The notes beneath the pieces are model-generated. The model did not search any database. It was given only the letters and a program-made list of their open reading frames with translations, and was not told the DNA's origin. From Fibrobacterota bacterium (GTDB taxonomy: Bacteria; Fibrobacterota; Fibrobacteria; UBA11236), in the NCBI GenBank assembly GCA_019509785.1, contig JAEKLQ010000050.1, forward strand, positions 1-53,228: DNA of 53,228 nucleotides, written 5' to 3'. Numbering within the stretch: position 1 is the first letter of the stretch; every line of letters begins with the position of its first letter. The position numbers and the translations under genes are program-made. Positions 1-53,228 of this stretch are shown piece by piece.

Positions 1-1
1 G

Positions 2-541
2 GAATTGGGCCCGATGGAAATCTACCTGATGTACCATGAGGAACTGGAATCGCTGTCGAAAAACCTGAAGGGCCTCAAGCGCATCCGTTTCTGGATGAGC
101 TTTTCCCAGAACTACCTGACCCATCTGCGCGTGCTCGAGAACGTGGGCATGACGCGCATCGATCCCATCGATTTCCAGGGCCAGAAAATCGTACCCCTGC
201 AATTCCTGAAAGCCTTGCTTCCCGATCCCGCCAGCCTGGGCCCCCGCACCAAGGGGAAGACCAACATCGGCTGCGTGATCGATGGCGTCAAGGACGGCAA
301 GCCGAAGAAGCTCTACGTCTACAACGTTTGCGATCACGAAGCGGCTTATAAGGAAACCGATAATCAGGCCATTTCCTATACCACCGGCGTGCCCGCCTAC
401 ATCGGCGCCAAGCTGATGCTGCAAGGCAAGTGGCGCGGCCAAGGCGTGTTCAACGTGGAGGAGCTGGATCCCGATCCCTTCATGGCCGAGCTGCTCGTCA
501 AGGGTTTGCCCTGGGTGGAGGACGTGGAGTATGAGACGTGA
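2..541 (+). CDS. Carboxynorspermidine synthase / saccharopine dehydrogenase family, C-terminal part (5' end outside window)
   Basis: The reading frame is open from the first bases of the window and ends in TGA at 541, so this is the last ~180 codons of a longer gene. The sequence (a catalytic-domain stretch with NIGCVIDGVKDGK, then YVYNVCDHEAAYKE, then AISYTTGVPAYIGAKLM) matches the C-terminal half of saccharopine dehydrogenase/LYS1-like proteins. In bacteria with an nspC gene next door this family member is usually carboxynorspermidine synthase, which condenses aspartate semialdehyde with a diamine using NADPH. nspC follows 147 bases downstream on the same strand, which supports the polyamine role over lysine metabolism. 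A TTG at 5 could serve as an internal start but is not the true start. The N-terminal Rossmann part is not visible. Family is sure; exact substrate is inferred from context. Confidence 0.85.
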   Translation, partial: ELGPMEIYLMYHEELESLSKNLKGLKRIRFWMSFSQNYLTHLRVLENVGMTRIDPIDFQGQKIVPLQFLKALLPDPASLGPRTKGKTNIGCVIDGVKDGKPKKLYVYNVCDHEAAYKETDNQAISYTTGVPAYIGAKLMLQGKWRGQGVFNVEELDPDPFMAELLVKGLPWVEDVEYET

Positions 542-542
542 A

Positions 543-656
543 GAAGGGTACGGGGTTAAGGGTACAGGGTAAGGGATCGGCTGGACCGATTCCAGATCGA
601 CCCACCGGCGCGAAGCGCCGCCGGTACCCTTAACCCTTTACCCTATACCCTTCCCC
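543..656. repeat. G-tract / C-tract inverted repeat flanking a GC hairpin
   Basis: A G-rich arm (543-575) has five runs of three or four G separated by 3-4 bases such as TAC, TTAA, TACA and TAA. A C-rich arm (622-656) has five C runs separated by TTAA, TTTA, TATA and TT. The two arms are imperfect reverse complements (both contain GGTTAAGGGTAC when read on the right strand). Between them sits a short hairpin GGCGC-GAA-GCGCC near 607-619. Each arm fits a G-quadruplex pattern, one on each strand. It lies between the synthase and nspC. Function unknown; could be an intergenic repeat element. Confidence 0.7.
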
Positions 657-688
657 CTTTTTCCCAATTGAAGAAAAGGCCACGTAGA

Positions 689-1837
689 GTGAAACCGTTA
701 GACATCTCCATCGTCCCCACTCCGGCCTACGTCCTCGAAGAAGCGGCCCTTAAGCGCAACCTCGCCTTGCTCGACAGGGTCCAAAAGGAATCCGGCGGCA
801 AGATCATCCTGGCCCTCAAGGGCTTCGCCTTCTGGAGCGCGTTCCCTTGGGTCCGCGAGGTTTTGCACGGCGCGACCGCCAGTTCCCTGCATGAGGCCCG
901 CCTCGCCAAGGAGGAAATGCGGCGCGAGGTCCACGTCTATTCGGTGGCCTTCACGGACAAGGAATTCCCCGAGGTCCTTTCCCTGGCCGATCATATCGTC
1001 TTCAATTCCTTCAGCCAATGGCGGCGCTTCAAGCCCCAGGTCATGGCCGCGCGCGCAGAGGGCCGGAACGTCTCCTGCGGCATCCGCGTCAATCCCGGCC
1101 ATTCCGAGGTCAAGACCCCGCTTTATGATCCGTGTTACGCGAACTCGCGCCTGGGCGTGACGCGAACCGAATTCAGGCCCGATGAGTTGGACGGTATCGA
1201 CGGCTTGCATTTCCATGCCCATTGCGGCAATAACTCGGACACCTTGGAACGGGTGGTGGCCTCTTTCGAGAAGTTGTACGGCGAATTCCTGCCGCGCATG
1301 AAATGGATCAATTTCGGCGGCGGCCATCATATCACCAAGCAGGGTTACGACGTGGAGCGCCTCATCCGGGTGATCCGCGAATTCAAGGCCAAGCATGGGA
1401 CCGAGGTCTACGTGGAGCCCGGCGAAGCGGTGGGCTGGCGCACCGGGCCGTTGGTGAGCTCGGTGGTGGACATCGTCCGTAACGGCATGGACATCGCCAT
1501 TCTCGACACTTCCGCGACGGCGCATATGCCCGACACCCTGGAAATGCCGTACCGGCCCGAGATCCGCGGGGCCGACGAGCCCGGCAAACTAGCGCATACC
1601 TATAGGCTGGGCGGCCTCACCTGCCTGGCCGGGGACGTGATCGGGGATTACAGCTTCGCCAAGCCCTTGCAGATAGGCGATAAGCTGGTGTTCGAGGACA
1701 TGATCCACTACACCATCGTCAAAAACACCACTTTCAATGGTATTCCATTGCCGTCGCTCTGCATTTGGACCGAGGACGGCCGGTTGCGCGTGGTGCGCGA
1801 ATTCGGGTACGAGGCCTACAAGCTCCGAAACGGGTGA
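689..1837 (+). CDS. nspC: Carboxynorspermidine/carboxyspermidine decarboxylase
   Basis: PLP-dependent decarboxylase of the alanine racemase-fold group IV family that releases CO2 from carboxynorspermidine or carboxyspermidine to give norspermidine or spermidine. Near the N-terminus is the family opening IVPTPAYVLEE; the Schiff-base lysine is in ILALKGFAFW (about residue 44); HFHAHCGNNSD lies near residue 175; VEPGEAVGW near 245; the C-terminal LPSLCIWTEDG carries the cysteine expected at the partner active site. About 382 residues, the normal size. I chose GTG at 689, preceded by an A/G-rich stretch AAGAAAAGG; a TTG at 668 in the same frame has only pyrimidines in front of it. It follows the synthase gene on the same strand, although an unusual G/C-tract repeat lies between them. 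Confidence 0.93.
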   Translation: MKPLDISIVPTPAYVLEEAALKRNLALLDRVQKESGGKIILALKGFAFWSAFPWVREVLHGATASSLHEARLAKEEMRREVHVYSVAFTDKEFPEVLSLADHIVFNSFSQWRRFKPQVMAARAEGRNVSCGIRVNPGHSEVKTPLYDPCYANSRLGVTRTEFRPDELDGIDGLHFHAHCGNNSDTLERVVASFEKLYGEFLPRMKWINFGGGHHITKQGYDVERLIRVIREFKAKHGTEVYVEPGEAVGWRTGPLVSSVVDIVRNGMDIAILDTSATAHMPDTLEMPYRPEIRGADEPGKLAHTYRLGGLTCLAGDVIGDYSFAKPLQIGDKLVFEDMIHYTIVKNTTFNGIPLPSLCIWTEDGRLRVVREFGYEAYKLRNG

Positions 1838-1903
1838 GGGGCCGCTTCCCATCGGAAGCGGGGCCTCTTCCCATTGGAAGCGGGGTCGCGCACCCGCGGA
1901 AGC
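1838..1903. repeat. Three tandem 22-bp hairpin repeats; likely bidirectional terminator
   Basis: Starting at the first base after the nspC stop codon, a 22-bp unit (GGGGCCGCTTCCCATCGGAAGC in the first copy, given here in two pieces: GGGGCCGCTTCC and CATCGGAAGC) occurs three times at 1838-1859, 1860-1881 and 1882-1903. The first unit folds into a hairpin with CCGCTTCC pairing to GGAAGCGG; the third copy has diverged. It lies between convergent genes, so a transcription-stopping role is plausible, though no T-run follows. Confidence 0.65.
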
Positions 1904-1944
1904 GGAACCCTTTCAGCAGCTGTCGAACCGGAGGCCTGGGGTTC

Positions 1945-3783
1945 TTAATAAATGGTCAGGGTTGCCATGGTCGAACCGGCCTTCTGGTTCTCATAGATGA
2001 GGCGCATGTACCAGGCATCGCGCGCCCCGTCGAAGCTCCAGAATTCGTCCATCCGCCCCGGGAAACCGAGGTCGCCGTTGGGATTGCGGGCGCCGAGTAC
2101 GACGTTGGCGGCCGGGTTTCCGCCCTGGGTGAACGGATGCGATTCCATCTCGACGCCGTTATCGTAGAGGTGGACCGAGTCGCCATCGCATACGATCCCG
2201 AGCATGAACCAGGCGACCGATGGGGCGCCGAAATGGGTTTCATAATGGAGGCCTCCCGTTCCGGTGCGGCCGAAGCCTACTTCGCTCGTACCCTGGGCCA
2301 GATCCGCTTCGAATCGCTGGTCTTCCGCGCCCGTTCCCGATTTGATGAACAGGTAGCCCGCGTTCCGCCCCTCGTTGTAGATCCACATGTGCATGGTGTA
2401 ATGTTTGAGTCCAGGGTCGAACTCGGACGGCAGGGAGATGAAACCCTGGGTCCCATTGCCGTCGAAATCCTGCGCGGTTCCCACCACGCCATCCACCTGC
2501 TTCGGAAACGCCCCGCCTGCCTTCCCCGGGAAGGAGCCGGTCGCGTCATGGTATTCCCCGGTATGCCCGGCACCGCTTTCGTCCAGATGCCAGACTCCGG
2601 TCCATCCGACCGAGCGCGGAAAGACCGCGGCGGGATTTGAGGCTGCGGCGGCCTTGGCGTTGCCCCAGTACATCGAGTACACCGGCGCGGCGCGGTCGGG
2701 GGCAAGGGTATCGCAGCGCAGGTAAATTTCCGCCTTCTGGGTCCCGGCATCCCAGCGTGCGATGGCATACTCCAAGTTCTTCCCGTTCACGTCGAGGAAA
2801 CGCAGATCGCGGCCCGAGTCCGCGGCCTGGGTGAAGTTGAAATTGGCCGAGGTGAGCCGAAGCAGTAACGGGAAATCGGCGGCGATGGCATGGGGGGATG
2901 CGCTTCCCGCCGTGGGCAGGCGCAGGACCACGGCGCCGTGGTATTTCCAATCGGGAAGCGGGTTGGCCGGCTTCGCAGTATCGACCGGAGGCGTCTTGGT
3001 GGTATCGACCGGGGGCGTCTTGGTGGTATCGACAGGAGGCGTCTTGGTAGTATCGACCGGAGGAGTTTTGGAGGTATCCACGGGAGGCTTTGCCCGCTGG
3101 ACCGTAACCACGTACTGGGCCGAGGTATCGGCCGCGAGGACCAGAACGGTTATGCGATTAGCCCCGGTATCCAGGGGCACCGGATCGGAAGGCTTCCCGG
3201 AAGCCACCGGGCGTATGCCCACGTAGATCTGGGCTTCCGCGTATTCCGGCGAGGCGGTAACCTGGATGCTACCCTGGGAATTCGGGACGGAAGCCGAGTA
3301 CTCCGAAGAGCCGGGGGCGAAGACGGGAGAGAGGCTCCCGGCCGAAAGCGCGAGGCTAGCCAAGCGCGGCGAGGGCCTGAGAATGGGTATGGCGGTCACG
3401 ATCGACTTGCCGTCCTGCTTGACGATGGTTTCATCCAGGGTCAGCCTGCCGCTCGCGTCCCAGGCCCGCACGCGGACGGACAAGCTCCTGGTCTCGTCGT
3501 CGCCCAACCGGTATGCGGGAATGGCGCCGGGCTCCGTAAGCCTGCCTGACCAAAGGGTTCCCACCACTTGCGCGGTATCTCCATCGGCGAGGATTTGCAC
3601 GACCACCTTATCGAAGCGGCTTAGGGAGTCGTTCAGGTTCACGGTGAGGTAATTTTCCTGGCGGGGATCCGGTTCCGGCGCCAGTCGGCATTGGACGCCA
3701 AGGCAGATGGCCGCGGCGGCCCAAACCAGGCTGCGGGCGAAGGAGAAGGGCTCTCCGCCTTTCGGATCCGCTTTACTGCGCAT
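1945..3783 (-). CDS. Secreted DUF2341 / LamG-like protein with cadherin-like domain and TPPVDTTK linker
   Basis: Modular exported protein of about 612 residues. After a hydrophobic export segment (LVWAAAAICLGVQC) comes a beta-rich region, then a cadherin-like beta-sandwich (LASLALSAGSLSPVFAPGSSEYSA is the usual opening of that family; shown here only as a landmark), then a linker of five TPPVDTTK-type repeats, then a DUF2341 module (DFPLLLRLTSANFNF, RDLRFLD, VYSMYWGN) and a C-terminal concanavalin A/LamG-like lectin fold (GVWHLDE, YTMHMWIYNE, GRMDEFWSF). This arrangement is common in surface proteins of polysaccharide degraders. An in-frame ATG at 3825 would add 14 residues; I prefer 3783 because it overlaps the upstream small gene by only 11 bases and puts basic residues just before the hydrophobic segment. 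Lipoprotein status is uncertain because the residues before Cys are not a classic lipobox. Binding target unknown. Confidence 0.82.
   Translation of the reverse strand: MRSKADPKGGEPFSFARSLVWAAAAICLGVQCRLAPEPDPRQENYLTVNLNDSLSRFDKVVVQILADGDTAQVVGTLWSGRLTEPGAIPAYRLGDDETRSLSVRVRAWDASGRLTLDETIVKQDGKSIVTAIPILRPSPRLASLALSAGSLSPVFAPGSSEYSASVPNSQGSIQVTASPEYAEAQIYVGIRPVASGKPSDPVPLDTGANRITVLVLAADTSAQYVVTVQRAKPPVDTSKTPPVDTTKTPPVDTTKTPPVDTTKTPPVDTAKPANPLPDWKYHGAVVLRLPTAGSASPHAIAADFPLLLRLTSANFNFTQAADSGRDLRFLDVNGKNLEYAIARWDAGTQKAEIYLRCDTLAPDRAAPVYSMYWGNAKAAAASNPAAVFPRSVGWTGVWHLDESGAGHTGEYHDATGSFPGKAGGAFPKQVDGVVGTAQDFDGNGTQGFISLPSEFDPGLKHYTMHMWIYNEGRNAGYLFIKSGTGAEDQRFEADLAQGTSEVGFGRTGTGGLHYETHFGAPSVAWFMLGIVCDGDSVHLYDNGVEMESHPFTQGGNPAANVVLGARNPNGDLGFPGRMDEFWSFDGARDAWYMRLIYENQKAGSTMATLTIY
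2978..3090 (-). repeat. 24-bp coding tandem repeat (TPPVDTTK linker)
   Basis: Four full 24-bp units (2978-3001, 3002-3025, 3026-3049, 3050-3073) plus a partial fifth, encoding a Pro/Thr-rich linker between the beta-sandwich and DUF2341 modules. Units 1-3 are almost identical, so recent expansion or copy-number variation is likely. Confidence 0.9.
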
Positions 3784-4069
3784 CGGTGAAGAGTTGGTCG
3801 TTACGGGACACGGCCGGTTTGGCATTGGACTCGTACCAATACCACCCTATTCCGCCGCAAGCCGCCGCGCCCGCGGCGGCCCAATAAATCCAGGCCCTGC
3901 CTGGTTGGGGTTTGGGAGCGGGTACCTGCGGCTTTGCGTCGTCATTGATCAGGAAGTCCAATTCCGAGCCCGGCTCCCGGCGTGCGGAAGAGTCCGGCGG
4001 GGAAATCCCGTTACCTCCGGCCTGCGCGGCCTGCAATGCCAAACCCAGAAAGAGGACGGTCGCCCGCAT
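3773..4069 (-). CDS. Small exported or membrane-anchored protein, unknown function
   Basis: 98 residues. The first 17 residues (MRATVLFLGLALQAAQA) look like a cleavable signal peptide. A polar Pro-rich stretch (PQVPAPKPQPG) is followed by one hydrophobic helix (WIYWAAAGAAACGGIGWYWY, about residues 60-79) and a short polar tail. I do not recognise a family. Its stop codon overlaps the likely start of the downstream DUF2341/LamG gene, so the two are probably translated from one mRNA and the small protein may help anchor or export the larger one; that partnership is inference. Confidence 0.65.
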   Translation of the reverse strand: MRATVLFLGLALQAAQAGGNGISPPDSSARREPGSELDFLINDDAKPQVPAPKPQPGRAWIYWAAAGAAACGGIGWYWYESNAKPAVSRNDQLFTDAQ

Positions 4070-4231
4070 GATATTCTACCCACCCGTCCGTAATCGAACG
4101 GGACCCTGAAGCCTATCCTACGGGATGGCGCGGGAGGGAGGCAAGGAGCGGTCCCGCCGCCAAAAACCCAAGCGAGGCTTCGGATTCAGGTCGGTTTCGG
4201 ATTCAGTAGAGATCCGGGTTCAGCCCGGCAT

Positions 4232-4699
4232 TCAACGCAAATAGGCCAGGACGATGGGCCGCAGGCGGGCCTTCTCCGCTTCGGGCAAATCGCAATAGCT
4301 CTGGATCTTGCCACGGCAGAGCGCGGTGCCGCAGGTGCATGGGACTTGCCACCCGGGCTCGTTGATGCTGGTGCGGTAGTCCCAGAACAACTCTTCCCCC
4401 GATGCGATGTCGCGCAGGGCATACAGGGTCGGCGAGCCGTCGGTGAAACCTACGTTGGGATCGCAACTGTGGTTCACGAAATCGTCCAGACGGGGATGTC
4501 CGGGCTCCTCCGCAAGATAGGTTTCCGGACCGATCTGGAGGGCGCGCATGCCTTCGATGACCTCCTCTTTGGGACGCAGGATGCCTTGGCAGCGGATTAC
4601 GTAATCGCCTTTGGCGAAGGCCCGGCTGGCGAAGACGCCCAGGCCATGGACGCCGGACTCGAGCGCATAAAGGCCGTCAACGGGTTCGAGTTCCAGCAA
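4232..4699 (-). CDS. SET-domain protein-lysine methyltransferase-like protein with post-SET Cys motif
   Basis: A compact 155-residue SET domain, the fold that moves a methyl group from S-adenosylmethionine to lysine side chains. Visible motifs: GLGVFASRAFAKGDYVI (residues 19-35), the SAM/pseudoknot signature NHSCDPN (76-82), the active-site motif EELFWDY (102-108), and a post-SET-like CTCG...CRG (121-130) that in eukaryotic enzymes holds zinc. No other domain is attached. The start is TTG at 4699, supported by GGAGG four bases upstream; no ATG or GTG exists between the preceding in-frame stop and this codon. The gene stands alone, divergent from the secreted orphan at 4881. Substrate unknown; bacterial SET proteins may modify ribosomal or nucleoid proteins, or be secreted effectors, but no secretion signal is visible. 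Confidence 0.88.
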   Translation of the reverse strand: MLELEPVDGLYALESGVHGLGVFASRAFAKGDYVIRCQGILRPKEEVIEGMRALQIGPETYLAEEPGHPRLDDFVNHSCDPNVGFTDGSPTLYALRDIASGEELFWDYRTSINEPGWQVPCTCGTALCRGKIQSYCDLPEAEKARLRPIVLAYLR

Positions 4700-4880
4700 G
4701 CAGCCTCCATCCGCGCGGAAGGCGATGCGGTCCCGCGCGAAAGGGGAATTTAGTTATCGGAACCATCATCGGAAAATGCGGAACCCGGATTATATTCAAG
4801 CCAGGTTTTCTTCCGGCACGCCCGCGCAGCCCGAAAACCCTTTTACTCGTTACTAATAAAATGTTCCGCAGGAGGTTAAC

Positions 4881-5432
4881 ATGACTCATCCAAGGCCCGG
4901 ACTGTTTCCTTTACTGGCGATGATGGCGATACCGGTGTTATCGACGGCGAAATTCGCCCAGGCGCAGATCAATCCCAGCCAAATCGTGGTGCTGGAGGTG
5001 ATCGGGGGATCCGGATCGGGATGCGAAGGTCCCGCGAGGTTGGATTTCGTGCAATTGGGGCCGGATGGAAAACCGAAACCGGGAACCTCCCCCTCGGGAA
5101 CTTTCCGCGTTCCCGCCAAGAAGGTGTTAATCGTAACCGGCGTGGACTGGCAATACGTTCACCCCGATGGAGCTGCGGGGGCGGGCAATATCATGACCTT
5201 GAGATTAATGGTGAAAAACATCGCGGACACTTTTGCGCCGGGAAACCGCGCCTTTGAATCCACCGTCACCCTAAGCGCCAAAGGCGAGGGAGGGATTTCG
5301 GAAAGCTTGACGACCGGCTTCCCGGTCAATTCCAAAGCGCAAATTTGCCCCGACGTCATTCCGGGACCGATGGGCCCGCCGTCCGGGTTGCAACATTTGG
5401 TACTCCGCGGCTATTTGGCCGCGGACATTTAA
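4881..5432 (+). CDS. Secreted protein of unknown function
   Basis: 183 residues with a signal peptide (MTHPRPGLFPLLAMMAIPVL up to about residue 28, ending ...AQA before QINPSQ). The mature part is beta-strand rich with alternating hydrophobic residues and two cysteines (GSGCEGP and AQICPDV) that could form a disulfide. It has a strong ribosome binding site (GGAGG at 4871) and is followed by a good stem-loop. I do not recognise a family. Confidence 0.7.
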   Translation: MTHPRPGLFPLLAMMAIPVLSTAKFAQAQINPSQIVVLEVIGGSGSGCEGPARLDFVQLGPDGKPKPGTSPSGTFRVPAKKVLIVTGVDWQYVHPDGAAGAGNIMTLRLMVKNIADTFAPGNRAFESTVTLSAKGEGGISESLTTGFPVNSKAQICPDVIPGPMGPPSGLQHLVLRGYLAADI

Positions 5433-5445
5433 ACTGTTGATTTAA

Positions 5446-5476
5446 AGCGAGGGTGGGATCTTCGCCCCCCCTCGCT
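5446..5476. terminator. Stem-loop between convergent genes
   Basis: AGCGAGGG (5446-5453) pairs perfectly with CCCTCGCT (5469-5476). It sits between the secreted orphan and the convergent MarR gene. No U-run follows on the plus strand, so it may act as a bidirectional, partly factor-dependent terminator. Confidence 0.6.
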
Positions 5477-5498
5477 GATCGCGCAATCGGAATCTCCT

Positions 5499-5906
5499 TT
5501 ATCCAAGCGCCGCCAGCAGTCCCTGCAGGGAAGGACCGATGCGCCGCAACTCTTCCCGATGGACGGCGCTCAGTCGTTCCAGCGTCTCCCGCCCTTTCGG
5601 GGTAAGGCGGACATGCACGCGCCGCCCGTCTTCCGGCGCGGACTCGCGGATCATGAACCCCGATTTCTCCAGGCGATCCACCAAGCCCACCGCGCTATGG
5701 GGACGGATCTGCATTTGCTCGGCCAGTTCCCCCAGGGTGGCCCAGTTCCTTCCCGGGAAACCTTCCACGGCCAGCAAGGCCTGATGCTGCTGGGGCTCCA
5801 GGCCCAATGGCCGCACGGCTTCTTCGCTGAAGTGCGCGAAGCGCCTGAGGGCGTAGCGGAAGGCGGCCAGCTTTTCGAAATCGGTTTTGCGGAGTCGTTT
5901 ACGCAT
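5499..5906 (-). CDS. MarR-family transcriptional regulator
   Basis: 135 residues, the usual MarR length. Winged-helix core: LGLEPQQHQALLAVEGFPG, then helix-turn-helix TLGELAEQMQIRPHSAVGLVDRLEKSG (about residues 57-83; key landmarks AEQMQIRPHS and LVDRLE), then the wing DGRRVHVRLTPKGRE (93-107). Such dimers repress neighbouring genes and let go on binding a small ligand or on oxidation. It is divergent from a ClC channel gene, with a 21-bp palindrome in the shared upstream region; that gene is the obvious target, plus autoregulation. ATG at 5906. The frame stays open for a long way upstream but that stretch is antisense to the channel gene and is not protein-like. Confidence 0.9.
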   Translation of the reverse strand: MRKRLRKTDFEKLAAFRYALRRFAHFSEEAVRPLGLEPQQHQALLAVEGFPGRNWATLGELAEQMQIRPHSAVGLVDRLEKSGFMIRESAPEDGRRVHVRLTPKGRETLERLSAVHREELRRIGPSLQGLLAALG

Positions 5907-5971
5907 ACCCTTCCCAATATAGATCGGCCCTCCGTTTCGGATCGGGGGGCGGGAGCGGGGGAACGATTGGA

Positions 5972-5992
5972 ATATATCGTAATGCGATATAT
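5972..5992. promoter_or_regulatory. Palindrome, probable MarR operator
   Basis: ATATATCG-TAATG-CGATATAT is a perfect 8-bp inverted repeat with a 5-bp spacer in the 106-bp gap between the marR-like gene (start 5906) and the ClC gene (start 6013). AT-rich palindromes of about 16-21 bp are typical MarR sites. It lies 20 bases before the ClC start codon, overlapping where a promoter or transcript start would be. Confidence 0.75.
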
Positions 5993-6012
5993 ATTCCGGG
6001 GCGAGGAGAACC

Positions 6013-7827
6013 ATGATCGCATTTTCACGTTCAAAACCGGATCCCGAAGCCCGCCTTGCCGATTTCACCCGCGACAACCGCATCGTCCCCTTATCCCTGC
6101 TCGCCGCCTTAATCGGACTGGTGGCCGCCGGTTCGGGCTGGGGCCTGCTACGGCTCATCAATCTCGCCACCCAGGTCGCGTTCCACGGGCGCTTCTCCTT
6201 CCAGGACGCGCTTCCCGCCGGGTCCCGCTGGGGCGCTTGGGCCCTGCTGGTGCCCGCCGCCGGAGGCATCATCATCGGATTGATGGCGCGCTTCGGGTCG
6301 GAGAAGATCCGCGGGCACGGCATCCCCGAGGCCCTGGAAGCCATCTTGATCGGGCGCAGCCGCATGAGCCCCAAGGTGGCCGTCCTCAAGCCCTTGTCGT
6401 CGGCCATTTCCATCGGGACGGGAGGGCCCTTCGGGGCCGAAGGGCCGATCATCATGACGGGCGGGGCGGCGGGTTCCTTGATCGCCCAGCTGTTCCATCT
6501 GACGGCGGCGGAGCGGAAGACCTTGCTGGTGGCGGGCGCGGCGGGAGGCATGGCGGCGGTGTTCGGCACTCCCATGGCCGCCGTGCTGCTGGCCATCGAG
6601 CTCTTGCTCTTCGAATGGCGGCCGCGATCCTTCATTCCCGTCGCGGTGGCGGCGACGGCGGCGAACGTGGCGCGTGGTTGGTTACTGGGCCCCGGCCCGA
6701 TCTTCCCGGTAACCCCGCATGCCCACCTGGGCGGGATGGAAATCGGTTCCGCCTTCGCCCTGGGGCTGGCCGCGGGCTTGGCTGCCATGGCGCTCACCGC
6801 ATTGGTATACGCCTGCGAAGACGTCTTCGGAAAGCTGCGCTTGCATTGGATGTGGTGGCCGGCGCTGGGCGGATTGGCCGTAGGGGCTGGAGGACTCTTA
6901 GACGCGCGCGCCTTAGGCGTGGGCTACGGGACCATCCACGGCTTGTTGCTGGGAAACGTTCCCGGCGGTAACCTGGCGCGCCTGGCCGCGGTGAAGGCGG
7001 TGATCTGGGCGGTCGCCTTGGGTTCGGGAACCTCCGGCGGCGTTCTGGCGCCCTTGCTGACCTTGGGCGGATGCCTCGGCGCCTTGGCCTCCCCCTGGCT
7101 GCCCGCGGGCGATCCGTGCTTATGGGCTTTGGTGGGGATGGCCGCCATCATGGGCGGGACCATGCGCTCTCCCCTGACCGCCATCGCTTTCGGGATCGAA
7201 CTGACCCACGATGTCGCGGCTCTCCCGGCGCTACTAGCCGGCTGCGCGGCGGCCCATGCCGTCACCGTGCTCTTTCTGCGCCGTTCCATCCTCACCGAAA
7301 AGCTGGCGCGGCGCGGCCTGCACTTGTCGCGCGAATACGCGGTCGATCCGTTCCAACTCTCCCGCGTCGGCGAAATCATGGATCCGCATCCGGTTTCGAT
7401 CCCGGCCGATCTGACCCTCGACGCCCTTTCCTCCCGGTTGGCCATAGGTGATGCCGCCTTCGGGCATCATCATGCTTGGCCTATCGTGGATGCGCGTGGC
7501 GGGCTGGCGGGCATCTTGACGCGCGGCGATCTGGTGCGCGCCTTGGGGCGCCCCGGAGGAAGCGCCTTGACGTCCCTGGAGGCGGGCAGCCGCGCGCCCG
7601 TCACCGCCTTCATCGATGAAACCCTGGAAGAGGCTTCGGCCCGCATGCTCGCGCGCGGCGTGGGACGGCTGCTTGTGGTGGAACGGGTCGCGCCGACCCG
7701 GGTGATCGGGTATGTGGGCCGTTCCGCCCTGTTGGCGGCGCGCCTGGGCCGATTGGACGAGGAGTCGGTGCGGGAGGGGAATTGGCCCATCCTGTTCCCC
7801 GAGGGAAAGCGGACGGGGCGCGCTTAG
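6013..7827 (+). CDS. ClC-family chloride channel/transporter with C-terminal CBS pair
   Basis: 604 residues: a ClC membrane domain (about 25-425) and two CBS domains (about 450-590). Ion-pathway motifs are present: GHGIPEA (101-107, where GSGIP is usual), GPFGAEGP (138-145) with the gating glutamate at 143, and GTSGGVLAP (339-347). The serine-to-histidine change in the first motif touches the central anion site. CBS pairs often bind adenine nucleotides and tune transport. The glutamate suggests a proton-coupled exchanger or a gated channel. Start ATG at 6013 has GAGGAG five bases upstream. It is divergent from a MarR regulator with a shared palindrome, so expression is probably ligand- or stress-controlled. 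Confidence 0.92.
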   Translation: MIAFSRSKPDPEARLADFTRDNRIVPLSLLAALIGLVAAGSGWGLLRLINLATQVAFHGRFSFQDALPAGSRWGAWALLVPAAGGIIIGLMARFGSEKIRGHGIPEALEAILIGRSRMSPKVAVLKPLSSAISIGTGGPFGAEGPIIMTGGAAGSLIAQLFHLTAAERKTLLVAGAAGGMAAVFGTPMAAVLLAIELLLFEWRPRSFIPVAVAATAANVARGWLLGPGPIFPVTPHAHLGGMEIGSAFALGLAAGLAAMALTALVYACEDVFGKLRLHWMWWPALGGLAVGAGGLLDARALGVGYGTIHGLLLGNVPGGNLARLAAVKAVIWAVALGSGTSGGVLAPLLTLGGCLGALASPWLPAGDPCLWALVGMAAIMGGTMRSPLTAIAFGIELTHDVAALPALLAGCAAAHAVTVLFLRRSILTEKLARRGLHLSREYAVDPFQLSRVGEIMDPHPVSIPADLTLDALSSRLAIGDAAFGHHHAWPIVDARGGLAGILTRGDLVRALGRPGGSALTSLEAGSRAPVTAFIDETLEEASARMLARGVGRLLVVERVAPTRVIGYVGRSALLAARLGRLDEESVREGNWPILFPEGKRTGRA

Positions 7828-7849
7828 CGCCGCTTCGCTTAGCGTCGTT

Positions 7850-8956
7850 TTATTCGAGCGTGGATGCGACGATGGAAATCGGCGTATCCTCGTGCATGGA
7901 GATGCCGGGTCGGGCATACCACGAGCCGCCCGTGTTGAGCCGGATGACCGATTGGCGGATGTCGATGTTCCCCGTATGGTCGTTGCTTACGAAAAAGATC
8001 GCGGAGCCGTAGGCCACGACATCGTTATGCTCGATGAGGGTGCCGCATAGGCTGAGCGTCATGGTGTTCCCGTCGTTGTAGACGGCTCCTCCGCTGCCGC
8101 CGCCCGGCGTCCCGGCCTCCGCGGGATTCCCGCCTTCGCCTACCGCGTGATTGTAGGAGAGAACGGAATTGTAGATGGACCAGGAAACCCCGATGCTGCC
8201 GACGGCGCCGCCGTTCGATCCGCTGTTGCCGAATCCGGCCGCCCCTCCGAAAGCGCAATTCACCAGATAAACGGGTAAGCCCTGGGATTGGCTGAAGGCG
8301 CGGATGGCGCCGCCGGCCACGTCGGCGCCGGTGCGGGCGCAAGCGTTCCCGAAGAAGCGGCAATTGACGGCCTTGAAGCGGCCGCCGCGCGTCCAAATGG
8401 CGCCGCCGCCCCCCGATTCCCCCTCGTCGCTCCCGGCGTTCCCGTCGATGAAGGTGAGGTTTTGCACCGTCAAACGGGGATGATCCTGATCCTGGCAATG
8501 GCTGGTGGTCCAATGCAGGGCCTGATCGCAAGTGTTCATGTACAGGATGCGCGCGGCCCCGCCGCCGCTCAAGGTCACCTTGCCGCCGCCGTCGATGGCG
8601 ATCTCGGGACCGGAATCGTTGTAAATGACAGCCGGCTTGGGTAACACGATGGTTACGGGGTCCGGGCCGCAAGCGAAGGCGATTTTCCCGCCCCGGGCCA
8701 CGGCCGCGGAAAAGGCCGCCGCCGTGCAACCGGCCGCCGTGCCGTCGCCGACCACGTGGTCGGGCCGGGAGACGTCCGCCGGGCCCGCATCGACGGGCAC
8801 CGCGCAATGGCCGTCGGGATTTCCGGCCGGCGGGCCGGACTCGGGATGGGAGAGGGGATTGGGAACGTCCACGGTGGGCTCCGTCCCGGCATGCTGGCAG
8901 GCGCCCAGGCCGAAGGCGAAGAGGGCTGCGACGAAGCGATGCGCGAGGGAGGCCAC
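7850..8956 (-). CDS. Lipoprotein with right-handed beta-helix (pectate-lyase-like) fold
   Basis: 368 residues. Signal peptide with lipobox LGAC at about residues 17-20, so lipid-anchored. The mature region shows the repeated short hydrophobic rungs of a parallel beta-helix with Gly/Asn-rich turns (AIDGGGKVTLSGGG, LTVQNLTFIDGNAG, GGAIWTRGGRFKAVNCRFFGN, GGAVGSIGVSWSIYNSVLSYN), similar to polymorphic outer-membrane and choice-of-anchor repeat proteins. Six or more cysteines are scattered through it. No catalytic residues of a known lyase family are evident, so a binding or structural role is as likely as an enzyme. Convergent with the ClC gene, 22 bases apart, and close behind tag on the same strand. 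Confidence 0.75.
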   Translation of the reverse strand: MASLAHRFVAALFAFGLGACQHAGTEPTVDVPNPLSHPESGPPAGNPDGHCAVPVDAGPADVSRPDHVVGDGTAAGCTAAAFSAAVARGGKIAFACGPDPVTIVLPKPAVIYNDSGPEIAIDGGGKVTLSGGGAARILYMNTCDQALHWTTSHCQDQDHPRLTVQNLTFIDGNAGSDEGESGGGGAIWTRGGRFKAVNCRFFGNACARTGADVAGGAIRAFSQSQGLPVYLVNCAFGGAAGFGNSGSNGGAVGSIGVSWSIYNSVLSYNHAVGEGGNPAEAGTPGGGSGGAVYNDGNTMTLSLCGTLIEHNDVVAYGSAIFFVSNDHTGNIDIRQSVIRLNTGGSWYARPGISMHEDTPISIVASTLE

Positions 8957-8962
8957 GCCCTA

Positions 8963-9541
8963 TTATACCTGCTTGTGCCGGAAGCAACCCACGATATGAT
9001 CGTTTACCATGCCGGTGGCCTGCATATGCGCGTACACGATGGTCGATCCCACGAACTTGAACCCGCGTTTGCGCAAATCCGCGCTGAGCGCGTCCGACTC
9101 GGGGCTGGTGGCGACGAAATCGCCCTTTCCCTTGAGCTTGTTCACCTTGGGCTTACCGCCCACGAATCCCCAGATATATTCGCTGAAGGTCCCGAATTCC
9201 TTCTGCACTTGCAGGAAGAGGCGGGCATTATGCACGGCCGCTTCGATTTTGGCCCGGTTGCGGATGAGGCCGGGATCGAGCAGCATCTTCTCGATTTTGG
9301 CGGGAGTGAAACGGGCCACCTTCACCGGATCGAAGCCGGCGAAGGCCTTGCGATAGTTCTCCCGCTTGCGCAGCACGGTATACCAGGAGAGCCCGGCCTG
9401 GGCGGCCTCCAAGGTCAGGAATTCGAATATGCGACGATCATCACGGACGGGAACGCCCCATTCCTCGTCATGGTAGGCGAGGTAATCGGGCTTATCGAGG
9501 TCGACCCAGGGGCAGCGGAGGACGGGTTTGGATTTCGGCAT
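8963..9541 (-). CDS. tag: DNA-3-methyladenine glycosylase I
   Basis: 192 residues, standard length. The enzyme removes 3-methyladenine from alkylated DNA and starts base-excision repair. The family zinc site is complete: Cys in RCPWVD near the N-terminus, His in LAYHDEEWG (24), and His/Cys in NDHIVGCF at the C-terminus. The catalytic glutamate lies in LTLEAAQAGLSWYTVLRKRENYR (landmarks LTLEAAQ and LSWYTVL), and the helix-hairpin-helix region follows. Start ATG at 9541. The lipoprotein gene follows 6 bases downstream, so they may share a transcript without a functional link. Confidence 0.97.
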   Translation of the reverse strand: MPKSKPVLRCPWVDLDKPDYLAYHDEEWGVPVRDDRRIFEFLTLEAAQAGLSWYTVLRKRENYRKAFAGFDPVKVARFTPAKIEKMLLDPGLIRNRAKIEAAVHNARLFLQVQKEFGTFSEYIWGFVGGKPKVNKLKGKGDFVATSPESDALSADLRKRGFKFVGSTIVYAHMQATGMVNDHIVGCFRHKQV

Positions 9542-9563
9542 GGCAGGAAAGATAGCGAGAAGG

Positions 9564-10091
9564 TCAGAAGGCTTTGCCGTAAGGCGATGCAGCGGCGACC
9601 ATGCAGGTCAGCAACAGGACCAGGCTCCACCATCCCAGCGATCCCAGCCGGGCGGCCGCCAACCAATGCCGATCGGCGGACGGTCCGGAGACGAGCGCCA
9701 TGCGCAGGCGCCATACGCTCAATGCGCCGGTGAAGATGAAAGCGGCGCACATGGGCCAAACCCCTCCCCATAGGGGAAGCAACCAGAAAGGCGGAACGCT
9801 GCCGTCGGAAGGGCGGAAGGGGGAGTTCCAGGCGAACCGCTGGGCCGCGACTGCATAGGCCAACGCGAAAGCGCACAATGCGCCCGCCAGGCTCCAGAAC
9901 AGGAGCCGTTCCTGCTTCCAAAGCCCTTCCACGAAGGCTGGGTTCTTGCCCCCGAAAACCACTTCGAAATAGCCCGCGCGTTCCCGTTCCAGGCGCAATT
10001 GCCGGCCATGGGCCTTGGCGGCGGCCAGGAACAATGCGAAACTGCCTGCCCATTCGAGGGCCGGACCGGCGAAGACCATAGGCGATATCAT
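9564..10091 (-). CDS. Integral membrane protein, unknown function
   Basis: About 175 residues from ATG at 10091 (a second ATG at 10079 is possible). Four hydrophobic segments are visible: MVFAGPALEWAGSFALFL near the start, WSLAGALCAFALAYAV, WPMCAAFIFTGALSVW and LGSLGWWSLVLLLTCMVAA. A soluble stretch with EYFEVVFGG-type sequence (around 40-60) follows the first helix. No family recognised. It lies just upstream of tag on the same strand (22 bases), so the two may be co-transcribed. Confidence 0.65.
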   Translation of the reverse strand: MISPMVFAGPALEWAGSFALFLAAAKAHGRQLRLERERAGYFEVVFGGKNPAFVEGLWKQERLLFWSLAGALCAFALAYAVAAQRFAWNSPFRPSDGSVPPFWLLPLWGGVWPMCAAFIFTGALSVWRLRMALVSGPSADRHWLAAARLGSLGWWSLVLLLTCMVAAASPYGKAF

Positions 10092-10241
10092 ATACGCGCC
10101 GGGCGCGACTGGCTGCGGGAATATCCGCCCGTATCCGAGGCCCGGCGGTTTCAAGATATTTTTCCCCACCCTCCGCGAAAACCGTATCTTCCGCTCGTGC
10201 CCATGTGGGGCATGTCGCCCCACCCTAACCAAGGAGTTCCT

Positions 10242-10922
10242 ATGCAAAGAGCGCTGTTGTTCGCGTTATCCGCGACCCTGATCGGGTTCACCGGATGCAA
10301 CAAGTCGTCGCGGGAGAAGGCCTCGGAGAAATCGGCGGATGTGCGCCAGGATGCCGACAAGGCCATGCAAGAGGTTAAGGATAACGCGCAGAAAGCGGCC
10401 GACAAAGTCGAGAAGGACGCGAAGCAGGCCGTAGGCGAGATCAAGGAAAATGCCGCCGACGCGCGGGAGAAGATCGCCAACGAGGCCAGCAAAGGCAGCG
10501 ATGCGGTCCGCAACTCGACGGATAAGGACGGTAAGACGGTCCGCACGGATTCGCGGGACGATGCCCGCCAGGCGAAGAACGACGCCAAGGCCGAAGCTCG
10601 CCAGACCAACCGCGATACCAAAACCGAGGCGCGTCAGACCAACCGCGACGTGCATGAGGCCTTGGGGATGGATCAGGGCAAGACCGCCGCGGACAAGAAG
10701 CTGAATGATCGCATCCGCGCGGCGCTGAAACGGGAGGGGACCCGCGACGCCGGCGACGTGACCCTGGAGACGCGGGACGGCCATGTGCGCCTGAAGGGGA
10801 CGGTGGCCTCGGAAGACGCGAAGAAGGCGATCGCCTCGCAGGCCCGCAAGGTGGCCGGCCTCACCCACGTGACCGACGATATCAAGGTCGCCGAGCGCGT
10901 GGGGCAAGGCAGCACGGACTAG
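10242..10922 (+). CDS. BON-domain lipoprotein with long charged helical region
   Basis: 226 residues. Signal peptide ends in the lipobox FTGC (about 16-19), so anchored in the membrane. Residues 22-150 are a highly charged Ala/Lys/Asp/Glu helix built from heptad-like pieces, including a near-repeat of KTEARQTNRD. Residues 155-226 form a BON domain (NDRIRAALKREG, VTLETRDGHVRLKGTV, AGLTHVTDDIKV), which in OsmY-like proteins binds phospholipid and helps envelope integrity under osmotic or acid stress. Strong ribosome binding site AAGGAG at 10231. Divergent from the membrane protein at 9564. Confidence 0.87.
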   Translation: MQRALLFALSATLIGFTGCNKSSREKASEKSADVRQDADKAMQEVKDNAQKAADKVEKDAKQAVGEIKENAADAREKIANEASKGSDAVRNSTDKDGKTVRTDSRDDARQAKNDAKAEARQTNRDTKTEARQTNRDVHEALGMDQGKTAADKKLNDRIRAALKREGTRDAGDVTLETRDGHVRLKGTVASEDAKKAIASQARKVAGLTHVTDDIKVAERVGQGSTD

Positions 10923-10941
10923 TAGTAGCGGCCTAGCCGGC

Positions 10942-11817
10942 TCAGGGCGCGTTGGGATGGGAAGCCCGGAACCGGGTTTCCTTTCCTTCGTTGAACAAAA
11001 GGGCCCCACGCTGGGCGTCCTGGAAGGCCAGGGTATAGCTGATCTGGAGGCCGATGAAACCGGCGGCCGATATCGCCAAGCCTGGCCAGCTAATCCGCCG
11101 ATCACGGTACATGTACAAGGGCGGGAGCAGGGCCGCCGCCGTACAGGCTGCGGCCACTCCGAGGCGGGCCAACCCCGATCCCGTTTTCCCCACGTAAATT
11201 TGCCCCGCTCCCGGCAGAATGGACCAGGCCGCCGCCGTCCCTTGGAGCTTGTACGGGACCTTCAGGGCGTCTCCGGCCCACGCCGCGAACGGGGAACCGG
11301 GGAATCGCGACTCCAATTCGCGCTCACAGCTGTCCGGATTCCTCGCGAAGAGGGGGGCGCTGACACCGCGATAGGCCCAGGCCAAACGGTACAGGGCGTA
11401 AGGCGCCAAAAGGCTTTTCGGGTAGCGAACCAGGAAGCGTTCGAAAAGCCGGACCGCGCCGTCATAAGCCAGAAGCCGCAATCCGTCCTCGTCGGCGGAG
11501 GCGCTCCATTCTCCCAGGGGAGCGAAGTCGGTTACGGCGGCCAAGGCGGTTCCGGCCAAGGACAGGGCGCTTGCCCCCCGGATATCCGGCCTGTACAGGA
11601 AAAAAGCTTCCGCCTGCATGAAGAGAGCCCCTTCCGCCCCGTTGGGCGCCTGCGCCAGAAGGGCCGTCGTGTTTCCGGGGGCCAGCAGGGCTAAGGTTTC
11701 CGCATACCGCTGCGAGGCCGAGATCATCCCGCTATCTGGAGGCGTATCGGTAGCCTTTGAAGCCGCCGGGAGGGAAGGCAGGCATAATGAAACCAGGAAG
11801 ATGCCACGCAGAGACAT
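10942..11817 (-). CDS. Exported tetratricopeptide-like membrane protein
   Basis: 291 residues. N-terminal signal segment (MSLRGIFLVSLCLPSLPAAS), a helical region with TPR-like spacing (YAETLALLAPGN..., AYDGAVRLFERFLVRYPKSLLAPYALYRLAWAY; landmark LFERFLVRYP), then a C-terminal membrane part that begins with SILPGAGQIYVGKTGSG, a motif often seen in TM2/DUF5683-type proteins, and holds two or three helices (LGVAAACTAAALLPPLYMY, ISWPGLAISAAGFIGLQISY). Function unknown. It follows the KimA-like importer gene by 16 bases on the same strand, so it is probably co-transcribed. Confidence 0.65.
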   Translation of the reverse strand: MSLRGIFLVSLCLPSLPAASKATDTPPDSGMISASQRYAETLALLAPGNTTALLAQAPNGAEGALFMQAEAFFLYRPDIRGASALSLAGTALAAVTDFAPLGEWSASADEDGLRLLAYDGAVRLFERFLVRYPKSLLAPYALYRLAWAYRGVSAPLFARNPDSCERELESRFPGSPFAAWAGDALKVPYKLQGTAAAWSILPGAGQIYVGKTGSGLARLGVAAACTAAALLPPLYMYRDRRISWPGLAISAAGFIGLQISYTLAFQDAQRGALLFNEGKETRFRASHPNAP

Positions 11818-11833
11818 ATCTCCCCGGGCCGCC

Positions 11834-13930
11834 TCAGCGCTTCTTGAGATTGATCCGGATGGGCAGGATGATGAACGGGAGGCCCTGATGGTAGAGCCGC
11901 CGTTGCACCGCGAACACGGTATTGTTGTGCAGCAACCGCGAGAACAATGTCTCTTCCGGGAACACCAGCTGCCCCATGAAGAACACCGCCTGCGGGTAGC
12001 GTTCCGCGATCTTGCCGGATAGCTCCCCGCTGCCTTCCACCACGTCCGGCGACAGGGTCATGGCGCCTTCGCCGTGCAGCCCGTTGCGGCGCACGAACTC
12101 GACGTATTCGTTCAATCCTTCCTGCACGTGGTTGCGGAGATTCTCCACTTCCTCCACGCCCTTGAAGCTGCCGGCGTCGATTACGCCCACCTCGAGGAAG
12201 ACGAAATTCTTGAAGATGCCGCCGAACATGCGGATGATGGCCAGCAGCGAGTGGAGGCCCAGGCCGTTGAAGCCGTTCACCAGCAGTACCGCCGTCTTGG
12301 CCTTGGGATCGAAAGCGGGGGCGCCCAGCGGAGGCAATGCCGACGCGGCGGGGGAGAGCACGGAAGCCTTGGCTTGGGGGAGTTCCTTATCGTCCGCGCC
12401 GATCTCCACCACGTTGCCCGCCACCGGCATGCCCGGGGCTTCCTTGGCGCGGGCGATGGCGACCAGGTTGTCCATTTTGGAGAGGACCCGTTGCACGAAG
12501 TTGTAATGGCCCTTGATGGCTGCGGCCAATGCGATGAGGAGGCCGGTGATGACGAGGGTAATCCAACCGCCTTGCTTGAACTTGAGCAGGGTGACGGCGA
12601 CCAGGATGAAGGAGCAGAGGGCGAGGCCGAGGGCGTTCACGGCAAGCTTGCGCCGCCAATGGGCCAGAGTCGTGCGGTTGTTGAGCCAATGCCGCACCAT
12701 GCCCCATTGCGAGAGCACGAAGGTCACGAATACGGTAATGCTGTAAAGCACCACCAGGTATTTCACCTCGCCGCGGGTGAGCACCAGGGTGACCACCGCC
12801 GCGACGCCCATCAGGAAAATCCCGTTCTGGCTTACCAGGCGATCGCTCAGCAGGCTGAAACGCGTGGGGAACCATTTGTCGAGGGCCATGTTGGCCAACA
12901 CGCGGGGCCCGCCCATGAACCCCGCCTGGGCCGCCGCGAACAGGATCAAGGCTTCCGAGAGCAGGCAGACGGTCGTGAACCACTTCCCCGTGGAGCCCGG
13001 CCAAGCGCCCGACATGGCTTCGAAGAGAACGGCGTTCAGGGTTTTCCCGGGAACGTGTTGTACGTGGAAGAGCAGGTAGGAGAGGGTGAGCCCGAAAACC
13101 GTGAAGGCAAGGGAGACGGCCATGTAAAGCATGGTGCGCTTCCCCGTTTTCACCCGGGGCTCGCGCAAGATGTTCAGGCCGTTACTGACGGCCTCGATGC
13201 CGGTGTAGGTGCCCGCGCCCATGCTGAAGGCTTTCAAGAGCAGGTATATCAGGCCGAATGATCCGAGCTCGGACCGCGAGCGGGCCGCCTGTTGGGCGGT
13301 CTCGGCGGCCACCGCCGGGAAGTCGAAGGCGTGCGTGATGAGCGCATAGGCGATGGCGAAGGCATGGGAGATCACGAAGACGAGGAACACGGGCACCAGG
13401 GGCGTTACCGTTTCCTTGGCGCCCCGCATGTTCAGGATGGTGAGGCCGACGAGCACGACGATGGCGAACTGCAGTTTGTACGCGGCCCATTCCGGCGGCA
13501 GGAAACTGAACACCGCATCGGCGGCGCTGGCAATGGAGATGGTGATGGTGAGGATGTAATCGATGATGAGCGCGCAACCGGAGATCATGCCCGCGGCCGG
13601 GGAGATCAGCTTGCTGGCGACCAGATAGCCGCCGCCGCCGCTGGGGAAGACCTCGATGAGTTGGGAATAACTGGCGCTGATCACCATGACGGTGAACGCG
13701 GATGCGATGGCGATCAGGATGGCGAGATGGTCATGGCCGTTGAGGGCCAGGAAGGCTTCCTCGGGGCCATAGGCCGAAGAGGATAGCCCATCGGAACCGA
13801 GCCCGACCCAGGCGAAGAAAGCCGCCAGGGCGATGCTGTGGAATGCGGTCCGGCTGGTCGGATCGAGGGCGCGGCCGAAGACCGCTTCTTTAAGCCATTT
13901 GATCCGGGAGGGAGGGGCACCGTTGGGCAT
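11834..13930 (-). CDS. KimA-like APC-family potassium importer
   Basis: 698 residues. The membrane part matches the KimA (YdaO) branch of the APC superfamily: GSDGLSSSAYGPEE near the first helix (compare SSDALSSVAYGTEQ in KimA), FPSGGGGYLVASK, ALIIDYILTITISIASAADA, LLLKAFSMGAGTYTGIEAVSN, and LYSITVFVTFVLSQWGM. Twelve membrane helices can be counted, followed by a soluble C-terminal domain of about 200 residues (LSPAASALPP onward) which in KimA is the nucleotide-controlled dimer region. KimA takes up potassium with protons and is shut by cyclic di-AMP. I chose ATG at 13930 because AAGGAA stands five bases upstream; an ATG-less extension to 13966 is possible. A general amino-acid permease is the alternative call. 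Confidence 0.85.
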   Translation of the reverse strand: MPNGAPPSRIKWLKEAVFGRALDPTSRTAFHSIALAAFFAWVGLGSDGLSSSAYGPEEAFLALNGHDHLAILIAIASAFTVMVISASYSQLIEVFPSGGGGYLVASKLISPAAGMISGCALIIDYILTITISIASAADAVFSFLPPEWAAYKLQFAIVVLVGLTILNMRGAKETVTPLVPVFLVFVISHAFAIAYALITHAFDFPAVAAETAQQAARSRSELGSFGLIYLLLKAFSMGAGTYTGIEAVSNGLNILREPRVKTGKRTMLYMAVSLAFTVFGLTLSYLLFHVQHVPGKTLNAVLFEAMSGAWPGSTGKWFTTVCLLSEALILFAAAQAGFMGGPRVLANMALDKWFPTRFSLLSDRLVSQNGIFLMGVAAVVTLVLTRGEVKYLVVLYSITVFVTFVLSQWGMVRHWLNNRTTLAHWRRKLAVNALGLALCSFILVAVTLLKFKQGGWITLVITGLLIALAAAIKGHYNFVQRVLSKMDNLVAIARAKEAPGMPVAGNVVEIGADDKELPQAKASVLSPAASALPPLGAPAFDPKAKTAVLLVNGFNGLGLHSLLAIIRMFGGIFKNFVFLEVGVIDAGSFKGVEEVENLRNHVQEGLNEYVEFVRRNGLHGEGAMTLSPDVVEGSGELSGKIAERYPQAVFFMGQLVFPEETLFSRLLHNNTVFAVQRRLYHQGLPFIILPIRINLKKR

Positions 13931-14133
13931 CGAATTCCTTGGCTGGACCGCGAGCCAAAGTAGCAAAGGCAGGGCCGGAATCCGGGTCCGTATCCAAAGA
14001 ATACTTACCGCCCCGGCGGGGTCGGATGCCGGCGGGACGTAACTTCATTCCGCGTTATCTAGTTTTGCGAACGGATCATCCGCTAAGCCCCGATGAAGGA
14101 AACCGTCGCGAGGCCCGATAAAGGATGCGTAAA

Positions 14134-15618
14134 ATGGGTACGGGAAAAGTAAGCAAATCGGTTGGCTATGTCCTGTGCCTTTTCTGCATATCCCCATTGG
14201 CCCAGACGCGCATTGACATCAGCGGCAAGGTCACCGATCAGACCGGCAAGGGTCTCGCTGGGGTAACCGTAACGCTCAAGATCAACAAGGCGTCCGCCAA
14301 CACGGCCGCGGATGGCGCCTACCATCTGGATGGTTCCTCGTCTAACGCCATCCGTCCCGCCAAGCAGGGAACGCCGGTGCTCGCTTTCAACGATCGCATG
14401 CTCGAGTTCACCGTGCCCGACGACTACGACGAGGTGCGCATCGCCATCCATGATCTCACGGGCAGATCGATCGCATCGGTCTTGGATTCCAGGCTCGCGA
14501 AGGGAAGCTACCGGATCAATCCTTTCGTGGCCGATCTGGAATCGCGCCTCGCCATCCTCAGCGTGAAAATCGGAGCCGAATCCAATAGCATGAAGATGTT
14601 CGGGACCGGTGACCGCTCCGTTCCCGCCGGCGTTCCGCATCGCGTGGATCCGCCCGCCTCCGCTTCCCTGCGCAAGCCGGCCGCGGATCCCGCCACTGAT
14701 ACCTTGTCGGTGAGCAAGCCGGGGTGGTCCTCGGACGACCTGACCCTAGACTCCTTGACCGGCACCCACGACTTCCTGCTCGTTCGGCCCGAAATCTTCT
14801 GGGGCGATCCCGCCGCCTACCCGGCGGCCACGAACGTCATGACCTATGTCTTCCTCAACCGTACCAACGGCAAGTATACGGATGACCAGGTTTTCTGGAG
14901 CTTCGGGAACCAGACGCATTCCGTCGCGGAGCAACCCTTCATCGACATGCCCGCCAACTCCTCCGGCCGCGTGAACTTCCACCTGGAAACCGCCACCGGC
15001 AAATATGCGGACTTCATCGAACATACCATCAGCCCCACGGTGTGGAACGGGAACACCACGCGCGTGGACGGGTTCGGGATCCCGATCGCCATCCGACTCA
15101 TCTGCGGTGACGGCACCGACCAGATGCTGGGCGAGAAGTACGATGTCTTCTATAAGGGCCGCGACGCCTTCTTCAAGGCCTATAAGAACGCGGTGCCCGC
15201 CGAGTTCTATCCCACGGCGGAAACCGGCGCGCCTTACCGCATCATCGCCCCCGGCAAGGGCGACGGCGGCTTCAACGTCGGGCAGAAATACGCCGCTTAT
15301 TACGATGGCTACCTGAAGGAGCTCGGCATCACCGGAGCGACGACCAACCAGGTCTTCGCCTGCGAAGGCACGCCCTTCGGTTCGGACGCGCAGTTAGCCG
15401 GGGCGGTGAACCGCCATGTCGCGCACCTTCCCAAGGCGGAATGGCTGAAGGCGGAGAACTTTTACAAGCAGGCTCCCGCGAATTACTACGCGAAGTTTTT
15501 CCATGAGCGGAGCTTCCAGAAGAAGGCCTATGGGTTCGCTTACGATGATGCCGCCGGCTATGCCGCCTACGCGTCCTGTTCCAAGCCCAAGTACCTGCTC
15601 GTCGCCATCGGTTTTTGA
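14134..15618 (+). CDS. Secreted GH64-type beta-1,3-glucanase with N-terminal regulatory-like and sorting-like modules
   Basis: About 494 residues. After a signal peptide (ending SPLAQT) comes a carboxypeptidase-regulatory-like beta domain (ISGKVTDQTGKGLAGVTVTL; landmark GKGLAGVTV), then a beta module with IHDLTGRSIASV and KGSYRINPF that resembles sorting/FlgD-like modules normally found at C-termini, and then the catalytic region (about 225-494). The last region carries NRTNGKYTDDQVFWSF, RVDGFGIPIAIRL, and NYYAKFFHERSFQKKAYGFAYDD, the pattern of laminaripentaose-producing beta-1,3-glucanases (GH64, thaumatin-like fold). Start: ATG at 14134 has AAAGG nine bases upstream; ATG at 14125 adds three residues. 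The GH64 call is by motif memory; the module order is seen directly. Confidence 0.82.
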   Translation: MGTGKVSKSVGYVLCLFCISPLAQTRIDISGKVTDQTGKGLAGVTVTLKINKASANTAADGAYHLDGSSSNAIRPAKQGTPVLAFNDRMLEFTVPDDYDEVRIAIHDLTGRSIASVLDSRLAKGSYRINPFVADLESRLAILSVKIGAESNSMKMFGTGDRSVPAGVPHRVDPPASASLRKPAADPATDTLSVSKPGWSSDDLTLDSLTGTHDFLLVRPEIFWGDPAAYPAATNVMTYVFLNRTNGKYTDDQVFWSFGNQTHSVAEQPFIDMPANSSGRVNFHLETATGKYADFIEHTISPTVWNGNTTRVDGFGIPIAIRLICGDGTDQMLGEKYDVFYKGRDAFFKAYKNAVPAEFYPTAETGAPYRIIAPGKGDGGFNVGQKYAAYYDGYLKELGITGATTNQVFACEGTPFGSDAQLAGAVNRHVAHLPKAEWLKAENFYKQAPANYYAKFFHERSFQKKAYGFAYDDAAGYAAYASCSKPKYLLVAIGF

Positions 15619-15744
15619 AACCACCCGTCCGTCGTAACGTTTTCCTGGTCGTTTCCTCCGGATTCGCATTCGCGTTCCCCGTAGGGATATTCCCGGTTGC
15701 CCCGTTCCGCCGATGGGCGATACAATCCAGGCTAGGAGAAACAC

Positions 15745-16590
15745 ATGATCACCCTGCGCCAATACGCCCCTGGGGAAGCCATTATCCGCGAGAAAGAGAT
15801 CGGGGAGTGTGCTTATATCATCGAGAAAGGCCGCGTGGAGATTACGCGGGAAAAGGAAGGCAAGTCGGCCCATATCGCCTTCCTGGACGCGGGCATGACC
15901 TTCGGGGAAATGAGCATGGTGGACGATCTGCCCCGTAGCGCGACGGTTACAGCCGTCGAGGAGACCATGGTGCGGGAAGTCCATCGGGACAACCTCTACG
16001 AAAACCTGACCAGCAATCCCGAGACCATGATCAAGCTGCTGAAGGGGATCTTCGAGCGCCTCCGTATCGCCAATACCACCATCGCCCGCTTGAAGGAGGA
16101 AATCAAGGCCGCAGGGGGCGAGAAGCCGGCCATCTCCGAGGCGGCGATACCGGAAACCGCCCAGTTCCTATTCCACCGAGGGGCCGGAAAATCCGAGTTC
16201 GCCCGCGCCCAGCCGGGAAGCGTGAAATCGGTGCGCATCGAAGGCCTTACGCCCCGCGCCGTCGAGTCCTTAACGGGAAGCCAATCCACCTTCGCGGCCT
16301 TGCCCATCAAGGTCGGTCGCAAGACCAACGATCCCATGGTCCACAATCATTTGGAAATCGCCGATCGCGATCCGCTCCAGATCTCCCGGCACCACGTCAG
16401 CATCGTCCAGGAGGGCGACAAGGTTGGGGTGCTGGATCGGGGGAGCCACCTGGGGGCCTCGGTGGACGATGAACGCATCGGAGGGAAGAGCGAATCGCCC
16501 GGCCCCGTCTTCTTCAAAGGCGACGGGGGAGTCTTGGTGTTGGGGACCGACAAGTCGCCGTATCGCTACAAGGTCAGCATCGAACGCTGA
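15745..16590 (+). CDS. Cyclic-nucleotide-binding domain fused to an FHA domain
   Basis: 281 residues. N-terminal cNMP-binding domain (about 3-95) with an intact phosphate-binding cassette: FGEMSMVDDLPRSATV, Glu55 and Arg64 being the expected ribose and phosphate contacts. A helical linker (95-175) follows where CRP-type proteins have the dimer helix, but there is no helix-turn-helix. The C-terminal part (about 182-280) is an FHA domain: VGRK (190-193), ISRHH (213-217), LDRGSHLG (230-237), so it should bind phosphothreonine. It would be a cAMP or cGMP reader that joins a phosphoprotein complex rather than DNA. Strong ribosome binding site AGGAGA. It sits convergent to the pilin operon, 22 bases from its last gene. 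Confidence 0.9.
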   Translation: MITLRQYAPGEAIIREKEIGECAYIIEKGRVEITREKEGKSAHIAFLDAGMTFGEMSMVDDLPRSATVTAVEETMVREVHRDNLYENLTSNPETMIKLLKGIFERLRIANTTIARLKEEIKAAGGEKPAISEAAIPETAQFLFHRGAGKSEFARAQPGSVKSVRIEGLTPRAVESLTGSQSTFAALPIKVGRKTNDPMVHNHLEIADRDPLQISRHHVSIVQEGDKVGVLDRGSHLGASVDDERIGGKSESPGPVFFKGDGGVLVLGTDKSPYRYKVSIER

Positions 16591-16607
16591 TCCGCCCCCA
16601 AGGCGGA
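16591..16607. terminator. Short stem-loop after the cNMP/FHA gene
   Basis: TCCGCC-CCCAA-GGCGGA follows the stop codon at 16590 directly. The 6-bp GC stem lies between two convergent genes 22 bases apart. No clear T-run, so efficiency is uncertain. Confidence 0.45.
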
Positions 16608-16611
16608 CCCT

Positions 16612-18333
16612 TCAATTCAACATTCCGTAGTCGCGGTGCCAGTTGGAAACCGGCGCGCCGTGCGGACGCCCCATCTTGAGATTGGTGACGATGCGGGACG
16701 TAGAACTGAATTCATGCCGCTCGCATTGGAAGAAATCGAAGGCATAGGTTTGCCCATACGAGAGCCAGTTCAGATCATCGAGATTCAGGATGGAGTTGGT
16801 GGAGCTGTGAATGCCTCCCAGATCGATGACGAGTTTATTGTTGATGAAGGTCCAAACGTCATCGTCGCCGGTGAACTCGAATATCAGGCCCGACTGGTAC
16901 AGGAAGGTGGTATGCATCTCCATGCAGAAGGAGTAATTGTGAGGAGAGGCTATGGGGTCATGCCAGTGCGAGTCGAGAGGGAAGAATTCCTGTTCGCCGC
17001 GGAAGGATGTGAGGGGATCGCCGGTAGGCAAGTTGCCCATGCGGCTGAAGACATAGGTGTAAGGCCCTTGGGACGCATCAAGATCAAATTGCAAGGAATC
17101 GTAGATCTTCACATTCTTGTAGGTATCCCCGGCGGGGTTCGCCTTGGTCTTATTGCAATCCGTCGCCGTCGAGTATTGGTAATCCAATGGATCGAAGGTC
17201 CAGTCCTTGAACCACTTGTTCACGCCGCAACCGTAATTGGCGGAGGGGATATTGCGCACGGGTTTGGGGATATGCGTCCTGCCGAAATAGCCCGCGTCCG
17301 CGACGGTGGAATCGGAGAGGGTGGATTGCACCATGTCCTTCTTAACGCCATAAGCATATACCGGCATGTCGAATTCGGGATGCCCGACGGAGGGGAAATC
17401 GTGGTAGATGACGGGCAGGTTCGATTGCTTGGGCGGCTGTACGGCTACGCCTTGCAAGGATAGGGACTGCACCAGGTTCTGGCGGTAAGCGGTATCGGTC
17501 GGGTGCCCGGGCCGCATGAGGATGGCTTCCGAGGTGATGCGGTAGGCATCCATCCCAATCGGGGCCACGCGGTAACGCACCGGCACGGTCCCCACCAAGG
17601 TGCTCGAGTTGTAAACCGGATCGGTCCTGTATTCGCTCAGGTATTGCCCGGTAATGGGCCGTTCGGCGAAGAATTCGGGCCCGTTCCATCCCACCTGCCC
17701 TACGGTCCAGCCTCCGCCTTGCTTATGGTAATATTCGAAGTAGTACCGCTTGCCGGCCTCCAGCGAGACGGGCGCTGAAACCCCCGAGCCGGAGGATGGC
17801 CAAGCCGTCACCCAACCGGGTTCTATCCTGCAAATCGGTTTGACGCCCAGATGCTTCGGATCATCGTCGGAGCTCAAGTAGAAGTGGGATTCGTCATCCG
17901 AACGGGTAATGAAGGTATAGGACCCGGAGAGAGGGGGTATGACCCACCCCGTCCATTTCAGCCCGAAATTGAATTGTTCCAGGCTGGAGCCCAGATAAGG
18001 CGAAGAGAGGGTATCGCTGTAAGGCGTCGTCTTCGTCAATTTCTCGAAGTTGGACACGCTGCCTCCCGCGATCCCGGTCCAGATCTCCCCGCGGATACGG
18101 CCGGTGCGGGTGGAGTCCACGTATTTGTAGGCCTTCCCGTTGATCAGTTCCTGGGCCAGAAGTGTCACCATGCCGTCGGAGGCCATGAAGGTCCGGATCT
18201 TGTTCTTGTAGTTGATGGCCGACATGCGGCCCATTTTCCCGTTGAATAACATTCCGATGGAGATGGCCGTCACCCCCAAAATCAGGAAGATCGTCATAGG
18301 AAGAACGAAACCGTTCTCACGGAATTTCCGCAT
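16612..18333 (-). CDS. PilX-like minor pilin carrying PA14 and fibro-slime domains (copy 2)
   Basis: 573 residues. N-terminus MRKFRENG then FVLPMTIFLILGVTAISIGM: a class III/prepilin-type leader cut after Gly8, a long hydrophobic helix, and NYKNKIRTFMASDGMVTLL, the PilX/GspK-like helix pattern. Position 5 of the mature protein is Met, not Glu, as in capping minor pilins. Residues about 110-235 form a PA14-like domain (GLKWTGWVIPP, YTFITRSDDESHFYL, YYFEYYHKQGGG). Residues about 320-565 form a fibro-slime domain (GHPEFDMP, CGVNKWFKDW, FEFTGDDDVWTFINNK, VIDLGGIHSS, FFQCERHEFSSTSRI). I chose ATG at 18333 because it aligns the leader with the paralogue; ATG at 18354 adds seven residues. Last gene of the pilin operon, 37 bases after its paralogue. 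Confidence 0.9.
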   Translation of the reverse strand: MRKFRENGFVLPMTIFLILGVTAISIGMLFNGKMGRMSAINYKNKIRTFMASDGMVTLLAQELINGKAYKYVDSTRTGRIRGEIWTGIAGGSVSNFEKLTKTTPYSDTLSSPYLGSSLEQFNFGLKWTGWVIPPLSGSYTFITRSDDESHFYLSSDDDPKHLGVKPICRIEPGWVTAWPSSGSGVSAPVSLEAGKRYYFEYYHKQGGGWTVGQVGWNGPEFFAERPITGQYLSEYRTDPVYNSSTLVGTVPVRYRVAPIGMDAYRITSEAILMRPGHPTDTAYRQNLVQSLSLQGVAVQPPKQSNLPVIYHDFPSVGHPEFDMPVYAYGVKKDMVQSTLSDSTVADAGYFGRTHIPKPVRNIPSANYGCGVNKWFKDWTFDPLDYQYSTATDCNKTKANPAGDTYKNVKIYDSLQFDLDASQGPYTYVFSRMGNLPTGDPLTSFRGEQEFFPLDSHWHDPIASPHNYSFCMEMHTTFLYQSGLIFEFTGDDDVWTFINNKLVIDLGGIHSSTNSILNLDDLNWLSYGQTYAFDFFQCERHEFSSTSRIVTNLKMGRPHGAPVSNWHRDYGMLN

Positions 18334-18370
18334 GGCTTGAATCCCCGTCTCCATCTATCCGTTCACGCGG

Positions 18371-20095
18371 TCAATTCATCGAACCGTAATCGCGATGCCA
18401 GTTGGTCACCGGCGCGCCCTGGGGCCGGCCCATCTTGATATTGGTCACGATCCGGCTCGTCGAATTGAATTCATGCCTTTCGCATTGGAAGAAATCGAAG
18501 GCATAGGTTTTCCCATAGGTGAGTCCCGTCAAATCATCCAGGCTCACGATGGCGTTGGAAGATGCGTGGACGCCTCCCAAATCGATGATCAGTTTGTTAT
18601 CGACGTAGGCCCATACGTCGTCATCGCCGGTGAATTCGAATTTGAGGCCCGATTGATGCAAAAAGGTGGTATGCAACTCGGTACAAAAAGAGAAGTTATG
18701 CCCTGAGCCCGCCGGATCTTGGCCCCGCCAGTCGAGGGGGAAATACTCGGCCTCGCCTTTAAAGGCCGTATGCGGATCGCCGGTGTTAATATTGCCTTGG
18801 CGGCTGTACACGTAGGTGTACGGTCCTTGGCTTTCGTCCAGATCGAATTGCAGCGAATCGTAGATTTTCACGTTCTGATAAGTAGTTCCTGCCGCGTTGA
18901 ACTTGGTTTTATTGCAATCCGAGGGATTCGTATACGCGTAGTCCCACTGATCGAGGGTCCAGTCCTTGAACCATTTGTTCACGCCGCAGCCATAGTTCGG
19001 GGTATTCGCGGCATGGAGGGGTTTGGGGATATGCGCGCGCCCGAAATAGGCCGCGTCCGTGGCGGTGGAGTCGCTCAAGGTCGGCTGCACCATCCCCGTA
19101 AAGACTCCGAGGCTGAAGGCGCCCGGCATATCGAATTCGGGATGGATCTTGGATAGGAAATCGTGATGGATGACGCGGAGGAACAGATGCGGCGGGGCCG
19201 GGATGGGCGGGCCCTTGAGGGATAGCATTTGCTCCAAGGGAAGGCGGTAGGCCGTATCGCTGGCATTCCCGGGGCGCGTCAGCACCGCCTCGGCGGAGAT
19301 GCGGAAGGCGTCCAATCCCATGGGCCCCACCCGGAAGCGCACGGGAACCCCGCCCAATTGGACCAAACCATTGTACTCGGGATCGGTCTTGTATTGGCTG
19401 AGGTATTGCCCGGATATGGGGCGCTCGGCGAAATATTCCGGGCCGCTCCAGCCCAACTGGCCCACGTCCCAGCCGCCGCCTTGCTTGTGGTAGTATTCGA
19501 AATAATACCGAGTCCCAGCGACCAATCCGATGGGGCCGGAAACCGCTTGCCCGGTTGTGGGCCAGCTGACCACCCAGCCCGGTTCGATGCTGCAAATAGG
19601 GCTGGCGGAAAGATGGCCCTGTTCCGCGTCGGTGCTGAGGTAGAAGCGGGACTCGTCGTCCGAGCGGGTGATGAAGGTGTAGGCGCCCGTAATCGGAGGC
19701 ATGAGCCATCCGGTCCATTTCAAGCCGTAATTCGACTGATTCAGATTCGATCCGAGATAGGGGGAGGAAAGGGTGTCGGTGAACGGGGTGGAGGGGATCG
19801 CGGCCATGAAATTCGCCACGCTGTTCCCGCCCATCCCCGACCAGATATGGCCCTGGATGCGGCCGGTGCGCGTGGAGTCCACGTATTTATAGGAGTTCCC
19901 GTTGATGAGCTCCTGGGCCAGCAAGGTTACCATGCCATCGACGGCCATGAAGGTACGGATCTTGTTCTTGTAATTGATGGTCGACATCCGCCCCATGCGC
20001 CCGTTGAAAAGGATGCCTACGGAAATGGCGGTGACCCCCAGCACGAGAAGGATGGTCAGGGGCAATACGAAACCGTTTCCGCGCGGTCCCTTCAT
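18371..20095 (-). CDS. PilX-like minor pilin carrying PA14 and fibro-slime domains (copy 1)
   Basis: 574 residues, same plan as the next gene downstream: leader MKGPRGNG, hydrophobic helix FVLPLTILLVLGVTAISVGI, PilX-type helix with NYKNKIRTFMAVDG, PA14-like domain (GLKWTGWLMPP, TFITRSDDESRFYL) and fibro-slime domain (IHPEFDMPG, CGVNKWFKDWTLD, FTGDDDVWAYVDNK, IDLGGVHASS, FFQCERHEFNSTSRI). The two copies are identical at most positions in the N-terminal helix and PA14 part and differ more around residues 85-100 and 300-350. The PA14 fold binds sugars in many adhesins, and fibro-slime proteins are surface-associated in Fibrobacter. Its start overlaps the PilW-like stop by four bases, so it is translationally coupled. 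Likely role: adhesive cap of a type IV pilus or pseudopilus. Confidence 0.92.
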   Translation of the reverse strand: MKGPRGNGFVLPLTILLVLGVTAISVGILFNGRMGRMSTINYKNKIRTFMAVDGMVTLLAQELINGNSYKYVDSTRTGRIQGHIWSGMGGNSVANFMAAIPSTPFTDTLSSPYLGSNLNQSNYGLKWTGWLMPPITGAYTFITRSDDESRFYLSTDAEQGHLSASPICSIEPGWVVSWPTTGQAVSGPIGLVAGTRYYFEYYHKQGGGWDVGQLGWSGPEYFAERPISGQYLSQYKTDPEYNGLVQLGGVPVRFRVGPMGLDAFRISAEAVLTRPGNASDTAYRLPLEQMLSLKGPPIPAPPHLFLRVIHHDFLSKIHPEFDMPGAFSLGVFTGMVQPTLSDSTATDAAYFGRAHIPKPLHAANTPNYGCGVNKWFKDWTLDQWDYAYTNPSDCNKTKFNAAGTTYQNVKIYDSLQFDLDESQGPYTYVYSRQGNINTGDPHTAFKGEAEYFPLDWRGQDPAGSGHNFSFCTELHTTFLHQSGLKFEFTGDDDVWAYVDNKLIIDLGGVHASSNAIVSLDDLTGLTYGKTYAFDFFQCERHEFNSTSRIVTNIKMGRPQGAPVTNWHRDYGSMN

Positions 20096-20970
20096 AAGCG
20101 GTTCCTGAGGATTACGTTCATGGGCAGGGTAATCCTGCGATAGCCGCCTGCCAGCCTGGGGTCGGACATGGCGGTACGCGCCCGCACGGTAATCTGGGCG
20201 GAGCGCATGGACTTCCAGAAGGTCGTCGTGGCGCCGGCCGCGTCCTTGAAGACGAAGGCGAGGGAATCGATGCTCTCGGCCAACACCATTTGCGCCCCCG
20301 TATTGCCGTCCGGACGCAAGATCAAATCGGTTCCCGAAGCGCCGCCGAGCAGGTATTGGTCCTCCCGGTATCCGTATACGCGATCCCCTACGGAAAGATC
20401 CACCGTGGCCGTGATCCGGAGGGTATCCATGCCGGCCGGCATGTCCTTGATCCCTTTCACGTATCCGTTAGCGTTATAGCCCGTATCGATGACCCGTTTG
20501 ACGATGGTTTTGGCGGGATCGGCGAAGTCGATCAGGACGTTGGCGACGTTGAGCAGGACGTTCCCGGTGCTCTGCCATTGGGTGGCGTCGCTGATAGGGA
20601 TAGATTGGGAATTCGGGGAATCCGTCCCGACGAACTGGATCGCGTTGCGCGGATTCACGGCCACCGTGGTTATGCCGGCTGTCTGGCTAATCACCGTCCA
20701 CCCGGTATCGGGAAGCCCCGATCCCGATTGCTGCAGGATCTCGGTAAAGCGGGTCACCACGAAATGGGCGTTCTGATCGCGTTCCTGCATTTGATCCTGC
20801 ATGCTGTACGCGTGATATGAGTCGCGATAGAATCGCACGATGCCCATGCCGATGATCACGCTGGCCACCATCGCGATCAGCGTTTCGATGAGGGTGAATC
20901 CGGGCGCCCCCCGGACCGGATCCCCGCAGCGCGCCCGTTCCCGGGCGGTTTCAGAACCGTTTCGATACAT
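20092..20970 (-). CDS. PilW/GspJ-like minor pilin
   Basis: 292 residues. A 24-residue leader ends in APG, followed by FTLIETLIAMVASVIIGMGI, with Glu at mature position 5: a classic prepilin peptidase site. Downstream RFYRDSYHAYSMQDQMQERDQNAHFVVTRFTEILQQSG (landmarks RFYRDSYHA and ARFVV-like NAHFVVTRF) is the PilW pattern, and the C-terminal half is beta-rich. Minor pilins of this class form the priming complex at the tip. Overlaps the PilV-like gene by 20 bases and the PilX-like gene by 4. Confidence 0.9.
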   Translation of the reverse strand: MYRNGSETARERARCGDPVRGAPGFTLIETLIAMVASVIIGMGIVRFYRDSYHAYSMQDQMQERDQNAHFVVTRFTEILQQSGSGLPDTGWTVISQTAGITTVAVNPRNAIQFVGTDSPNSQSIPISDATQWQSTGNVLLNVANVLIDFADPAKTIVKRVIDTGYNANGYVKGIKDMPAGMDTLRITATVDLSVGDRVYGYREDQYLLGGASGTDLILRPDGNTGAQMVLAESIDSLAFVFKDAAGATTTFWKSMRSAQITVRARTAMSDPRLAGGYRRITLPMNVILRNRL

Positions 20971-21376
20971 AGGTGGTGACCGTTAGGGAGTCGGGATAGG
21001 GCCGGGTCCAGGCCGCGACCAGGTCCATCTTCATGACGTTGTTGACCACGGCGTTGTCCACGGGCGAATAGGCGGGGGAGACCGTGCTGCGGATGGTGAT
21101 GTAATCGGGAGCCACGGCCGCCACGGTACGGGTGACGGGAGGCCAATTGTGGGTGGTGTCCCGGGCGATGGTGATGCGGGTGTCCTCCAGGAATTTCTCC
21201 AGCATCTTGCCTGCGACCAGGATGCGGGAGTTCTCGCCGCTGCCGCGGCTAGAGGAATGCTGCACGCGGGAAAAGAACAGCAGCCCGATGCCCACGACTA
21301 CGACGGCCGCCAGGACCTCGATCAAGGTCCATCCGCCTTGGCGTTGCGATCTACGTGATTCCGTTTGCGCGCTCAA
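20951..21376 (-). CDS. PilV/GspI-like minor pilin
   Basis: 141 residues. Leader MSAQTESRRSQRQGG, cut before WTLIEVLAAVVVVGIGLLFF, with Glu5 present. The remainder has a short helix (ILVAGKMLEKFLEDTRI) and a C-terminal beta sheet (PDYITIRSTVSPAYSP, SLTVTTYVSKRF). Size and order in the operon fit PilV/GspI. Its start codon overlaps the upstream FimT-like stop (ATGA). Confidence 0.88.
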   Translation of the reverse strand: MSAQTESRRSQRQGGWTLIEVLAAVVVVGIGLLFFSRVQHSSSRGSGENSRILVAGKMLEKFLEDTRITIARDTTHNWPPVTRTVAAVAPDYITIRSTVSPAYSPVDNAVVNNVMKMDLVAAWTRPYPDSLTVTTYVSKRF

Positions 21377-21972
21377 TGTTTGGTCACTTTCACCCGGCCC
21401 GTGCTGGCCAGGACGTCCAGGGTATCCTTGAATCCCTTTAACGTCAGCGTCACCTTGGCGCTAACGGTTGCCGATCCATCGCCTCTAAACACCACCTCGG
21501 TGGGTAATCCCGCGGGAACCGCGATGGTGATGCTCTGCTTGCGCGGAATCACGAAGGCGGAAAGGTAAAGCTGGTCCGTTCCCGCTACGAAATGGTTATC
21601 CGGGGGGTTGGCATCCAGGTAGGCGAAAACGCTATCGTCGAGAAGGCTTCCGGCGGCATGGAATTTAAAAACGACCCCGCAATGGCGATCAGGGCTAGCG
21701 ACGGCGCGCATGCGGGCGTTCAATAAAAAGTGCTTCATGCCGTCGGCGGCATTCTGGACGCGAATGCGGCGAACGAGACCGCTTAGCGGCTTGGCGGTAA
21801 TGGCGCTTAGGATCAGGATGACGCATACCGTCATGACCACTTGCATGACGGTATATCCCGCGGAACCAGGAAACAGGCTATTCGCTTTAATCGTCATAGG
21901 GTTATCTGATACATCCTTGACCATCGTACCTAACACATCCTTGACTTTCGATCCCGAGCCAACCTTTGCCAT
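21373..21972 (-). CDS. FimT/GspH-like minor pilin, first gene of the pilin operon
   Basis: Up to 199 residues. A prepilin-type site SAG before YTVMQVVMTVCVILILSAIT, with Gln in place of Glu at mature position 5. The body ends in the FimT/GspH pattern: EVVFRGDGSATVSAKVTLTL and a final STGRVKVTKH. Three in-frame starts are possible: ATG at 21972, at 21924 (leader of 23 residues) and at 21897 (leader of 14 residues); none has a strong ribosome binding site. The two shorter leaders are more usual. First gene of a run of five overlapping or nearly touching genes, so the promoter should lie upstream, in the gap shared with the divergent lipoprotein gene at 22213. Confidence 0.85.
   Translation of the reverse strand: MAKVGSGSKVKDVLGTMVKDVSDNPMTIKANSLFPGSAGYTVMQVVMTVCVILILSAITAKPLSGLVRRIRVQNAADGMKHFLLNARMRAVASPDRHCGVVFKFHAAGSLLDDSVFAYLDANPPDNHFVAGTDQLYLSAFVIPRKQSITIAVPAGLPTEVVFRGDGSATVSAKVTLTLKGFKDTLDVLASTGRVKVTKH
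21911..21945 (-). repeat. Direct repeat GTCAAGGATGT at the start of the pilin operon
   Basis: The 11-bp sequence GTCAAGGATGT (minus strand) occurs at 21935-21945 and again at 21911-21921, 24 bases apart. If translation starts at 21972 it encodes a VKDV repeat; if translation starts at 21897 it lies in the leader region and could be a regulator site. The 21898-22212 stretch otherwise holds no gene that I can support. Confidence 0.5.
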
Positions 21973-22212
21973 TGTACGAACAGGCGGGACCGGCCTGCAT
22001 CTTTTAAAGCAGCGGATTCCCCGAGAATCGCTAACCGGGCATCAGCGAACAAGGGCCCGATCGCCGATTCGCATCGCCCAGGCTTTAGGAGTTTGGAGGA
22101 AACCCCGGAAACGGTCGTTTTTCGGGTATTGAATTCATCGGCATTCCGCGTCATAGTTGGCTCGGCCTGTTCCGTACCCGCATGCGGGATAGGTCGAACG
22201 AATGGATCCGTC

Positions 22213-23847
22213 ATGTCATTTTGCAGGAACCTGGCAACCAGCCTGCTCTGCTTAACCGTCTTTGGATGCCTGGACACGAACCCAAACAACTCTTCCGCCC
22301 CCATCCAAACGGCGCGCGTTGGTTCTGCTCCGCCTAGCCGTCCCGATTGCATCGACCAGACTTTGCTCATGGTTCTGGACCGGGACGCGTTGTCCCCGGG
22401 GCGCAACCGCTTTTCCGAAGCCGATCTCAGCTGTTCCAGGAAACGCGTGGGCAACCGGGCGACCATCGATTGGTTTAGCCGCAATATCGGCCAGGAGGTG
22501 ACGCTTACTGCCGGAGAGGTCGGTAACGAAGGGTGGTTCGCCTTTTCCTCCGTGCGGATCGCTTGGAAGTCGGCCGGCCCGGATCACGAGGACGGATTGC
22601 GCAATTACCTGGATGCCGGGGCGGGCTTGGGCTCCCCCGACAAGTCCGGAAAGAAGGAAACCTTGCTTGATAGGGTATCGGGCCTGGTCCCCTTGCGCGC
22701 CACCGGTCTGGCGCGGTTGGAGGGCCGATCGGTCTGCGCCTTGGTGCTTGATGGGGATGTACGTATGTCCTACGCGCCGCCGCTCGGGGATCTCCGCGGG
22801 GACTATCTGGGTAAAGCCGCCTTCCTGATCCTTTCCGTCGACGACAAGGCGCGCCGCTCCGGCGGGGAATTGCCGCAGGTGCGGGTTCGCGTGTTGGATG
22901 CGGAAGCGGTCTGCGCCGATCCCTTGTCGATGTTCGACGAGGCGCCGCCGACCGTATCCGCCCAAGAACCGCGCGATGCCGAAAGGCCCGCGTGCGTGGT
23001 CCAACGCACGCTCTTGAACGAACCCTGGAACGCCATCGATACCGCCCTATGGCGGGCGGATGAAGATGCGGTCGCGGAGGATGGCTTATTCCAAGCCCGC
23101 GATGGATCGGGGTCGGCGGCGGCGGACTGGATCCCCAAGTGCCCTTTGGCCCTGGACACCAATACGGTCATCCGCTTTTCCAATCGGATGCGATTACTGG
23201 ATCCGGTCGCCAATGATTTCACGGAAAGCGGGGCGCTCTTCCTGATCAACGCCGATGCGGACGAGAGCTTCGCCAACTATGCCTTCCTGAACATGGGTTT
23301 TACGGGCCAGCCCGGGAAAATCTTCGTGGAGATCTTCGGCTCCAGCGGCGGGCTGGATTTCGACCAGTTCGAGGAAAGTTCCCTCGGCTCCGCCCCCAGT
23401 GTCACTTTCACCCTCGACCTGCTGGTTTCCAAGGATGCCTACCGCGTGGTCGTGGGGGATGAGGCCGTGGATACGGTCACGCTGGCATCCCCGTTGCCGG
23501 CGGTCTCCCTGTTCGAAGTTGGCGTCCAGCAAATCGGCTTCGGCATGCGCGGGCTGGTTGACCAGACCACGGTTTCCGTGCAATGCAAGAACGCGAAAGA
23601 ATCGGAGCGCCGTTGCCGGCCCCATTCGAAGCACCAGTTTTGCTGGCGAGAAGGAAGGATCCACTGCAGATCCGGGTCGATAGCCTCCGAAATATTGCGG
23701 AAATCGACCCTGGTGCGAAGGCACATCCGCTGCCGCAACGATCTGATCCGGATGGCGAAGGAGAAGTGCGGCCGCATGGCGCATCCCCCGAAGGGATTGG
23801 CAATGCTGGCGAAGTTGAAGCCTATGCCGGAGACGGAACCGCGTTAA
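22213..23847 (+). CDS. Lipoprotein of unknown function with possible lectin-like domain and odd C-terminus
   Basis: About 544 residues from ATG at 22213; this start gives a clear lipoprotein signal (MSFCRNLATSLLCLTVFGC, lipobox VFGC). Starts further upstream would bury this signal. The middle has no family I recognise (LLMVLDRDALSPGRNRFSEADLSC, SFD-like segments). The part from about residue 290 to 475 (NEPWNAIDTALWRADEDAV, VIRFSNRMRLLDP, ALFLINADADESFANYAFLNMGF; landmarks only) looks like a concanavalin A-type beta sandwich. The last 80 residues, after VSVQCKN, turn Arg/Cys/Lys-rich and low in beta pattern, which could be a true tail or the result of a frameshift. Divergent from the pilin operon and overlapping the cyclase stop by four bases. 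Confidence 0.68.
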   Translation: MSFCRNLATSLLCLTVFGCLDTNPNNSSAPIQTARVGSAPPSRPDCIDQTLLMVLDRDALSPGRNRFSEADLSCSRKRVGNRATIDWFSRNIGQEVTLTAGEVGNEGWFAFSSVRIAWKSAGPDHEDGLRNYLDAGAGLGSPDKSGKKETLLDRVSGLVPLRATGLARLEGRSVCALVLDGDVRMSYAPPLGDLRGDYLGKAAFLILSVDDKARRSGGELPQVRVRVLDAEAVCADPLSMFDEAPPTVSAQEPRDAERPACVVQRTLLNEPWNAIDTALWRADEDAVAEDGLFQARDGSGSAAADWIPKCPLALDTNTVIRFSNRMRLLDPVANDFTESGALFLINADADESFANYAFLNMGFTGQPGKIFVEIFGSSGGLDFDQFEESSLGSAPSVTFTLDLLVSKDAYRVVVGDEAVDTVTLASPLPAVSLFEVGVQQIGFGMRGLVDQTTVSVQCKNAKESERRCRPHSKHQFCWREGRIHCRSGSIASEILRKSTLVRRHIRCRNDLIRMAKEKCGRMAHPPKGLAMLAKLKPMPETEPR

Positions 23848-25493
23848 CGCTTGGGCATCACCAGATCGTCCACCACTTCGTGGACGAAAACCTGGCGCGA
23901 TTTGCCTTTGAGCTGGACGGCCCCCAGGCTTACGGTACGGAAGCGGCCTTTCACCTTCTCCAGCATGCTGTCGGTGATGAGGACCTGGTTGGGCCGGGCG
24001 ATGCCGCATACGCGCGAGGAGATGTTCACGGTGTCGCCGATGGCGGTGTATTCCATGCGGGTGCTGGTGCCGATGCTGCCCACCACCACATCCCCGGTGT
24101 TCACGCCGATGCCGACCTGGAATTCGGGAATGCCCGCGGCTTTCCATTCGGGCAGCTTCTGCTGCAGGCGGTTGCGCATTTGCAGGGCCGTCTTCACCGC
24201 GAAATACTCGTGGTCGGCCACCGGCACGGGGGCGTTGAAGAGCACCATCATGCAATCGCCGATGAACTTGTCCAGCGTGCCGCCGTTCGCGAATACGATG
24301 CCGCACATTTCGGAGAAGTAGTTGTTGAGCAATTGCGCGACTTCGAGCGGCGCCAGGGATTCGGAGAGCGGGGTGAAGCCGCGGATGTCGGCGAAGAGCA
24401 CGGTGACCGTGGTCTTTTGCGATTGCAGGTGGAAATCGCTGCTGCCGCGCTCGGCGATGATTTTATCGGCGATGTTGGGCGAACAGAAGCGCTTCAAGTG
24501 ATCGCGGATCAGCGATTCCGTTTCCAGCTTCTTCGAGAGCTGCAGGTTTTCGATGGCCACGCCCGAGATGCCGGCGATGTTCATGGCCAGATCGAGGTCG
24601 TCGCCGTTGAACTTGGCGCCGCGCTTCTTGTTGTCGAGGTACAGGACGCCATACACCTGCCCTTCGGAATGGATGGGGCAGCATAAGGCCGTCTTGATGC
24701 GCAACTGGAATATGGAGAGACTCTGATCCTGCTCGCCGCTCTCGTCGCTGTCGAAGATGAAGCCCGACTTCTTCTGGATCACCGTGGAGACCAGGGTGCG
24801 GCTGTATAGCTTCTCCTCCAGGTTCTGCTTGCGCACGCCCCGCTCGTACGCCAAGTGCTCGCTGATGGCGTCGTGGTTGGCCGGATCGGTCACCAGTATG
24901 TAGCCGGTATCGCAATTCACTGCCTCGAAGAGCAAAGTCATGGTGCGATCCAAAAGGTCGGCTACGCTGTGAACCAACCCGAGGGATTTGATCATCTTGT
25001 TGATGACCGCCATGCGCTTTGCGAAGCTGTCCTGGGAGGGATCGGCCGCGGTCCCGCCGATTTTCTTTTCCTCCACGATGTTGAAGTCGAAGCTGGAATT
25101 GTTGAGGGACTTGGGCCGCCCTTCCAGGGGGCGCGCGCCGGGAGCGGTCTCCTGCACGCCCCAAAGCGAAGTGCCCGTCTTCATGGTATTGTCCACCGCG
25201 GCGCCGGCCTTCAGGCGCAATTCGGTGTTACCAATGAATAGGGTCGCGCCGTCCCGCCACTTGGCCTTGCGCACCCGCTGGTCGTCCAGGTAGATGCCGT
25301 TGGTGGAGTTCTGATCGATGATTTCCGCCTCCTGGCCCTGCACCAGGATGATCGCGTGCTTGGAGGATATGCGCGGGTCGGCGATCTCGATATCGCAACC
25401 TTTCTCGCGGCCCAAGACGTTGCTGCCCTCTTTCAGAAGAAAGCGATTGCTTGCGAGGTTGGCGGGACTGCTGATGATCTCGATGTAGGGCAT
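23844..25493 (-). CDS. FHA-GAF-class III adenylate/guanylate cyclase
   Basis: 549 residues with three domains. FHA (about 2-95): NVLGRE (25-30), ISSKH (42-46), NSTNG (62-66), so it should bind phosphothreonine. GAF (about 165-320): TMTLLFEAVNCDTGYILV through VYGVLYLDNKK, a likely small-molecule sensor. Class III cyclase (about 358-540): metal-binding Asp369 in FADIRG and Asp413 in FIGDCMM, substrate-choosing Lys409 and Thr483, transition-state Asn490 and Arg494 in VNISSR. The Lys/Thr pair is that of class IIIb adenylate cyclases, so cAMP is the likely product. No membrane segment, so cytoplasmic. Located two genes from the pilin operon; the cNMP-binding FHA protein lies on the other side of that operon. 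Confidence 0.95.
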   Translation of the reverse strand: MPYIEIISSPANLASNRFLLKEGSNVLGREKGCDIEIADPRISSKHAIILVQGQEAEIIDQNSTNGIYLDDQRVRKAKWRDGATLFIGNTELRLKAGAAVDNTMKTGTSLWGVQETAPGARPLEGRPKSLNNSSFDFNIVEEKKIGGTAADPSQDSFAKRMAVINKMIKSLGLVHSVADLLDRTMTLLFEAVNCDTGYILVTDPANHDAISEHLAYERGVRKQNLEEKLYSRTLVSTVIQKKSGFIFDSDESGEQDQSLSIFQLRIKTALCCPIHSEGQVYGVLYLDNKKRGAKFNGDDLDLAMNIAGISGVAIENLQLSKKLETESLIRDHLKRFCSPNIADKIIAERGSSDFHLQSQKTTVTVLFADIRGFTPLSESLAPLEVAQLLNNYFSEMCGIVFANGGTLDKFIGDCMMVLFNAPVPVADHEYFAVKTALQMRNRLQQKLPEWKAAGIPEFQVGIGVNTGDVVVGSIGTSTRMEYTAIGDTVNISSRVCGIARPNQVLITDSMLEKVKGRFRTVSLGAVQLKGKSRQVFVHEVVDDLVMPKR

Positions 25494-25615
25494 CGGTACT
25501 TCGGCCAGCCTTTCCGACTCCTATTAAACCATGAGGGCCCGGTCAGGACAAGGGGAGTATCCCGGATACGGGCGCCTCCGCCTTCGTTGGACCGCTAGAC
25601 CCGCAAAAATAACAA

Positions 25616-27869
25616 TTAGCTGGGTCGTGGCGCGGGGACGAGGTATTCGGCCAGTCCGGATTCGCGGATGACCTTGCGTGCGATGGCTTCGCGGAAAACC
25701 TCGACGGGCCCGTATATCCCCGCGAAATGGCGCGCGCGGGTTATCGCGGTATAAAGGGTTTCCTTGAAAAGAAGGCGGTTGCCGCTTTCCGGTAGCACCA
25801 ATAGGATCTGATCGTATTCCGAACCCTGGGATTTATGGATGGTCATGGCGAATGCGAGCTCGTGCCGCGGCAGGAAGGCGACGGGATGGAATTGGAATCC
25901 CTCGCCGCGGCGGAACCAGGCCAAATCGCGACCTGCCATGCGCAAATGCAGACCCACATCGCCATTGAATAGTCCGCGTGCCGGATCATTCTCGGTGATC
26001 AGCAATGGCGCGCCCGGGAACGTTTCGCCGGGAGCGCTAGGGCTACTGGACGAGCTTCCGCGGCCCGGAGCGCCGCCGGATTTAGGGCTCGCGCCACCCG
26101 GCGGGCCACCGCCCCTAGGCGGGCCGTCTCCCAGTTCTTCCCATCGGCGCCGTAACATCTCCCCGATTTTCCGGTTGAGCGCGACGGAACCATGCCATCC
26201 GACGCGGGTGAAAGTGAGGATACGCGCCTGATCCACGTAGGCGAAGGCCTCCCCCAATAGTGGCTGCAAGCGGGCGTCCGCGACATCGGGAAGCGCGCAG
26301 AGCGAGGCGATGGCATCGGCGTAGGCGGCGCGGCGCGGGGTTGCCAATTCCCGCCCGGGATGGCGCGCCGGATCAAAGGGGGTGCGCGAGGTAATGGAAT
26401 CCGATCCAGGATTCAAGAAGAGCATCCAGGCCTCCGCGCCAGGGGTCGTTGCCCCCGCGTAAGGGGGCCGGAGGGATCACGAATCGGCAACCTCCCCCTT
26501 GGCAAAGGGTTTTCCCCGCTTCGCGGAATGCGACCGGCCAAGGCGACGACGAAGACGCAGAGGAGGGCGAGGACGATGGCGAGTTCGGGATCGGGAGCGG
26601 CGGGGGCATCGTAGCCAATGCGGCCTCCGCATCCATGGCGTTGATTCCCCGGGCAGCCGCCAGGATGCTCGCATCGGAGCGATGACTGCGGTCCAGGATG
26701 GCCAGGTGATCCCGCAGCGGATTCCCGGCCGCGCCGGCGGGCGCCAGATCGGCGAGGACCGATCCGGCTTCCACCGAGGGCAATTGATCCATATCCCCCA
26801 TCAGGACCAGGCAGGCGCCCTCTTCGAGGGCATCCAACAGCCGCGCCAGCAGGAAGATATCCACCATGGAAACTTCGTCCACCAGCACCAGATCCGCGGG
26901 CAAGGGACGATGGGCATGATGGAAGTAATCGCCCGTGGCCGGTTGATATCGCAGCAAGGCATGCAGGGTCGAGCAAGGAAGCCGCCCGACGAAATCGTCG
27001 GCCTCCGCCTCCGGTCCCTCCGCCGGCCCTAGAAGGGTGCCGAGGCTCCGCTTGATCGATTCGGACAGGCGCTGGGCGGCGCGGCCGGTGGGAGCGGCGA
27101 GTCGGATGCGCGGGGGCCGCGGAGTGCGTACGTCCCAAAGCCGGACCCAGGCCCGCAGCAGATTGGCGGCCAGCGAAGTCTTGCCGGTTCCGGGTCCGCC
27201 CGAGATCACGGTGAAGCGCTTATGCAAGGCCATAACCATGGCGGCGCGCTGAGCGCCCACGAAAGCCATGGGCGCCGCATCGGCCGCAGGCCCCGATCGT
27301 AAGGGCCGCCGCTCCAGCACCGTCTCCAAGGTCCGTTCCGTTTCGGCGGGGGTGAAGGGAAGATCGGGCGCGTCCAGAAGGCGTCTCAGGCGCGCTCCGG
27401 CCAGCGCTTCGGCGGCATGATGCCGTTGGAAATACAAGCCATCCCCCGAATGGATCAAGGGCAGGAAGGGCGGCGCGCGCCCGGTGGCCGGATCGATGCG
27501 GCCCAGCACGGCATCGTACCTTCCTTCCAGGCGCGAGGCGGTGAAGTCTTCCGCCATGCGCAGGGCCAGCCCGCGGGGTTCCGGGAAGGATGCGGGATCG
27601 GGAGCGGCGCCTTCCGCCCGCGCGGCGGCCGAATACAGCGCGCGTAGCCATTCATCCAGGCGCAGTTCCAAACCGCGGCCGGAGATGGGGATGCGCAGGC
27701 CTCCCGAACGCACCGCCGCGACCAGGCACGCCAGCACGATGTGGAAGGCGAAATCCTCCTCGCGGCGGGCCTTGGCCGCCAGGGTGCCGATCAGGATGCG
27801 ATCGATTTCATCCAAGGCCCCGTGCTCCAGGGCGTAGGCCTGCAGCTTTTGCCACGATCCGCCGTTCAT
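25616..27869 (-). CDS. recD: Exodeoxyribonuclease V subunit alpha (RecD), interrupted by a +1 frameshift at CTT-TGA
   Basis: RecD is the fast 5'-3' helicase of the RecBCD double-strand-break complex. The first frame (27869 to 26373, about 498 residues) has Walker A GGPGTGKTSLAANLL, Walker B LVDEVSMVDIF, and GDMDQLPSVEAGSVL. It stops at TGA 26373-26375 right after WIGFHYLAHPL. The remaining conserved part lies in the +1 frame and continues without loss: FDPARHPGRELATP, LTFTRVGWHGSVALN, NGDVGLHLR, AMTIHKSQGSEYDQILLVLP, LYTAITRARHFAGIY. So reading CAC-CCC-C-TTT-GAT instead of CAC-CCC-CTT-TGA restores a full RecD. CTT-TGA is the same slip site as in the RF2 gene prfB, but no AGGGGG-type sequence precedes it; an extra C in the C5 run is the simple alternative. 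Ser/Pro/Gly-rich inserts lie on both sides. Start ATG overlaps the RecB stop (ATGA). Confidence 0.88.
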
Positions 27870-30800
27870 GCGGGCTCCGGGAAAAGCGCGGCGGCGTCGA
27901 TGCGTCCGCCACGGCCTATCTCCGATAGGAGTCCGGCCAATACCCGGGGGTACTCGACGCGCGTCTCGGTTGCGGCCGGCCGCAGGCCGAAGACGCCTTG
28001 GCCGGGGGCCTCCGGACCCATGCCGCGCAAGTAGAGATAGAAGACGCCGCCGAAGTGCGTCTCGAAGGCATATCCGGGGACCAGGCCGGAGAGCCATCGA
28101 TCCACGGCGAGCGCGTAGAGCTTATACTGCACGTCGTAGCGGGCTTCGGACATGCTGCGGGAGAGTTCCGGTTGGCCGTAGCCGGCCAGGTAGTTGGATT
28201 TCCAATCCAAAACGTAGTACCTCCCGCGGTGGCGGAAGACCAGATCGATGAATCCCCACAGGTATCCGTCGGGCCCGGCCGATCCGGATCGGGCGGGATA
28301 GGGGAAGAGGAATTCCATTTCGGGCCGCCGCTCGCCGACGTCGGCCAGGCGGAAAGCCTCGCCTCCGGCCGGATCCGGCAGGCGCGCGTTCAAGGCGTTC
28401 CAGATCAAGGCGGCGACCTCGGGAAGCCAGCGCGGATCCAGGCGATGCTCCAGCATACGCTCTTCGAAAAGATCCCGAACGGCGCCGGGAGCAAGCAGGG
28501 CGGATGCGGAAGGCGCCGCGCCTACGGCCGCGAAATCGATCGCTTCCAGGATTTCATGCAGCAAGTTGCCGATTTCCTTGCCGCGGGGGAGAACTTCCCC
28601 GGGCATCTCCGCCGCGGCCGTCGAAGCTGCCGCCTCCTCGGGGCCGGTGTCTTCCAGGCCCGCCGGGGCTTCGTCCTTATCGAAGCGGCCTTCGACGTTT
28701 TCGGCCGCGAAGCCATGGCTATTGCGGATCAGGAGGGAGTAGGACGCGAGACGCCGGCGGCGGCGCGCGAAATCCTCCCGGGCCAGGGGATCTTCCGATG
28801 GGTATCCGGGGAAAAGGCCGGCGGGATCTTGGGTAACATCTATGTTACCCTGGCGGCCGGCGGCGACGGGCCGGGCGACCGAGGGTCGGGCGACCACGGG
28901 CCGGGCGAGCGGAGGCCGGGAATAATCCTCGTCCGGGAGCCGGTGGAACAGCTCGGGGCGCGCCACCGCGGCGGTCCGCAGGGCCGCCGCGACGAATCCG
29001 CCCAGGGGGCCGGCATCGGAACGTCCCGTGCCCGCGGGCAACAGGGGGGCGAACAACTTATACCGGGCCCGCGTCAGGGCCACGTAAAACAAGCGCCGGT
29101 CCTCGCCTTCGGATTCCTCTTTCCAGGCCTTGCGCGCCTCGGGATCATCCTTGTCGAGATGGTAGACGGTGTTCAGCCCCGATCGGTATTTCAGAAAGGT
29201 GGGCGGGGGATTGCCCGACCAGGAGGCGAGGAACACCACGGGGAATTCCAGTCCCTTGCTCACGTGCATGGTCATCAAGGTGACCTTCCCACCCTCCGAG
29301 GACTCCCGCCGCATGTCCGCCTCTTCTTCGGCCCCCGCCGGCGCCGCGCGCAGATCCCTCAGGCGCTGGACCAGGCCGGGCAGCCCCAGGTTCTCGCGGA
29401 TGGCTTCCTGCACCAGGTTCTGCCCGATATGGGTCAAGTCCATGATGCCGCGATCGGCGTCCGCCCGGAAGCATTCGCGATAGAGGATGCCGCTCTTGTA
29501 CAGCAGGGAATGGAAAAGCCGTTGCCAACGCCGGCGCGCGGCCAAGCGTTGCCATTCTTCGAACAGCGGATGGGGGGACGCCGGCGGACGCGCGGGGGGC
29601 GGATCGCCTTCGGCGCGGAGGAAGCGGGTCAAGAGGGCGCGCGCATGCTTGCCCGCATCGCTCGGGTCTTCCAGGGATTCCAGCACCGCCAGGTATTGCA
29701 GCGCCGCATCGCTCTGGTAGAGGCCCGCGCGCCGCGCGGATTGCGCGGGGATGCCCGCCGCCGCCAGCGTCCGCTCCAGATATTCCTTTTCGCGCGCCTT
29801 CCGTACCAGCACGCAGATATCGCCCCAGCCCACCGGGCGTAGAACGCCGGTAGCCTTGTCAGGGATGCGCAGTCGATCCGGATCGGCCATCATCTCCAGG
29901 ATCTCGGAGGCGATCCATTGCCCCAGGCGCCGGCGGATTTCGCTCCGGCCCGGGGCGTCCACGGAGAAGTCCTTGAGGATGATCGGCTTGCCTTCATGCA
30001 GACCGTCCTCGGCCCGTTGCACGGCCAAATTCCCGCTGCGGACCGGGAGGTATCCGAGGGGATCGGGCTCGGAGGCCAGGCGCCAGGCGGCGTCGGCGGG
30101 ATCGACCGAATGCGCCTGGAACCAGCCCGCATGCAGGAAGGTAGCGTTGCAGGCCGCCACCATGGCGGCGCTGGACCGGAAATTGGTGTCCAGCCCGCGG
30201 CCCTGGGCCATGCCCTTCCGGCTCAAGGCGAACATGGCCTTGCGGGCCTCCATATAAGTGTAAACGTCGCCGCCGCGGAAACGGTAGATGGCTTGCTTGG
30301 GATCCCCGATGAGGTAAAGGGGATTGGCGCCGCCGCTATCGAGGAAGGCGCGGCGGAAAATCTCCCATTGCAGCGGATCGGTATCCTGGAATTCGTCGAC
30401 TAGGCAATAGCGGTATTCGCGCCGCAGCAAGGCCACCCGCTCCGGCCCTTCGCGTAAGGCCAGGCATACGTTCTCGATCATGCTGTCGTAGGTGATGCTG
30501 CCGTTCTCCTGGAGCCAAGCGCGGAGCCTGGCGCGCAGATCCAGGATCACCTCGCGCCGGGGCGCGAAGGCCAGCGCGCCTTCTTCCGCGAGCGCCTTGG
30601 CGGCGGAGGCGCGGATCCGATCGAGGCAGGCCAGGAACGCGGTCAACTCGGGCCAAGGCTCGGGCGCTACTTCGGAAGTCGGCGCCAGGAAGCGGAAGCC
30701 TTCCTTCTTTATCCCCGTCAAGCCTATTTCCTCGACTTCGGCCAGCAACCCTTCCGCCAATGCCTGGCGCGTAACGCCTCCGGTCCCGGCCGTCCCGACC

Positions 30801-31633
30801 ATCCCGTCCGCCCGGGCCGCCGCCCGCAATGCCGCCAGCAGGATGCGCGCGCCTTTCTTGCGGGTGGTATCGCTGCGGAAGCGGATGGCGGCGAAGCGCG
30901 CGAGGAAAGGATGCCCTTCTTCGCTCCCGGGCCGCAATTCGGATACCTCGCGGGCCGCTTCCGCCAAGGCCTCGCCCATCTCGGCCCGTAGACTGGCGAT
31001 CCGTTCCGGCGAATACTCCGGCAAAATGACGTCTCCCCGTTCCGGATTGAATTCCTTCGCGATGCCGGTGATGCGCGCCACCCAAGGCCCGCGCCCGCCC
31101 AGCCCCAAGGCCTCGGCTTTGCGGCGGAAGGCATCCATGCCATCGTCGCCCCATCCCGCCAGCCAGGTCGAGCGCATCTCTTCGAAAAGCACGAGCTCCA
31201 GGGCCTGGGGCACGTTCTTGAGCAATTCCTGCCGGAACAAGCCGCGCGTCTCGAAGGCGTACTTGCGGAGGACCCGCTGGCAGAACCCGTGGATGGTATG
31301 GATGGACGCGCGATCGAATTCCAGGTGGGCGCGGCGCAGGCGTTCCCGGGCCCCGGGCGGTAGGCCGCCTTGGGCCAAGCGCGCGGCCAGGCGGGCGCGG
31401 ATCTTGTCCTTCAGCTCGCCGGCGGCCTTCTCCGTGAAGGTTAGGACCAGGATAGATGGTAATTCTAAATCCGGCGTCTCCAACAGCAGGCGCAAGACGA
31501 GATGTTCGATGGCGTAGGTCTTGCCCGTCCCCGCGGAAGCCTCCAGCAATCCCGGTTTAGAGAGATCGAGAGCGGAGATCACTTCGGGACAACCGGCTGC
31601 GGCCACGGTGGGCGGGAGATGCGCTTCAGGCAT
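27866..31633 (-). CDS. recB: Exodeoxyribonuclease V subunit beta (RecB), helicase-nuclease
   Basis: 1255 residues. UvrD-like 3'-5' helicase with Walker A EASAGTGKT (31-39), motif Ia VLTFTEKAAGELKDKI, motif II DEFQDTDPLQW, motif III IGDPKQAIYRFRGGD, motif V/VI VTLMTMHVSKGLEFPVVF and FYVALTRARYK. The C-terminal RecB nuclease has the GxxD...DWKSN signature: WGFIDLVFRHRG and YVLDWKSNYL (Asp near 1143). It processes broken ends together with RecC and RecD. A repetitive ARPVVARPSVARPVAAG-type insert around residue 930 separates helicase and nuclease parts. It overlaps recC by 8 bases upstream and recD by 4 downstream, so the three subunits are made from one mRNA. Confidence 0.97.
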   Translation of the reverse strand: MPEAHLPPTVAAAGCPEVISALDLSKPGLLEASAGTGKTYAIEHLVLRLLLETPDLELPSILVLTFTEKAAGELKDKIRARLAARLAQGGLPPGARERLRRAHLEFDRASIHTIHGFCQRVLRKYAFETRGLFRQELLKNVPQALELVLFEEMRSTWLAGWGDDGMDAFRRKAEALGLGGRGPWVARITGIAKEFNPERGDVILPEYSPERIASLRAEMGEALAEAAREVSELRPGSEEGHPFLARFAAIRFRSDTTRKKGARILLAALRAAARADGMVGTAGTGGVTRQALAEGLLAEVEEIGLTGIKKEGFRFLAPTSEVAPEPWPELTAFLACLDRIRASAAKALAEEGALAFAPRREVILDLRARLRAWLQENGSITYDSMIENVCLALREGPERVALLRREYRYCLVDEFQDTDPLQWEIFRRAFLDSGGANPLYLIGDPKQAIYRFRGGDVYTYMEARKAMFALSRKGMAQGRGLDTNFRSSAAMVAACNATFLHAGWFQAHSVDPADAAWRLASEPDPLGYLPVRSGNLAVQRAEDGLHEGKPIILKDFSVDAPGRSEIRRRLGQWIASEILEMMADPDRLRIPDKATGVLRPVGWGDICVLVRKAREKEYLERTLAAAGIPAQSARRAGLYQSDAALQYLAVLESLEDPSDAGKHARALLTRFLRAEGDPPPARPPASPHPLFEEWQRLAARRRWQRLFHSLLYKSGILYRECFRADADRGIMDLTHIGQNLVQEAIRENLGLPGLVQRLRDLRAAPAGAEEEADMRRESSEGGKVTLMTMHVSKGLEFPVVFLASWSGNPPPTFLKYRSGLNTVYHLDKDDPEARKAWKEESEGEDRRLFYVALTRARYKLFAPLLPAGTGRSDAGPLGGFVAAALRTAAVARPELFHRLPDEDYSRPPLARPVVARPSVARPVAAGRQGNIDVTQDPAGLFPGYPSEDPLAREDFARRRRRLASYSLLIRNSHGFAAENVEGRFDKDEAPAGLEDTGPEEAAASTAAAEMPGEVLPRGKEIGNLLHEILEAIDFAAVGAAPSASALLAPGAVRDLFEERMLEHRLDPRWLPEVAALIWNALNARLPDPAGGEAFRLADVGERRPEMEFLFPYPARSGSAGPDGYLWGFIDLVFRHRGRYYVLDWKSNYLAGYGQPELSRSMSEARYDVQYKLYALAVDRWLSGLVPGYAFETHFGGVFYLYLRGMGPEAPGQGVFGLRPAATETRVEYPRVLAGLLSEIGRGGRIDAAALFPEPA
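28831..28850. other. 20-bp palindrome inside recB
   Basis: GGGTAACATCTATGTTACCC is a near-perfect inverted repeat (9-bp arms, two-base centre) within the low-complexity insert of recB. It shares the GGTAAC-N6-GTTACC plan with a palindrome upstream of the porin gene at 40836. It encodes part of GNIDVTQ. Could be a binding site or chance. Confidence 0.5.
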
Positions 31634-34600
31634 CGGCGCTCCCCGCGGGCGGTCCGCCTTCGGCGTGCGGCCCGCTTGTGGTTTGCGGCCCGCCTGTGGC
31701 GTGCGGCCCGCCTGTGGCGTGCGGCCCGCCAGGGGCGGGCTTGAAGTTGAAGAAAGGACCTAGGCGCGCGCGGACCTTGGCTTCCGCGTCGTCCGGCACC
31801 TGCGGAGCCAATAGGACCTCGCTATCGGGCGGGACCGACGCGCCCCACTCGGGCTCGTCCTCGTCTTCCAACTCCTCCCGCAAGGCGGCGGCGTAATCGA
31901 TCCCGTCCAGCAAGCGGTTCTGGGGAGCCAGTACCTTTTTAACCGCGTCGAAGTGGAGCGAGTCGAAACCGGCGCCGGTCAGCATGGCTTCGGCCAATCC
32001 GCCCAGCCAGGCTTCCGCCTGTTCCCGATCCATGCGGAAGGGGGCCCAATTGCCCCAGCCATAGCGCTTCTTGTCTTTGAAGATATAGCGGATGGTGAAA
32101 GGCGCGGCGGCCAACCAACCGGCGGCTTCGCTATCGGTCAGGAGCGCGGCGGCATAGCCCAGCGCGGCCGGCAGCAAATGCCTTGGCTTAAAGTCCCAGG
32201 GCAAGAACACCAAGGCGGAACAGGCCCCATCCGACTCGTTACGGTAGAAGCCGGGCAATTCCCCGTGCAGTTCCAGGTCCAAGCCCGCCGCCCGCAGGCG
32301 CGCGGGCGGGAGGCGCTGCATCGGCACGTCCCGCATGCGATGCAGGATGCCGCGCGCGGAGCCGTCCCCCAAAACCAGGTTGGGCAGGCGCTGGAGGATT
32401 TTCCCGTCCTTTTCCAGTTCGGCGAAGAAGGCGTCGATGCCGTCCAGGGCCGTTTCCGCCGCTTGCCAAAGGCGCTCCTGATCCAACTCACGGTAAGGCC
32501 CGGCGGGCATCAGGCCGCGCAGCCCCAGGTTGGCATAGGCCTGGAGGAACCAGGCACGGCAAGCCGCACGCGAGCCGTCCGGCGAGATCAGGCGGCGGTA
32601 GGCCACGCGCCGGATCAGGTCGGTATCCGCCGGCGGCGGGCAGAAGAACGGCTCGTCTTCTTGCTCCATGGGATCCTCGTCGCTGTCGTCGCGGATCAGA
32701 AGGCGGCGGCGCAAGGCGTAACGCGCGGGGTTTTCCAGGAAGAGGCGGAAATCATCGAGAGGCAGCGCGGCCGGGCCCGGATCCGATTCCCGGGGGGGAG
32801 GCGGTGGCGCGGGCCGCAGATCGCGGGCCGGCGCGCCCTGGGCGGAGGCGAACCAGCGCGGCAGATCCGGTATTTCTTCGCGGCGACGCTCCAGCCAAGC
32901 CAGCACCCTGTCCTCGCGGAAAGGATTGGGGGGAGGATCCCAAGGCGCGCGCGCGCCCTCGGCGAACAAGGACGGTTCGCGCGAGAGCAAGGGAACCTGG
33001 ACCGGGCGGAAGCGGGCCGCGGATCCATCCGGTTCCCCGGCGAGCACGCACTCTTCCAGGTAATCGGCCAACTCGTGCAAGACGGAACACATCTGATAGG
33101 TCCGGCCTTGCTGCGCGTCCCGGCAAACGTAGCAGAGGCGCAGCCTGCCCATGGCGCAGAGCAAGGTCTCCAGAAAGAGATAGCGGTTACGGCCCGCGGG
33201 ATCTACGTCCCCGATGACGCGCCGCGAGCGGCGCAAGTCCAAGGTCGAGGAACCCTCTTCATCGGGGAATTCGCCTTCGCCCAGCCCCAACACGTAGACC
33301 AATTTAAATGGTAGCGAACGCAATGATCCGAGCGCGGCGACGTTCACCCCTCCGGCCAGATGCGGTTCGCGCCCGGCCTTGAGCCCTTCCAGGCGCGCGA
33401 GGATCAATTCCCGGGGAGCCTGGAAGGCGACCCCCGGCCCTTCCGGGGCGTCCGCCGCCAGCGCATCCGCCTGGTCGAAGGCGCGCAATTCGGTCAAGGT
33501 CCGCCGCAGTTCGGTACGCACGTAGGCTTCCAGCGGTTCGTCCTCCGGCGCTTGCAGGTAGCGGTCGAACACGCTTTCGCAGAGATCGATCCAGATGGAC
33601 CAGGGGCGCTGGGCGGGATCGCGGAAGGGGGAGAGGTCGCGGTGCAAGCCTTGCACCATGGCCAGGAAACGGGACAGCAATTCGCGGTCGGGGCTATTGC
33701 CGTCGGCGAAGGGGACGATGGATTCGAAGTGGCGGGGATCGTCTTCGGCGGGCGACTCCATGATGGTGCCCAGCACGAGGCGATCGAGGCCATGGGCCCA
33801 CGTATGCAGCGGATCCGAGGAGTAGCCGCGCTGGCGTTTGTCCTCCCCGTCGTAGGCATGGAAGATGTTGAGGCGCGAAGTCCATGCGCTCCAGGCCTGC
33901 AAGGCAGCCGCGTCCGAACCCGGGCCATCCTTGAAGCAGGGATTGGCCGCCAGGGCGAACATTTCCTTGCGGCTGAAGCGGCCCAGGGCCAGGTCGAACA
34001 TTTGCCGGACGGCGCGGGCATAGTCGCTCTCCGAGGCCGCCGAAGTGTCCGCCAGGTTGAAGGGCACGTGGCCGGGATCGCCCTCGGCGGTGCGGCCGAA
34101 GACGGCGGAAAGGACGTAACGGTATTTCTCCATGTCCGGGACAAGCACGGCGATGTCGTCGGGGCGGAGATCGGGATCCCGCCGCAAGGCCTCCAGGATG
34201 CCCTGTTGCACCGTCTCCGCTTCGCGATGGATTTCGGGGCAAGCGAGGATCTGGATGGAATCGTCCTGGGATACGCGTTCCTCGTCGGGCAGGCGCCCGC
34301 GCCGATTCAGGACCGCGTCCTGTACGGCGCCCAGCATGGTCGGCGCGCCGGATTCCCGGAAGCATTCCGAAAAGGCGTATTGGGTGACCTGGCACCACAA
34401 CTGGATATTCTCGCGGCCCGGCTTGCCCCAGCGGGAAAGGAGGGGGTTTTCGTTTTCCTCGAGATGGAGCTCTTCGGCCTGGATGGCTTTTTCCGGCAGG
34501 CGCAGCTTGGCCTTTTCGGCTTCTTCCAGATCGCGCCAACCCACGAACTTCTTGCGATGGAAAAGGTTCCCCTGCTGGCGCATGCGCTCGCCCGGGGTCA

Positions 34601-35486
34601 GCACGTCCTCCCAGTATTCGGCGCAGGGGTTGAGGGAGTAGATGTGGAAGCGCGCGTGGCGGCCCCCCAAGGATTCTTCATCTGCCAGGCGCTGGATCAG
34701 GGAACGGTGGAAGGGGGAGATCTGGGACAACCCGAAAAGATGGTAGGCCGGCGCGATGCGCCCCGGCTCGGCGGCCTGGCGCGCCTGCGACAGTACCATT
34801 TCGGCGTACTGGGGCAAGGTGTAGCGGTATTGGCCCGTGCTTTCCCCGAGCCGGTCCCGCAGGCCTCCCGGGCGGAATAGATCGAAGTAGATGCGCTTTT
34901 GCCAGCGTTCCATCGCGGTTACCCGCGCGCGTTCGGCGGCGGGAACGCCCGCCCCCAGGTAGCCCTGGAAGCAATCCTTCCCTTGCATCCACAGCGCCGC
35001 CAAGCCTTCGTGGCCATGCTCCCGCACGCGGCCATATTCGTACTCGCGGAAGTAACCCGCCAACTTGCGCGACAATTGGCACAAACGCTGGATGTATAAA
35101 TCCGTCTCGCCCCGGGCCCGCAGGTCCGCCCGGACGTCCGCGTCCAGGTACGACCGCGCCTCGGCGGGCGGATCGGCGCGGAGCAAGGCCAGGATCAAAA
35201 GCTGGATCCCTTGCTCATCCAACAGGCGCGCGGGCTTGCGCCCTTCCGCCACATGCTCCAGATCGAGCTCTTCCAGGCGCTTCCAGAGCATGCGTTCCAA
35301 TTGCAGGAATTCCACGTTGGCCAGGATGCCGCGCTTTTCGGCCAGGCGCAATTGCACCCAGCGCTTCATGGCCGGGGTGGGCGTGGCGATGCGGGGGGAT
35401 CGGAAGGGATCCGAAAAATCCAGGTTATCGGAGAGGCGCGCGAGCAGGAGCGCGGGGGAATTGCTGAAGAATAGTTGGGCCGACAT
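31626..35486 (-). CDS. recC: Exodeoxyribonuclease V subunit gamma (RecC)
   Basis: 1286 residues. RecC is the Chi-scanning scaffold of RecBCD with dead helicase and nuclease folds. Family landmarks: FFSNSPALLLARL at the N-terminus, RIATPTPAMKRWVQLRLAEKRGI (landmark MKRWVQLRLA), HLFGLSQISPFHRSLI, DIAVLVPDMEKYRYVLSAVF, VAALGSLRSLPFKLVYVLGLGEGEFPDEE (landmark VLGLGEGEFP) and CYVCRDAQQGRTYQ. The C-terminus ends in a six-residue repeat GGPHAT, absent from well-studied RecC proteins. First gene of the recC-recB-recD operon; start ATG at 35486. No gene lies close upstream on this strand. Confidence 0.96.
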   Translation of the reverse strand: MSAQLFFSNSPALLLARLSDNLDFSDPFRSPRIATPTPAMKRWVQLRLAEKRGILANVEFLQLERMLWKRLEELDLEHVAEGRKPARLLDEQGIQLLILALLRADPPAEARSYLDADVRADLRARGETDLYIQRLCQLSRKLAGYFREYEYGRVREHGHEGLAALWMQGKDCFQGYLGAGVPAAERARVTAMERWQKRIYFDLFRPGGLRDRLGESTGQYRYTLPQYAEMVLSQARQAAEPGRIAPAYHLFGLSQISPFHRSLIQRLADEESLGGRHARFHIYSLNPCAEYWEDVLTPGERMRQQGNLFHRKKFVGWRDLEEAEKAKLRLPEKAIQAEELHLEENENPLLSRWGKPGRENIQLWCQVTQYAFSECFRESGAPTMLGAVQDAVLNRRGRLPDEERVSQDDSIQILACPEIHREAETVQQGILEALRRDPDLRPDDIAVLVPDMEKYRYVLSAVFGRTAEGDPGHVPFNLADTSAASESDYARAVRQMFDLALGRFSRKEMFALAANPCFKDGPGSDAAALQAWSAWTSRLNIFHAYDGEDKRQRGYSSDPLHTWAHGLDRLVLGTIMESPAEDDPRHFESIVPFADGNSPDRELLSRFLAMVQGLHRDLSPFRDPAQRPWSIWIDLCESVFDRYLQAPEDEPLEAYVRTELRRTLTELRAFDQADALAADAPEGPGVAFQAPRELILARLEGLKAGREPHLAGGVNVAALGSLRSLPFKLVYVLGLGEGEFPDEEGSSTLDLRRSRRVIGDVDPAGRNRYLFLETLLCAMGRLRLCYVCRDAQQGRTYQMCSVLHELADYLEECVLAGEPDGSAARFRPVQVPLLSREPSLFAEGARAPWDPPPNPFREDRVLAWLERRREEIPDLPRWFASAQGAPARDLRPAPPPPPRESDPGPAALPLDDFRLFLENPARYALRRRLLIRDDSDEDPMEQEDEPFFCPPPADTDLIRRVAYRRLISPDGSRAACRAWFLQAYANLGLRGLMPAGPYRELDQERLWQAAETALDGIDAFFAELEKDGKILQRLPNLVLGDGSARGILHRMRDVPMQRLPPARLRAAGLDLELHGELPGFYRNESDGACSALVFLPWDFKPRHLLPAALGYAAALLTDSEAAGWLAAAPFTIRYIFKDKKRYGWGNWAPFRMDREQAEAWLGGLAEAMLTGAGFDSLHFDAVKKVLAPQNRLLDGIDYAAALREELEDEDEPEWGASVPPDSEVLLAPQVPDDAEAKVRARLGPFFNFKPAPGGPHATGGPHATGGPQTTSGPHAEGGPPAGSADA
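31667..31738 (-). repeat. 18-bp coding tandem repeat at the RecC C-terminus
   Basis: Four 18-bp units (31667-31684, 31685-31702, 31703-31720, 31721-31738); units two and three are identical and the outer ones are diverged. They encode GGPHAT-type hexapeptides. The repeat sits just upstream of the recB start on the same mRNA. Confidence 0.85.
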
Positions 35487-35593
35487 TCAAATGGTGGGGC
35501 CATCCTTCGCGGACGGCCATCCGGAATAATAACTTAGCGGGGATGAGGACCAGGGTCAAAACCTGGCCCCGAGGTTTTACCGTTGATTGCCTT

Positions 35594-37072
35594 TTAGATC
35601 CCGAACGGATGCGGGGAGGCCAATCCCCGTCGCGGCAGATGCCGGCCCCGGGCGTCGAAACCGGTTTCCGGCCCGAAGCGGAGCCCGCCGCGGAGCCCTG
35701 CGGCCGCCTCGCGCGGTCGCGGCGGGACCAGCCCCGTCGCCTTTTCCGGATCCCAGCCATCGGTTCCGCCCACCACGTTCACCGCCTTGCGCAGGCCGTC
35801 GGCCTCGGAGGCGGTCATCACCCGCGAATAGGCCGCGCGTCCGGACATGTCGAGGGCTTTCCCCTGCGCGTCCTTGCTCCCGTATTCGGCGAAGTTGGGC
35901 GTCGCGCCCGCCACGGTCTGCACCAGCCAGCCGGCCTTGGGCACGTGCGTCCCCATGGTGCAATCGATGTAGCGCACGTCGCCGTCCGGGTAGTCCCCGT
36001 TGCCATCGCGGGCCAGATAGCTCGATTTCACGCCCGAAGCCGCGGTCAAGGCGCATCCCACGAATACGTATCCGCGCTGGCCCTTGGCATTGCGCGACTG
36101 GACGATGTACCCGTCGGCGTTGGAGTACAGCGCGCAATTCCGGAAGAAGGCGATGCCCCTGCCCCAGATGTAGTCCACCGCGCCTTCGATGCGGCAATCG
36201 GCCAGGTAGACGCGGCCTTCCAACTGCATGGTGTCCTGGAAGCTGTGGAACACGCAATTGCGGATGGCGCAACGCTGGCCCCGCAAGAACAGGGTTTCGG
36301 CCTGGGAGCCGCCGTCGGGGGTGTCGTTGAGGAAGGTGAGATCGCGCAAGGACAAATCGTCCCCGAACAGGCGCACTAGGGCCCGGGCCGAGGTCCCCGC
36401 GTTTTGCTTGTCGTTGTTGACGGCGCGGATGACGCAGCTATCCCGATTGGTCCCGGCCAGGGAAAGCGAGTTGCGGCCCACCGAGCGGAGGATTTCCCGG
36501 TAGGTGCCGGGTTTGATGGTTACCGTAACTTGCGCGGTACCCTGGGCCAGGAAATCCAGGGCCCCTTGGACCGTGCAGAAGTCCCCGCTGCCGTCGGCGG
36601 CTACGGTATAAGCGGAACGGCCCGAAGCGGGGCGGGCCGCGGTGGTAAAGGTCCAGGACGCGGCGGGGTAGGCCCCGTTCGCCCCGCTGAAGGCCCCCGC
36701 GTCCATTTCCGCCGTGTAGGTCGTTCCATAAGCGAGGCTGCCGGCGGCTACGAAGAGATAGGCTTCCGTGCCGGACACGATTACCGGGTGGATATCCAGG
36801 GAATCCCCTCCCACCTTGGCCTTCAGGGTGCCGGACGCGGTGCGGCCGATGTCCAGGGAGTAAACGATATGGCTATCGGCGGCTCGCAACCGGAAGACTC
36901 CCGCGGTACCCGCATGCGAGGCGGAAGGGAAGGTAATGCGGATGGGGGCATCCGCGGGTACGGTGGAGCCGTCGGCGGGGAAAACCGAATAGGGGAGGGC
37001 GGCGGCAAGGGAGAGGCCGGCGCAGGCCGCCATCGCCATCAGGGAGTTCCTGATCGCTTCCATGAATTTCAT
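35594..37072 (-). CDS. Secreted pectinesterase (CE8) with N-terminal Ig-like domain
   Basis: 492 residues. Signal peptide about 1-25. Residues 28-145 form a bacterial Ig-like (Big_5 type) domain (FPADGSTVPADAPIRITFP, TYTAEMDAGAFSG, SWTFTT; landmarks). The catalytic beta-helix (about 153-440) has the pectin methylesterase signature: FQDTMQ with Asp280, GAVDYIWGRG with Asp300, and Arg355 in YLARDGNGD, plus the opening YTVAADGSGDFCTVQGAL (landmark DGSGDFCTVQ). It removes methyl esters from homogalacturonan. The last ~50 residues include GFDARGRHLPRRG, like the D-x-x-G-R module seen in other secreted enzymes here. Follows the GH9 cellulase on the same strand after a 171-base gap that holds nothing else I can identify. 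Confidence 0.93.
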   Translation of the reverse strand: MKFMEAIRNSLMAMAACAGLSLAAALPYSVFPADGSTVPADAPIRITFPSASHAGTAGVFRLRAADSHIVYSLDIGRTASGTLKAKVGGDSLDIHPVIVSGTEAYLFVAAGSLAYGTTYTAEMDAGAFSGANGAYPAASWTFTTAARPASGRSAYTVAADGSGDFCTVQGALDFLAQGTAQVTVTIKPGTYREILRSVGRNSLSLAGTNRDSCVIRAVNNDKQNAGTSARALVRLFGDDLSLRDLTFLNDTPDGGSQAETLFLRGQRCAIRNCVFHSFQDTMQLEGRVYLADCRIEGAVDYIWGRGIAFFRNCALYSNADGYIVQSRNAKGQRGYVFVGCALTAASGVKSSYLARDGNGDYPDGDVRYIDCTMGTHVPKAGWLVQTVAGATPNFAEYGSKDAQGKALDMSGRAAYSRVMTASEADGLRKAVNVVGGTDGWDPEKATGLVPPRPREAAAGLRGGLRFGPETGFDARGRHLPRRGLASPHPFGI

Positions 37073-37243
37073 AAGGAGGGTTTCCGCTTCGGATGGGCCA
37101 CGGACCCTAGTTTAAGGCGGAATCCCCGCGCGCGCATGACGCGCCGCGCGATAGGGAGGGCCCGGACGTCCCATCGCCCCAAAATTCCCGGGAAGCGTCG
37201 TTACGGTCCAGGCCCGTACCTGGACCCGTGCCGAAGGCGGACG

Positions 37244-39310
37244 CTAGCGCGCCAGCGCCACCCGCGCGGTCGAGAAAAGGGAAATCGTCCCGCTCCGCTG
37301 GACCATTCGCCCCGCGCGATCGCGGGCTATCAGGCGGTACAGCCGCAATCCACCCGCCGTGTCCGCCGCCTTGGGATTGGCCTTGGCGCCCCGGAGATCG
37401 AACAAGTCCACCTTACCGGTCCAGCCCACGGGCAACTCCAGGGCGAGGCGGCCGTTCTCCCAGTGCAAAAAGGCTTCGGCCCGGGCCGGAGAGGAATGGG
37501 GATGGATGCCGATGGCCGTTACGCCCGAGCCCAGGATGGCTTCCAAGGCCCCCGAAAGGTATGCGTAAGGCGCGTTCCAGTTGATGGCGATCTCATTGGA
37601 AGCGTAGGCATTCTGGTCGTCCAGGTAGGAGAGGGCGGGGATGATGGATGGATAACCGGGGGTTTTGTCTTCCTGGCCCGGATTGGATCCGCCGACCAAA
37701 AGTCCTGGTACCGGTTCGCGGACGCCGTCGGCGGCGGAAGGCCGGTGATGGGGGAACATGGGGGTATTGGACCCGTAGCCGGTCACGAAGGAATAGCCGG
37801 TCGCATTGCGTCCCAACAGGTAATCCAGCGCGCTGACCGCGGCCCATAGGTAGGTGGAATCGCCCGTATGCCGGAAGGCTTGCAGCAAAAGCATGCCTTG
37901 GTTAGCGTCCCCGGAATTGCTGCCCCAATAGAAATCGTTACTGCCCATGGGGACGGCGTATGCGTTGGTATCCGCGCGCGCGCGCATGGGCCCGGCGGCG
38001 GTCGCGAGCATCTTCTTAAGCGTGTCGGCGTTGATCTTGGCGTAGCCATCATCCTTGGCGTCCGCCAGGCTATAGATCCCGAGCGCCAACACGTTGGACC
38101 AGCTGGGGGCGGAAAAGGTGGCGGGAAGCGCGCCCGGGGCCGCGGCCACGTAGAACGAATCCTCGCGGGTGGCGAGATAGAGTTCCGCGCCGGCCCAGAA
38201 GAATTCATCCACCGCGCTGTTGTCGCCGTATTCCCCGGTGTTGATGGCTGGCGTGAAGTTCTTGTTGATATCGGATTGGCGATAGTATTGGCCGGGATGG
38301 AGGCGGGCCCAATCCCAGGCTTTACGCGCTATCGCCAGGGCGCTGTCGGCGAAACCGGGCAGGGGCCCGTCGAACTTGCGGAACAGGCGCGAGGCATAGG
38401 CGGCCGTCGCGGCCAAATCCAGGGTCGCGGTCACCGATTTCTTCACCACGAAGCGCTTGGCGACGTCGTTTTCCGGCATGATGAAGGCGGAGAATTCGGC
38501 CGTAGTCAGCTTGTGATAAACGCCGCCATCGTTGGGATCCTGCATGGCCAGCATGAAGCGCAGGTTCCACAAGGCTTCGTCGAGCAAATCGGGAATGGCG
38601 TTGCCGCTTTCGGGGATGTTCAATTTCAGGGTATCGAAGAAGGCGGGATAGTGCGCGTACAGCGCCAATAGGGTATAGGTGGAGATGCCGCTGTTCACGA
38701 CGTACTTGTTATAGTCCCCGGCATCGTACCAGCCTTTGCCCGCCGAGATGATGGTTCCTTCCGGCCTGGCGTCGCTGGCCGCCGAGCCATGTACGGCGAC
38801 GCGGTTGTCGGGATGGCCCGGATTGCGGGCCCATTTCCCCGCGTTGGCGGAAGCCAGCGTGCAGGAGGCGCGTTGGTAATAGAAGCCGCGGATGGCTCCG
38901 CGGACGGTCTCGACGTGGGCATGGGGATCGATAACGAAAGGGTAAGAGACGCCCTTCCCGTTCACGCCCAGAACGTATTCTCCCGGTTTGGACACGGCGG
39001 AAAAGTCGGCCAAGCGCACGGCCTCCGCCGATGGCGCCCAAGTCTTCTCCGGGCCGAGATCGCCCTGGAAAACGGTGTCGGAAAGATTGGGCGTGGCCAC
39101 GAAGAAACGCGTCGCGGCGCCCGCGTTGACGACCACTCCCTTCTTGGGATCTTGGGGATGGAAACCGATTTGATTGACGCGGATATCCGGGGAAACCGGC
39201 ATGGAGGCCGCCGCCGTTCGGTGCGCGGACGCGCCCGCCAGCCCGACGCAAAAGATGCCCGTTCGAATCAACGTCGCCCGGAAAGAGCGACACCCCCTAC
39301 CATACCCCAT
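37244..39310 (-). CDS. Secreted GH9 endoglucanase with N-terminal Ig-like domain and C-terminal sorting-like module
   Basis: 688 residues from ATG at 39310, which has AGGAGT five bases upstream; an in-frame extension to 39400 lacks such a site and lacks a signal-like start. A signal peptide is followed by a CelD_N-type Ig-like domain (IRVNQIGFHPQDPKKGVV, landmark VNQIGFHP). The GH9 (alpha/alpha)6 barrel shows GKGWYDAGDYNKYVVNSG (landmark WYDAGDYNKY, holding the catalytic base Asp), GYGSNTPMFPHHRPS (substrate His), and NAYASNEIAINWNAP with the acid Glu in SNEIAI. The C-terminal ~70 residues carry VDLFDLRGAKANP. Hydrolyses beta-1,4-glucan. Between mtgA and the pectinesterase on the same strand. 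Confidence 0.95.
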   Translation of the reverse strand: MGYGRGCRSFRATLIRTGIFCVGLAGASAHRTAAASMPVSPDIRVNQIGFHPQDPKKGVVVNAGAATRFFVATPNLSDTVFQGDLGPEKTWAPSAEAVRLADFSAVSKPGEYVLGVNGKGVSYPFVIDPHAHVETVRGAIRGFYYQRASCTLASANAGKWARNPGHPDNRVAVHGSAASDARPEGTIISAGKGWYDAGDYNKYVVNSGISTYTLLALYAHYPAFFDTLKLNIPESGNAIPDLLDEALWNLRFMLAMQDPNDGGVYHKLTTAEFSAFIMPENDVAKRFVVKKSVTATLDLAATAAYASRLFRKFDGPLPGFADSALAIARKAWDWARLHPGQYYRQSDINKNFTPAINTGEYGDNSAVDEFFWAGAELYLATREDSFYVAAAPGALPATFSAPSWSNVLALGIYSLADAKDDGYAKINADTLKKMLATAAGPMRARADTNAYAVPMGSNDFYWGSNSGDANQGMLLLQAFRHTGDSTYLWAAVSALDYLLGRNATGYSFVTGYGSNTPMFPHHRPSAADGVREPVPGLLVGGSNPGQEDKTPGYPSIIPALSYLDDQNAYASNEIAINWNAPYAYLSGALEAILGSGVTAIGIHPHSSPARAEAFLHWENGRLALELPVGWTGKVDLFDLRGAKANPKAADTAGGLRLYRLIARDRAGRMVQRSGTISLFSTARVALAR

Positions 39311-39402
39311 TTTGACTCCTGATTCGCTGTACTCCCGCTTAGTGTCGGACCGGGCCGGGATCGTTTGCAGGCAGGTCGGGATTTTGGGTTTTCGCGGCAT
39401 TC

Positions 39403-40431
39403 TTAATGCGGATTCGCGTCGGGCGGAACCGGCGCTCCCGGTTCCGGGTCATCCGGCAAAGGCTCGGGATCGTAAAGCGCGGGACCTCCCGTCGATTCCG
39501 CGGGCGTTTCCTGGGAGGCCGGCGAATCGGTCGCGGGCGCACCCGGTGCGGGCGCACCAGGCGCGGGCGCATTCGGCGGCCGGGCCGGGATCCCCTGCGG
39601 GCCGGAGGTATCGCGCGCGCTACCCCGGGGCCGGGAAGACGCTTGGGGAACGGGGCGCGGGGCGCCAGCGGCCCAGGGAAGGGGAGGCAGGTGATCCACT
39701 TGCCTAAGGATCCAAGAGCGGCGGCGCAACAGGTATCCGGAAGGGCGCGCCGGGGACCAGACCCGGGGATTGGGAAGCGCCGCGGCGATGAGGGCCGCTT
39801 GGGGGCCGTTCAAGTCGGAGGCGGGAGCCTGGAAGTAGCGGCGCGCGGCGGCTTCGGCCCCGTAAACGCCATCGCCCGTTTCGATGACGTTCAGGTAGAC
39901 CTCGAGGATGCGCCGCTTGGGCCACAGGGTTTCGATAAGGACGGTGAAATACGCCTCCAGTCCTTTGCGCAGCCAGGTGCGATCGGGCCATAGAAACACG
40001 TTCTTGGCCGTCTGCTGGCTGATGGTGCTGGCTCCCAGCTTACGCCGGCCGCGGCCGTTGGCGGTGAAGGCCGATCCGATGGCGTCCCAATCGAACCCGC
40101 GGTGCAGGAAAAAGCGTTGGTCCTCGGAGGCCACCACCGCTTCCGGCAGCCGCGGCGACATCTTATCGAGAGAGCGCCAGGATTTCTCCAGACGCATGGG
40201 TTTGCCTTCGGACTTCTGCTCGGCGAGGCGGATCAACATCAAGGGCGTGAAGGGAACGGGAACGAAACGGAACAAAAGGACGCTGGCGACCGAAGCCGCC
40301 GCGAAAAGGAGTACGCTATACCGCAGCCAGCGCAGGGGAACCAGGTACCACGGGCGTTTCCCCTTGCCGCTCCCCCCTTTTCCCCCCGTCTTACCGGAGA
40401 ATATGGAGGGACCTTTGGGTTTCCGTGGCAT
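39403..40431 (-). CDS. mtgA: Monofunctional biosynthetic peptidoglycan transglycosylase
   Basis: About 342 residues. One N-terminal membrane helix (LRYSVLLFAAASVASVLLFRFV, landmark YSVLLFAAASV), then a GT51 glycosyltransferase domain (about 75-230) that joins lipid II disaccharides into glycan strands. GT51 motifs: EAVVASEDQRFFLHRGFDWDAI (catalytic Glu in ASEDQRF), GASTISQQTAKNVFLWPDRTWLRKGLEA (landmark STISQQTAKN), KRRILEVYLNVIETGDGVYGAEAAARRYF (landmark EVYLNVIETG). No transpeptidase domain. A Pro/Ala-rich tail of about 100 residues (NAPAPGAPAPGAP...) is unusual for the family. ATG at 40431; a TTG two codons upstream is possible. Divergent from the small His/Cys protein at 40471. Confidence 0.95.
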   Translation of the reverse strand: MPRKPKGPSIFSGKTGGKGGSGKGKRPWYLVPLRWLRYSVLLFAAASVASVLLFRFVPVPFTPLMLIRLAEQKSEGKPMRLEKSWRSLDKMSPRLPEAVVASEDQRFFLHRGFDWDAIGSAFTANGRGRRKLGASTISQQTAKNVFLWPDRTWLRKGLEAYFTVLIETLWPKRRILEVYLNVIETGDGVYGAEAAARRYFQAPASDLNGPQAALIAAALPNPRVWSPARPSGYLLRRRSWILRQVDHLPPLPWAAGAPRPVPQASSRPRGSARDTSGPQGIPARPPNAPAPGAPAPGAPATDSPASQETPAESTGGPALYDPEPLPDDPEPGAPVPPDANPH

Positions 40432-40470
40432 GGTCAAGGAGCAAAGTTAGGTTTATATTCTCGGCCAGGT

Positions 40471-40776
40471 ATGCGCCGGGCCTTGCCGATTTCCAGGAAC
40501 ACGCGGAGAGCCCTCTTGGGCGCCTTCCTGCTGTATCTCTTCGGCGTACTCGGCTATCTGAGTACCTCCCATCGCCATGCGGACGGGAGCCGGGAGGCGG
40601 AATCGCATTCCTCCTGCCAGCTCTGCCAGGTCAGCCACCAAGCCTACCTGGCGCCCGAGGCCTCCGTTTGCCTCGCGCATATGGACCTCCATATCGCCCT
40701 CATCGAGGCCGTATGGGCGCCCATCCTCGCCTCCCGCCACCCGCCCTTCGCCTCCCGGGCCCCGCCCTCCGCCTGA
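40471..40776 (+). CDS. Small membrane-anchored His/Cys-rich protein
   Basis: 101 residues. One hydrophobic segment near the N-terminus (LGAFLLYLFGVLGYLS), then SHRHADGSREAESHSSCQLCQVSHQAYL (landmark SSCQLCQVSHQ) with several His and a CxxC pair that could bind zinc or copper, then a Pro/Ala-rich tail. It resembles DUF2946-like small proteins found beside metal-uptake genes, but I am not certain of that family. It precedes the porin and ZnuA/ZnuB-like genes on the same strand. Confidence 0.6.
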   Translation: MRRALPISRNTRRALLGAFLLYLFGVLGYLSTSHRHADGSREAESHSSCQLCQVSHQAYLAPEASVCLAHMDLHIALIEAVWAPILASRHPPFASRAPPSA

Positions 40777-40835
40777 TTCCACTCCGGTTCTGAGCGCCTT
40801 CGTCTCCGCACTATGCGGACGAACACGTTGCGCAT

Positions 40836-40853
40836 GGTAACGCTAGTGTTACC
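40836..40853. promoter_or_regulatory. 18-bp palindrome upstream of the porin/metal-uptake genes, candidate metalloregulator site
   Basis: GGTAACGCTAGTGTTACC has perfect 6-bp outer arms and a nearly symmetric centre (16 of 18 positions symmetric). It lies 45 bases before the porin start, a usual place for a Fur/Zur/MntR-type operator. No regulator gene is in the window. Confidence 0.6.
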
Positions 40854-40898
40854 CTTATCCCTCTGCCATTCAGGTAAAAATCCAATTCCGGAGGTCCT

Positions 40899-41930
40899 AT
40901 GCGATCTTGGCTTTACGCGGGCGCCGCCCTGTGCGCCGCCTGCCTGTTCCGGCCCGCCATGGCCGGCGTCACCAATCCCGATCTTTCCGCCTTAGGCCAA
41001 GTCCTGGGCGGCTGGACGAACGATCCCGCCTCACCCGATAAGGAGGATCCCACCTTGAAGCTGGGCGAGGCCGAGATCGTACTCGACGCGGCCCTCAACC
41101 CGTACATCAAAGGGTGGTTCACCCTATCGGGCGGGCCCGATGGCATCGGCATCGAAGAGGCTTACGCCTCGGTTTTCCGGGGCATGCCTTGGGGTTTGGC
41201 CATGAAGGCGGGCAAATACCGGCTTCCCTTCGGGAAAATCAATCCCACCCATCCGCATGCCTTGCCCTTCATCGATCCGCCGCGCAGCGTCCAATCCCTG
41301 CTCTTCGGGGAGGAAGGCTTCAATGAGACCGCGGTGGAGGTTTCCGATCTGTTGCCCACGCCCGGCGATTGGGCTTCCACCCTGACCGCCGACGTCATCG
41401 AAGGGAAGTCCTTCCATGAGGGGCAAGCGGGCACGCGCCTGGGCGGTCTGGGACGCTGGGCCAACGATTTCCTGTTGGGCGAGAAAGGCGCGTTGGAGAC
41501 GGGGATTTCCGGCGCGACCGGCGTCGACAGCCTGGGTCCGGATTCGCGGACCTGGCTCGCGGGCGCGGACGTGAAGGCGAAGTTCTACCTGGAAGGCGCG
41601 TCACAGTTGACCTTGCAGGCGGAAGGCATCTTTAAGCATTCGCACGCGGGCGGGCAGGCGGAGGATAGGGCCGGCATCTACGCCTTCGGGGATTACCGCT
41701 ACCATACGCGATGGAACGGGGGATTTTTGCTGGAGCAATGGCAGCGGGAAGGGGATACCGACAGGAACGATCGGGCGGCGCGGGCCTTCCTGGGCTACGC
41801 CGTGCTGGAGGAAAGCACCCTGCTCCGCCTCGCCTACGAGCGCTTCCTTCCGGACGGGGGAAACGCGTATGATACCGTAACTTTACAGCTACTCTTCAGC
41901 ATGGGGCCCCATAAGGCCCACCAATTCTAG
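40899..41930 (+). CDS. Outer-membrane porin-like protein linked to metal uptake
   Basis: 343 residues. Signal peptide ending AMA (about residue 21). The rest alternates hydrophobic and polar residues in beta-strand style and ends in a phenylalanine (HKAHQF), as outer-membrane barrels do. A characteristic stretch, AGKYRLPFGKINPTHPHALPF (landmark PTHPHALPF), resembles short porins found beside zinc-binding-protein genes and has several His. Good ribosome binding site GGAGG. The binding-protein gene starts 14 bases after its stop, so they are one operon. Likely brings a divalent metal across the outer membrane; substrate inferred from neighbours. Confidence 0.8.
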   Translation: MRSWLYAGAALCAACLFRPAMAGVTNPDLSALGQVLGGWTNDPASPDKEDPTLKLGEAEIVLDAALNPYIKGWFTLSGGPDGIGIEEAYASVFRGMPWGLAMKAGKYRLPFGKINPTHPHALPFIDPPRSVQSLLFGEEGFNETAVEVSDLLPTPGDWASTLTADVIEGKSFHEGQAGTRLGGLGRWANDFLLGEKGALETGISGATGVDSLGPDSRTWLAGADVKAKFYLEGASQLTLQAEGIFKHSHAGGQAEDRAGIYAFGDYRYHTRWNGGFLLEQWQREGDTDRNDRAARAFLGYAVLEESTLLRLAYERFLPDGGNAYDTVTLQLLFSMGPHKAHQF

Positions 41931-41943
41931 GAGGATGGGAAAA

Positions 41944-42834
41944 ATGAATACGATCCGGAAATATTTCTTGGCCACGCTGGCCCTCATCGGCTCTGCGGCG
42001 ACGGTGTCCGCCAAGGTCAAGGTCGCGGCTTCGGTGCCCGACCTGGCCTCCATCGCTTCCTATGTAGGCGGGGGCGAGGTGGAAGTCTTCTCCCTGGCCA
42101 AGGCCAATTCCAACCCGCACTTCGTGGAGGTTCTGCCTTCCTACATGATCAAGGTTTCGCGGGTGGCCGTCTTCCTGAAGGTGGGCTTGGCCCTAGACCA
42201 ATGGGCCGACGCCATCATCGAGGGCTCGCGCAATACCGACCTGATCGTGGAGGATTGCTCCGGCGGCGTCGAAGTGCTGGAGAAGCCCACGGGCAAGGTG
42301 GACGCGTCCCAGGGCGACGTGCATCCGCAAGGGAATCCGCACTACTGGCTCGATCCCGCCAACGGTCCGGTCATCGCTTCGCACGTGCGCGCGGCGCTGT
42401 CCAAGGCCGATCCTAAGCATGCCGACCTTTACGCGGCGAACGAGAAGAAGTTCGACGAGGAATGCGCCAAGCGTAACCAGGATTGGCATGCCCGCCTCGC
42501 CGGCCTGAAGGGAACCGCCATCATCACCTACCATTCCTCCTGGGTCTATTTCGCCAAGGCCTTCGATCTGCGCATCGCCGGTTACGTGGAACCGTTCCCG
42601 GGCATCCCGCCTACGGCCAAGCACTTGCAAGAGTTGATCGAAAAGATCAAATCCGAGAAGGCGAAGATCCTGATCCAGGAGCCGTACTACGGCGATTCCG
42701 ATCCGGATTTCCTGGCGCGCCAGACCGGCATCAAGGTCTATCGCTTTACGCCTTCCTGCGATGGCGTCGGGGCGGACGATTACCTGAAGCACTTCGACGT
42801 CATCGTGGCCGGCCTGGCCGGGGCGGGGGGCTGA
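41944..42834 (+). CDS. ZnuA-like metal-binding protein of an ABC transporter
   Basis: 296 residues. Signal peptide (ending VSA, about residue 23). Cluster A-I substrate-binding fold: VKVAASVPDLASIASYVGG at the start of the mature protein, first metal His in NSNPHFVEVLPS, second in GNPHYWLDPANG, third ligand region TYHSSWVYFAKAF, and a C-terminal Glu/Asp region (LIQEPYYGDSD). Two-His-plus sets are typical of zinc or manganese binders. There is no long His-rich loop as in Gram-negative ZnuA. I chose ATG at 41944, nine bases after GGAGG; the ATG at 41935 is too close to that site. Next to the permease gene with one base between stop and start. Confidence 0.9.
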   Translation: MNTIRKYFLATLALIGSAATVSAKVKVAASVPDLASIASYVGGGEVEVFSLAKANSNPHFVEVLPSYMIKVSRVAVFLKVGLALDQWADAIIEGSRNTDLIVEDCSGGVEVLEKPTGKVDASQGDVHPQGNPHYWLDPANGPVIASHVRAALSKADPKHADLYAANEKKFDEECAKRNQDWHARLAGLKGTAIITYHSSWVYFAKAFDLRIAGYVEPFPGIPPTAKHLQELIEKIKSEKAKILIQEPYYGDSDPDFLARQTGIKVYRFTPSCDGVGADDYLKHFDVIVAGLAGAGG

Positions 42835-42835
42835 C

Positions 42836-43693
42836 GTGCTGCTGCTGCAATATCCATTCGCGCTTTCGGCCCTGGGGCTTTGCCTGCTGCTGACGGGCGT
42901 GCTCAGCTTCTTCGGATACCACGTGGTGCGGCGCGGAGTCATCTTCGTCGATCTGGCCCTGGCCCAGGTGGCGTCCCTCGGCGCCTGCGTGGGCTTCCTG
43001 ATCGGCTGGGGCGAAACCCGCCCGCTCGCCACCTTCCTATTGTCCTTGGGCTTCACCTTCATGGGGGCATGGCTCTTCTCTTGGTTCCGCGGGCGCAAGG
43101 CGCTGCCCATCGAAGCCCTGATCGGGGTGACCTACGCGGGGGCCATGGCCCTGTCCCTGATCGTGCTCGAGAAGTCCGCCACGGGATCGGAAGAGCTGAA
43201 GGAAATGCTGGTCGGATCCATCCTCACGGTTTCGCCCCGGACCTTGGGGCTGGCCGCCGCCATCTTCGCGGTGGTGGGGGTGATCCTGTTCCTGGCCCGG
43301 AAGCCCCTTTTCGCCATCACCGAGGCCCCCGAGGAGGCCCGGGCCCGCGGCTATAAGCTGTGGTTCTGGGACTTCGTGTTCTATACCGCCTTCGGCTTGG
43401 TCGTAACCTTCTCGGTACGGGTAGCGGGGGTGTTACTGGTGTTCGCCTTCCTCATCGTGCCATCGTTGGCCTCGCTGCTGGCGTTCCCCGGGAAAGCCGC
43501 GGTCGGGGCCTGGAAGCGGGTGGCGTTCGGTTGGGGTTTCGGAACAGTAGGCTGCCTGGCCGGGCTGGAGGCCTCGCTGCGCCTGGACTGGTCGGCCGGG
43601 CCGACCATCGTGGCGGCCTTCATCCTGTTCCTGGCCATCGCCGGGGTGGTGGCGCGGGTGCGGGGAGGGGCGGCTTCAGGGAGGGCTGGATAA
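42836..43693 (+). CDS. ZnuB/MntB-like ABC transporter permease
   Basis: 285 residues from GTG at 42836. Eight or nine membrane helices of the ABC-3 family: VVRRGVIFVDLALAQVASLGACVGF (landmark FVDLALAQVASLG, the usual signature), EALIGVTYAGAMALSLI, LVGSILTVSPRTL, VRVAGVLLVFAFLIVPSLASLL (landmark AGVLLVFAFLIVP). Moves zinc or manganese across the inner membrane together with the ZnuA-like protein. The next gene is on the opposite strand and overlaps the 3' end by 18 bases, so the ATPase subunit is not in this operon and must be elsewhere. Confidence 0.92.
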   Translation: MLLLQYPFALSALGLCLLLTGVLSFFGYHVVRRGVIFVDLALAQVASLGACVGFLIGWGETRPLATFLLSLGFTFMGAWLFSWFRGRKALPIEALIGVTYAGAMALSLIVLEKSATGSEELKEMLVGSILTVSPRTLGLAAAIFAVVGVILFLARKPLFAITEAPEEARARGYKLWFWDFVFYTAFGLVVTFSVRVAGVLLVFAFLIVPSLASLLAFPGKAAVGAWKRVAFGWGFGTVGCLAGLEASLRLDWSAGPTIVAAFILFLAIAGVVARVRGGAASGRAG

Positions 43694-44611
43694 ATCCGAA
43701 GATGATTTCCTGCCCAGGCCGTCGAAAAACCCGGGCAGGCCCACGGCATCCCCAGCCCATGTCCGCCGGGAGACGGGTCCGTAGGGCAGGGACGGATTGG
43801 CGGTGATTTTGGCTTGCGCTCCGGAGGATCGGACGGATGCCGAGCCGTCCCGCTGGTAAACGCGCACCCAGTCGACCAGCATTTTTTGCGGGAATACCGT
43901 GGCGCTGTCGGGAGGCCCGGCCCAACTTCCGCCGACGGCCAGATCGAGGATCAGGAAAAACGGTTGATCGAAAGGCTTGGGGAACGCCAGGTTATCGGGC
44001 GACCATTTATTGGGGCTGTAATAGGTATGCGTAGTGTCCAGGGTGAAACTGAAGGATGTCGAGTCCCAGATCATGGTATAGACGTGGAAGGTATCCGATA
44101 GGGTTTGGTTGGCGGGGGCGGTATAGGTTCCCTGGATGGACTGGTTGCCGGCCCCGTAGTGCAGTGTCGTATAGGTCAAGCGCGTATTGTTCCCCAGGTT
44201 TTCCATGATATCGATTTCCCCGCTACGCGGCCAACTGCCGTACGCCACGGGCGCATTCGGCATCATCCAAATCGCCGGCCACATGCCTTGCCCGTACGGC
44301 AGCTTGGCGCGGACGTCGATGCGGCAGTATTTCCATACGCCCTTGTTCCGCGTCGAAATCTGCGTGGCGGTGAATTGCTTGCCGCCGTAATTCTCCTTCT
44401 GGGCCTGTAGCGTCAGGTTTCCGTCGGAGACGGACAGGTTCTGGGAGCGATTGGTATAGGTAGCCGCCCCGGGATCGCCCTCATTGAGTTCCAGCGCCCA
44501 TTTGCTCGCATCCAAGCCGGCGCCGTTGAATTCGTCCGACCAGACGAGTTTCCATCCGTTCAACGGTTGCGCCAGGGGGCTTCGGGAAAGGAGCGCTACG
44601 CACGCCTGCAA
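43676..44611 (-). CDS. Secreted GH16 glucanase (laminarinase/lichenase type)
   Basis: GH16 jelly-roll enzyme with the catalytic signature GEIDIMEN (Glu132 nucleophile, Asp134, Glu137 acid/base), WSDEFNGAGLD at the start of the fold, YGQGMWPAIWMMP, and PFFLILDLAVGGSWAGPP (landmark LDLAVGGSWAG). Cuts beta-1,3 or mixed beta-1,3/1,4-glucan. The only usual start is TTG at 44611, but the frame is open upstream and reads KTGVKKAIVGIALQACVALLSRSPLAQ (landmark VKKAIVGIAL), a normal signal peptide. A strong ribosome binding site GGGAGGT lies 7 bases before a GTA codon (44654-44656) that begins this stretch, so the true start is probably at GTA, or at a GTG altered by mutation or sequencing error. C-terminal ~50 residues are non-catalytic. 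Confidence 0.92.
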   Translation of the reverse strand: MQACVALLSRSPLAQPLNGWKLVWSDEFNGAGLDASKWALELNEGDPGAATYTNRSQNLSVSDGNLTLQAQKENYGGKQFTATQISTRNKGVWKYCRIDVRAKLPYGQGMWPAIWMMPNAPVAYGSWPRSGEIDIMENLGNNTRLTYTTLHYGAGNQSIQGTYTAPANQTLSDTFHVYTMIWDSTSFSFTLDTTHTYYSPNKWSPDNLAFPKPFDQPFFLILDLAVGGSWAGPPDSATVFPQKMLVDWVRVYQRDGSASVRSSGAQAKITANPSLPYGPVSRRTWAGDAVGLPGFFDGLGRKSSSDLSSPP

Positions 44612-44663
44612 GGCAATGCCGACTATGGCTTTCTTTACCCCGGTTTTCGTTTGTACCGTCGAT

Positions 44664-44670
44664 ACCTCCC
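44664..44670 (-). promoter_or_regulatory. Ribosome binding site that points to an unusual GTA start for the GH16 gene
   Basis: GGGAGGT on the minus strand at 44664-44670 is followed after 7 bases by GTA (44654-44656), from which a signal peptide reads in frame into the GH16 enzyme. No ATG, GTG or TTG lies within normal distance of it in this frame. Confidence 0.6.
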
Positions 44671-44720
44671 GGGAGAGGGCTCCCCGTGTCTGATGTTTTA
44701 AATAGAACCCGGCGTATGGA

Positions 44721-46928
44721 TTATGGCAGGGGGAGAATAGGGCTTGTGAAGCGTTTTCCGTCCCGCTCCAAGACCGCCAATCCCAAACCAGCGTTTCCGG
44801 GCCCGATTCGCACCGGGATCCGGTTTATACCCGCGCGCAATCGGTAAAGGCCCAATCTCCTTCCCGAAAAGGCATACAGACTCAAGGTTGCTTTGGGATC
44901 CGCGAGGGCGCCGCAGTCGAATCTTAAAGTAGCGCCTCCGGGTAACGAGCGTGTTATGGTGATGACCGGCATCCGTTCGGGCCCGGCCGCGGTCTTGCGG
45001 CCCCGGCGGATCTCCGCTTGGGCATCGTATTCATAGGCCCCGATATCGGGCGCTTTTCCGATGAAATCATCATTCACGCCGGGAATGATGGCTCCGCCAT
45101 CGATCAGCGGGCTGCCCGCGGCCAGGCGATAATCCGTGCCGACGGCGGCGAATTCCGGATCGGCATTCAACCCGTGCGCTTCCTGTCCCGTGGCTTTGGA
45201 AAAGGCGGAAAGGCTCGCGAAGTTGGATCCGGACCATTGCGCCACCTTGCCCGTTGCCGTCGTGAACAAGTCATCGGAATCGAAATCCACCGGGTTTTGG
45301 CTGGAGCCGCTTTGCAAGGCATAATCGGTTCCGGCGTAAACGTTATTGCGGGAAACGATATGGTTCCAGGCGCTGTATTGCTTGAACCAAAAGCCCGGCT
45401 GGCCGGCCACCGATGTCTGGCAGGTATTATGGTAGAGGTACACCCAATCCGTGGTCATGGAGCCGTCCACGTTGAACTTGACGGGATACCCGACATAGCC
45501 GCTATGCGTTTCCCAGCCGGTCAGCAAGTTGCGCATGATATAGGTCGGCCCGCCCTGCGCCGGCGCCACCGAGATGCCCGTCAGGAATTTCCGGAAGACG
45601 TTGCCGTAAATCCGGACGTTGGTCCCGGCCCCGTCCGTTTCGATGCCGTCGTCGTTGAGGAACTCGAGAAGGTTGCCGTGGAAATCCAGGTTGCTGGTCG
45701 GGCCCGAAGCATCGTCCGAATACAGATGCGATCCGTCGAAGAGATGGGAAAAATGGTTGTTGCGGATCACGTTCCCGATATTGGCGGTCGGGCTGCCGTA
45801 AACCACCACGCCGCCGGCCTCGTAGTAGTCCGTGCCTTCCTTGACGGCGCTCCAGTTCCAGGTGTCGATGGGCGTCTCCGTGAATTCGCAACGTTGCACG
45901 GTATTGAAGCGGCAACCCCGTTTCAAGGCCACGCCTACCACGCTGTGGTGGAAGAAGCAGGAGTCCACCAGATTATAGGACGCGCCGTCGCAGTAGATTC
46001 CGCGCGGATAAGAGTCCAGCCCGTAGTAGGCGATTTCCAATCCGCGCACTTGGATGTAGTCCCGTCCCGAAAAGGTGAGGGCGGTGGTGAAGCGAGGTAT
46101 TTGCACGGTATCCGCCGCGGTGGGCGCGCGCCCCGCCGGAAAGCGGACGTAGAGATAGGCGCCGTCGGCGAAAAACCCTTCCTCCATGCCCCAGGTATTG
46201 CCCACCAAATCCTTCAGGCTCGGATGCGCGAACAGATGCTTGCCGTTGCGGTACGCCAGACCCGGCTGGGCCGTGCAAGCGGAGCGGTACACGCCGGCGC
46301 CGGCATCGTAGGAACTCCAGGTAGGATGAAAGGAAGTGTCCCGGCCGTCCAAGGCCGCCGCTTCCCCGGGGGCATTGCGGATGCATATCGGCGCCTGCGC
46401 CGTACCCGAACGGGGCAAGGTGACGGACTCGCAGTAGCGTCCCACATGCAAGAGGATGGTGGCGCCGGGATTGGCCAAGGAAACGGCATGCGCCAGGGTG
46501 GCGAAGGCCTGGGACAGGCTGGAACCATCGTGGCTATCGCTGCCGTTCACGGCGACATGGTAGGTCGCGCCCTTGGGCGCGGGGAAGGAATCGGAGCGGG
46601 TGGTGACCTGGAAGAGGGTATCCAGGGGGAACGATTTACCCAGCAGGCGGATCATATAGGCCGTGTTGGGCCTCAAGCCGAAAACGCTTCCGGCGAATCG
46701 ATTGGCTGCCACGCGGGAAAGGCCATGGCCCGGATGCGGAGCTTGCTGCGAGACCGCGGGATTCCAGGCGACGGAAACCGCGGCGGCGGTATCGGAAGCT
46801 CCTGAGAGCCCAATTTCGATCCCTATGTTATTGAATGTGGCGACCGTCGTGACGGAAGTGACGGACTGGGAATAGGCCGCGGCCAATGCCGCCGAAAGAG
46901 CCAAGGGAAGAGCCCGGATCGGATTCAT
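44721..46928 (-). CDS. Secreted right-handed beta-helix protein, probable polysaccharide lyase or related enzyme
   Basis: 735 residues. Signal peptide about 1-20; residues 22-115 a fibronectin/Ig-like domain (VAWNPAVSQQA, LRPNTAYMIRLLG); residues about 122-640 a parallel beta-helix that opens with TYHVAVNGSDSHDGSSLSQAFATLAHAVSLANPG (landmark DGSSLSQAFATL, DUF1565-like) and contains rungs such as IQVRGLEIAYYG, NLVDSCFFHHSVVGV, GNVIRNNHFSHLFDG, NVRIYGNVFRKFLTGI. The end PDIGAYEYD is typical of choice-of-anchor beta-helix proteins. The C-terminal ~75 residues (LSLYAFSGRRLGLYRL) look like the sorting-like module of other secreted enzymes here. Pectate lyase (PL9-like) is the best guess; the catalytic Lys is not identified. 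Between DUF535 and GH16 genes on the same strand. Confidence 0.78.
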   Translation of the reverse strand: MNPIRALPLALSAALAAAYSQSVTSVTTVATFNNIGIEIGLSGASDTAAAVSVAWNPAVSQQAPHPGHGLSRVAANRFAGSVFGLRPNTAYMIRLLGKSFPLDTLFQVTTRSDSFPAPKGATYHVAVNGSDSHDGSSLSQAFATLAHAVSLANPGATILLHVGRYCESVTLPRSGTAQAPICIRNAPGEAAALDGRDTSFHPTWSSYDAGAGVYRSACTAQPGLAYRNGKHLFAHPSLKDLVGNTWGMEEGFFADGAYLYVRFPAGRAPTAADTVQIPRFTTALTFSGRDYIQVRGLEIAYYGLDSYPRGIYCDGASYNLVDSCFFHHSVVGVALKRGCRFNTVQRCEFTETPIDTWNWSAVKEGTDYYEAGGVVVYGSPTANIGNVIRNNHFSHLFDGSHLYSDDASGPTSNLDFHGNLLEFLNDDGIETDGAGTNVRIYGNVFRKFLTGISVAPAQGGPTYIMRNLLTGWETHSGYVGYPVKFNVDGSMTTDWVYLYHNTCQTSVAGQPGFWFKQYSAWNHIVSRNNVYAGTDYALQSGSSQNPVDFDSDDLFTTATGKVAQWSGSNFASLSAFSKATGQEAHGLNADPEFAAVGTDYRLAAGSPLIDGGAIIPGVNDDFIGKAPDIGAYEYDAQAEIRRGRKTAAGPERMPVITITRSLPGGATLRFDCGALADPKATLSLYAFSGRRLGLYRLRAGINRIPVRIGPGNAGLGLAVLERDGKRFTSPILPLP

Positions 46929-46949
46929 GCGGCGCCCTTCGCGTGCGGA

Positions 46950-47975
46950 TCAACGGCTGACGAAAAGGAGGTCCTCGATGTTCGCGTGCATCTGAGCGAG
47001 GATTCGTTGCTTCAATTCCCGTTTGCGGCGGGTACGGGAACGATGCCCCGGCACCAGGTGCATCGGTTTCCAGGCTACGTCCAACGGCAGGCGATAGAAC
47101 TTTCCGTACCGCTCGCCGCCGTTGGTCTCCCAGAATCGATCATACCGCGCGAGGGCCTGCTCCGGCATCTCCCGTACGGCATCATTCGAATTCTCGGCCG
47201 AAGGCACCGCCAAGAGTAAGGGGATGCCTAGGGAAACGGCCAAGGCCTGTACGGAAAGCAGAAGTAAAGTGGCAGGGCAGATCTCCCCCGCCGATTTCGC
47301 TGCCTGGCGAAATAATGGTCCTGTTCCCGGAAATCCCTGGGACCCGCCGATCAGAATGGCTTTCGTGAAGTCATTGCCGACCAGTTCCCCGGGAATAAAG
47401 CTGAAGGTAAGCTTGTATAGCTTACGTTCGTTCCATGACGCCACCAAGGACAGATCGCCCTCCAGGAAGTGCGCCCCCGGCAAGGCCAAGGAGACCGATA
47501 GGCAATCCATTTCGCACCGGTGCGACCAGAGCATCGCCTTGCGCGCGGGAAACCCCCGATGAGCCAGACCCGGCATCATCGCGCCCAACCGGAGGTAATG
47601 ATAGATGAGGATGCGGAGGCGCTCTCCCGTTTTGAAGGACAAGGCGAGATAGCCGCCCAGGAATTTGAAAGCCATCACCGGTTGGATACGCACCGCTTGA
47701 TCCATGCGGGTATCCCGGAGGATGCGCCGCAAACGAAGATATCCCGGAATGCAAGGGATGAAACTCGCCACCTGGCGGAGGCGTTTCCAGGACAGGCTGC
47801 GCAAGCGGGTGCCCAAAGACGTCCATTCGGAAACCTTGAGATCGGAAACACGCAGGTCGATCCGGGGAGCCAGGAGAAAATGGCCACCCATCCGGCGAAC
47901 CAGGGGAGCGGATTTCGGCCCGGGCTCCGCTGTCTGGGATATGGGCAAAGAATCTTGAGTCGTTATCGGAGGCAT
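46950..47975 (-). CDS. DUF535 (VirK/YbjX-like) family protein
   Basis: 341 residues. The family pattern is clear: LWSHRCEMDCLSVSLALPG, HFLEGDLSLVASWNERKLYKLTFSFIPG (landmark RKLYKLTFSF), AILIGGSQGFPGTGPLFRQAAKSAGEICPATLLLLSVQALAVSLGI (landmark LIGGSQG), RYDRFWETNGGERYGKFYRLP (landmark YDRFWETNGG), then a basic tail RSRTRRKRELKQRI. Family members VirK and YbjX are linked to envelope and antimicrobial-peptide resistance, with no known enzyme activity. ATG at 47975 follows AAGGAGAGG; a GTG at 48020 and ATG at 48011 are alternatives. The beta-helix gene starts 21 bases downstream, suggesting a shared mRNA. Confidence 0.85.
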   Translation of the reverse strand: MPPITTQDSLPISQTAEPGPKSAPLVRRMGGHFLLAPRIDLRVSDLKVSEWTSLGTRLRSLSWKRLRQVASFIPCIPGYLRLRRILRDTRMDQAVRIQPVMAFKFLGGYLALSFKTGERLRILIYHYLRLGAMMPGLAHRGFPARKAMLWSHRCEMDCLSVSLALPGAHFLEGDLSLVASWNERKLYKLTFSFIPGELVGNDFTKAILIGGSQGFPGTGPLFRQAAKSAGEICPATLLLLSVQALAVSLGIPLLLAVPSAENSNDAVREMPEQALARYDRFWETNGGERYGKFYRLPLDVAWKPMHLVPGHRSRTRRKRELKQRILAQMHANIEDLLFVSR

Positions 47976-48360
47976 GGACCTCTCCTTCGGATGGGTACTG
48001 GGCGCGGACATTTCCTTCACTCCAGTTGAATACTCTCGGAAGTGGACCGACTACCCTGAGGTAAGACGAAGAGGAAAGCCAAATGGATAGCTGAACCAAA
48101 ACTGGAACCAGTGCAATGCCCCCCCAGACACTTGCATCGGTTCCTTGCCTCAAAGTAACTCCGGAAAAATAGGAGCGAAAGCACTATTTTGGATGGTACC
48201 GGAGCATTTCGAACCGGTTCCGGCGCCGGAATGCCAGGCAAAATATTCCGGCATGCCCATAGGCGCATGAATTTGCCAGAGCGGCTCATCATGGAGTCGC
48301 TTTCATCCTATTTTCGGGCCGAGACGCCCTAGGGGATGGAGGGGTCTGGTTCGACTGGAA
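47976..48360. other. 385-bp intergenic region with several palindromes
   Basis: No gene that I can support. It is less GC-rich than its neighbours. It holds a long imperfect hairpin with arms GGAACCAGTGCAA (48104-48116) and TTGCATCGGTTCC (48132-48144), a perfect 10-bp palindrome GAACCGGTTC (48211-48220) and an overlapping perfect 14-bp palindrome TTCCGGCGCCGGAA (48218-48231). It lies between the yceH stop and the DUF535 start, so it holds the DUF535 promoter. A 91-codon frame across it lacks coding character. Confidence 0.5.
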
Positions 48361-49032
48361 TCAACCGCCCAGTTCGGAGCGGATCTTGGCGACCTCGGAC
48401 TTGAGCGCCGCATAGGCCTCTTTCAATTCCGCCACCTCGCGCCTTAGTTCTTCGAAGGCTTCCCATTTCGACGGGGCGACGGTCGTGGCGCCCGCATGGG
48501 CCTCGTCCGCTGGCGCGGAGGCCTCTTCGTTATGGGCTTGCAGGACGTCCCGCCACCGCGCCTCTTTCCAACCGGGGCGTTTCGGCAGGAGTTCGGCCCA
48601 GGGCTCGGAGCGCCGGGCCAAGCCTTGCAACACGGCTTCGGCGGCCTCCGGCGAAGCGAAGGGATGCAAGCTGGAGGCCCGCGTCCTGATCTCGTTCAGG
48701 GTTTGCCCCCCGCGCAGGAGCAGAACCGCCACTACGGCCAAGGCCGGCTTGTCCGCATTGAAACGCACGTCCTCCAGGAAATGGCGGTACTTGTAGGCGC
48801 CCGACGACCCATATGGAATGAACACCACCAGGCATTTCCGTTTCAGCCCGGCCAGGGCCAACTCCACGGTGTCCTCGTCGTACTCCGTCACCGGCTCGCG
48901 GCTGCTCTTCTGGTTGCAAGCCGTGCGCAGGGCGTTGAGGGTCATGGGGTAATAGTCGGGCGTAGCCAGGCTCTTTTCGATCAGGGTGCCGAGCACGCGG
49001 GCTTCTTCGGACGTCAGGGTTTCGATCAGCAT
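48361..49032 (-). CDS. yceH: YceH/DUF480 family protein
   Basis: 223 residues. Two winged-helix units typical of DUF480: LTSEEARVLGTLIEKSLATPDYYPMTLNAL (landmark GTLIEKSLATPDYYP) with ACNQKSSREPV, then ALAVVAVLLLRGGQTLNEIRTRA (landmark LRGGQTLNEIR) and FASPEAAEAVLQGLARR. A C-terminal helix (WEAFEELRREVAELKEAYAALKSEVAKI, landmark AYAALKSEVAKI) looks like a coiled coil. Function of the family is unknown; the fold suggests DNA or protein binding. ATG at 49032. Confidence 0.93.
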   Translation of the reverse strand: MLIETLTSEEARVLGTLIEKSLATPDYYPMTLNALRTACNQKSSREPVTEYDEDTVELALAGLKRKCLVVFIPYGSSGAYKYRHFLEDVRFNADKPALAVVAVLLLRGGQTLNEIRTRASSLHPFASPEAAEAVLQGLARRSEPWAELLPKRPGWKEARWRDVLQAHNEEASAPADEAHAGATTVAPSKWEAFEELRREVAELKEAYAALKSEVAKIRSELGG

Positions 49033-49274
49033 ATGGGGTTGGTCCGATCGGGATCGGGCATGAGGCGGCGGAAGGCTTGGGGCATGGGGCTAGAACATAT
49101 CTTCATTCCCTCCGCTTGGCGAACCGGACCAGGGAGAGGCCCACTTTTAGCGTGGGGCCGTGGCTTGGATAAAACGCCAGGTCCGGCGGATTGATATCCT
49201 TTAACGGTACGGGGCGTCGAAGCCTCAGGCATGTTCATAGTATGATTGGATTTCCAGAATAAGGGAAGGCTTCT

Positions 49275-50417
49275 ATGCGCAGAACCCTCATGTTATTTTC
49301 GATCCTACTAATCAATACAAGCAGGGGAACCGCGTCCAAGCTGGGAGATATGGCAATGGCGCTTCCGAAGAACGCTTTTGTGAAAATCACCGGAAATGCC
49401 AGCCTGAACGCACTCGACCTGGAAAGCAGCATCCTGTACTGGACCAACTCCGGCGTCTGGGACCCCGTGAAAAAGCAGGTCCGCTGGATAGGCGGCCCGG
49501 GCACGTGTTGCTCAAGCTTACCGACTTTCAAAATGATTACCTACGACGAGGCAACGGATACATGGGCCATCACTCCCACGCCATACACGGGGTCCGGCCA
49601 TGGTTATGACGGCAATGCCATCAATCCCGCCACCGGTTTGCATTACTTCGGCCAAAAGGATGAGCCGCAAGTCCGCGTATGGGACGGCGCCTCCTTTTCC
49701 CTGTTGCCGGCCGCCCCTGTTTCCGCTCTGACCACGCCAAGCCTCACCTGGTTCCCGGAACTCAATTCGGGCGCGGGCGGGCTTTTGTTCATGGGAGACG
49801 AGGGTAAATTAGCCTGGTATAATGGCTCGCAATGGACCTCCATCACCGGGGTCCAGACTACTGGATACGACAATTTTTCCGAGTACAATCCGGTGGATAA
49901 AGTCGTTTGGTTGGGTAACGGCAGCGGGGCCTACCGGCTTTCCGCCGACCTCACCCTCACCAGGCTCGCCGCTGCGCCGTTCAGTCTTGAAGGCAACGCA
50001 TGCGCGTTGCATAGTTGCGATCCGCTTAGTGGCCTTTATATCGTTACCAATCTCGCCAATAACACCTGGTGGACATTCGATATCATGACCGACACTTGGG
50101 CGCAAATCGCCGGGCAGGCGGGCAAACCCGAATTCGGGACGAGTTGCAATGGAAGCGGGAACAATCAGTTCCAGGTCCCCATTTCGGATTACGGCGTGAT
50201 CCTTTACGTGGATCATGGCACAAGCCCGCTTTCCGTCTACCTGTATAAACCCTCCGCCCCCGTCTCCCAGGTCAGGATGTCCCCCCCACGGAAACGCAGG
50301 TACGCTGTCGGGAATCCCTTGGACCCAGGGACCGGAAATTTGGCGGGTATTTATGATCTTCGCGGAAGGAAGGCTTACGCGATCAAAGCCCCGCCAAAGG
50401 CGAAACCGTCACCTTAA
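49275..50417 (+). CDS. Secreted kelch-like beta-propeller protein
   Basis: 380 residues. Short N-terminal signal segment (MRRTLMLFSILLINTSRGTA). The body has repeated blades ending in an aromatic and hydrophobic strand: DPVKKQVRWIGGPG, TYDEATDTWAITPTP, WDGASFSLLPAAPV, MGDEGKLAWYNGSQWTSI, FDIMTDTWAQIAG. This spacing is that of kelch or galactose-oxidase-type propellers. The C-terminus is a short GIYDLRGRKAYAIKAPP, like the start of the sorting-like module seen in other secreted proteins here but cut short. Three Cys in GGPGTCCSS and HSCDP-like segments. No catalytic centre recognised. Its last 35 bases overlap the convergent SDR gene. Confidence 0.72.
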   Translation: MRRTLMLFSILLINTSRGTASKLGDMAMALPKNAFVKITGNASLNALDLESSILYWTNSGVWDPVKKQVRWIGGPGTCCSSLPTFKMITYDEATDTWAITPTPYTGSGHGYDGNAINPATGLHYFGQKDEPQVRVWDGASFSLLPAAPVSALTTPSLTWFPELNSGAGGLLFMGDEGKLAWYNGSQWTSITGVQTTGYDNFSEYNPVDKVVWLGNGSGAYRLSADLTLTRLAAAPFSLEGNACALHSCDPLSGLYIVTNLANNTWWTFDIMTDTWAQIAGQAGKPEFGTSCNGSGNNQFQVPISDYGVILYVDHGTSPLSVYLYKPSAPVSQVRMSPPRKRRYAVGNPLDPGTGNLAGIYDLRGRKAYAIKAPPKAKPSP

Positions 50418-51333
50418 CCCCTTGCGCATAGGGCGTGGCGCGCATCCCGAATCGGGACGTGAATTTCCCCGAGTCGAAAACATAATCGCGATCGTACTGA
50501 TACATCATCTCGGGCATCTCCCTCATGATGGGCATGAAGATGCCGAGCAGCTTGAGCAGCCACATAGGCAGGATGGAAACGCCGGCGGGACCGCCCATCT
50601 CGCGGACGAATAGATCGACAATCTCCCTGGCTGTCAGCGTTTCCGGATCGGTGGGCAAATGCCAGACTTGGCCGTAAGCGTCTTCGGTATTGCCGAGGAG
50701 AGCCGTAGCCTTGGCTGCGTCGGGCGTGAAGGTGAAAGAATGCTTCTTATCCGCGTTGATGAACCAATTTGCTTTCTTCCCCTTCTTGAGATTCTTATAC
50801 ACGACTTCCAGCAGAAAGCTCTTCTCGTTTCCGGGCCCGTAAAAGTCGGCGGATCGGGCGATCAAGGCTTGTAGCTTCCCGGCCCGGGCGGCCTGCAAAA
50901 GCATCTCGGCGATTTCCTTGCGGACCTCCCCCTTCTTGCTCGGCGGCCGGATGGCCGTCGCTTCCGTCATATGGGACAAGCCGTCCCGATCGTACATGTA
51001 GACGTTGTCGAAGAAGACCAGCTTGGCCTTATGCTTGATGCAGGCATCGATGGCGCTCCGCATCAGCTTGGGCCAACGGTCCTGCCAAACCTTGAGGTTG
51101 TAATCGAATCCCACCATGAGATAGACGATAGAAGAGCCCGCGATGGCCTTCTCCACCTGAACCGGATCGGAAAGGTCGGCCGGGAAGAGTTCGTCGCTCG
51201 CATTCACCCGCTTCGGATTGCGGCTGACCAGGCGGATGCGATCCGTATATGCGCGGAGCTCTTTAGCCAGGGGCGCGCCGATGGTTCCATTCGCTCCTAG
51301 GATGGTTTGCAGTCCAACCGTTTTTTCCGTCAT
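50383..51333 (-). CDS. NAD(P)-dependent epimerase/dehydratase-like protein (extended SDR family)
   Basis: 316 residues. Rossmann-type N-terminus QTILGANGTIGAPLAKEL with the GxxGxxG pattern (GANGTIG, about 13-19), RLVSRNPKR after the second strand, ADLSDPVQVEKAI, then VYLMVGFDYN and FFDNVYMYDRDG (a Tyr in the region of the SDR active site, but the YxxxK is not clean). The C-terminal part binds substrate (TFTPDAAKATALLG, WHLPTDPETLTAREIVDLF). Similar to atypical SDRs used on sugars or hydroxylated substrates. Good ribosome binding site AGAGG before ATG 51333. Substrate unknown. Confidence 0.85.
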   Translation of the reverse strand: MTEKTVGLQTILGANGTIGAPLAKELRAYTDRIRLVSRNPKRVNASDELFPADLSDPVQVEKAIAGSSIVYLMVGFDYNLKVWQDRWPKLMRSAIDACIKHKAKLVFFDNVYMYDRDGLSHMTEATAIRPPSKKGEVRKEIAEMLLQAARAGKLQALIARSADFYGPGNEKSFLLEVVYKNLKKGKKANWFINADKKHSFTFTPDAAKATALLGNTEDAYGQVWHLPTDPETLTAREIVDLFVREMGGPAGVSILPMWLLKLLGIFMPIMREMPEMMYQYDRDYVFDSGKFTSRFGMRATPYAQGVKVTVSPLAGL

Positions 51334-51456
51334 CGCCGACCTCTTTCCGATGTATGCGTGGCTACGGATGGCATAATAGCAATCAGCGCCGGGCCTTTAT
51401 CCAAGGCTGCTGGCCAATACTTCGCCATGCCACCTTTCACCCGGGGAATACGGAAG

Positions 51457-52101
51457 ATGATCAAGCATGCCTTGCCCGCTTTCGCGGTTGCTCTTATAGC
51501 CGCGAACGCGTTCTGCCAAAACGAAAAGCTCCAGATCCACGACGGCATGACGATATCCATCGACGTACTCACCTATCCCAACCCGCTGATTGCCGACCTG
51601 AAATTCCTTAAGGCGAGCCCGGGCAAGCGTGCCGAGGCCGTTGGCGCGCGAAATGCCGACATCCTGGCGCGCGACATGGGCAGCTTCTACGAAATTTGGG
51701 ATGTGAACGTACGCAAGACGGTTACCGTCTCCAGCCATACCTTGAACAACGTGAAAGCCATCGTCAGCCGCACGGAGCCGATCACGGTCAACGGCAAGCC
51801 TTATACCGCATACGTGATCGAGTCGCAATCCTGGTCGAAGGGCGCCTCGAATACCACCCTCGACGTCGCGCACGATTACGCCAATAAGAAAGGCTTGGCT
51901 GCCGACCTGGTGATCAAGGAGAAGGCCATGCTCGAAAAGCAAACCAAGAATGCCGTCAAGATGGGAATGCTCAACGAGGATGGTTACCAGGTGCTGACGA
52001 AGGAAGAATGGTTCGTGCCGGAATACGGCGTGGTGAAGCTGCGCAACTACGACACCTACGGCTCGATCACCACCGACGTCGTGATCAAGCCGGGCGCCTA
52101 A
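51457..52101 (+). CDS. Small exported protein of unknown function
   Basis: 214 residues from ATG at 51457, giving a signal peptide (MIKHALPAFAVALIAANAFC, cut about residue 20); an ATG at 51427 would add ten residues. The mature part is mixed alpha/beta (MTISIDVLTYPNPL, FYEIWDVNVRKTVTVSSHTL, YTAYVIESQSWSKG, EEWFVPEYGVVKLRNYD). No family recognised. Divergent from the SDR gene and convergent with the lipoprotein gene 13 bases downstream. Confidence 0.65.
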   Translation: MIKHALPAFAVALIAANAFCQNEKLQIHDGMTISIDVLTYPNPLIADLKFLKASPGKRAEAVGARNADILARDMGSFYEIWDVNVRKTVTVSSHTLNNVKAIVSRTEPITVNGKPYTAYVIESQSWSKGASNTTLDVAHDYANKKGLAADLVIKEKAMLEKQTKNAVKMGMLNEDGYQVLTKEEWFVPEYGVVKLRNYDTYGSITTDVVIKPGA

Positions 52102-52114
52102 GAGAGTGGCGGGC

Positions 52115-52933
52115 TCAGCCGTGGGATTCGATGACGGCCTTATCGGCATCGCGGATGACGACCCGATCATCCCCCATGACTTCGAAGTAGCCAACCACGG
52201 CGCCGTCTTTGGAGATCGGGCCGCTGACCTCGACGTCATTCGCGCCGGGCTTGCTGTCGCTCATCAGATTTGCCCCTGGCGCCACTTGCAGGACCACGGT
52301 ATAGCCCTTCTCCAGGGCCAAATTCATCACGTAGGTTTTCATGATCCCTTGCCCTAAGTCGATCACGATGTTCACCGAGGTGATGGTGATGAGGTAACCG
52401 TCGGTGTAGTTGACCGTGCCGCTGCCGGTCATCTTGAATTCGCCTGCCAAGAAGTCCGCGGGTAGATCAGTGCGGGTATGGATATGCGTCTCCAGCATGG
52501 CGTTCTGGGAGCGGGTAGCAGCGAGCTGATACGCAGTCACGTCGTCGAAGCTGCAAATAAGTTGATCCGCGGAAGTGTAGGAAACCGTAGTGTCGTACTG
52601 GACGGTTACGCCGCCGGCGATGGTGGTATCCGTATTCCAGGTTTCGTATTCGGTGGCATCCAGGTCGCAACCGTCAACCAAGGTCTTGTTCGCGCCGGTT
52701 TTTCCGGCTCCGCGTTTGGCGACCCCGGCTTTGCCGGCCCCGTTCGCCTGGCCGCTACCCGGTTGTTGCGGGGCGAAGTATTTCACCTTGGCCGCCATGG
52801 CCTGCAAGTCCGCGCGGGCTTCGGCGGAAGTTCCCGCCTGCGGCGAGGTGGGGGAACTGTCGCAAGCCGCGAATAAGGCCGCGGCGGCGGCCATGGCCGC
52901 GAGGGAGAATGCGTTTGTCCTGGTGAAGATCAT
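52115..52933 (-). CDS. Lipoprotein of unknown function
   Basis: 272 residues. Signal peptide and lipobox FAAC (about 21-24), so lipid-anchored. A low-complexity Gly/Ala/Lys stretch (GAGKAGVAKRGAGKTGANK) follows, then a beta-rich domain with two Cys (DGCDLDATEYETW and LICSFDD) and pairs of alternating strands (GGVTVQYDTTVSYTS, GTVNYTDGYLITITSVNIVIDLG). Strong ribosome binding site AGGAG before ATG 52933. No family recognised. Confidence 0.72.
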   Translation of the reverse strand: MIFTRTNAFSLAAMAAAAALFAACDSSPTSPQAGTSAEARADLQAMAAKVKYFAPQQPGSGQANGAGKAGVAKRGAGKTGANKTLVDGCDLDATEYETWNTDTTIAGGVTVQYDTTVSYTSADQLICSFDDVTAYQLAATRSQNAMLETHIHTRTDLPADFLAGEFKMTGSGTVNYTDGYLITITSVNIVIDLGQGIMKTYVMNLALEKGYTVVLQVAPGANLMSDSKPGANDVEVSGPISKDGAVVGYFEVMGDDRVVIRDADKAVIESHG

Positions 52934-53057
52934 CGGGTCTCCTGGTTATCGCCGATTGGCGGGTATAGGCACGGAAAGCGCTAGCGGGTAGGCCTTCCCA
53001 TTTTAGACGAATGCCGCGGCGATTACGCGTCTTTTTTCAGCGAAATCGTTTCCCGTT

Positions 53058-53228
53058 TCAATATTCCCAACGCAAGGAGCCGGAAACCTGGAACATCTGG
53101 AAGGCATGGGTTTGCGAATGGAGCGGAACGAAGGCCGCGGAGGGGATGATGGAAAGGCGCCAAGGCAGTTTTATTTCCGTGGTAATACCCGCCCTCAGCC
53201 CGAAAGTCCGGGTCGGTTTGGCGCATTG
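53058..53228 (-). CDS. C-terminal end of an outer-membrane beta-barrel protein (5' part outside window)
   Basis: The minus-strand frame is open from the window edge and stops at TGA (53058-53060). Its 56 codons read as beta-hairpins: TFGLRAGITTEIKLPWRLSI, then SAAFVPLHSQTHAF, then FQMFQVSGSLRWEY. Alternating pattern and a final aromatic residue are the signature of the last strand of an outer-membrane barrel, recognised by the BAM complex. Another frame on this strand is open too but has no such pattern. Confidence 0.7.
   Translation of the reverse strand, partial: QCAKPTRTFGLRAGITTEIKLPWRLSIIPSAAFVPLHSQTHAFQMFQVSGSLRWEY

What the first reader, a model, noticed from the sequence alone, without database searches (positions are those of the whole stretch)
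16612..21972. Minor-pilin operon in which the PilX-like cap subunits carry PA14 and fibro-slime adhesion domains
Seen: five overlapping or nearly touching minus-strand genes, FimT-, PilV-, PilW-like, then two ~575-residue proteins with a prepilin leader and PilX-type helix fused to PA14 and fibro-slime domains. Known: FimT/PilV/PilW/PilX (or GspH-K) form the tip-priming complex of type IV pili and type II pseudopili, and PA14 binds glycans in adhesins. Inference: the pilus tip itself is the cellulose- or slime-binding head, in place of a PilY1 adhesin, which would give a physical basis for fibre attachment in this phylum. I do not know a description of this fused layout.
Basis: partly seen in the sequence, partly recalled or inferred. 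Interest (0 to 1): 0.85.

Follow-up and report, generated by a model that had tools for sequence, protein, structure and literature searches.

The report
Pilus-tip subunits fused to sugar-binding domains
A soil or groundwater relative of Fibrobacter has a gene cluster for the tip of a retractable hair-like fibre (pilus) whose capping subunit also carries two sugar-binding-type domains, and related bacteria use the same subunit with the first of those domains exchanged for other ones, which suggests a pilus with an interchangeable sticky head.

Summary
Five touching minus-strand genes (16612-21972) form an H-I-J-K minor-pilin operon (FimT-, PilV-, PilW-, PilX-like) with two tandem K genes. Each K protein is prepilin leader and helix, PA14 domain, predicted pilin beta-sheet, fibro-slime domain. 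The same four-gene layout occurs at nine further loci in four other species of the genus. Operons in three other Fibrobacterota families keep the K helix, the strands and the terminal fibro-slime domain, but replace PA14 with F5/8-type-C, GH115_C, DUF1349 or an unnamed module. All K proteins lack Glu5 and end in W-x-R-[DE]-[YF]-G-x-x-[DNE]. PA14 and fibro-slime domains keep the Asp-Asp pair that holds calcium and sugar in PA14 lectins. The genome encodes PilB, PilT, PilC, PilM, PilO and a secretin; no PilY1 was found in 168 genomes, though no positive control rang. Best reading: K caps a type IVa pilus and is its glycan-binding tip. The ligand (cellulose, slime or other) is unknown. The family f3, probably Fibrobacteraceae, lacks the fusion, so it does not explain rumen cellulose attachment. 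Pilin-PA14 fusions are already listed (Raynaud 2021); new here are the fibro-slime cap in K, the swappable slot and the tail.

The parts
21373..21972 (-). H subunit (FimT/GspH-like minor prepilin, 199 aa); cleavage likely SAG|YTVMQVV after residue 39; Gln where relatives have Glu5
   Evidence: ORF; 34-60% identical to H genes of the 9 related operons; weak XpsH/PRK10506 match; position-5 comparison
20951..21376 (-). I subunit (PilV-like minor prepilin, 141 aa, TTG start), GG|WTLIE
   Evidence: TIGR02523 PilV E 4.8e-6, below cut-off; conserved in all related operons
20092..20970 (-). J subunit (PilW-like minor prepilin, 292 aa), PG|FTLIE
   Evidence: N_methyl E 0.0021, PRK10557 E 0.004; conserved in all related operons
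18371..20095 (-). K subunit copy 1 (574 aa): modular PilX-like prepilin with PA14 and fibro-slime domains
20072..20095 (-). K1 prepilin leader, residues 1-8, cleavage NG|FVLPL (no Glu5)
   Evidence: alignment of 21 K proteins, Gly8 invariant
19904..20071 (-). K1 alpha-1 helix, residues 9-64
   Evidence: AlphaFold2 helix 10-64, pLDDT blocks 82-92
19391..19858 (-). K1 PA14 domain, residues 80-235, Asp146-Asp147 pair; occupies the slot that holds other modules in relatives
   Evidence: Pfam; Foldseek Flo1/Flo5/Epa/RTX-adhesin PA14; slot mapping
19220..19369 (-). K1 predicted pilin beta-sheet, residues 243-292 (four strands)
   Evidence: AlphaFold2 strands 243-247, 250-260, 263-274, 277-292; block conserved in K proteins without PA14
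18431..19189 (-). K1 fibro-slime domain (PA14-like fold), residues 303-555, GDDDVW motif at 490-495
   Evidence: TIGR02148; AlphaFold2 strands; motif conservation
18374..18403 (-). K1 C-terminal tail NWHRDYGSMN, residues 565-574
   Evidence: signature at the end of every K+fibro-slime protein whose C-terminus was read
16612..18354 (-). K subunit copy 2 (580 aa), tandem duplicate, 69% identical to copy 1
18310..18354 (-). K2 prepilin leader, residues 1-15, cleavage NG|FVLPM (no Glu5)
18142..18309 (-). K2 alpha-1 helix, residues 16-71
   Evidence: by alignment to K1
17629..18096 (-). K2 PA14 domain, residues 87-242
   Evidence: Pfam E 8.9e-19; position by alignment to K1
17458..17607 (-). K2 predicted pilin beta-sheet, residues 250-299
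   Evidence: by alignment to K1
16672..17427 (-). K2 fibro-slime domain, residues 310-561
   Evidence: TIGR02148 E 2.4e-32; position by alignment to K1
16615..16644 (-). K2 C-terminal tail NWHRDYGMLN, residues 571-580

Best explanation
The operon encodes the tip-priming H-I-J-K complex of a type IVa-like pilus in a soil/groundwater Fibrobacterota lineage, and its K (cap) subunit is itself the tip adhesin. Shown by sequence or model: prepilin leaders; H-I-J-K order; K without Glu5; a PA14 domain between the K helix and a predicted pilin beta-sheet; a fibro-slime domain after that sheet; conservation of the layout; replacement of PA14 by other modules in other families. Inferred: after prepilin-peptidase cleavage H, I, J and K form the initiating complex with K on top, so the PA14 and fibro-slime domains face outward at the far end of the filament. 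There they bind sugars through calcium held by the conserved Asp-Asp pairs, and PilT-driven retraction pulls the cell to, or along, the bound surface. The slot after alpha-1 is an exchangeable specificity cassette; the fibro-slime domain and the W-x-R-D-Y-G-x-x-D tail are the constant part. The ligand (plant or fungal polysaccharide, the cells' own slime, or another glycan) is not determined.
For: Operon and domains. Nine more operons with the same order in four species; further ones in families f7, f9, f11 with swapped modules but the same helix, strands, fibro-slime domain and tail. Position 5 is Glu in H, I and J and never in K in the operons compared, except Gln in the window's H and an unresolved I and J in one f11 operon; a cap subunit lacking Glu5 is the published mark of K (PMC10191384). 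AlphaFold2 model, mean pLDDT 84.5: helix 10-64, PA14 sandwich, four-stranded sheet 243-292, second sandwich. Foldseek: glycan-binding PA14 domains of Flo1, Flo5, Epa and RTX adhesins. Asp146-Asp147 aligns with the Asp-Asp of Flo5 and is kept in most PA14 rows; fibro-slime Asp492 is kept in 43 of 44 rows. Machine: PilB and PilT-family above curated cut-offs, PilM, PilO, secretin, PilC. No PilY1 found.
Against: No experiment. No assembly gene lies in the window, and the genome has several type 4 filament systems (PilB, GspE-like and other ATPases; further minor-pilin sets on C29, C39, C54, C64), so which machine uses this set is not shown. No solved pilin among the top 50 Foldseek matches and no PDB sequence match for the K helix. 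PilY1 absence had no positive control. PA14 and the Asp-Asp pair also occur in proteins that do not bind sugar.
Confidence: 0.72

Rival explanations
1. The set caps a type II secretion pseudopilus; the PA14 and fibro-slime domains of K select or push out secreted proteins (for instance glycosylated or polysaccharide-bound enzymes) instead of attaching the cell.
For: H-I-J-K sets are shared by T2SS and T4P and interchangeable (PMC10191384). The genome has T2SS-like clusters on C29 and C64. A GH64-like glucanase gene lies nearby at 14125-15618. No PilY1 was found, as in T2SS.
Against: Those clusters carry their own J- and K-like genes of a different kind. T2SS K subunits are not known to carry lectin folds. 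Some species keep two or three such operons, which fits adhesin variety better than one secretion channel.
Confidence: 0.15
2. K is a modular minor pilin whose lectin domains bind the cells' own slime or neighbouring cells, so the pilus works in aggregation or exopolysaccharide-dependent twitching and not in attachment to plant fibre. (This differs from the best explanation only in the ligand.)
For: Among the closest solved folds are yeast flocculins that bind self glycans. The fusion is missing from family f3, probably Fibrobacteraceae and the best known fibre degraders, and present in soil or groundwater lineages.
Against: The module varies between families (F5/8C, GH115_C, DUF1349), which fits varied outside ligands. 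No slime-synthesis locus was linked.
Confidence: 0.35
3. The proteins are membrane-anchored surface lectins that merely borrow a pilin-type signal and are not built into a filament.
For: G093 has a K+fibro-slime gene with no H, I or J beside it on its short contig (L226). Multidomain K proteins are bulky.
Against: H, I and J genes lie directly upstream with conserved overlaps in nearly every case where the contig allows a check. A predicted beta-sheet follows the helix and module. Position-5 rules match those of a cap subunit.
Confidence: 0.06

Closest known systems
Modular type 4 pilins (Raynaud et al. 2021, PMC8179133; S. sanguinis PilB with vWA, PilC with lectin, PMC9934059)
   Same: A class III prepilin carries a grafted adhesive module and is thought to sit at the tip; pilin-PA14 is among the 15 commonest architectures in that survey.
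   Different: That survey keyed on the N_methyl motif, which these K proteins do not match. Here the module sits in the K position of a complete H-I-J-K set, between alpha-1 and the predicted sheet, with a second PA14-like (fibro-slime) domain after the sheet and a conserved tail. I found no fibro-slime pilin described.
FimU/PilV/PilW/PilX plus PilY1 tip complex of T4aP (Myxococcus, Pseudomonas)
   Same: Four minor pilins in the same order prime the pilus; an adhesin is displayed at the tip.
   Different: There the adhesin is PilY1, a separate non-pilin. Here no PilY1 match was found and the cap subunit itself carries lectin-type domains.
GspK of type II secretion systems
   Same: Cap subunit without Glu5, with an extra domain inserted in the pilin fold.
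   Different: GspK's extra domain is a helical domain of unclear function (PMC8179133); here it is a PA14 or other carbohydrate-type module plus fibro-slime.
Fibro-slime proteins of Fibrobacter succinogenes (TIGR02148)
   Same: Same C-terminal domain, implicated in binding cellulose (PMC4668043).
   Different: Those examined in four f3 genomes carry Sec or lipoprotein signals, or their start lies outside the fetched DNA; none showed a pilin leader.
Tandem PA14 of a Clostridium clariflavum anti-sigma factor (PDB 6qdi, 6qe7)
   Same: Top Foldseek match; two PA14-type sandwiches in one protein.
   Different: An anti-sigma-factor domain protein, not a pilin; the match spans both domains with a poor overall superposition (rmsd about 19 A).

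Membership tests
Type 4 filament minor-pilin set H-I-J-K | Class III prepilin leader (G|F/M/W/Y + hydrophobic helix) on each subunit | tested here: met
Type 4 filament minor-pilin set H-I-J-K | Gene order H, I, J, K in one operon | tested here: met
   Window and nine genus loci; other families
Type 4 filament minor-pilin set H-I-J-K | K lacks Glu5 while H, I and J keep it | tested here: met
   exceptions: the window's H has Gln5, and I and J of one f11 operon (L116) were not resolved
PilX (Pfam PF14341 PilX_N) | Match to PilX_N | tested here: inconclusive
   No hit for the window K proteins. Other members of the profile family hit at 1.6e-5 to 0.05, and L227 is over the cut-off.
Pilin fold of K | alpha-1 helix packed on an antiparallel beta-sheet | tested here: inconclusive
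   AlphaFold2 helix 10-64 and strands 243-292, but packing was not inspected and no solved pilin was among the top 50 Foldseek matches
PA14 lectin | PA14 sandwich with Asp-Asp calcium motif in the first calcium loop | tested here: met
   motif meaning from PMC6218569 and PMC6650083
PA14 lectin | Calcium-dependent sugar binding | not testable with these tools
   Needs protein
Fibro-slime (TIGR02148) | Match over the curated cut-off of 45 bits | tested here: met
   111.2 and 105.4 bits
T4aP with PilY1 tip adhesin | PilY1 (PF05567) in the genome | tested here: inconclusive
   No match in 168 genomes, but no control genome rang
T4aP machine | PilB, PilT, PilC, PilM, PilO, secretin present in the genome | tested here: met
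   TIGR02538 and TIGR01420 over cut-off, PF00482, PilM_2, PilO, Secretin
[quoted passage not shown]

The most novel reading that the evidence does not exclude
Non-Fibrobacter Fibrobacterota have a distinct class of pilus cap subunit that replaces PilY1: a constant chassis (helix, pilin sheet, fibro-slime head, W-x-R-D-Y-G-x-x-D tail) with one slot after alpha-1 that accepts different carbohydrate-binding folds, so glycan specificity of the pilus evolves by cassette exchange.
Probability: 0.5. Interest if true: 0.72.

Novelty: new variant of a known kind. Interest (0 to 1): 0.62.

Why it matters
If right, it gives a directly testable case in which the pilus cap itself is a lectin, with natural versions that differ mainly in one cassette. 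It links fibro-slime domains, known from cell-surface cellulose-adhesion proteins, to pilus tips in uncultured Fibrobacterota, and it offers a sequence tag (the tail) to find such caps. It also limits the claim: the family f3, probably Fibrobacteraceae, does not have them.

Tried and rejected
PilX_N by Pfam on the window proteins: no hit, so membership was argued through the wider family. Fibro-slime proteins elsewhere in this genome and in four f3 genomes: no pilin leader seen, so pilin fusion is not a general feature of the domain; for over ten of the 28 f3 proteins the start lay outside the fetched DNA. Search outside the phylum: of the 37 hits outside the genus nearly all were PA14 matches in ordinary proteins without a pilin leader (Verrucomicrobiota, Bacteroidota, Planctomycetota and others); one small Saccharibacteria prepilin matched PA14 weakly (L190); no K-type fusion was seen, but that scan used only two peptide patterns. 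PDB sequence search with the K helix and with J: nothing. First AlphaFold2 model with 11 sequences was poor (pLDDT 66.8); a 76-row alignment with domain fragments raised it to 84.5. Three of the 25 tail-pattern matches (G103, G113, G047) lie in frames of 22 residues or fewer and were judged chance.
Full report
Observation. The five ORFs are at the stated coordinates with overlaps of 4, 20 and 4 nt and one gap of 16 nt. The two long proteins (574 and 580 aa; K1 = 18371-20095, K2 = 16612-18354) each have PA14 (E 3.9e-18 and 8.9e-19) and the fibro-slime domain TIGR02148 (E 1.6e-30 and 2.4e-32), and are 69% identical. The PA14 profile also scores a second stretch in each protein at the fibro-slime domain, so each protein has two PA14-type domains. 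The other three genes are short prepilins.

Context in the genome. The window is contig C50 of a 5.4 Mb genome. Close relatives named by a scan of GTDB genomes are MAGs called Fibrobacteres bacterium RYN_348, RYN_349, nzgw217 and Fibrobacteria bacterium Chersky_265; that they come from soil or groundwater is my inference from the isolate names. Of eleven fibro-slime genes in the genome only the two in the window were seen with a pilin leader. No pilus assembly gene lies in the window (by ORF reading). Elsewhere the genome has PilB (TIGR02538 over cut-off, C34), PilT-family ATPases (C21, C47), PilC, PilM, PilO, a secretin (C44), and T2SS-like clusters on C29 and C64. Further minor-pilin genes lie on C39 and C54. 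So a retractable T4aP machine is encoded, but which machine uses this set is inferred.

Same genus. A profile of K1 and K2 found full-length homologues only in the same genus among 60 relatives. All nine loci are H-I-J-K operons in the same order, with identities to K1 of about 60% (group I: L050, L051, L052), 42-43% (group II: L053-L055) and 38-39% (group III: L056-L058). Some species have two or three operons. Only the window has the tandem duplicate among these loci (L052 is cut by the contig end); G003 of the genus lacks the fusion and has a K-like protein without fibro-slime.

Other families. Searching 168 phylum genomes with the N-terminal 300 residues and then the K helix alone found the same kind of operon in families f7, f9 and f11. 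Their K proteins are 651-738 aa with fibro-slime at the C-terminus (E 1e-17 to 1e-36). In the middle they have F5/8 type C (L113, L118), GH115_C (L112, L114, L116), DUF1349 (L111, L117) or nothing named (L110, L115). A profile of the window family matches these proteins in separate blocks: helix (about 12-90), strands after the module (about 250-350; a separate block in five of the nine, joined to the fibro-slime block in L118), and fibro-slime to the last residue, skipping the PA14 block 83-249. This is the main evidence that PA14 sits in an exchangeable slot. In family f3 (111 genomes by my count; probably Fibrobacteraceae, judged from genome size and fibro-slime numbers) no K-type helix was found at E<=1e-4, no tail in a real ORF, and none of 28 fibro-slime loci from four f3 genomes showed a pilin leader, although for over ten the start lay outside the fetched DNA.

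Tail. All 21 K+fibro-slime proteins or fragments whose C-terminus was read end in W-x-R-[DE]-[YF]-G-x-x-[DNE]. A DNA pattern for it has 25 matches in 168 genomes against 1 for the reversed control. Of these 22 end ORFs of K proteins or K fragments, including new ones in G076 and G081, or a neighbour gene in G093 (L226:5213-6445) that ends in a fibronectin-like stretch (my reading) without fibro-slime; the other three are in frames of 22 residues or fewer. The tail's role is unknown.

Structure. With 76 sequences AlphaFold2 gives mean pLDDT 84.5, pTM 0.71: helix 10-64, PA14 strands 80-217, four strands 243-292, fibro-slime strands 303-551, tail strand 565-567 at low confidence. Foldseek places the PA14 part with Flo1, Flo5, Epa and RTX-adhesin PA14 lectins (TM to target up to 0.67). 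The Asp-Asp pair that holds calcium in such lectins (PMC6218569, PMC6650083) aligns with Asp146-Asp147 and is present in most PA14 rows (Asp at 34 of 39 and 31 of 39); fibro-slime keeps Asp at 492 in 43 of 44 rows and at 493 in all 43. The reading of 243-292 as the pilin sheet is an inference from the model and from its conservation in K proteins without PA14; no solved pilin appeared in the top 50.

Mechanism. Published work puts H-I-J-K at the tip, capped by a subunit lacking Glu5, with PilY1 above it in diderms (PMC10191384). In the operons compared H, I and J have Glu5 (one Gln in the window's H; one f11 operon not resolved) and K never. No PilY1 match was found in the phylum (no control rang). 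The simplest reading is that K, by carrying its own lectin domains, is the tip adhesin. Which glycan it binds is open; cellulose is only one candidate.

Prior art. Modular pilins are known; pilin plus PA14 is among the 15 commonest architectures in one survey (PMC8179133), and S. sanguinis PilC has a tip lectin (PMC9934059). Models of Fibrobacter attachment name fibro-slime proteins and pili as separate things (PMC4668043). The 2016 phylum study reports fibro-slime proteins and T4P genes separately and one fibro-slime protein with a FlgD domain (PMC4704652). Searches for fibro-slime with prepilin, and for minor pilin with PA14 domain and PilX, gave no description of this fusion. Only open-licence papers were searched. 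Hence 'new variant of a known kind'.

Noticed in passing
window 18374-18403 and 16615-16644; L226:5213-6445: C-terminal signature W-x-R-[DE]-[YF]-G-x-x-[DNE] on every K+fibro-slime protein read, and on one G093 neighbour protein that ends in a fibronectin-like stretch instead; function unknown.
   Followed up: partly
window 21373-21972: The H prepilin has Gln at position 5 (G|YTVMQ) where the H genes of the relatives checked have Glu.
   Followed up: partly
L227:1341-3293: In G093 a PilX_N protein over the Pfam cut-off carries a sortilin/BNR propeller-like module and no fibro-slime domain.
   Followed up: no
L223:5982-7817, L224:6478-8679, L225:3682-5712, L228:2770-4929: A second kind of large K-like prepilin whose C-terminus has a DTxYNxLxNMPPGTP-type sequence; three of the four (not L228) show weak matches to cyanobacterial HpsA (NF038301).
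   Followed up: no
L229:3698-9309 (G000 C54): Two further minor-pilin sets side by side in the same genome, one with a 512-aa K-like protein without a clear domain.
   Followed up: partly
L056, L057 and L058 loci: Group III operons lie near a secreted fibro-slime gene of 827-866 aa, a possible partner adhesin.
   Followed up: no
window 14125-15618: GH64-like beta-1,3-glucanase gene with a carboxypeptidase-regulatory-like domain close to the operon.
   Followed up: no
window 15745-16590 and 23844-25493: cNMP-binding/FHA protein and FHA-GAF-adenylate cyclase flank the operon; the cyclase gene is 84% identical to one near the orthologous operon in L050.
   Followed up: partly
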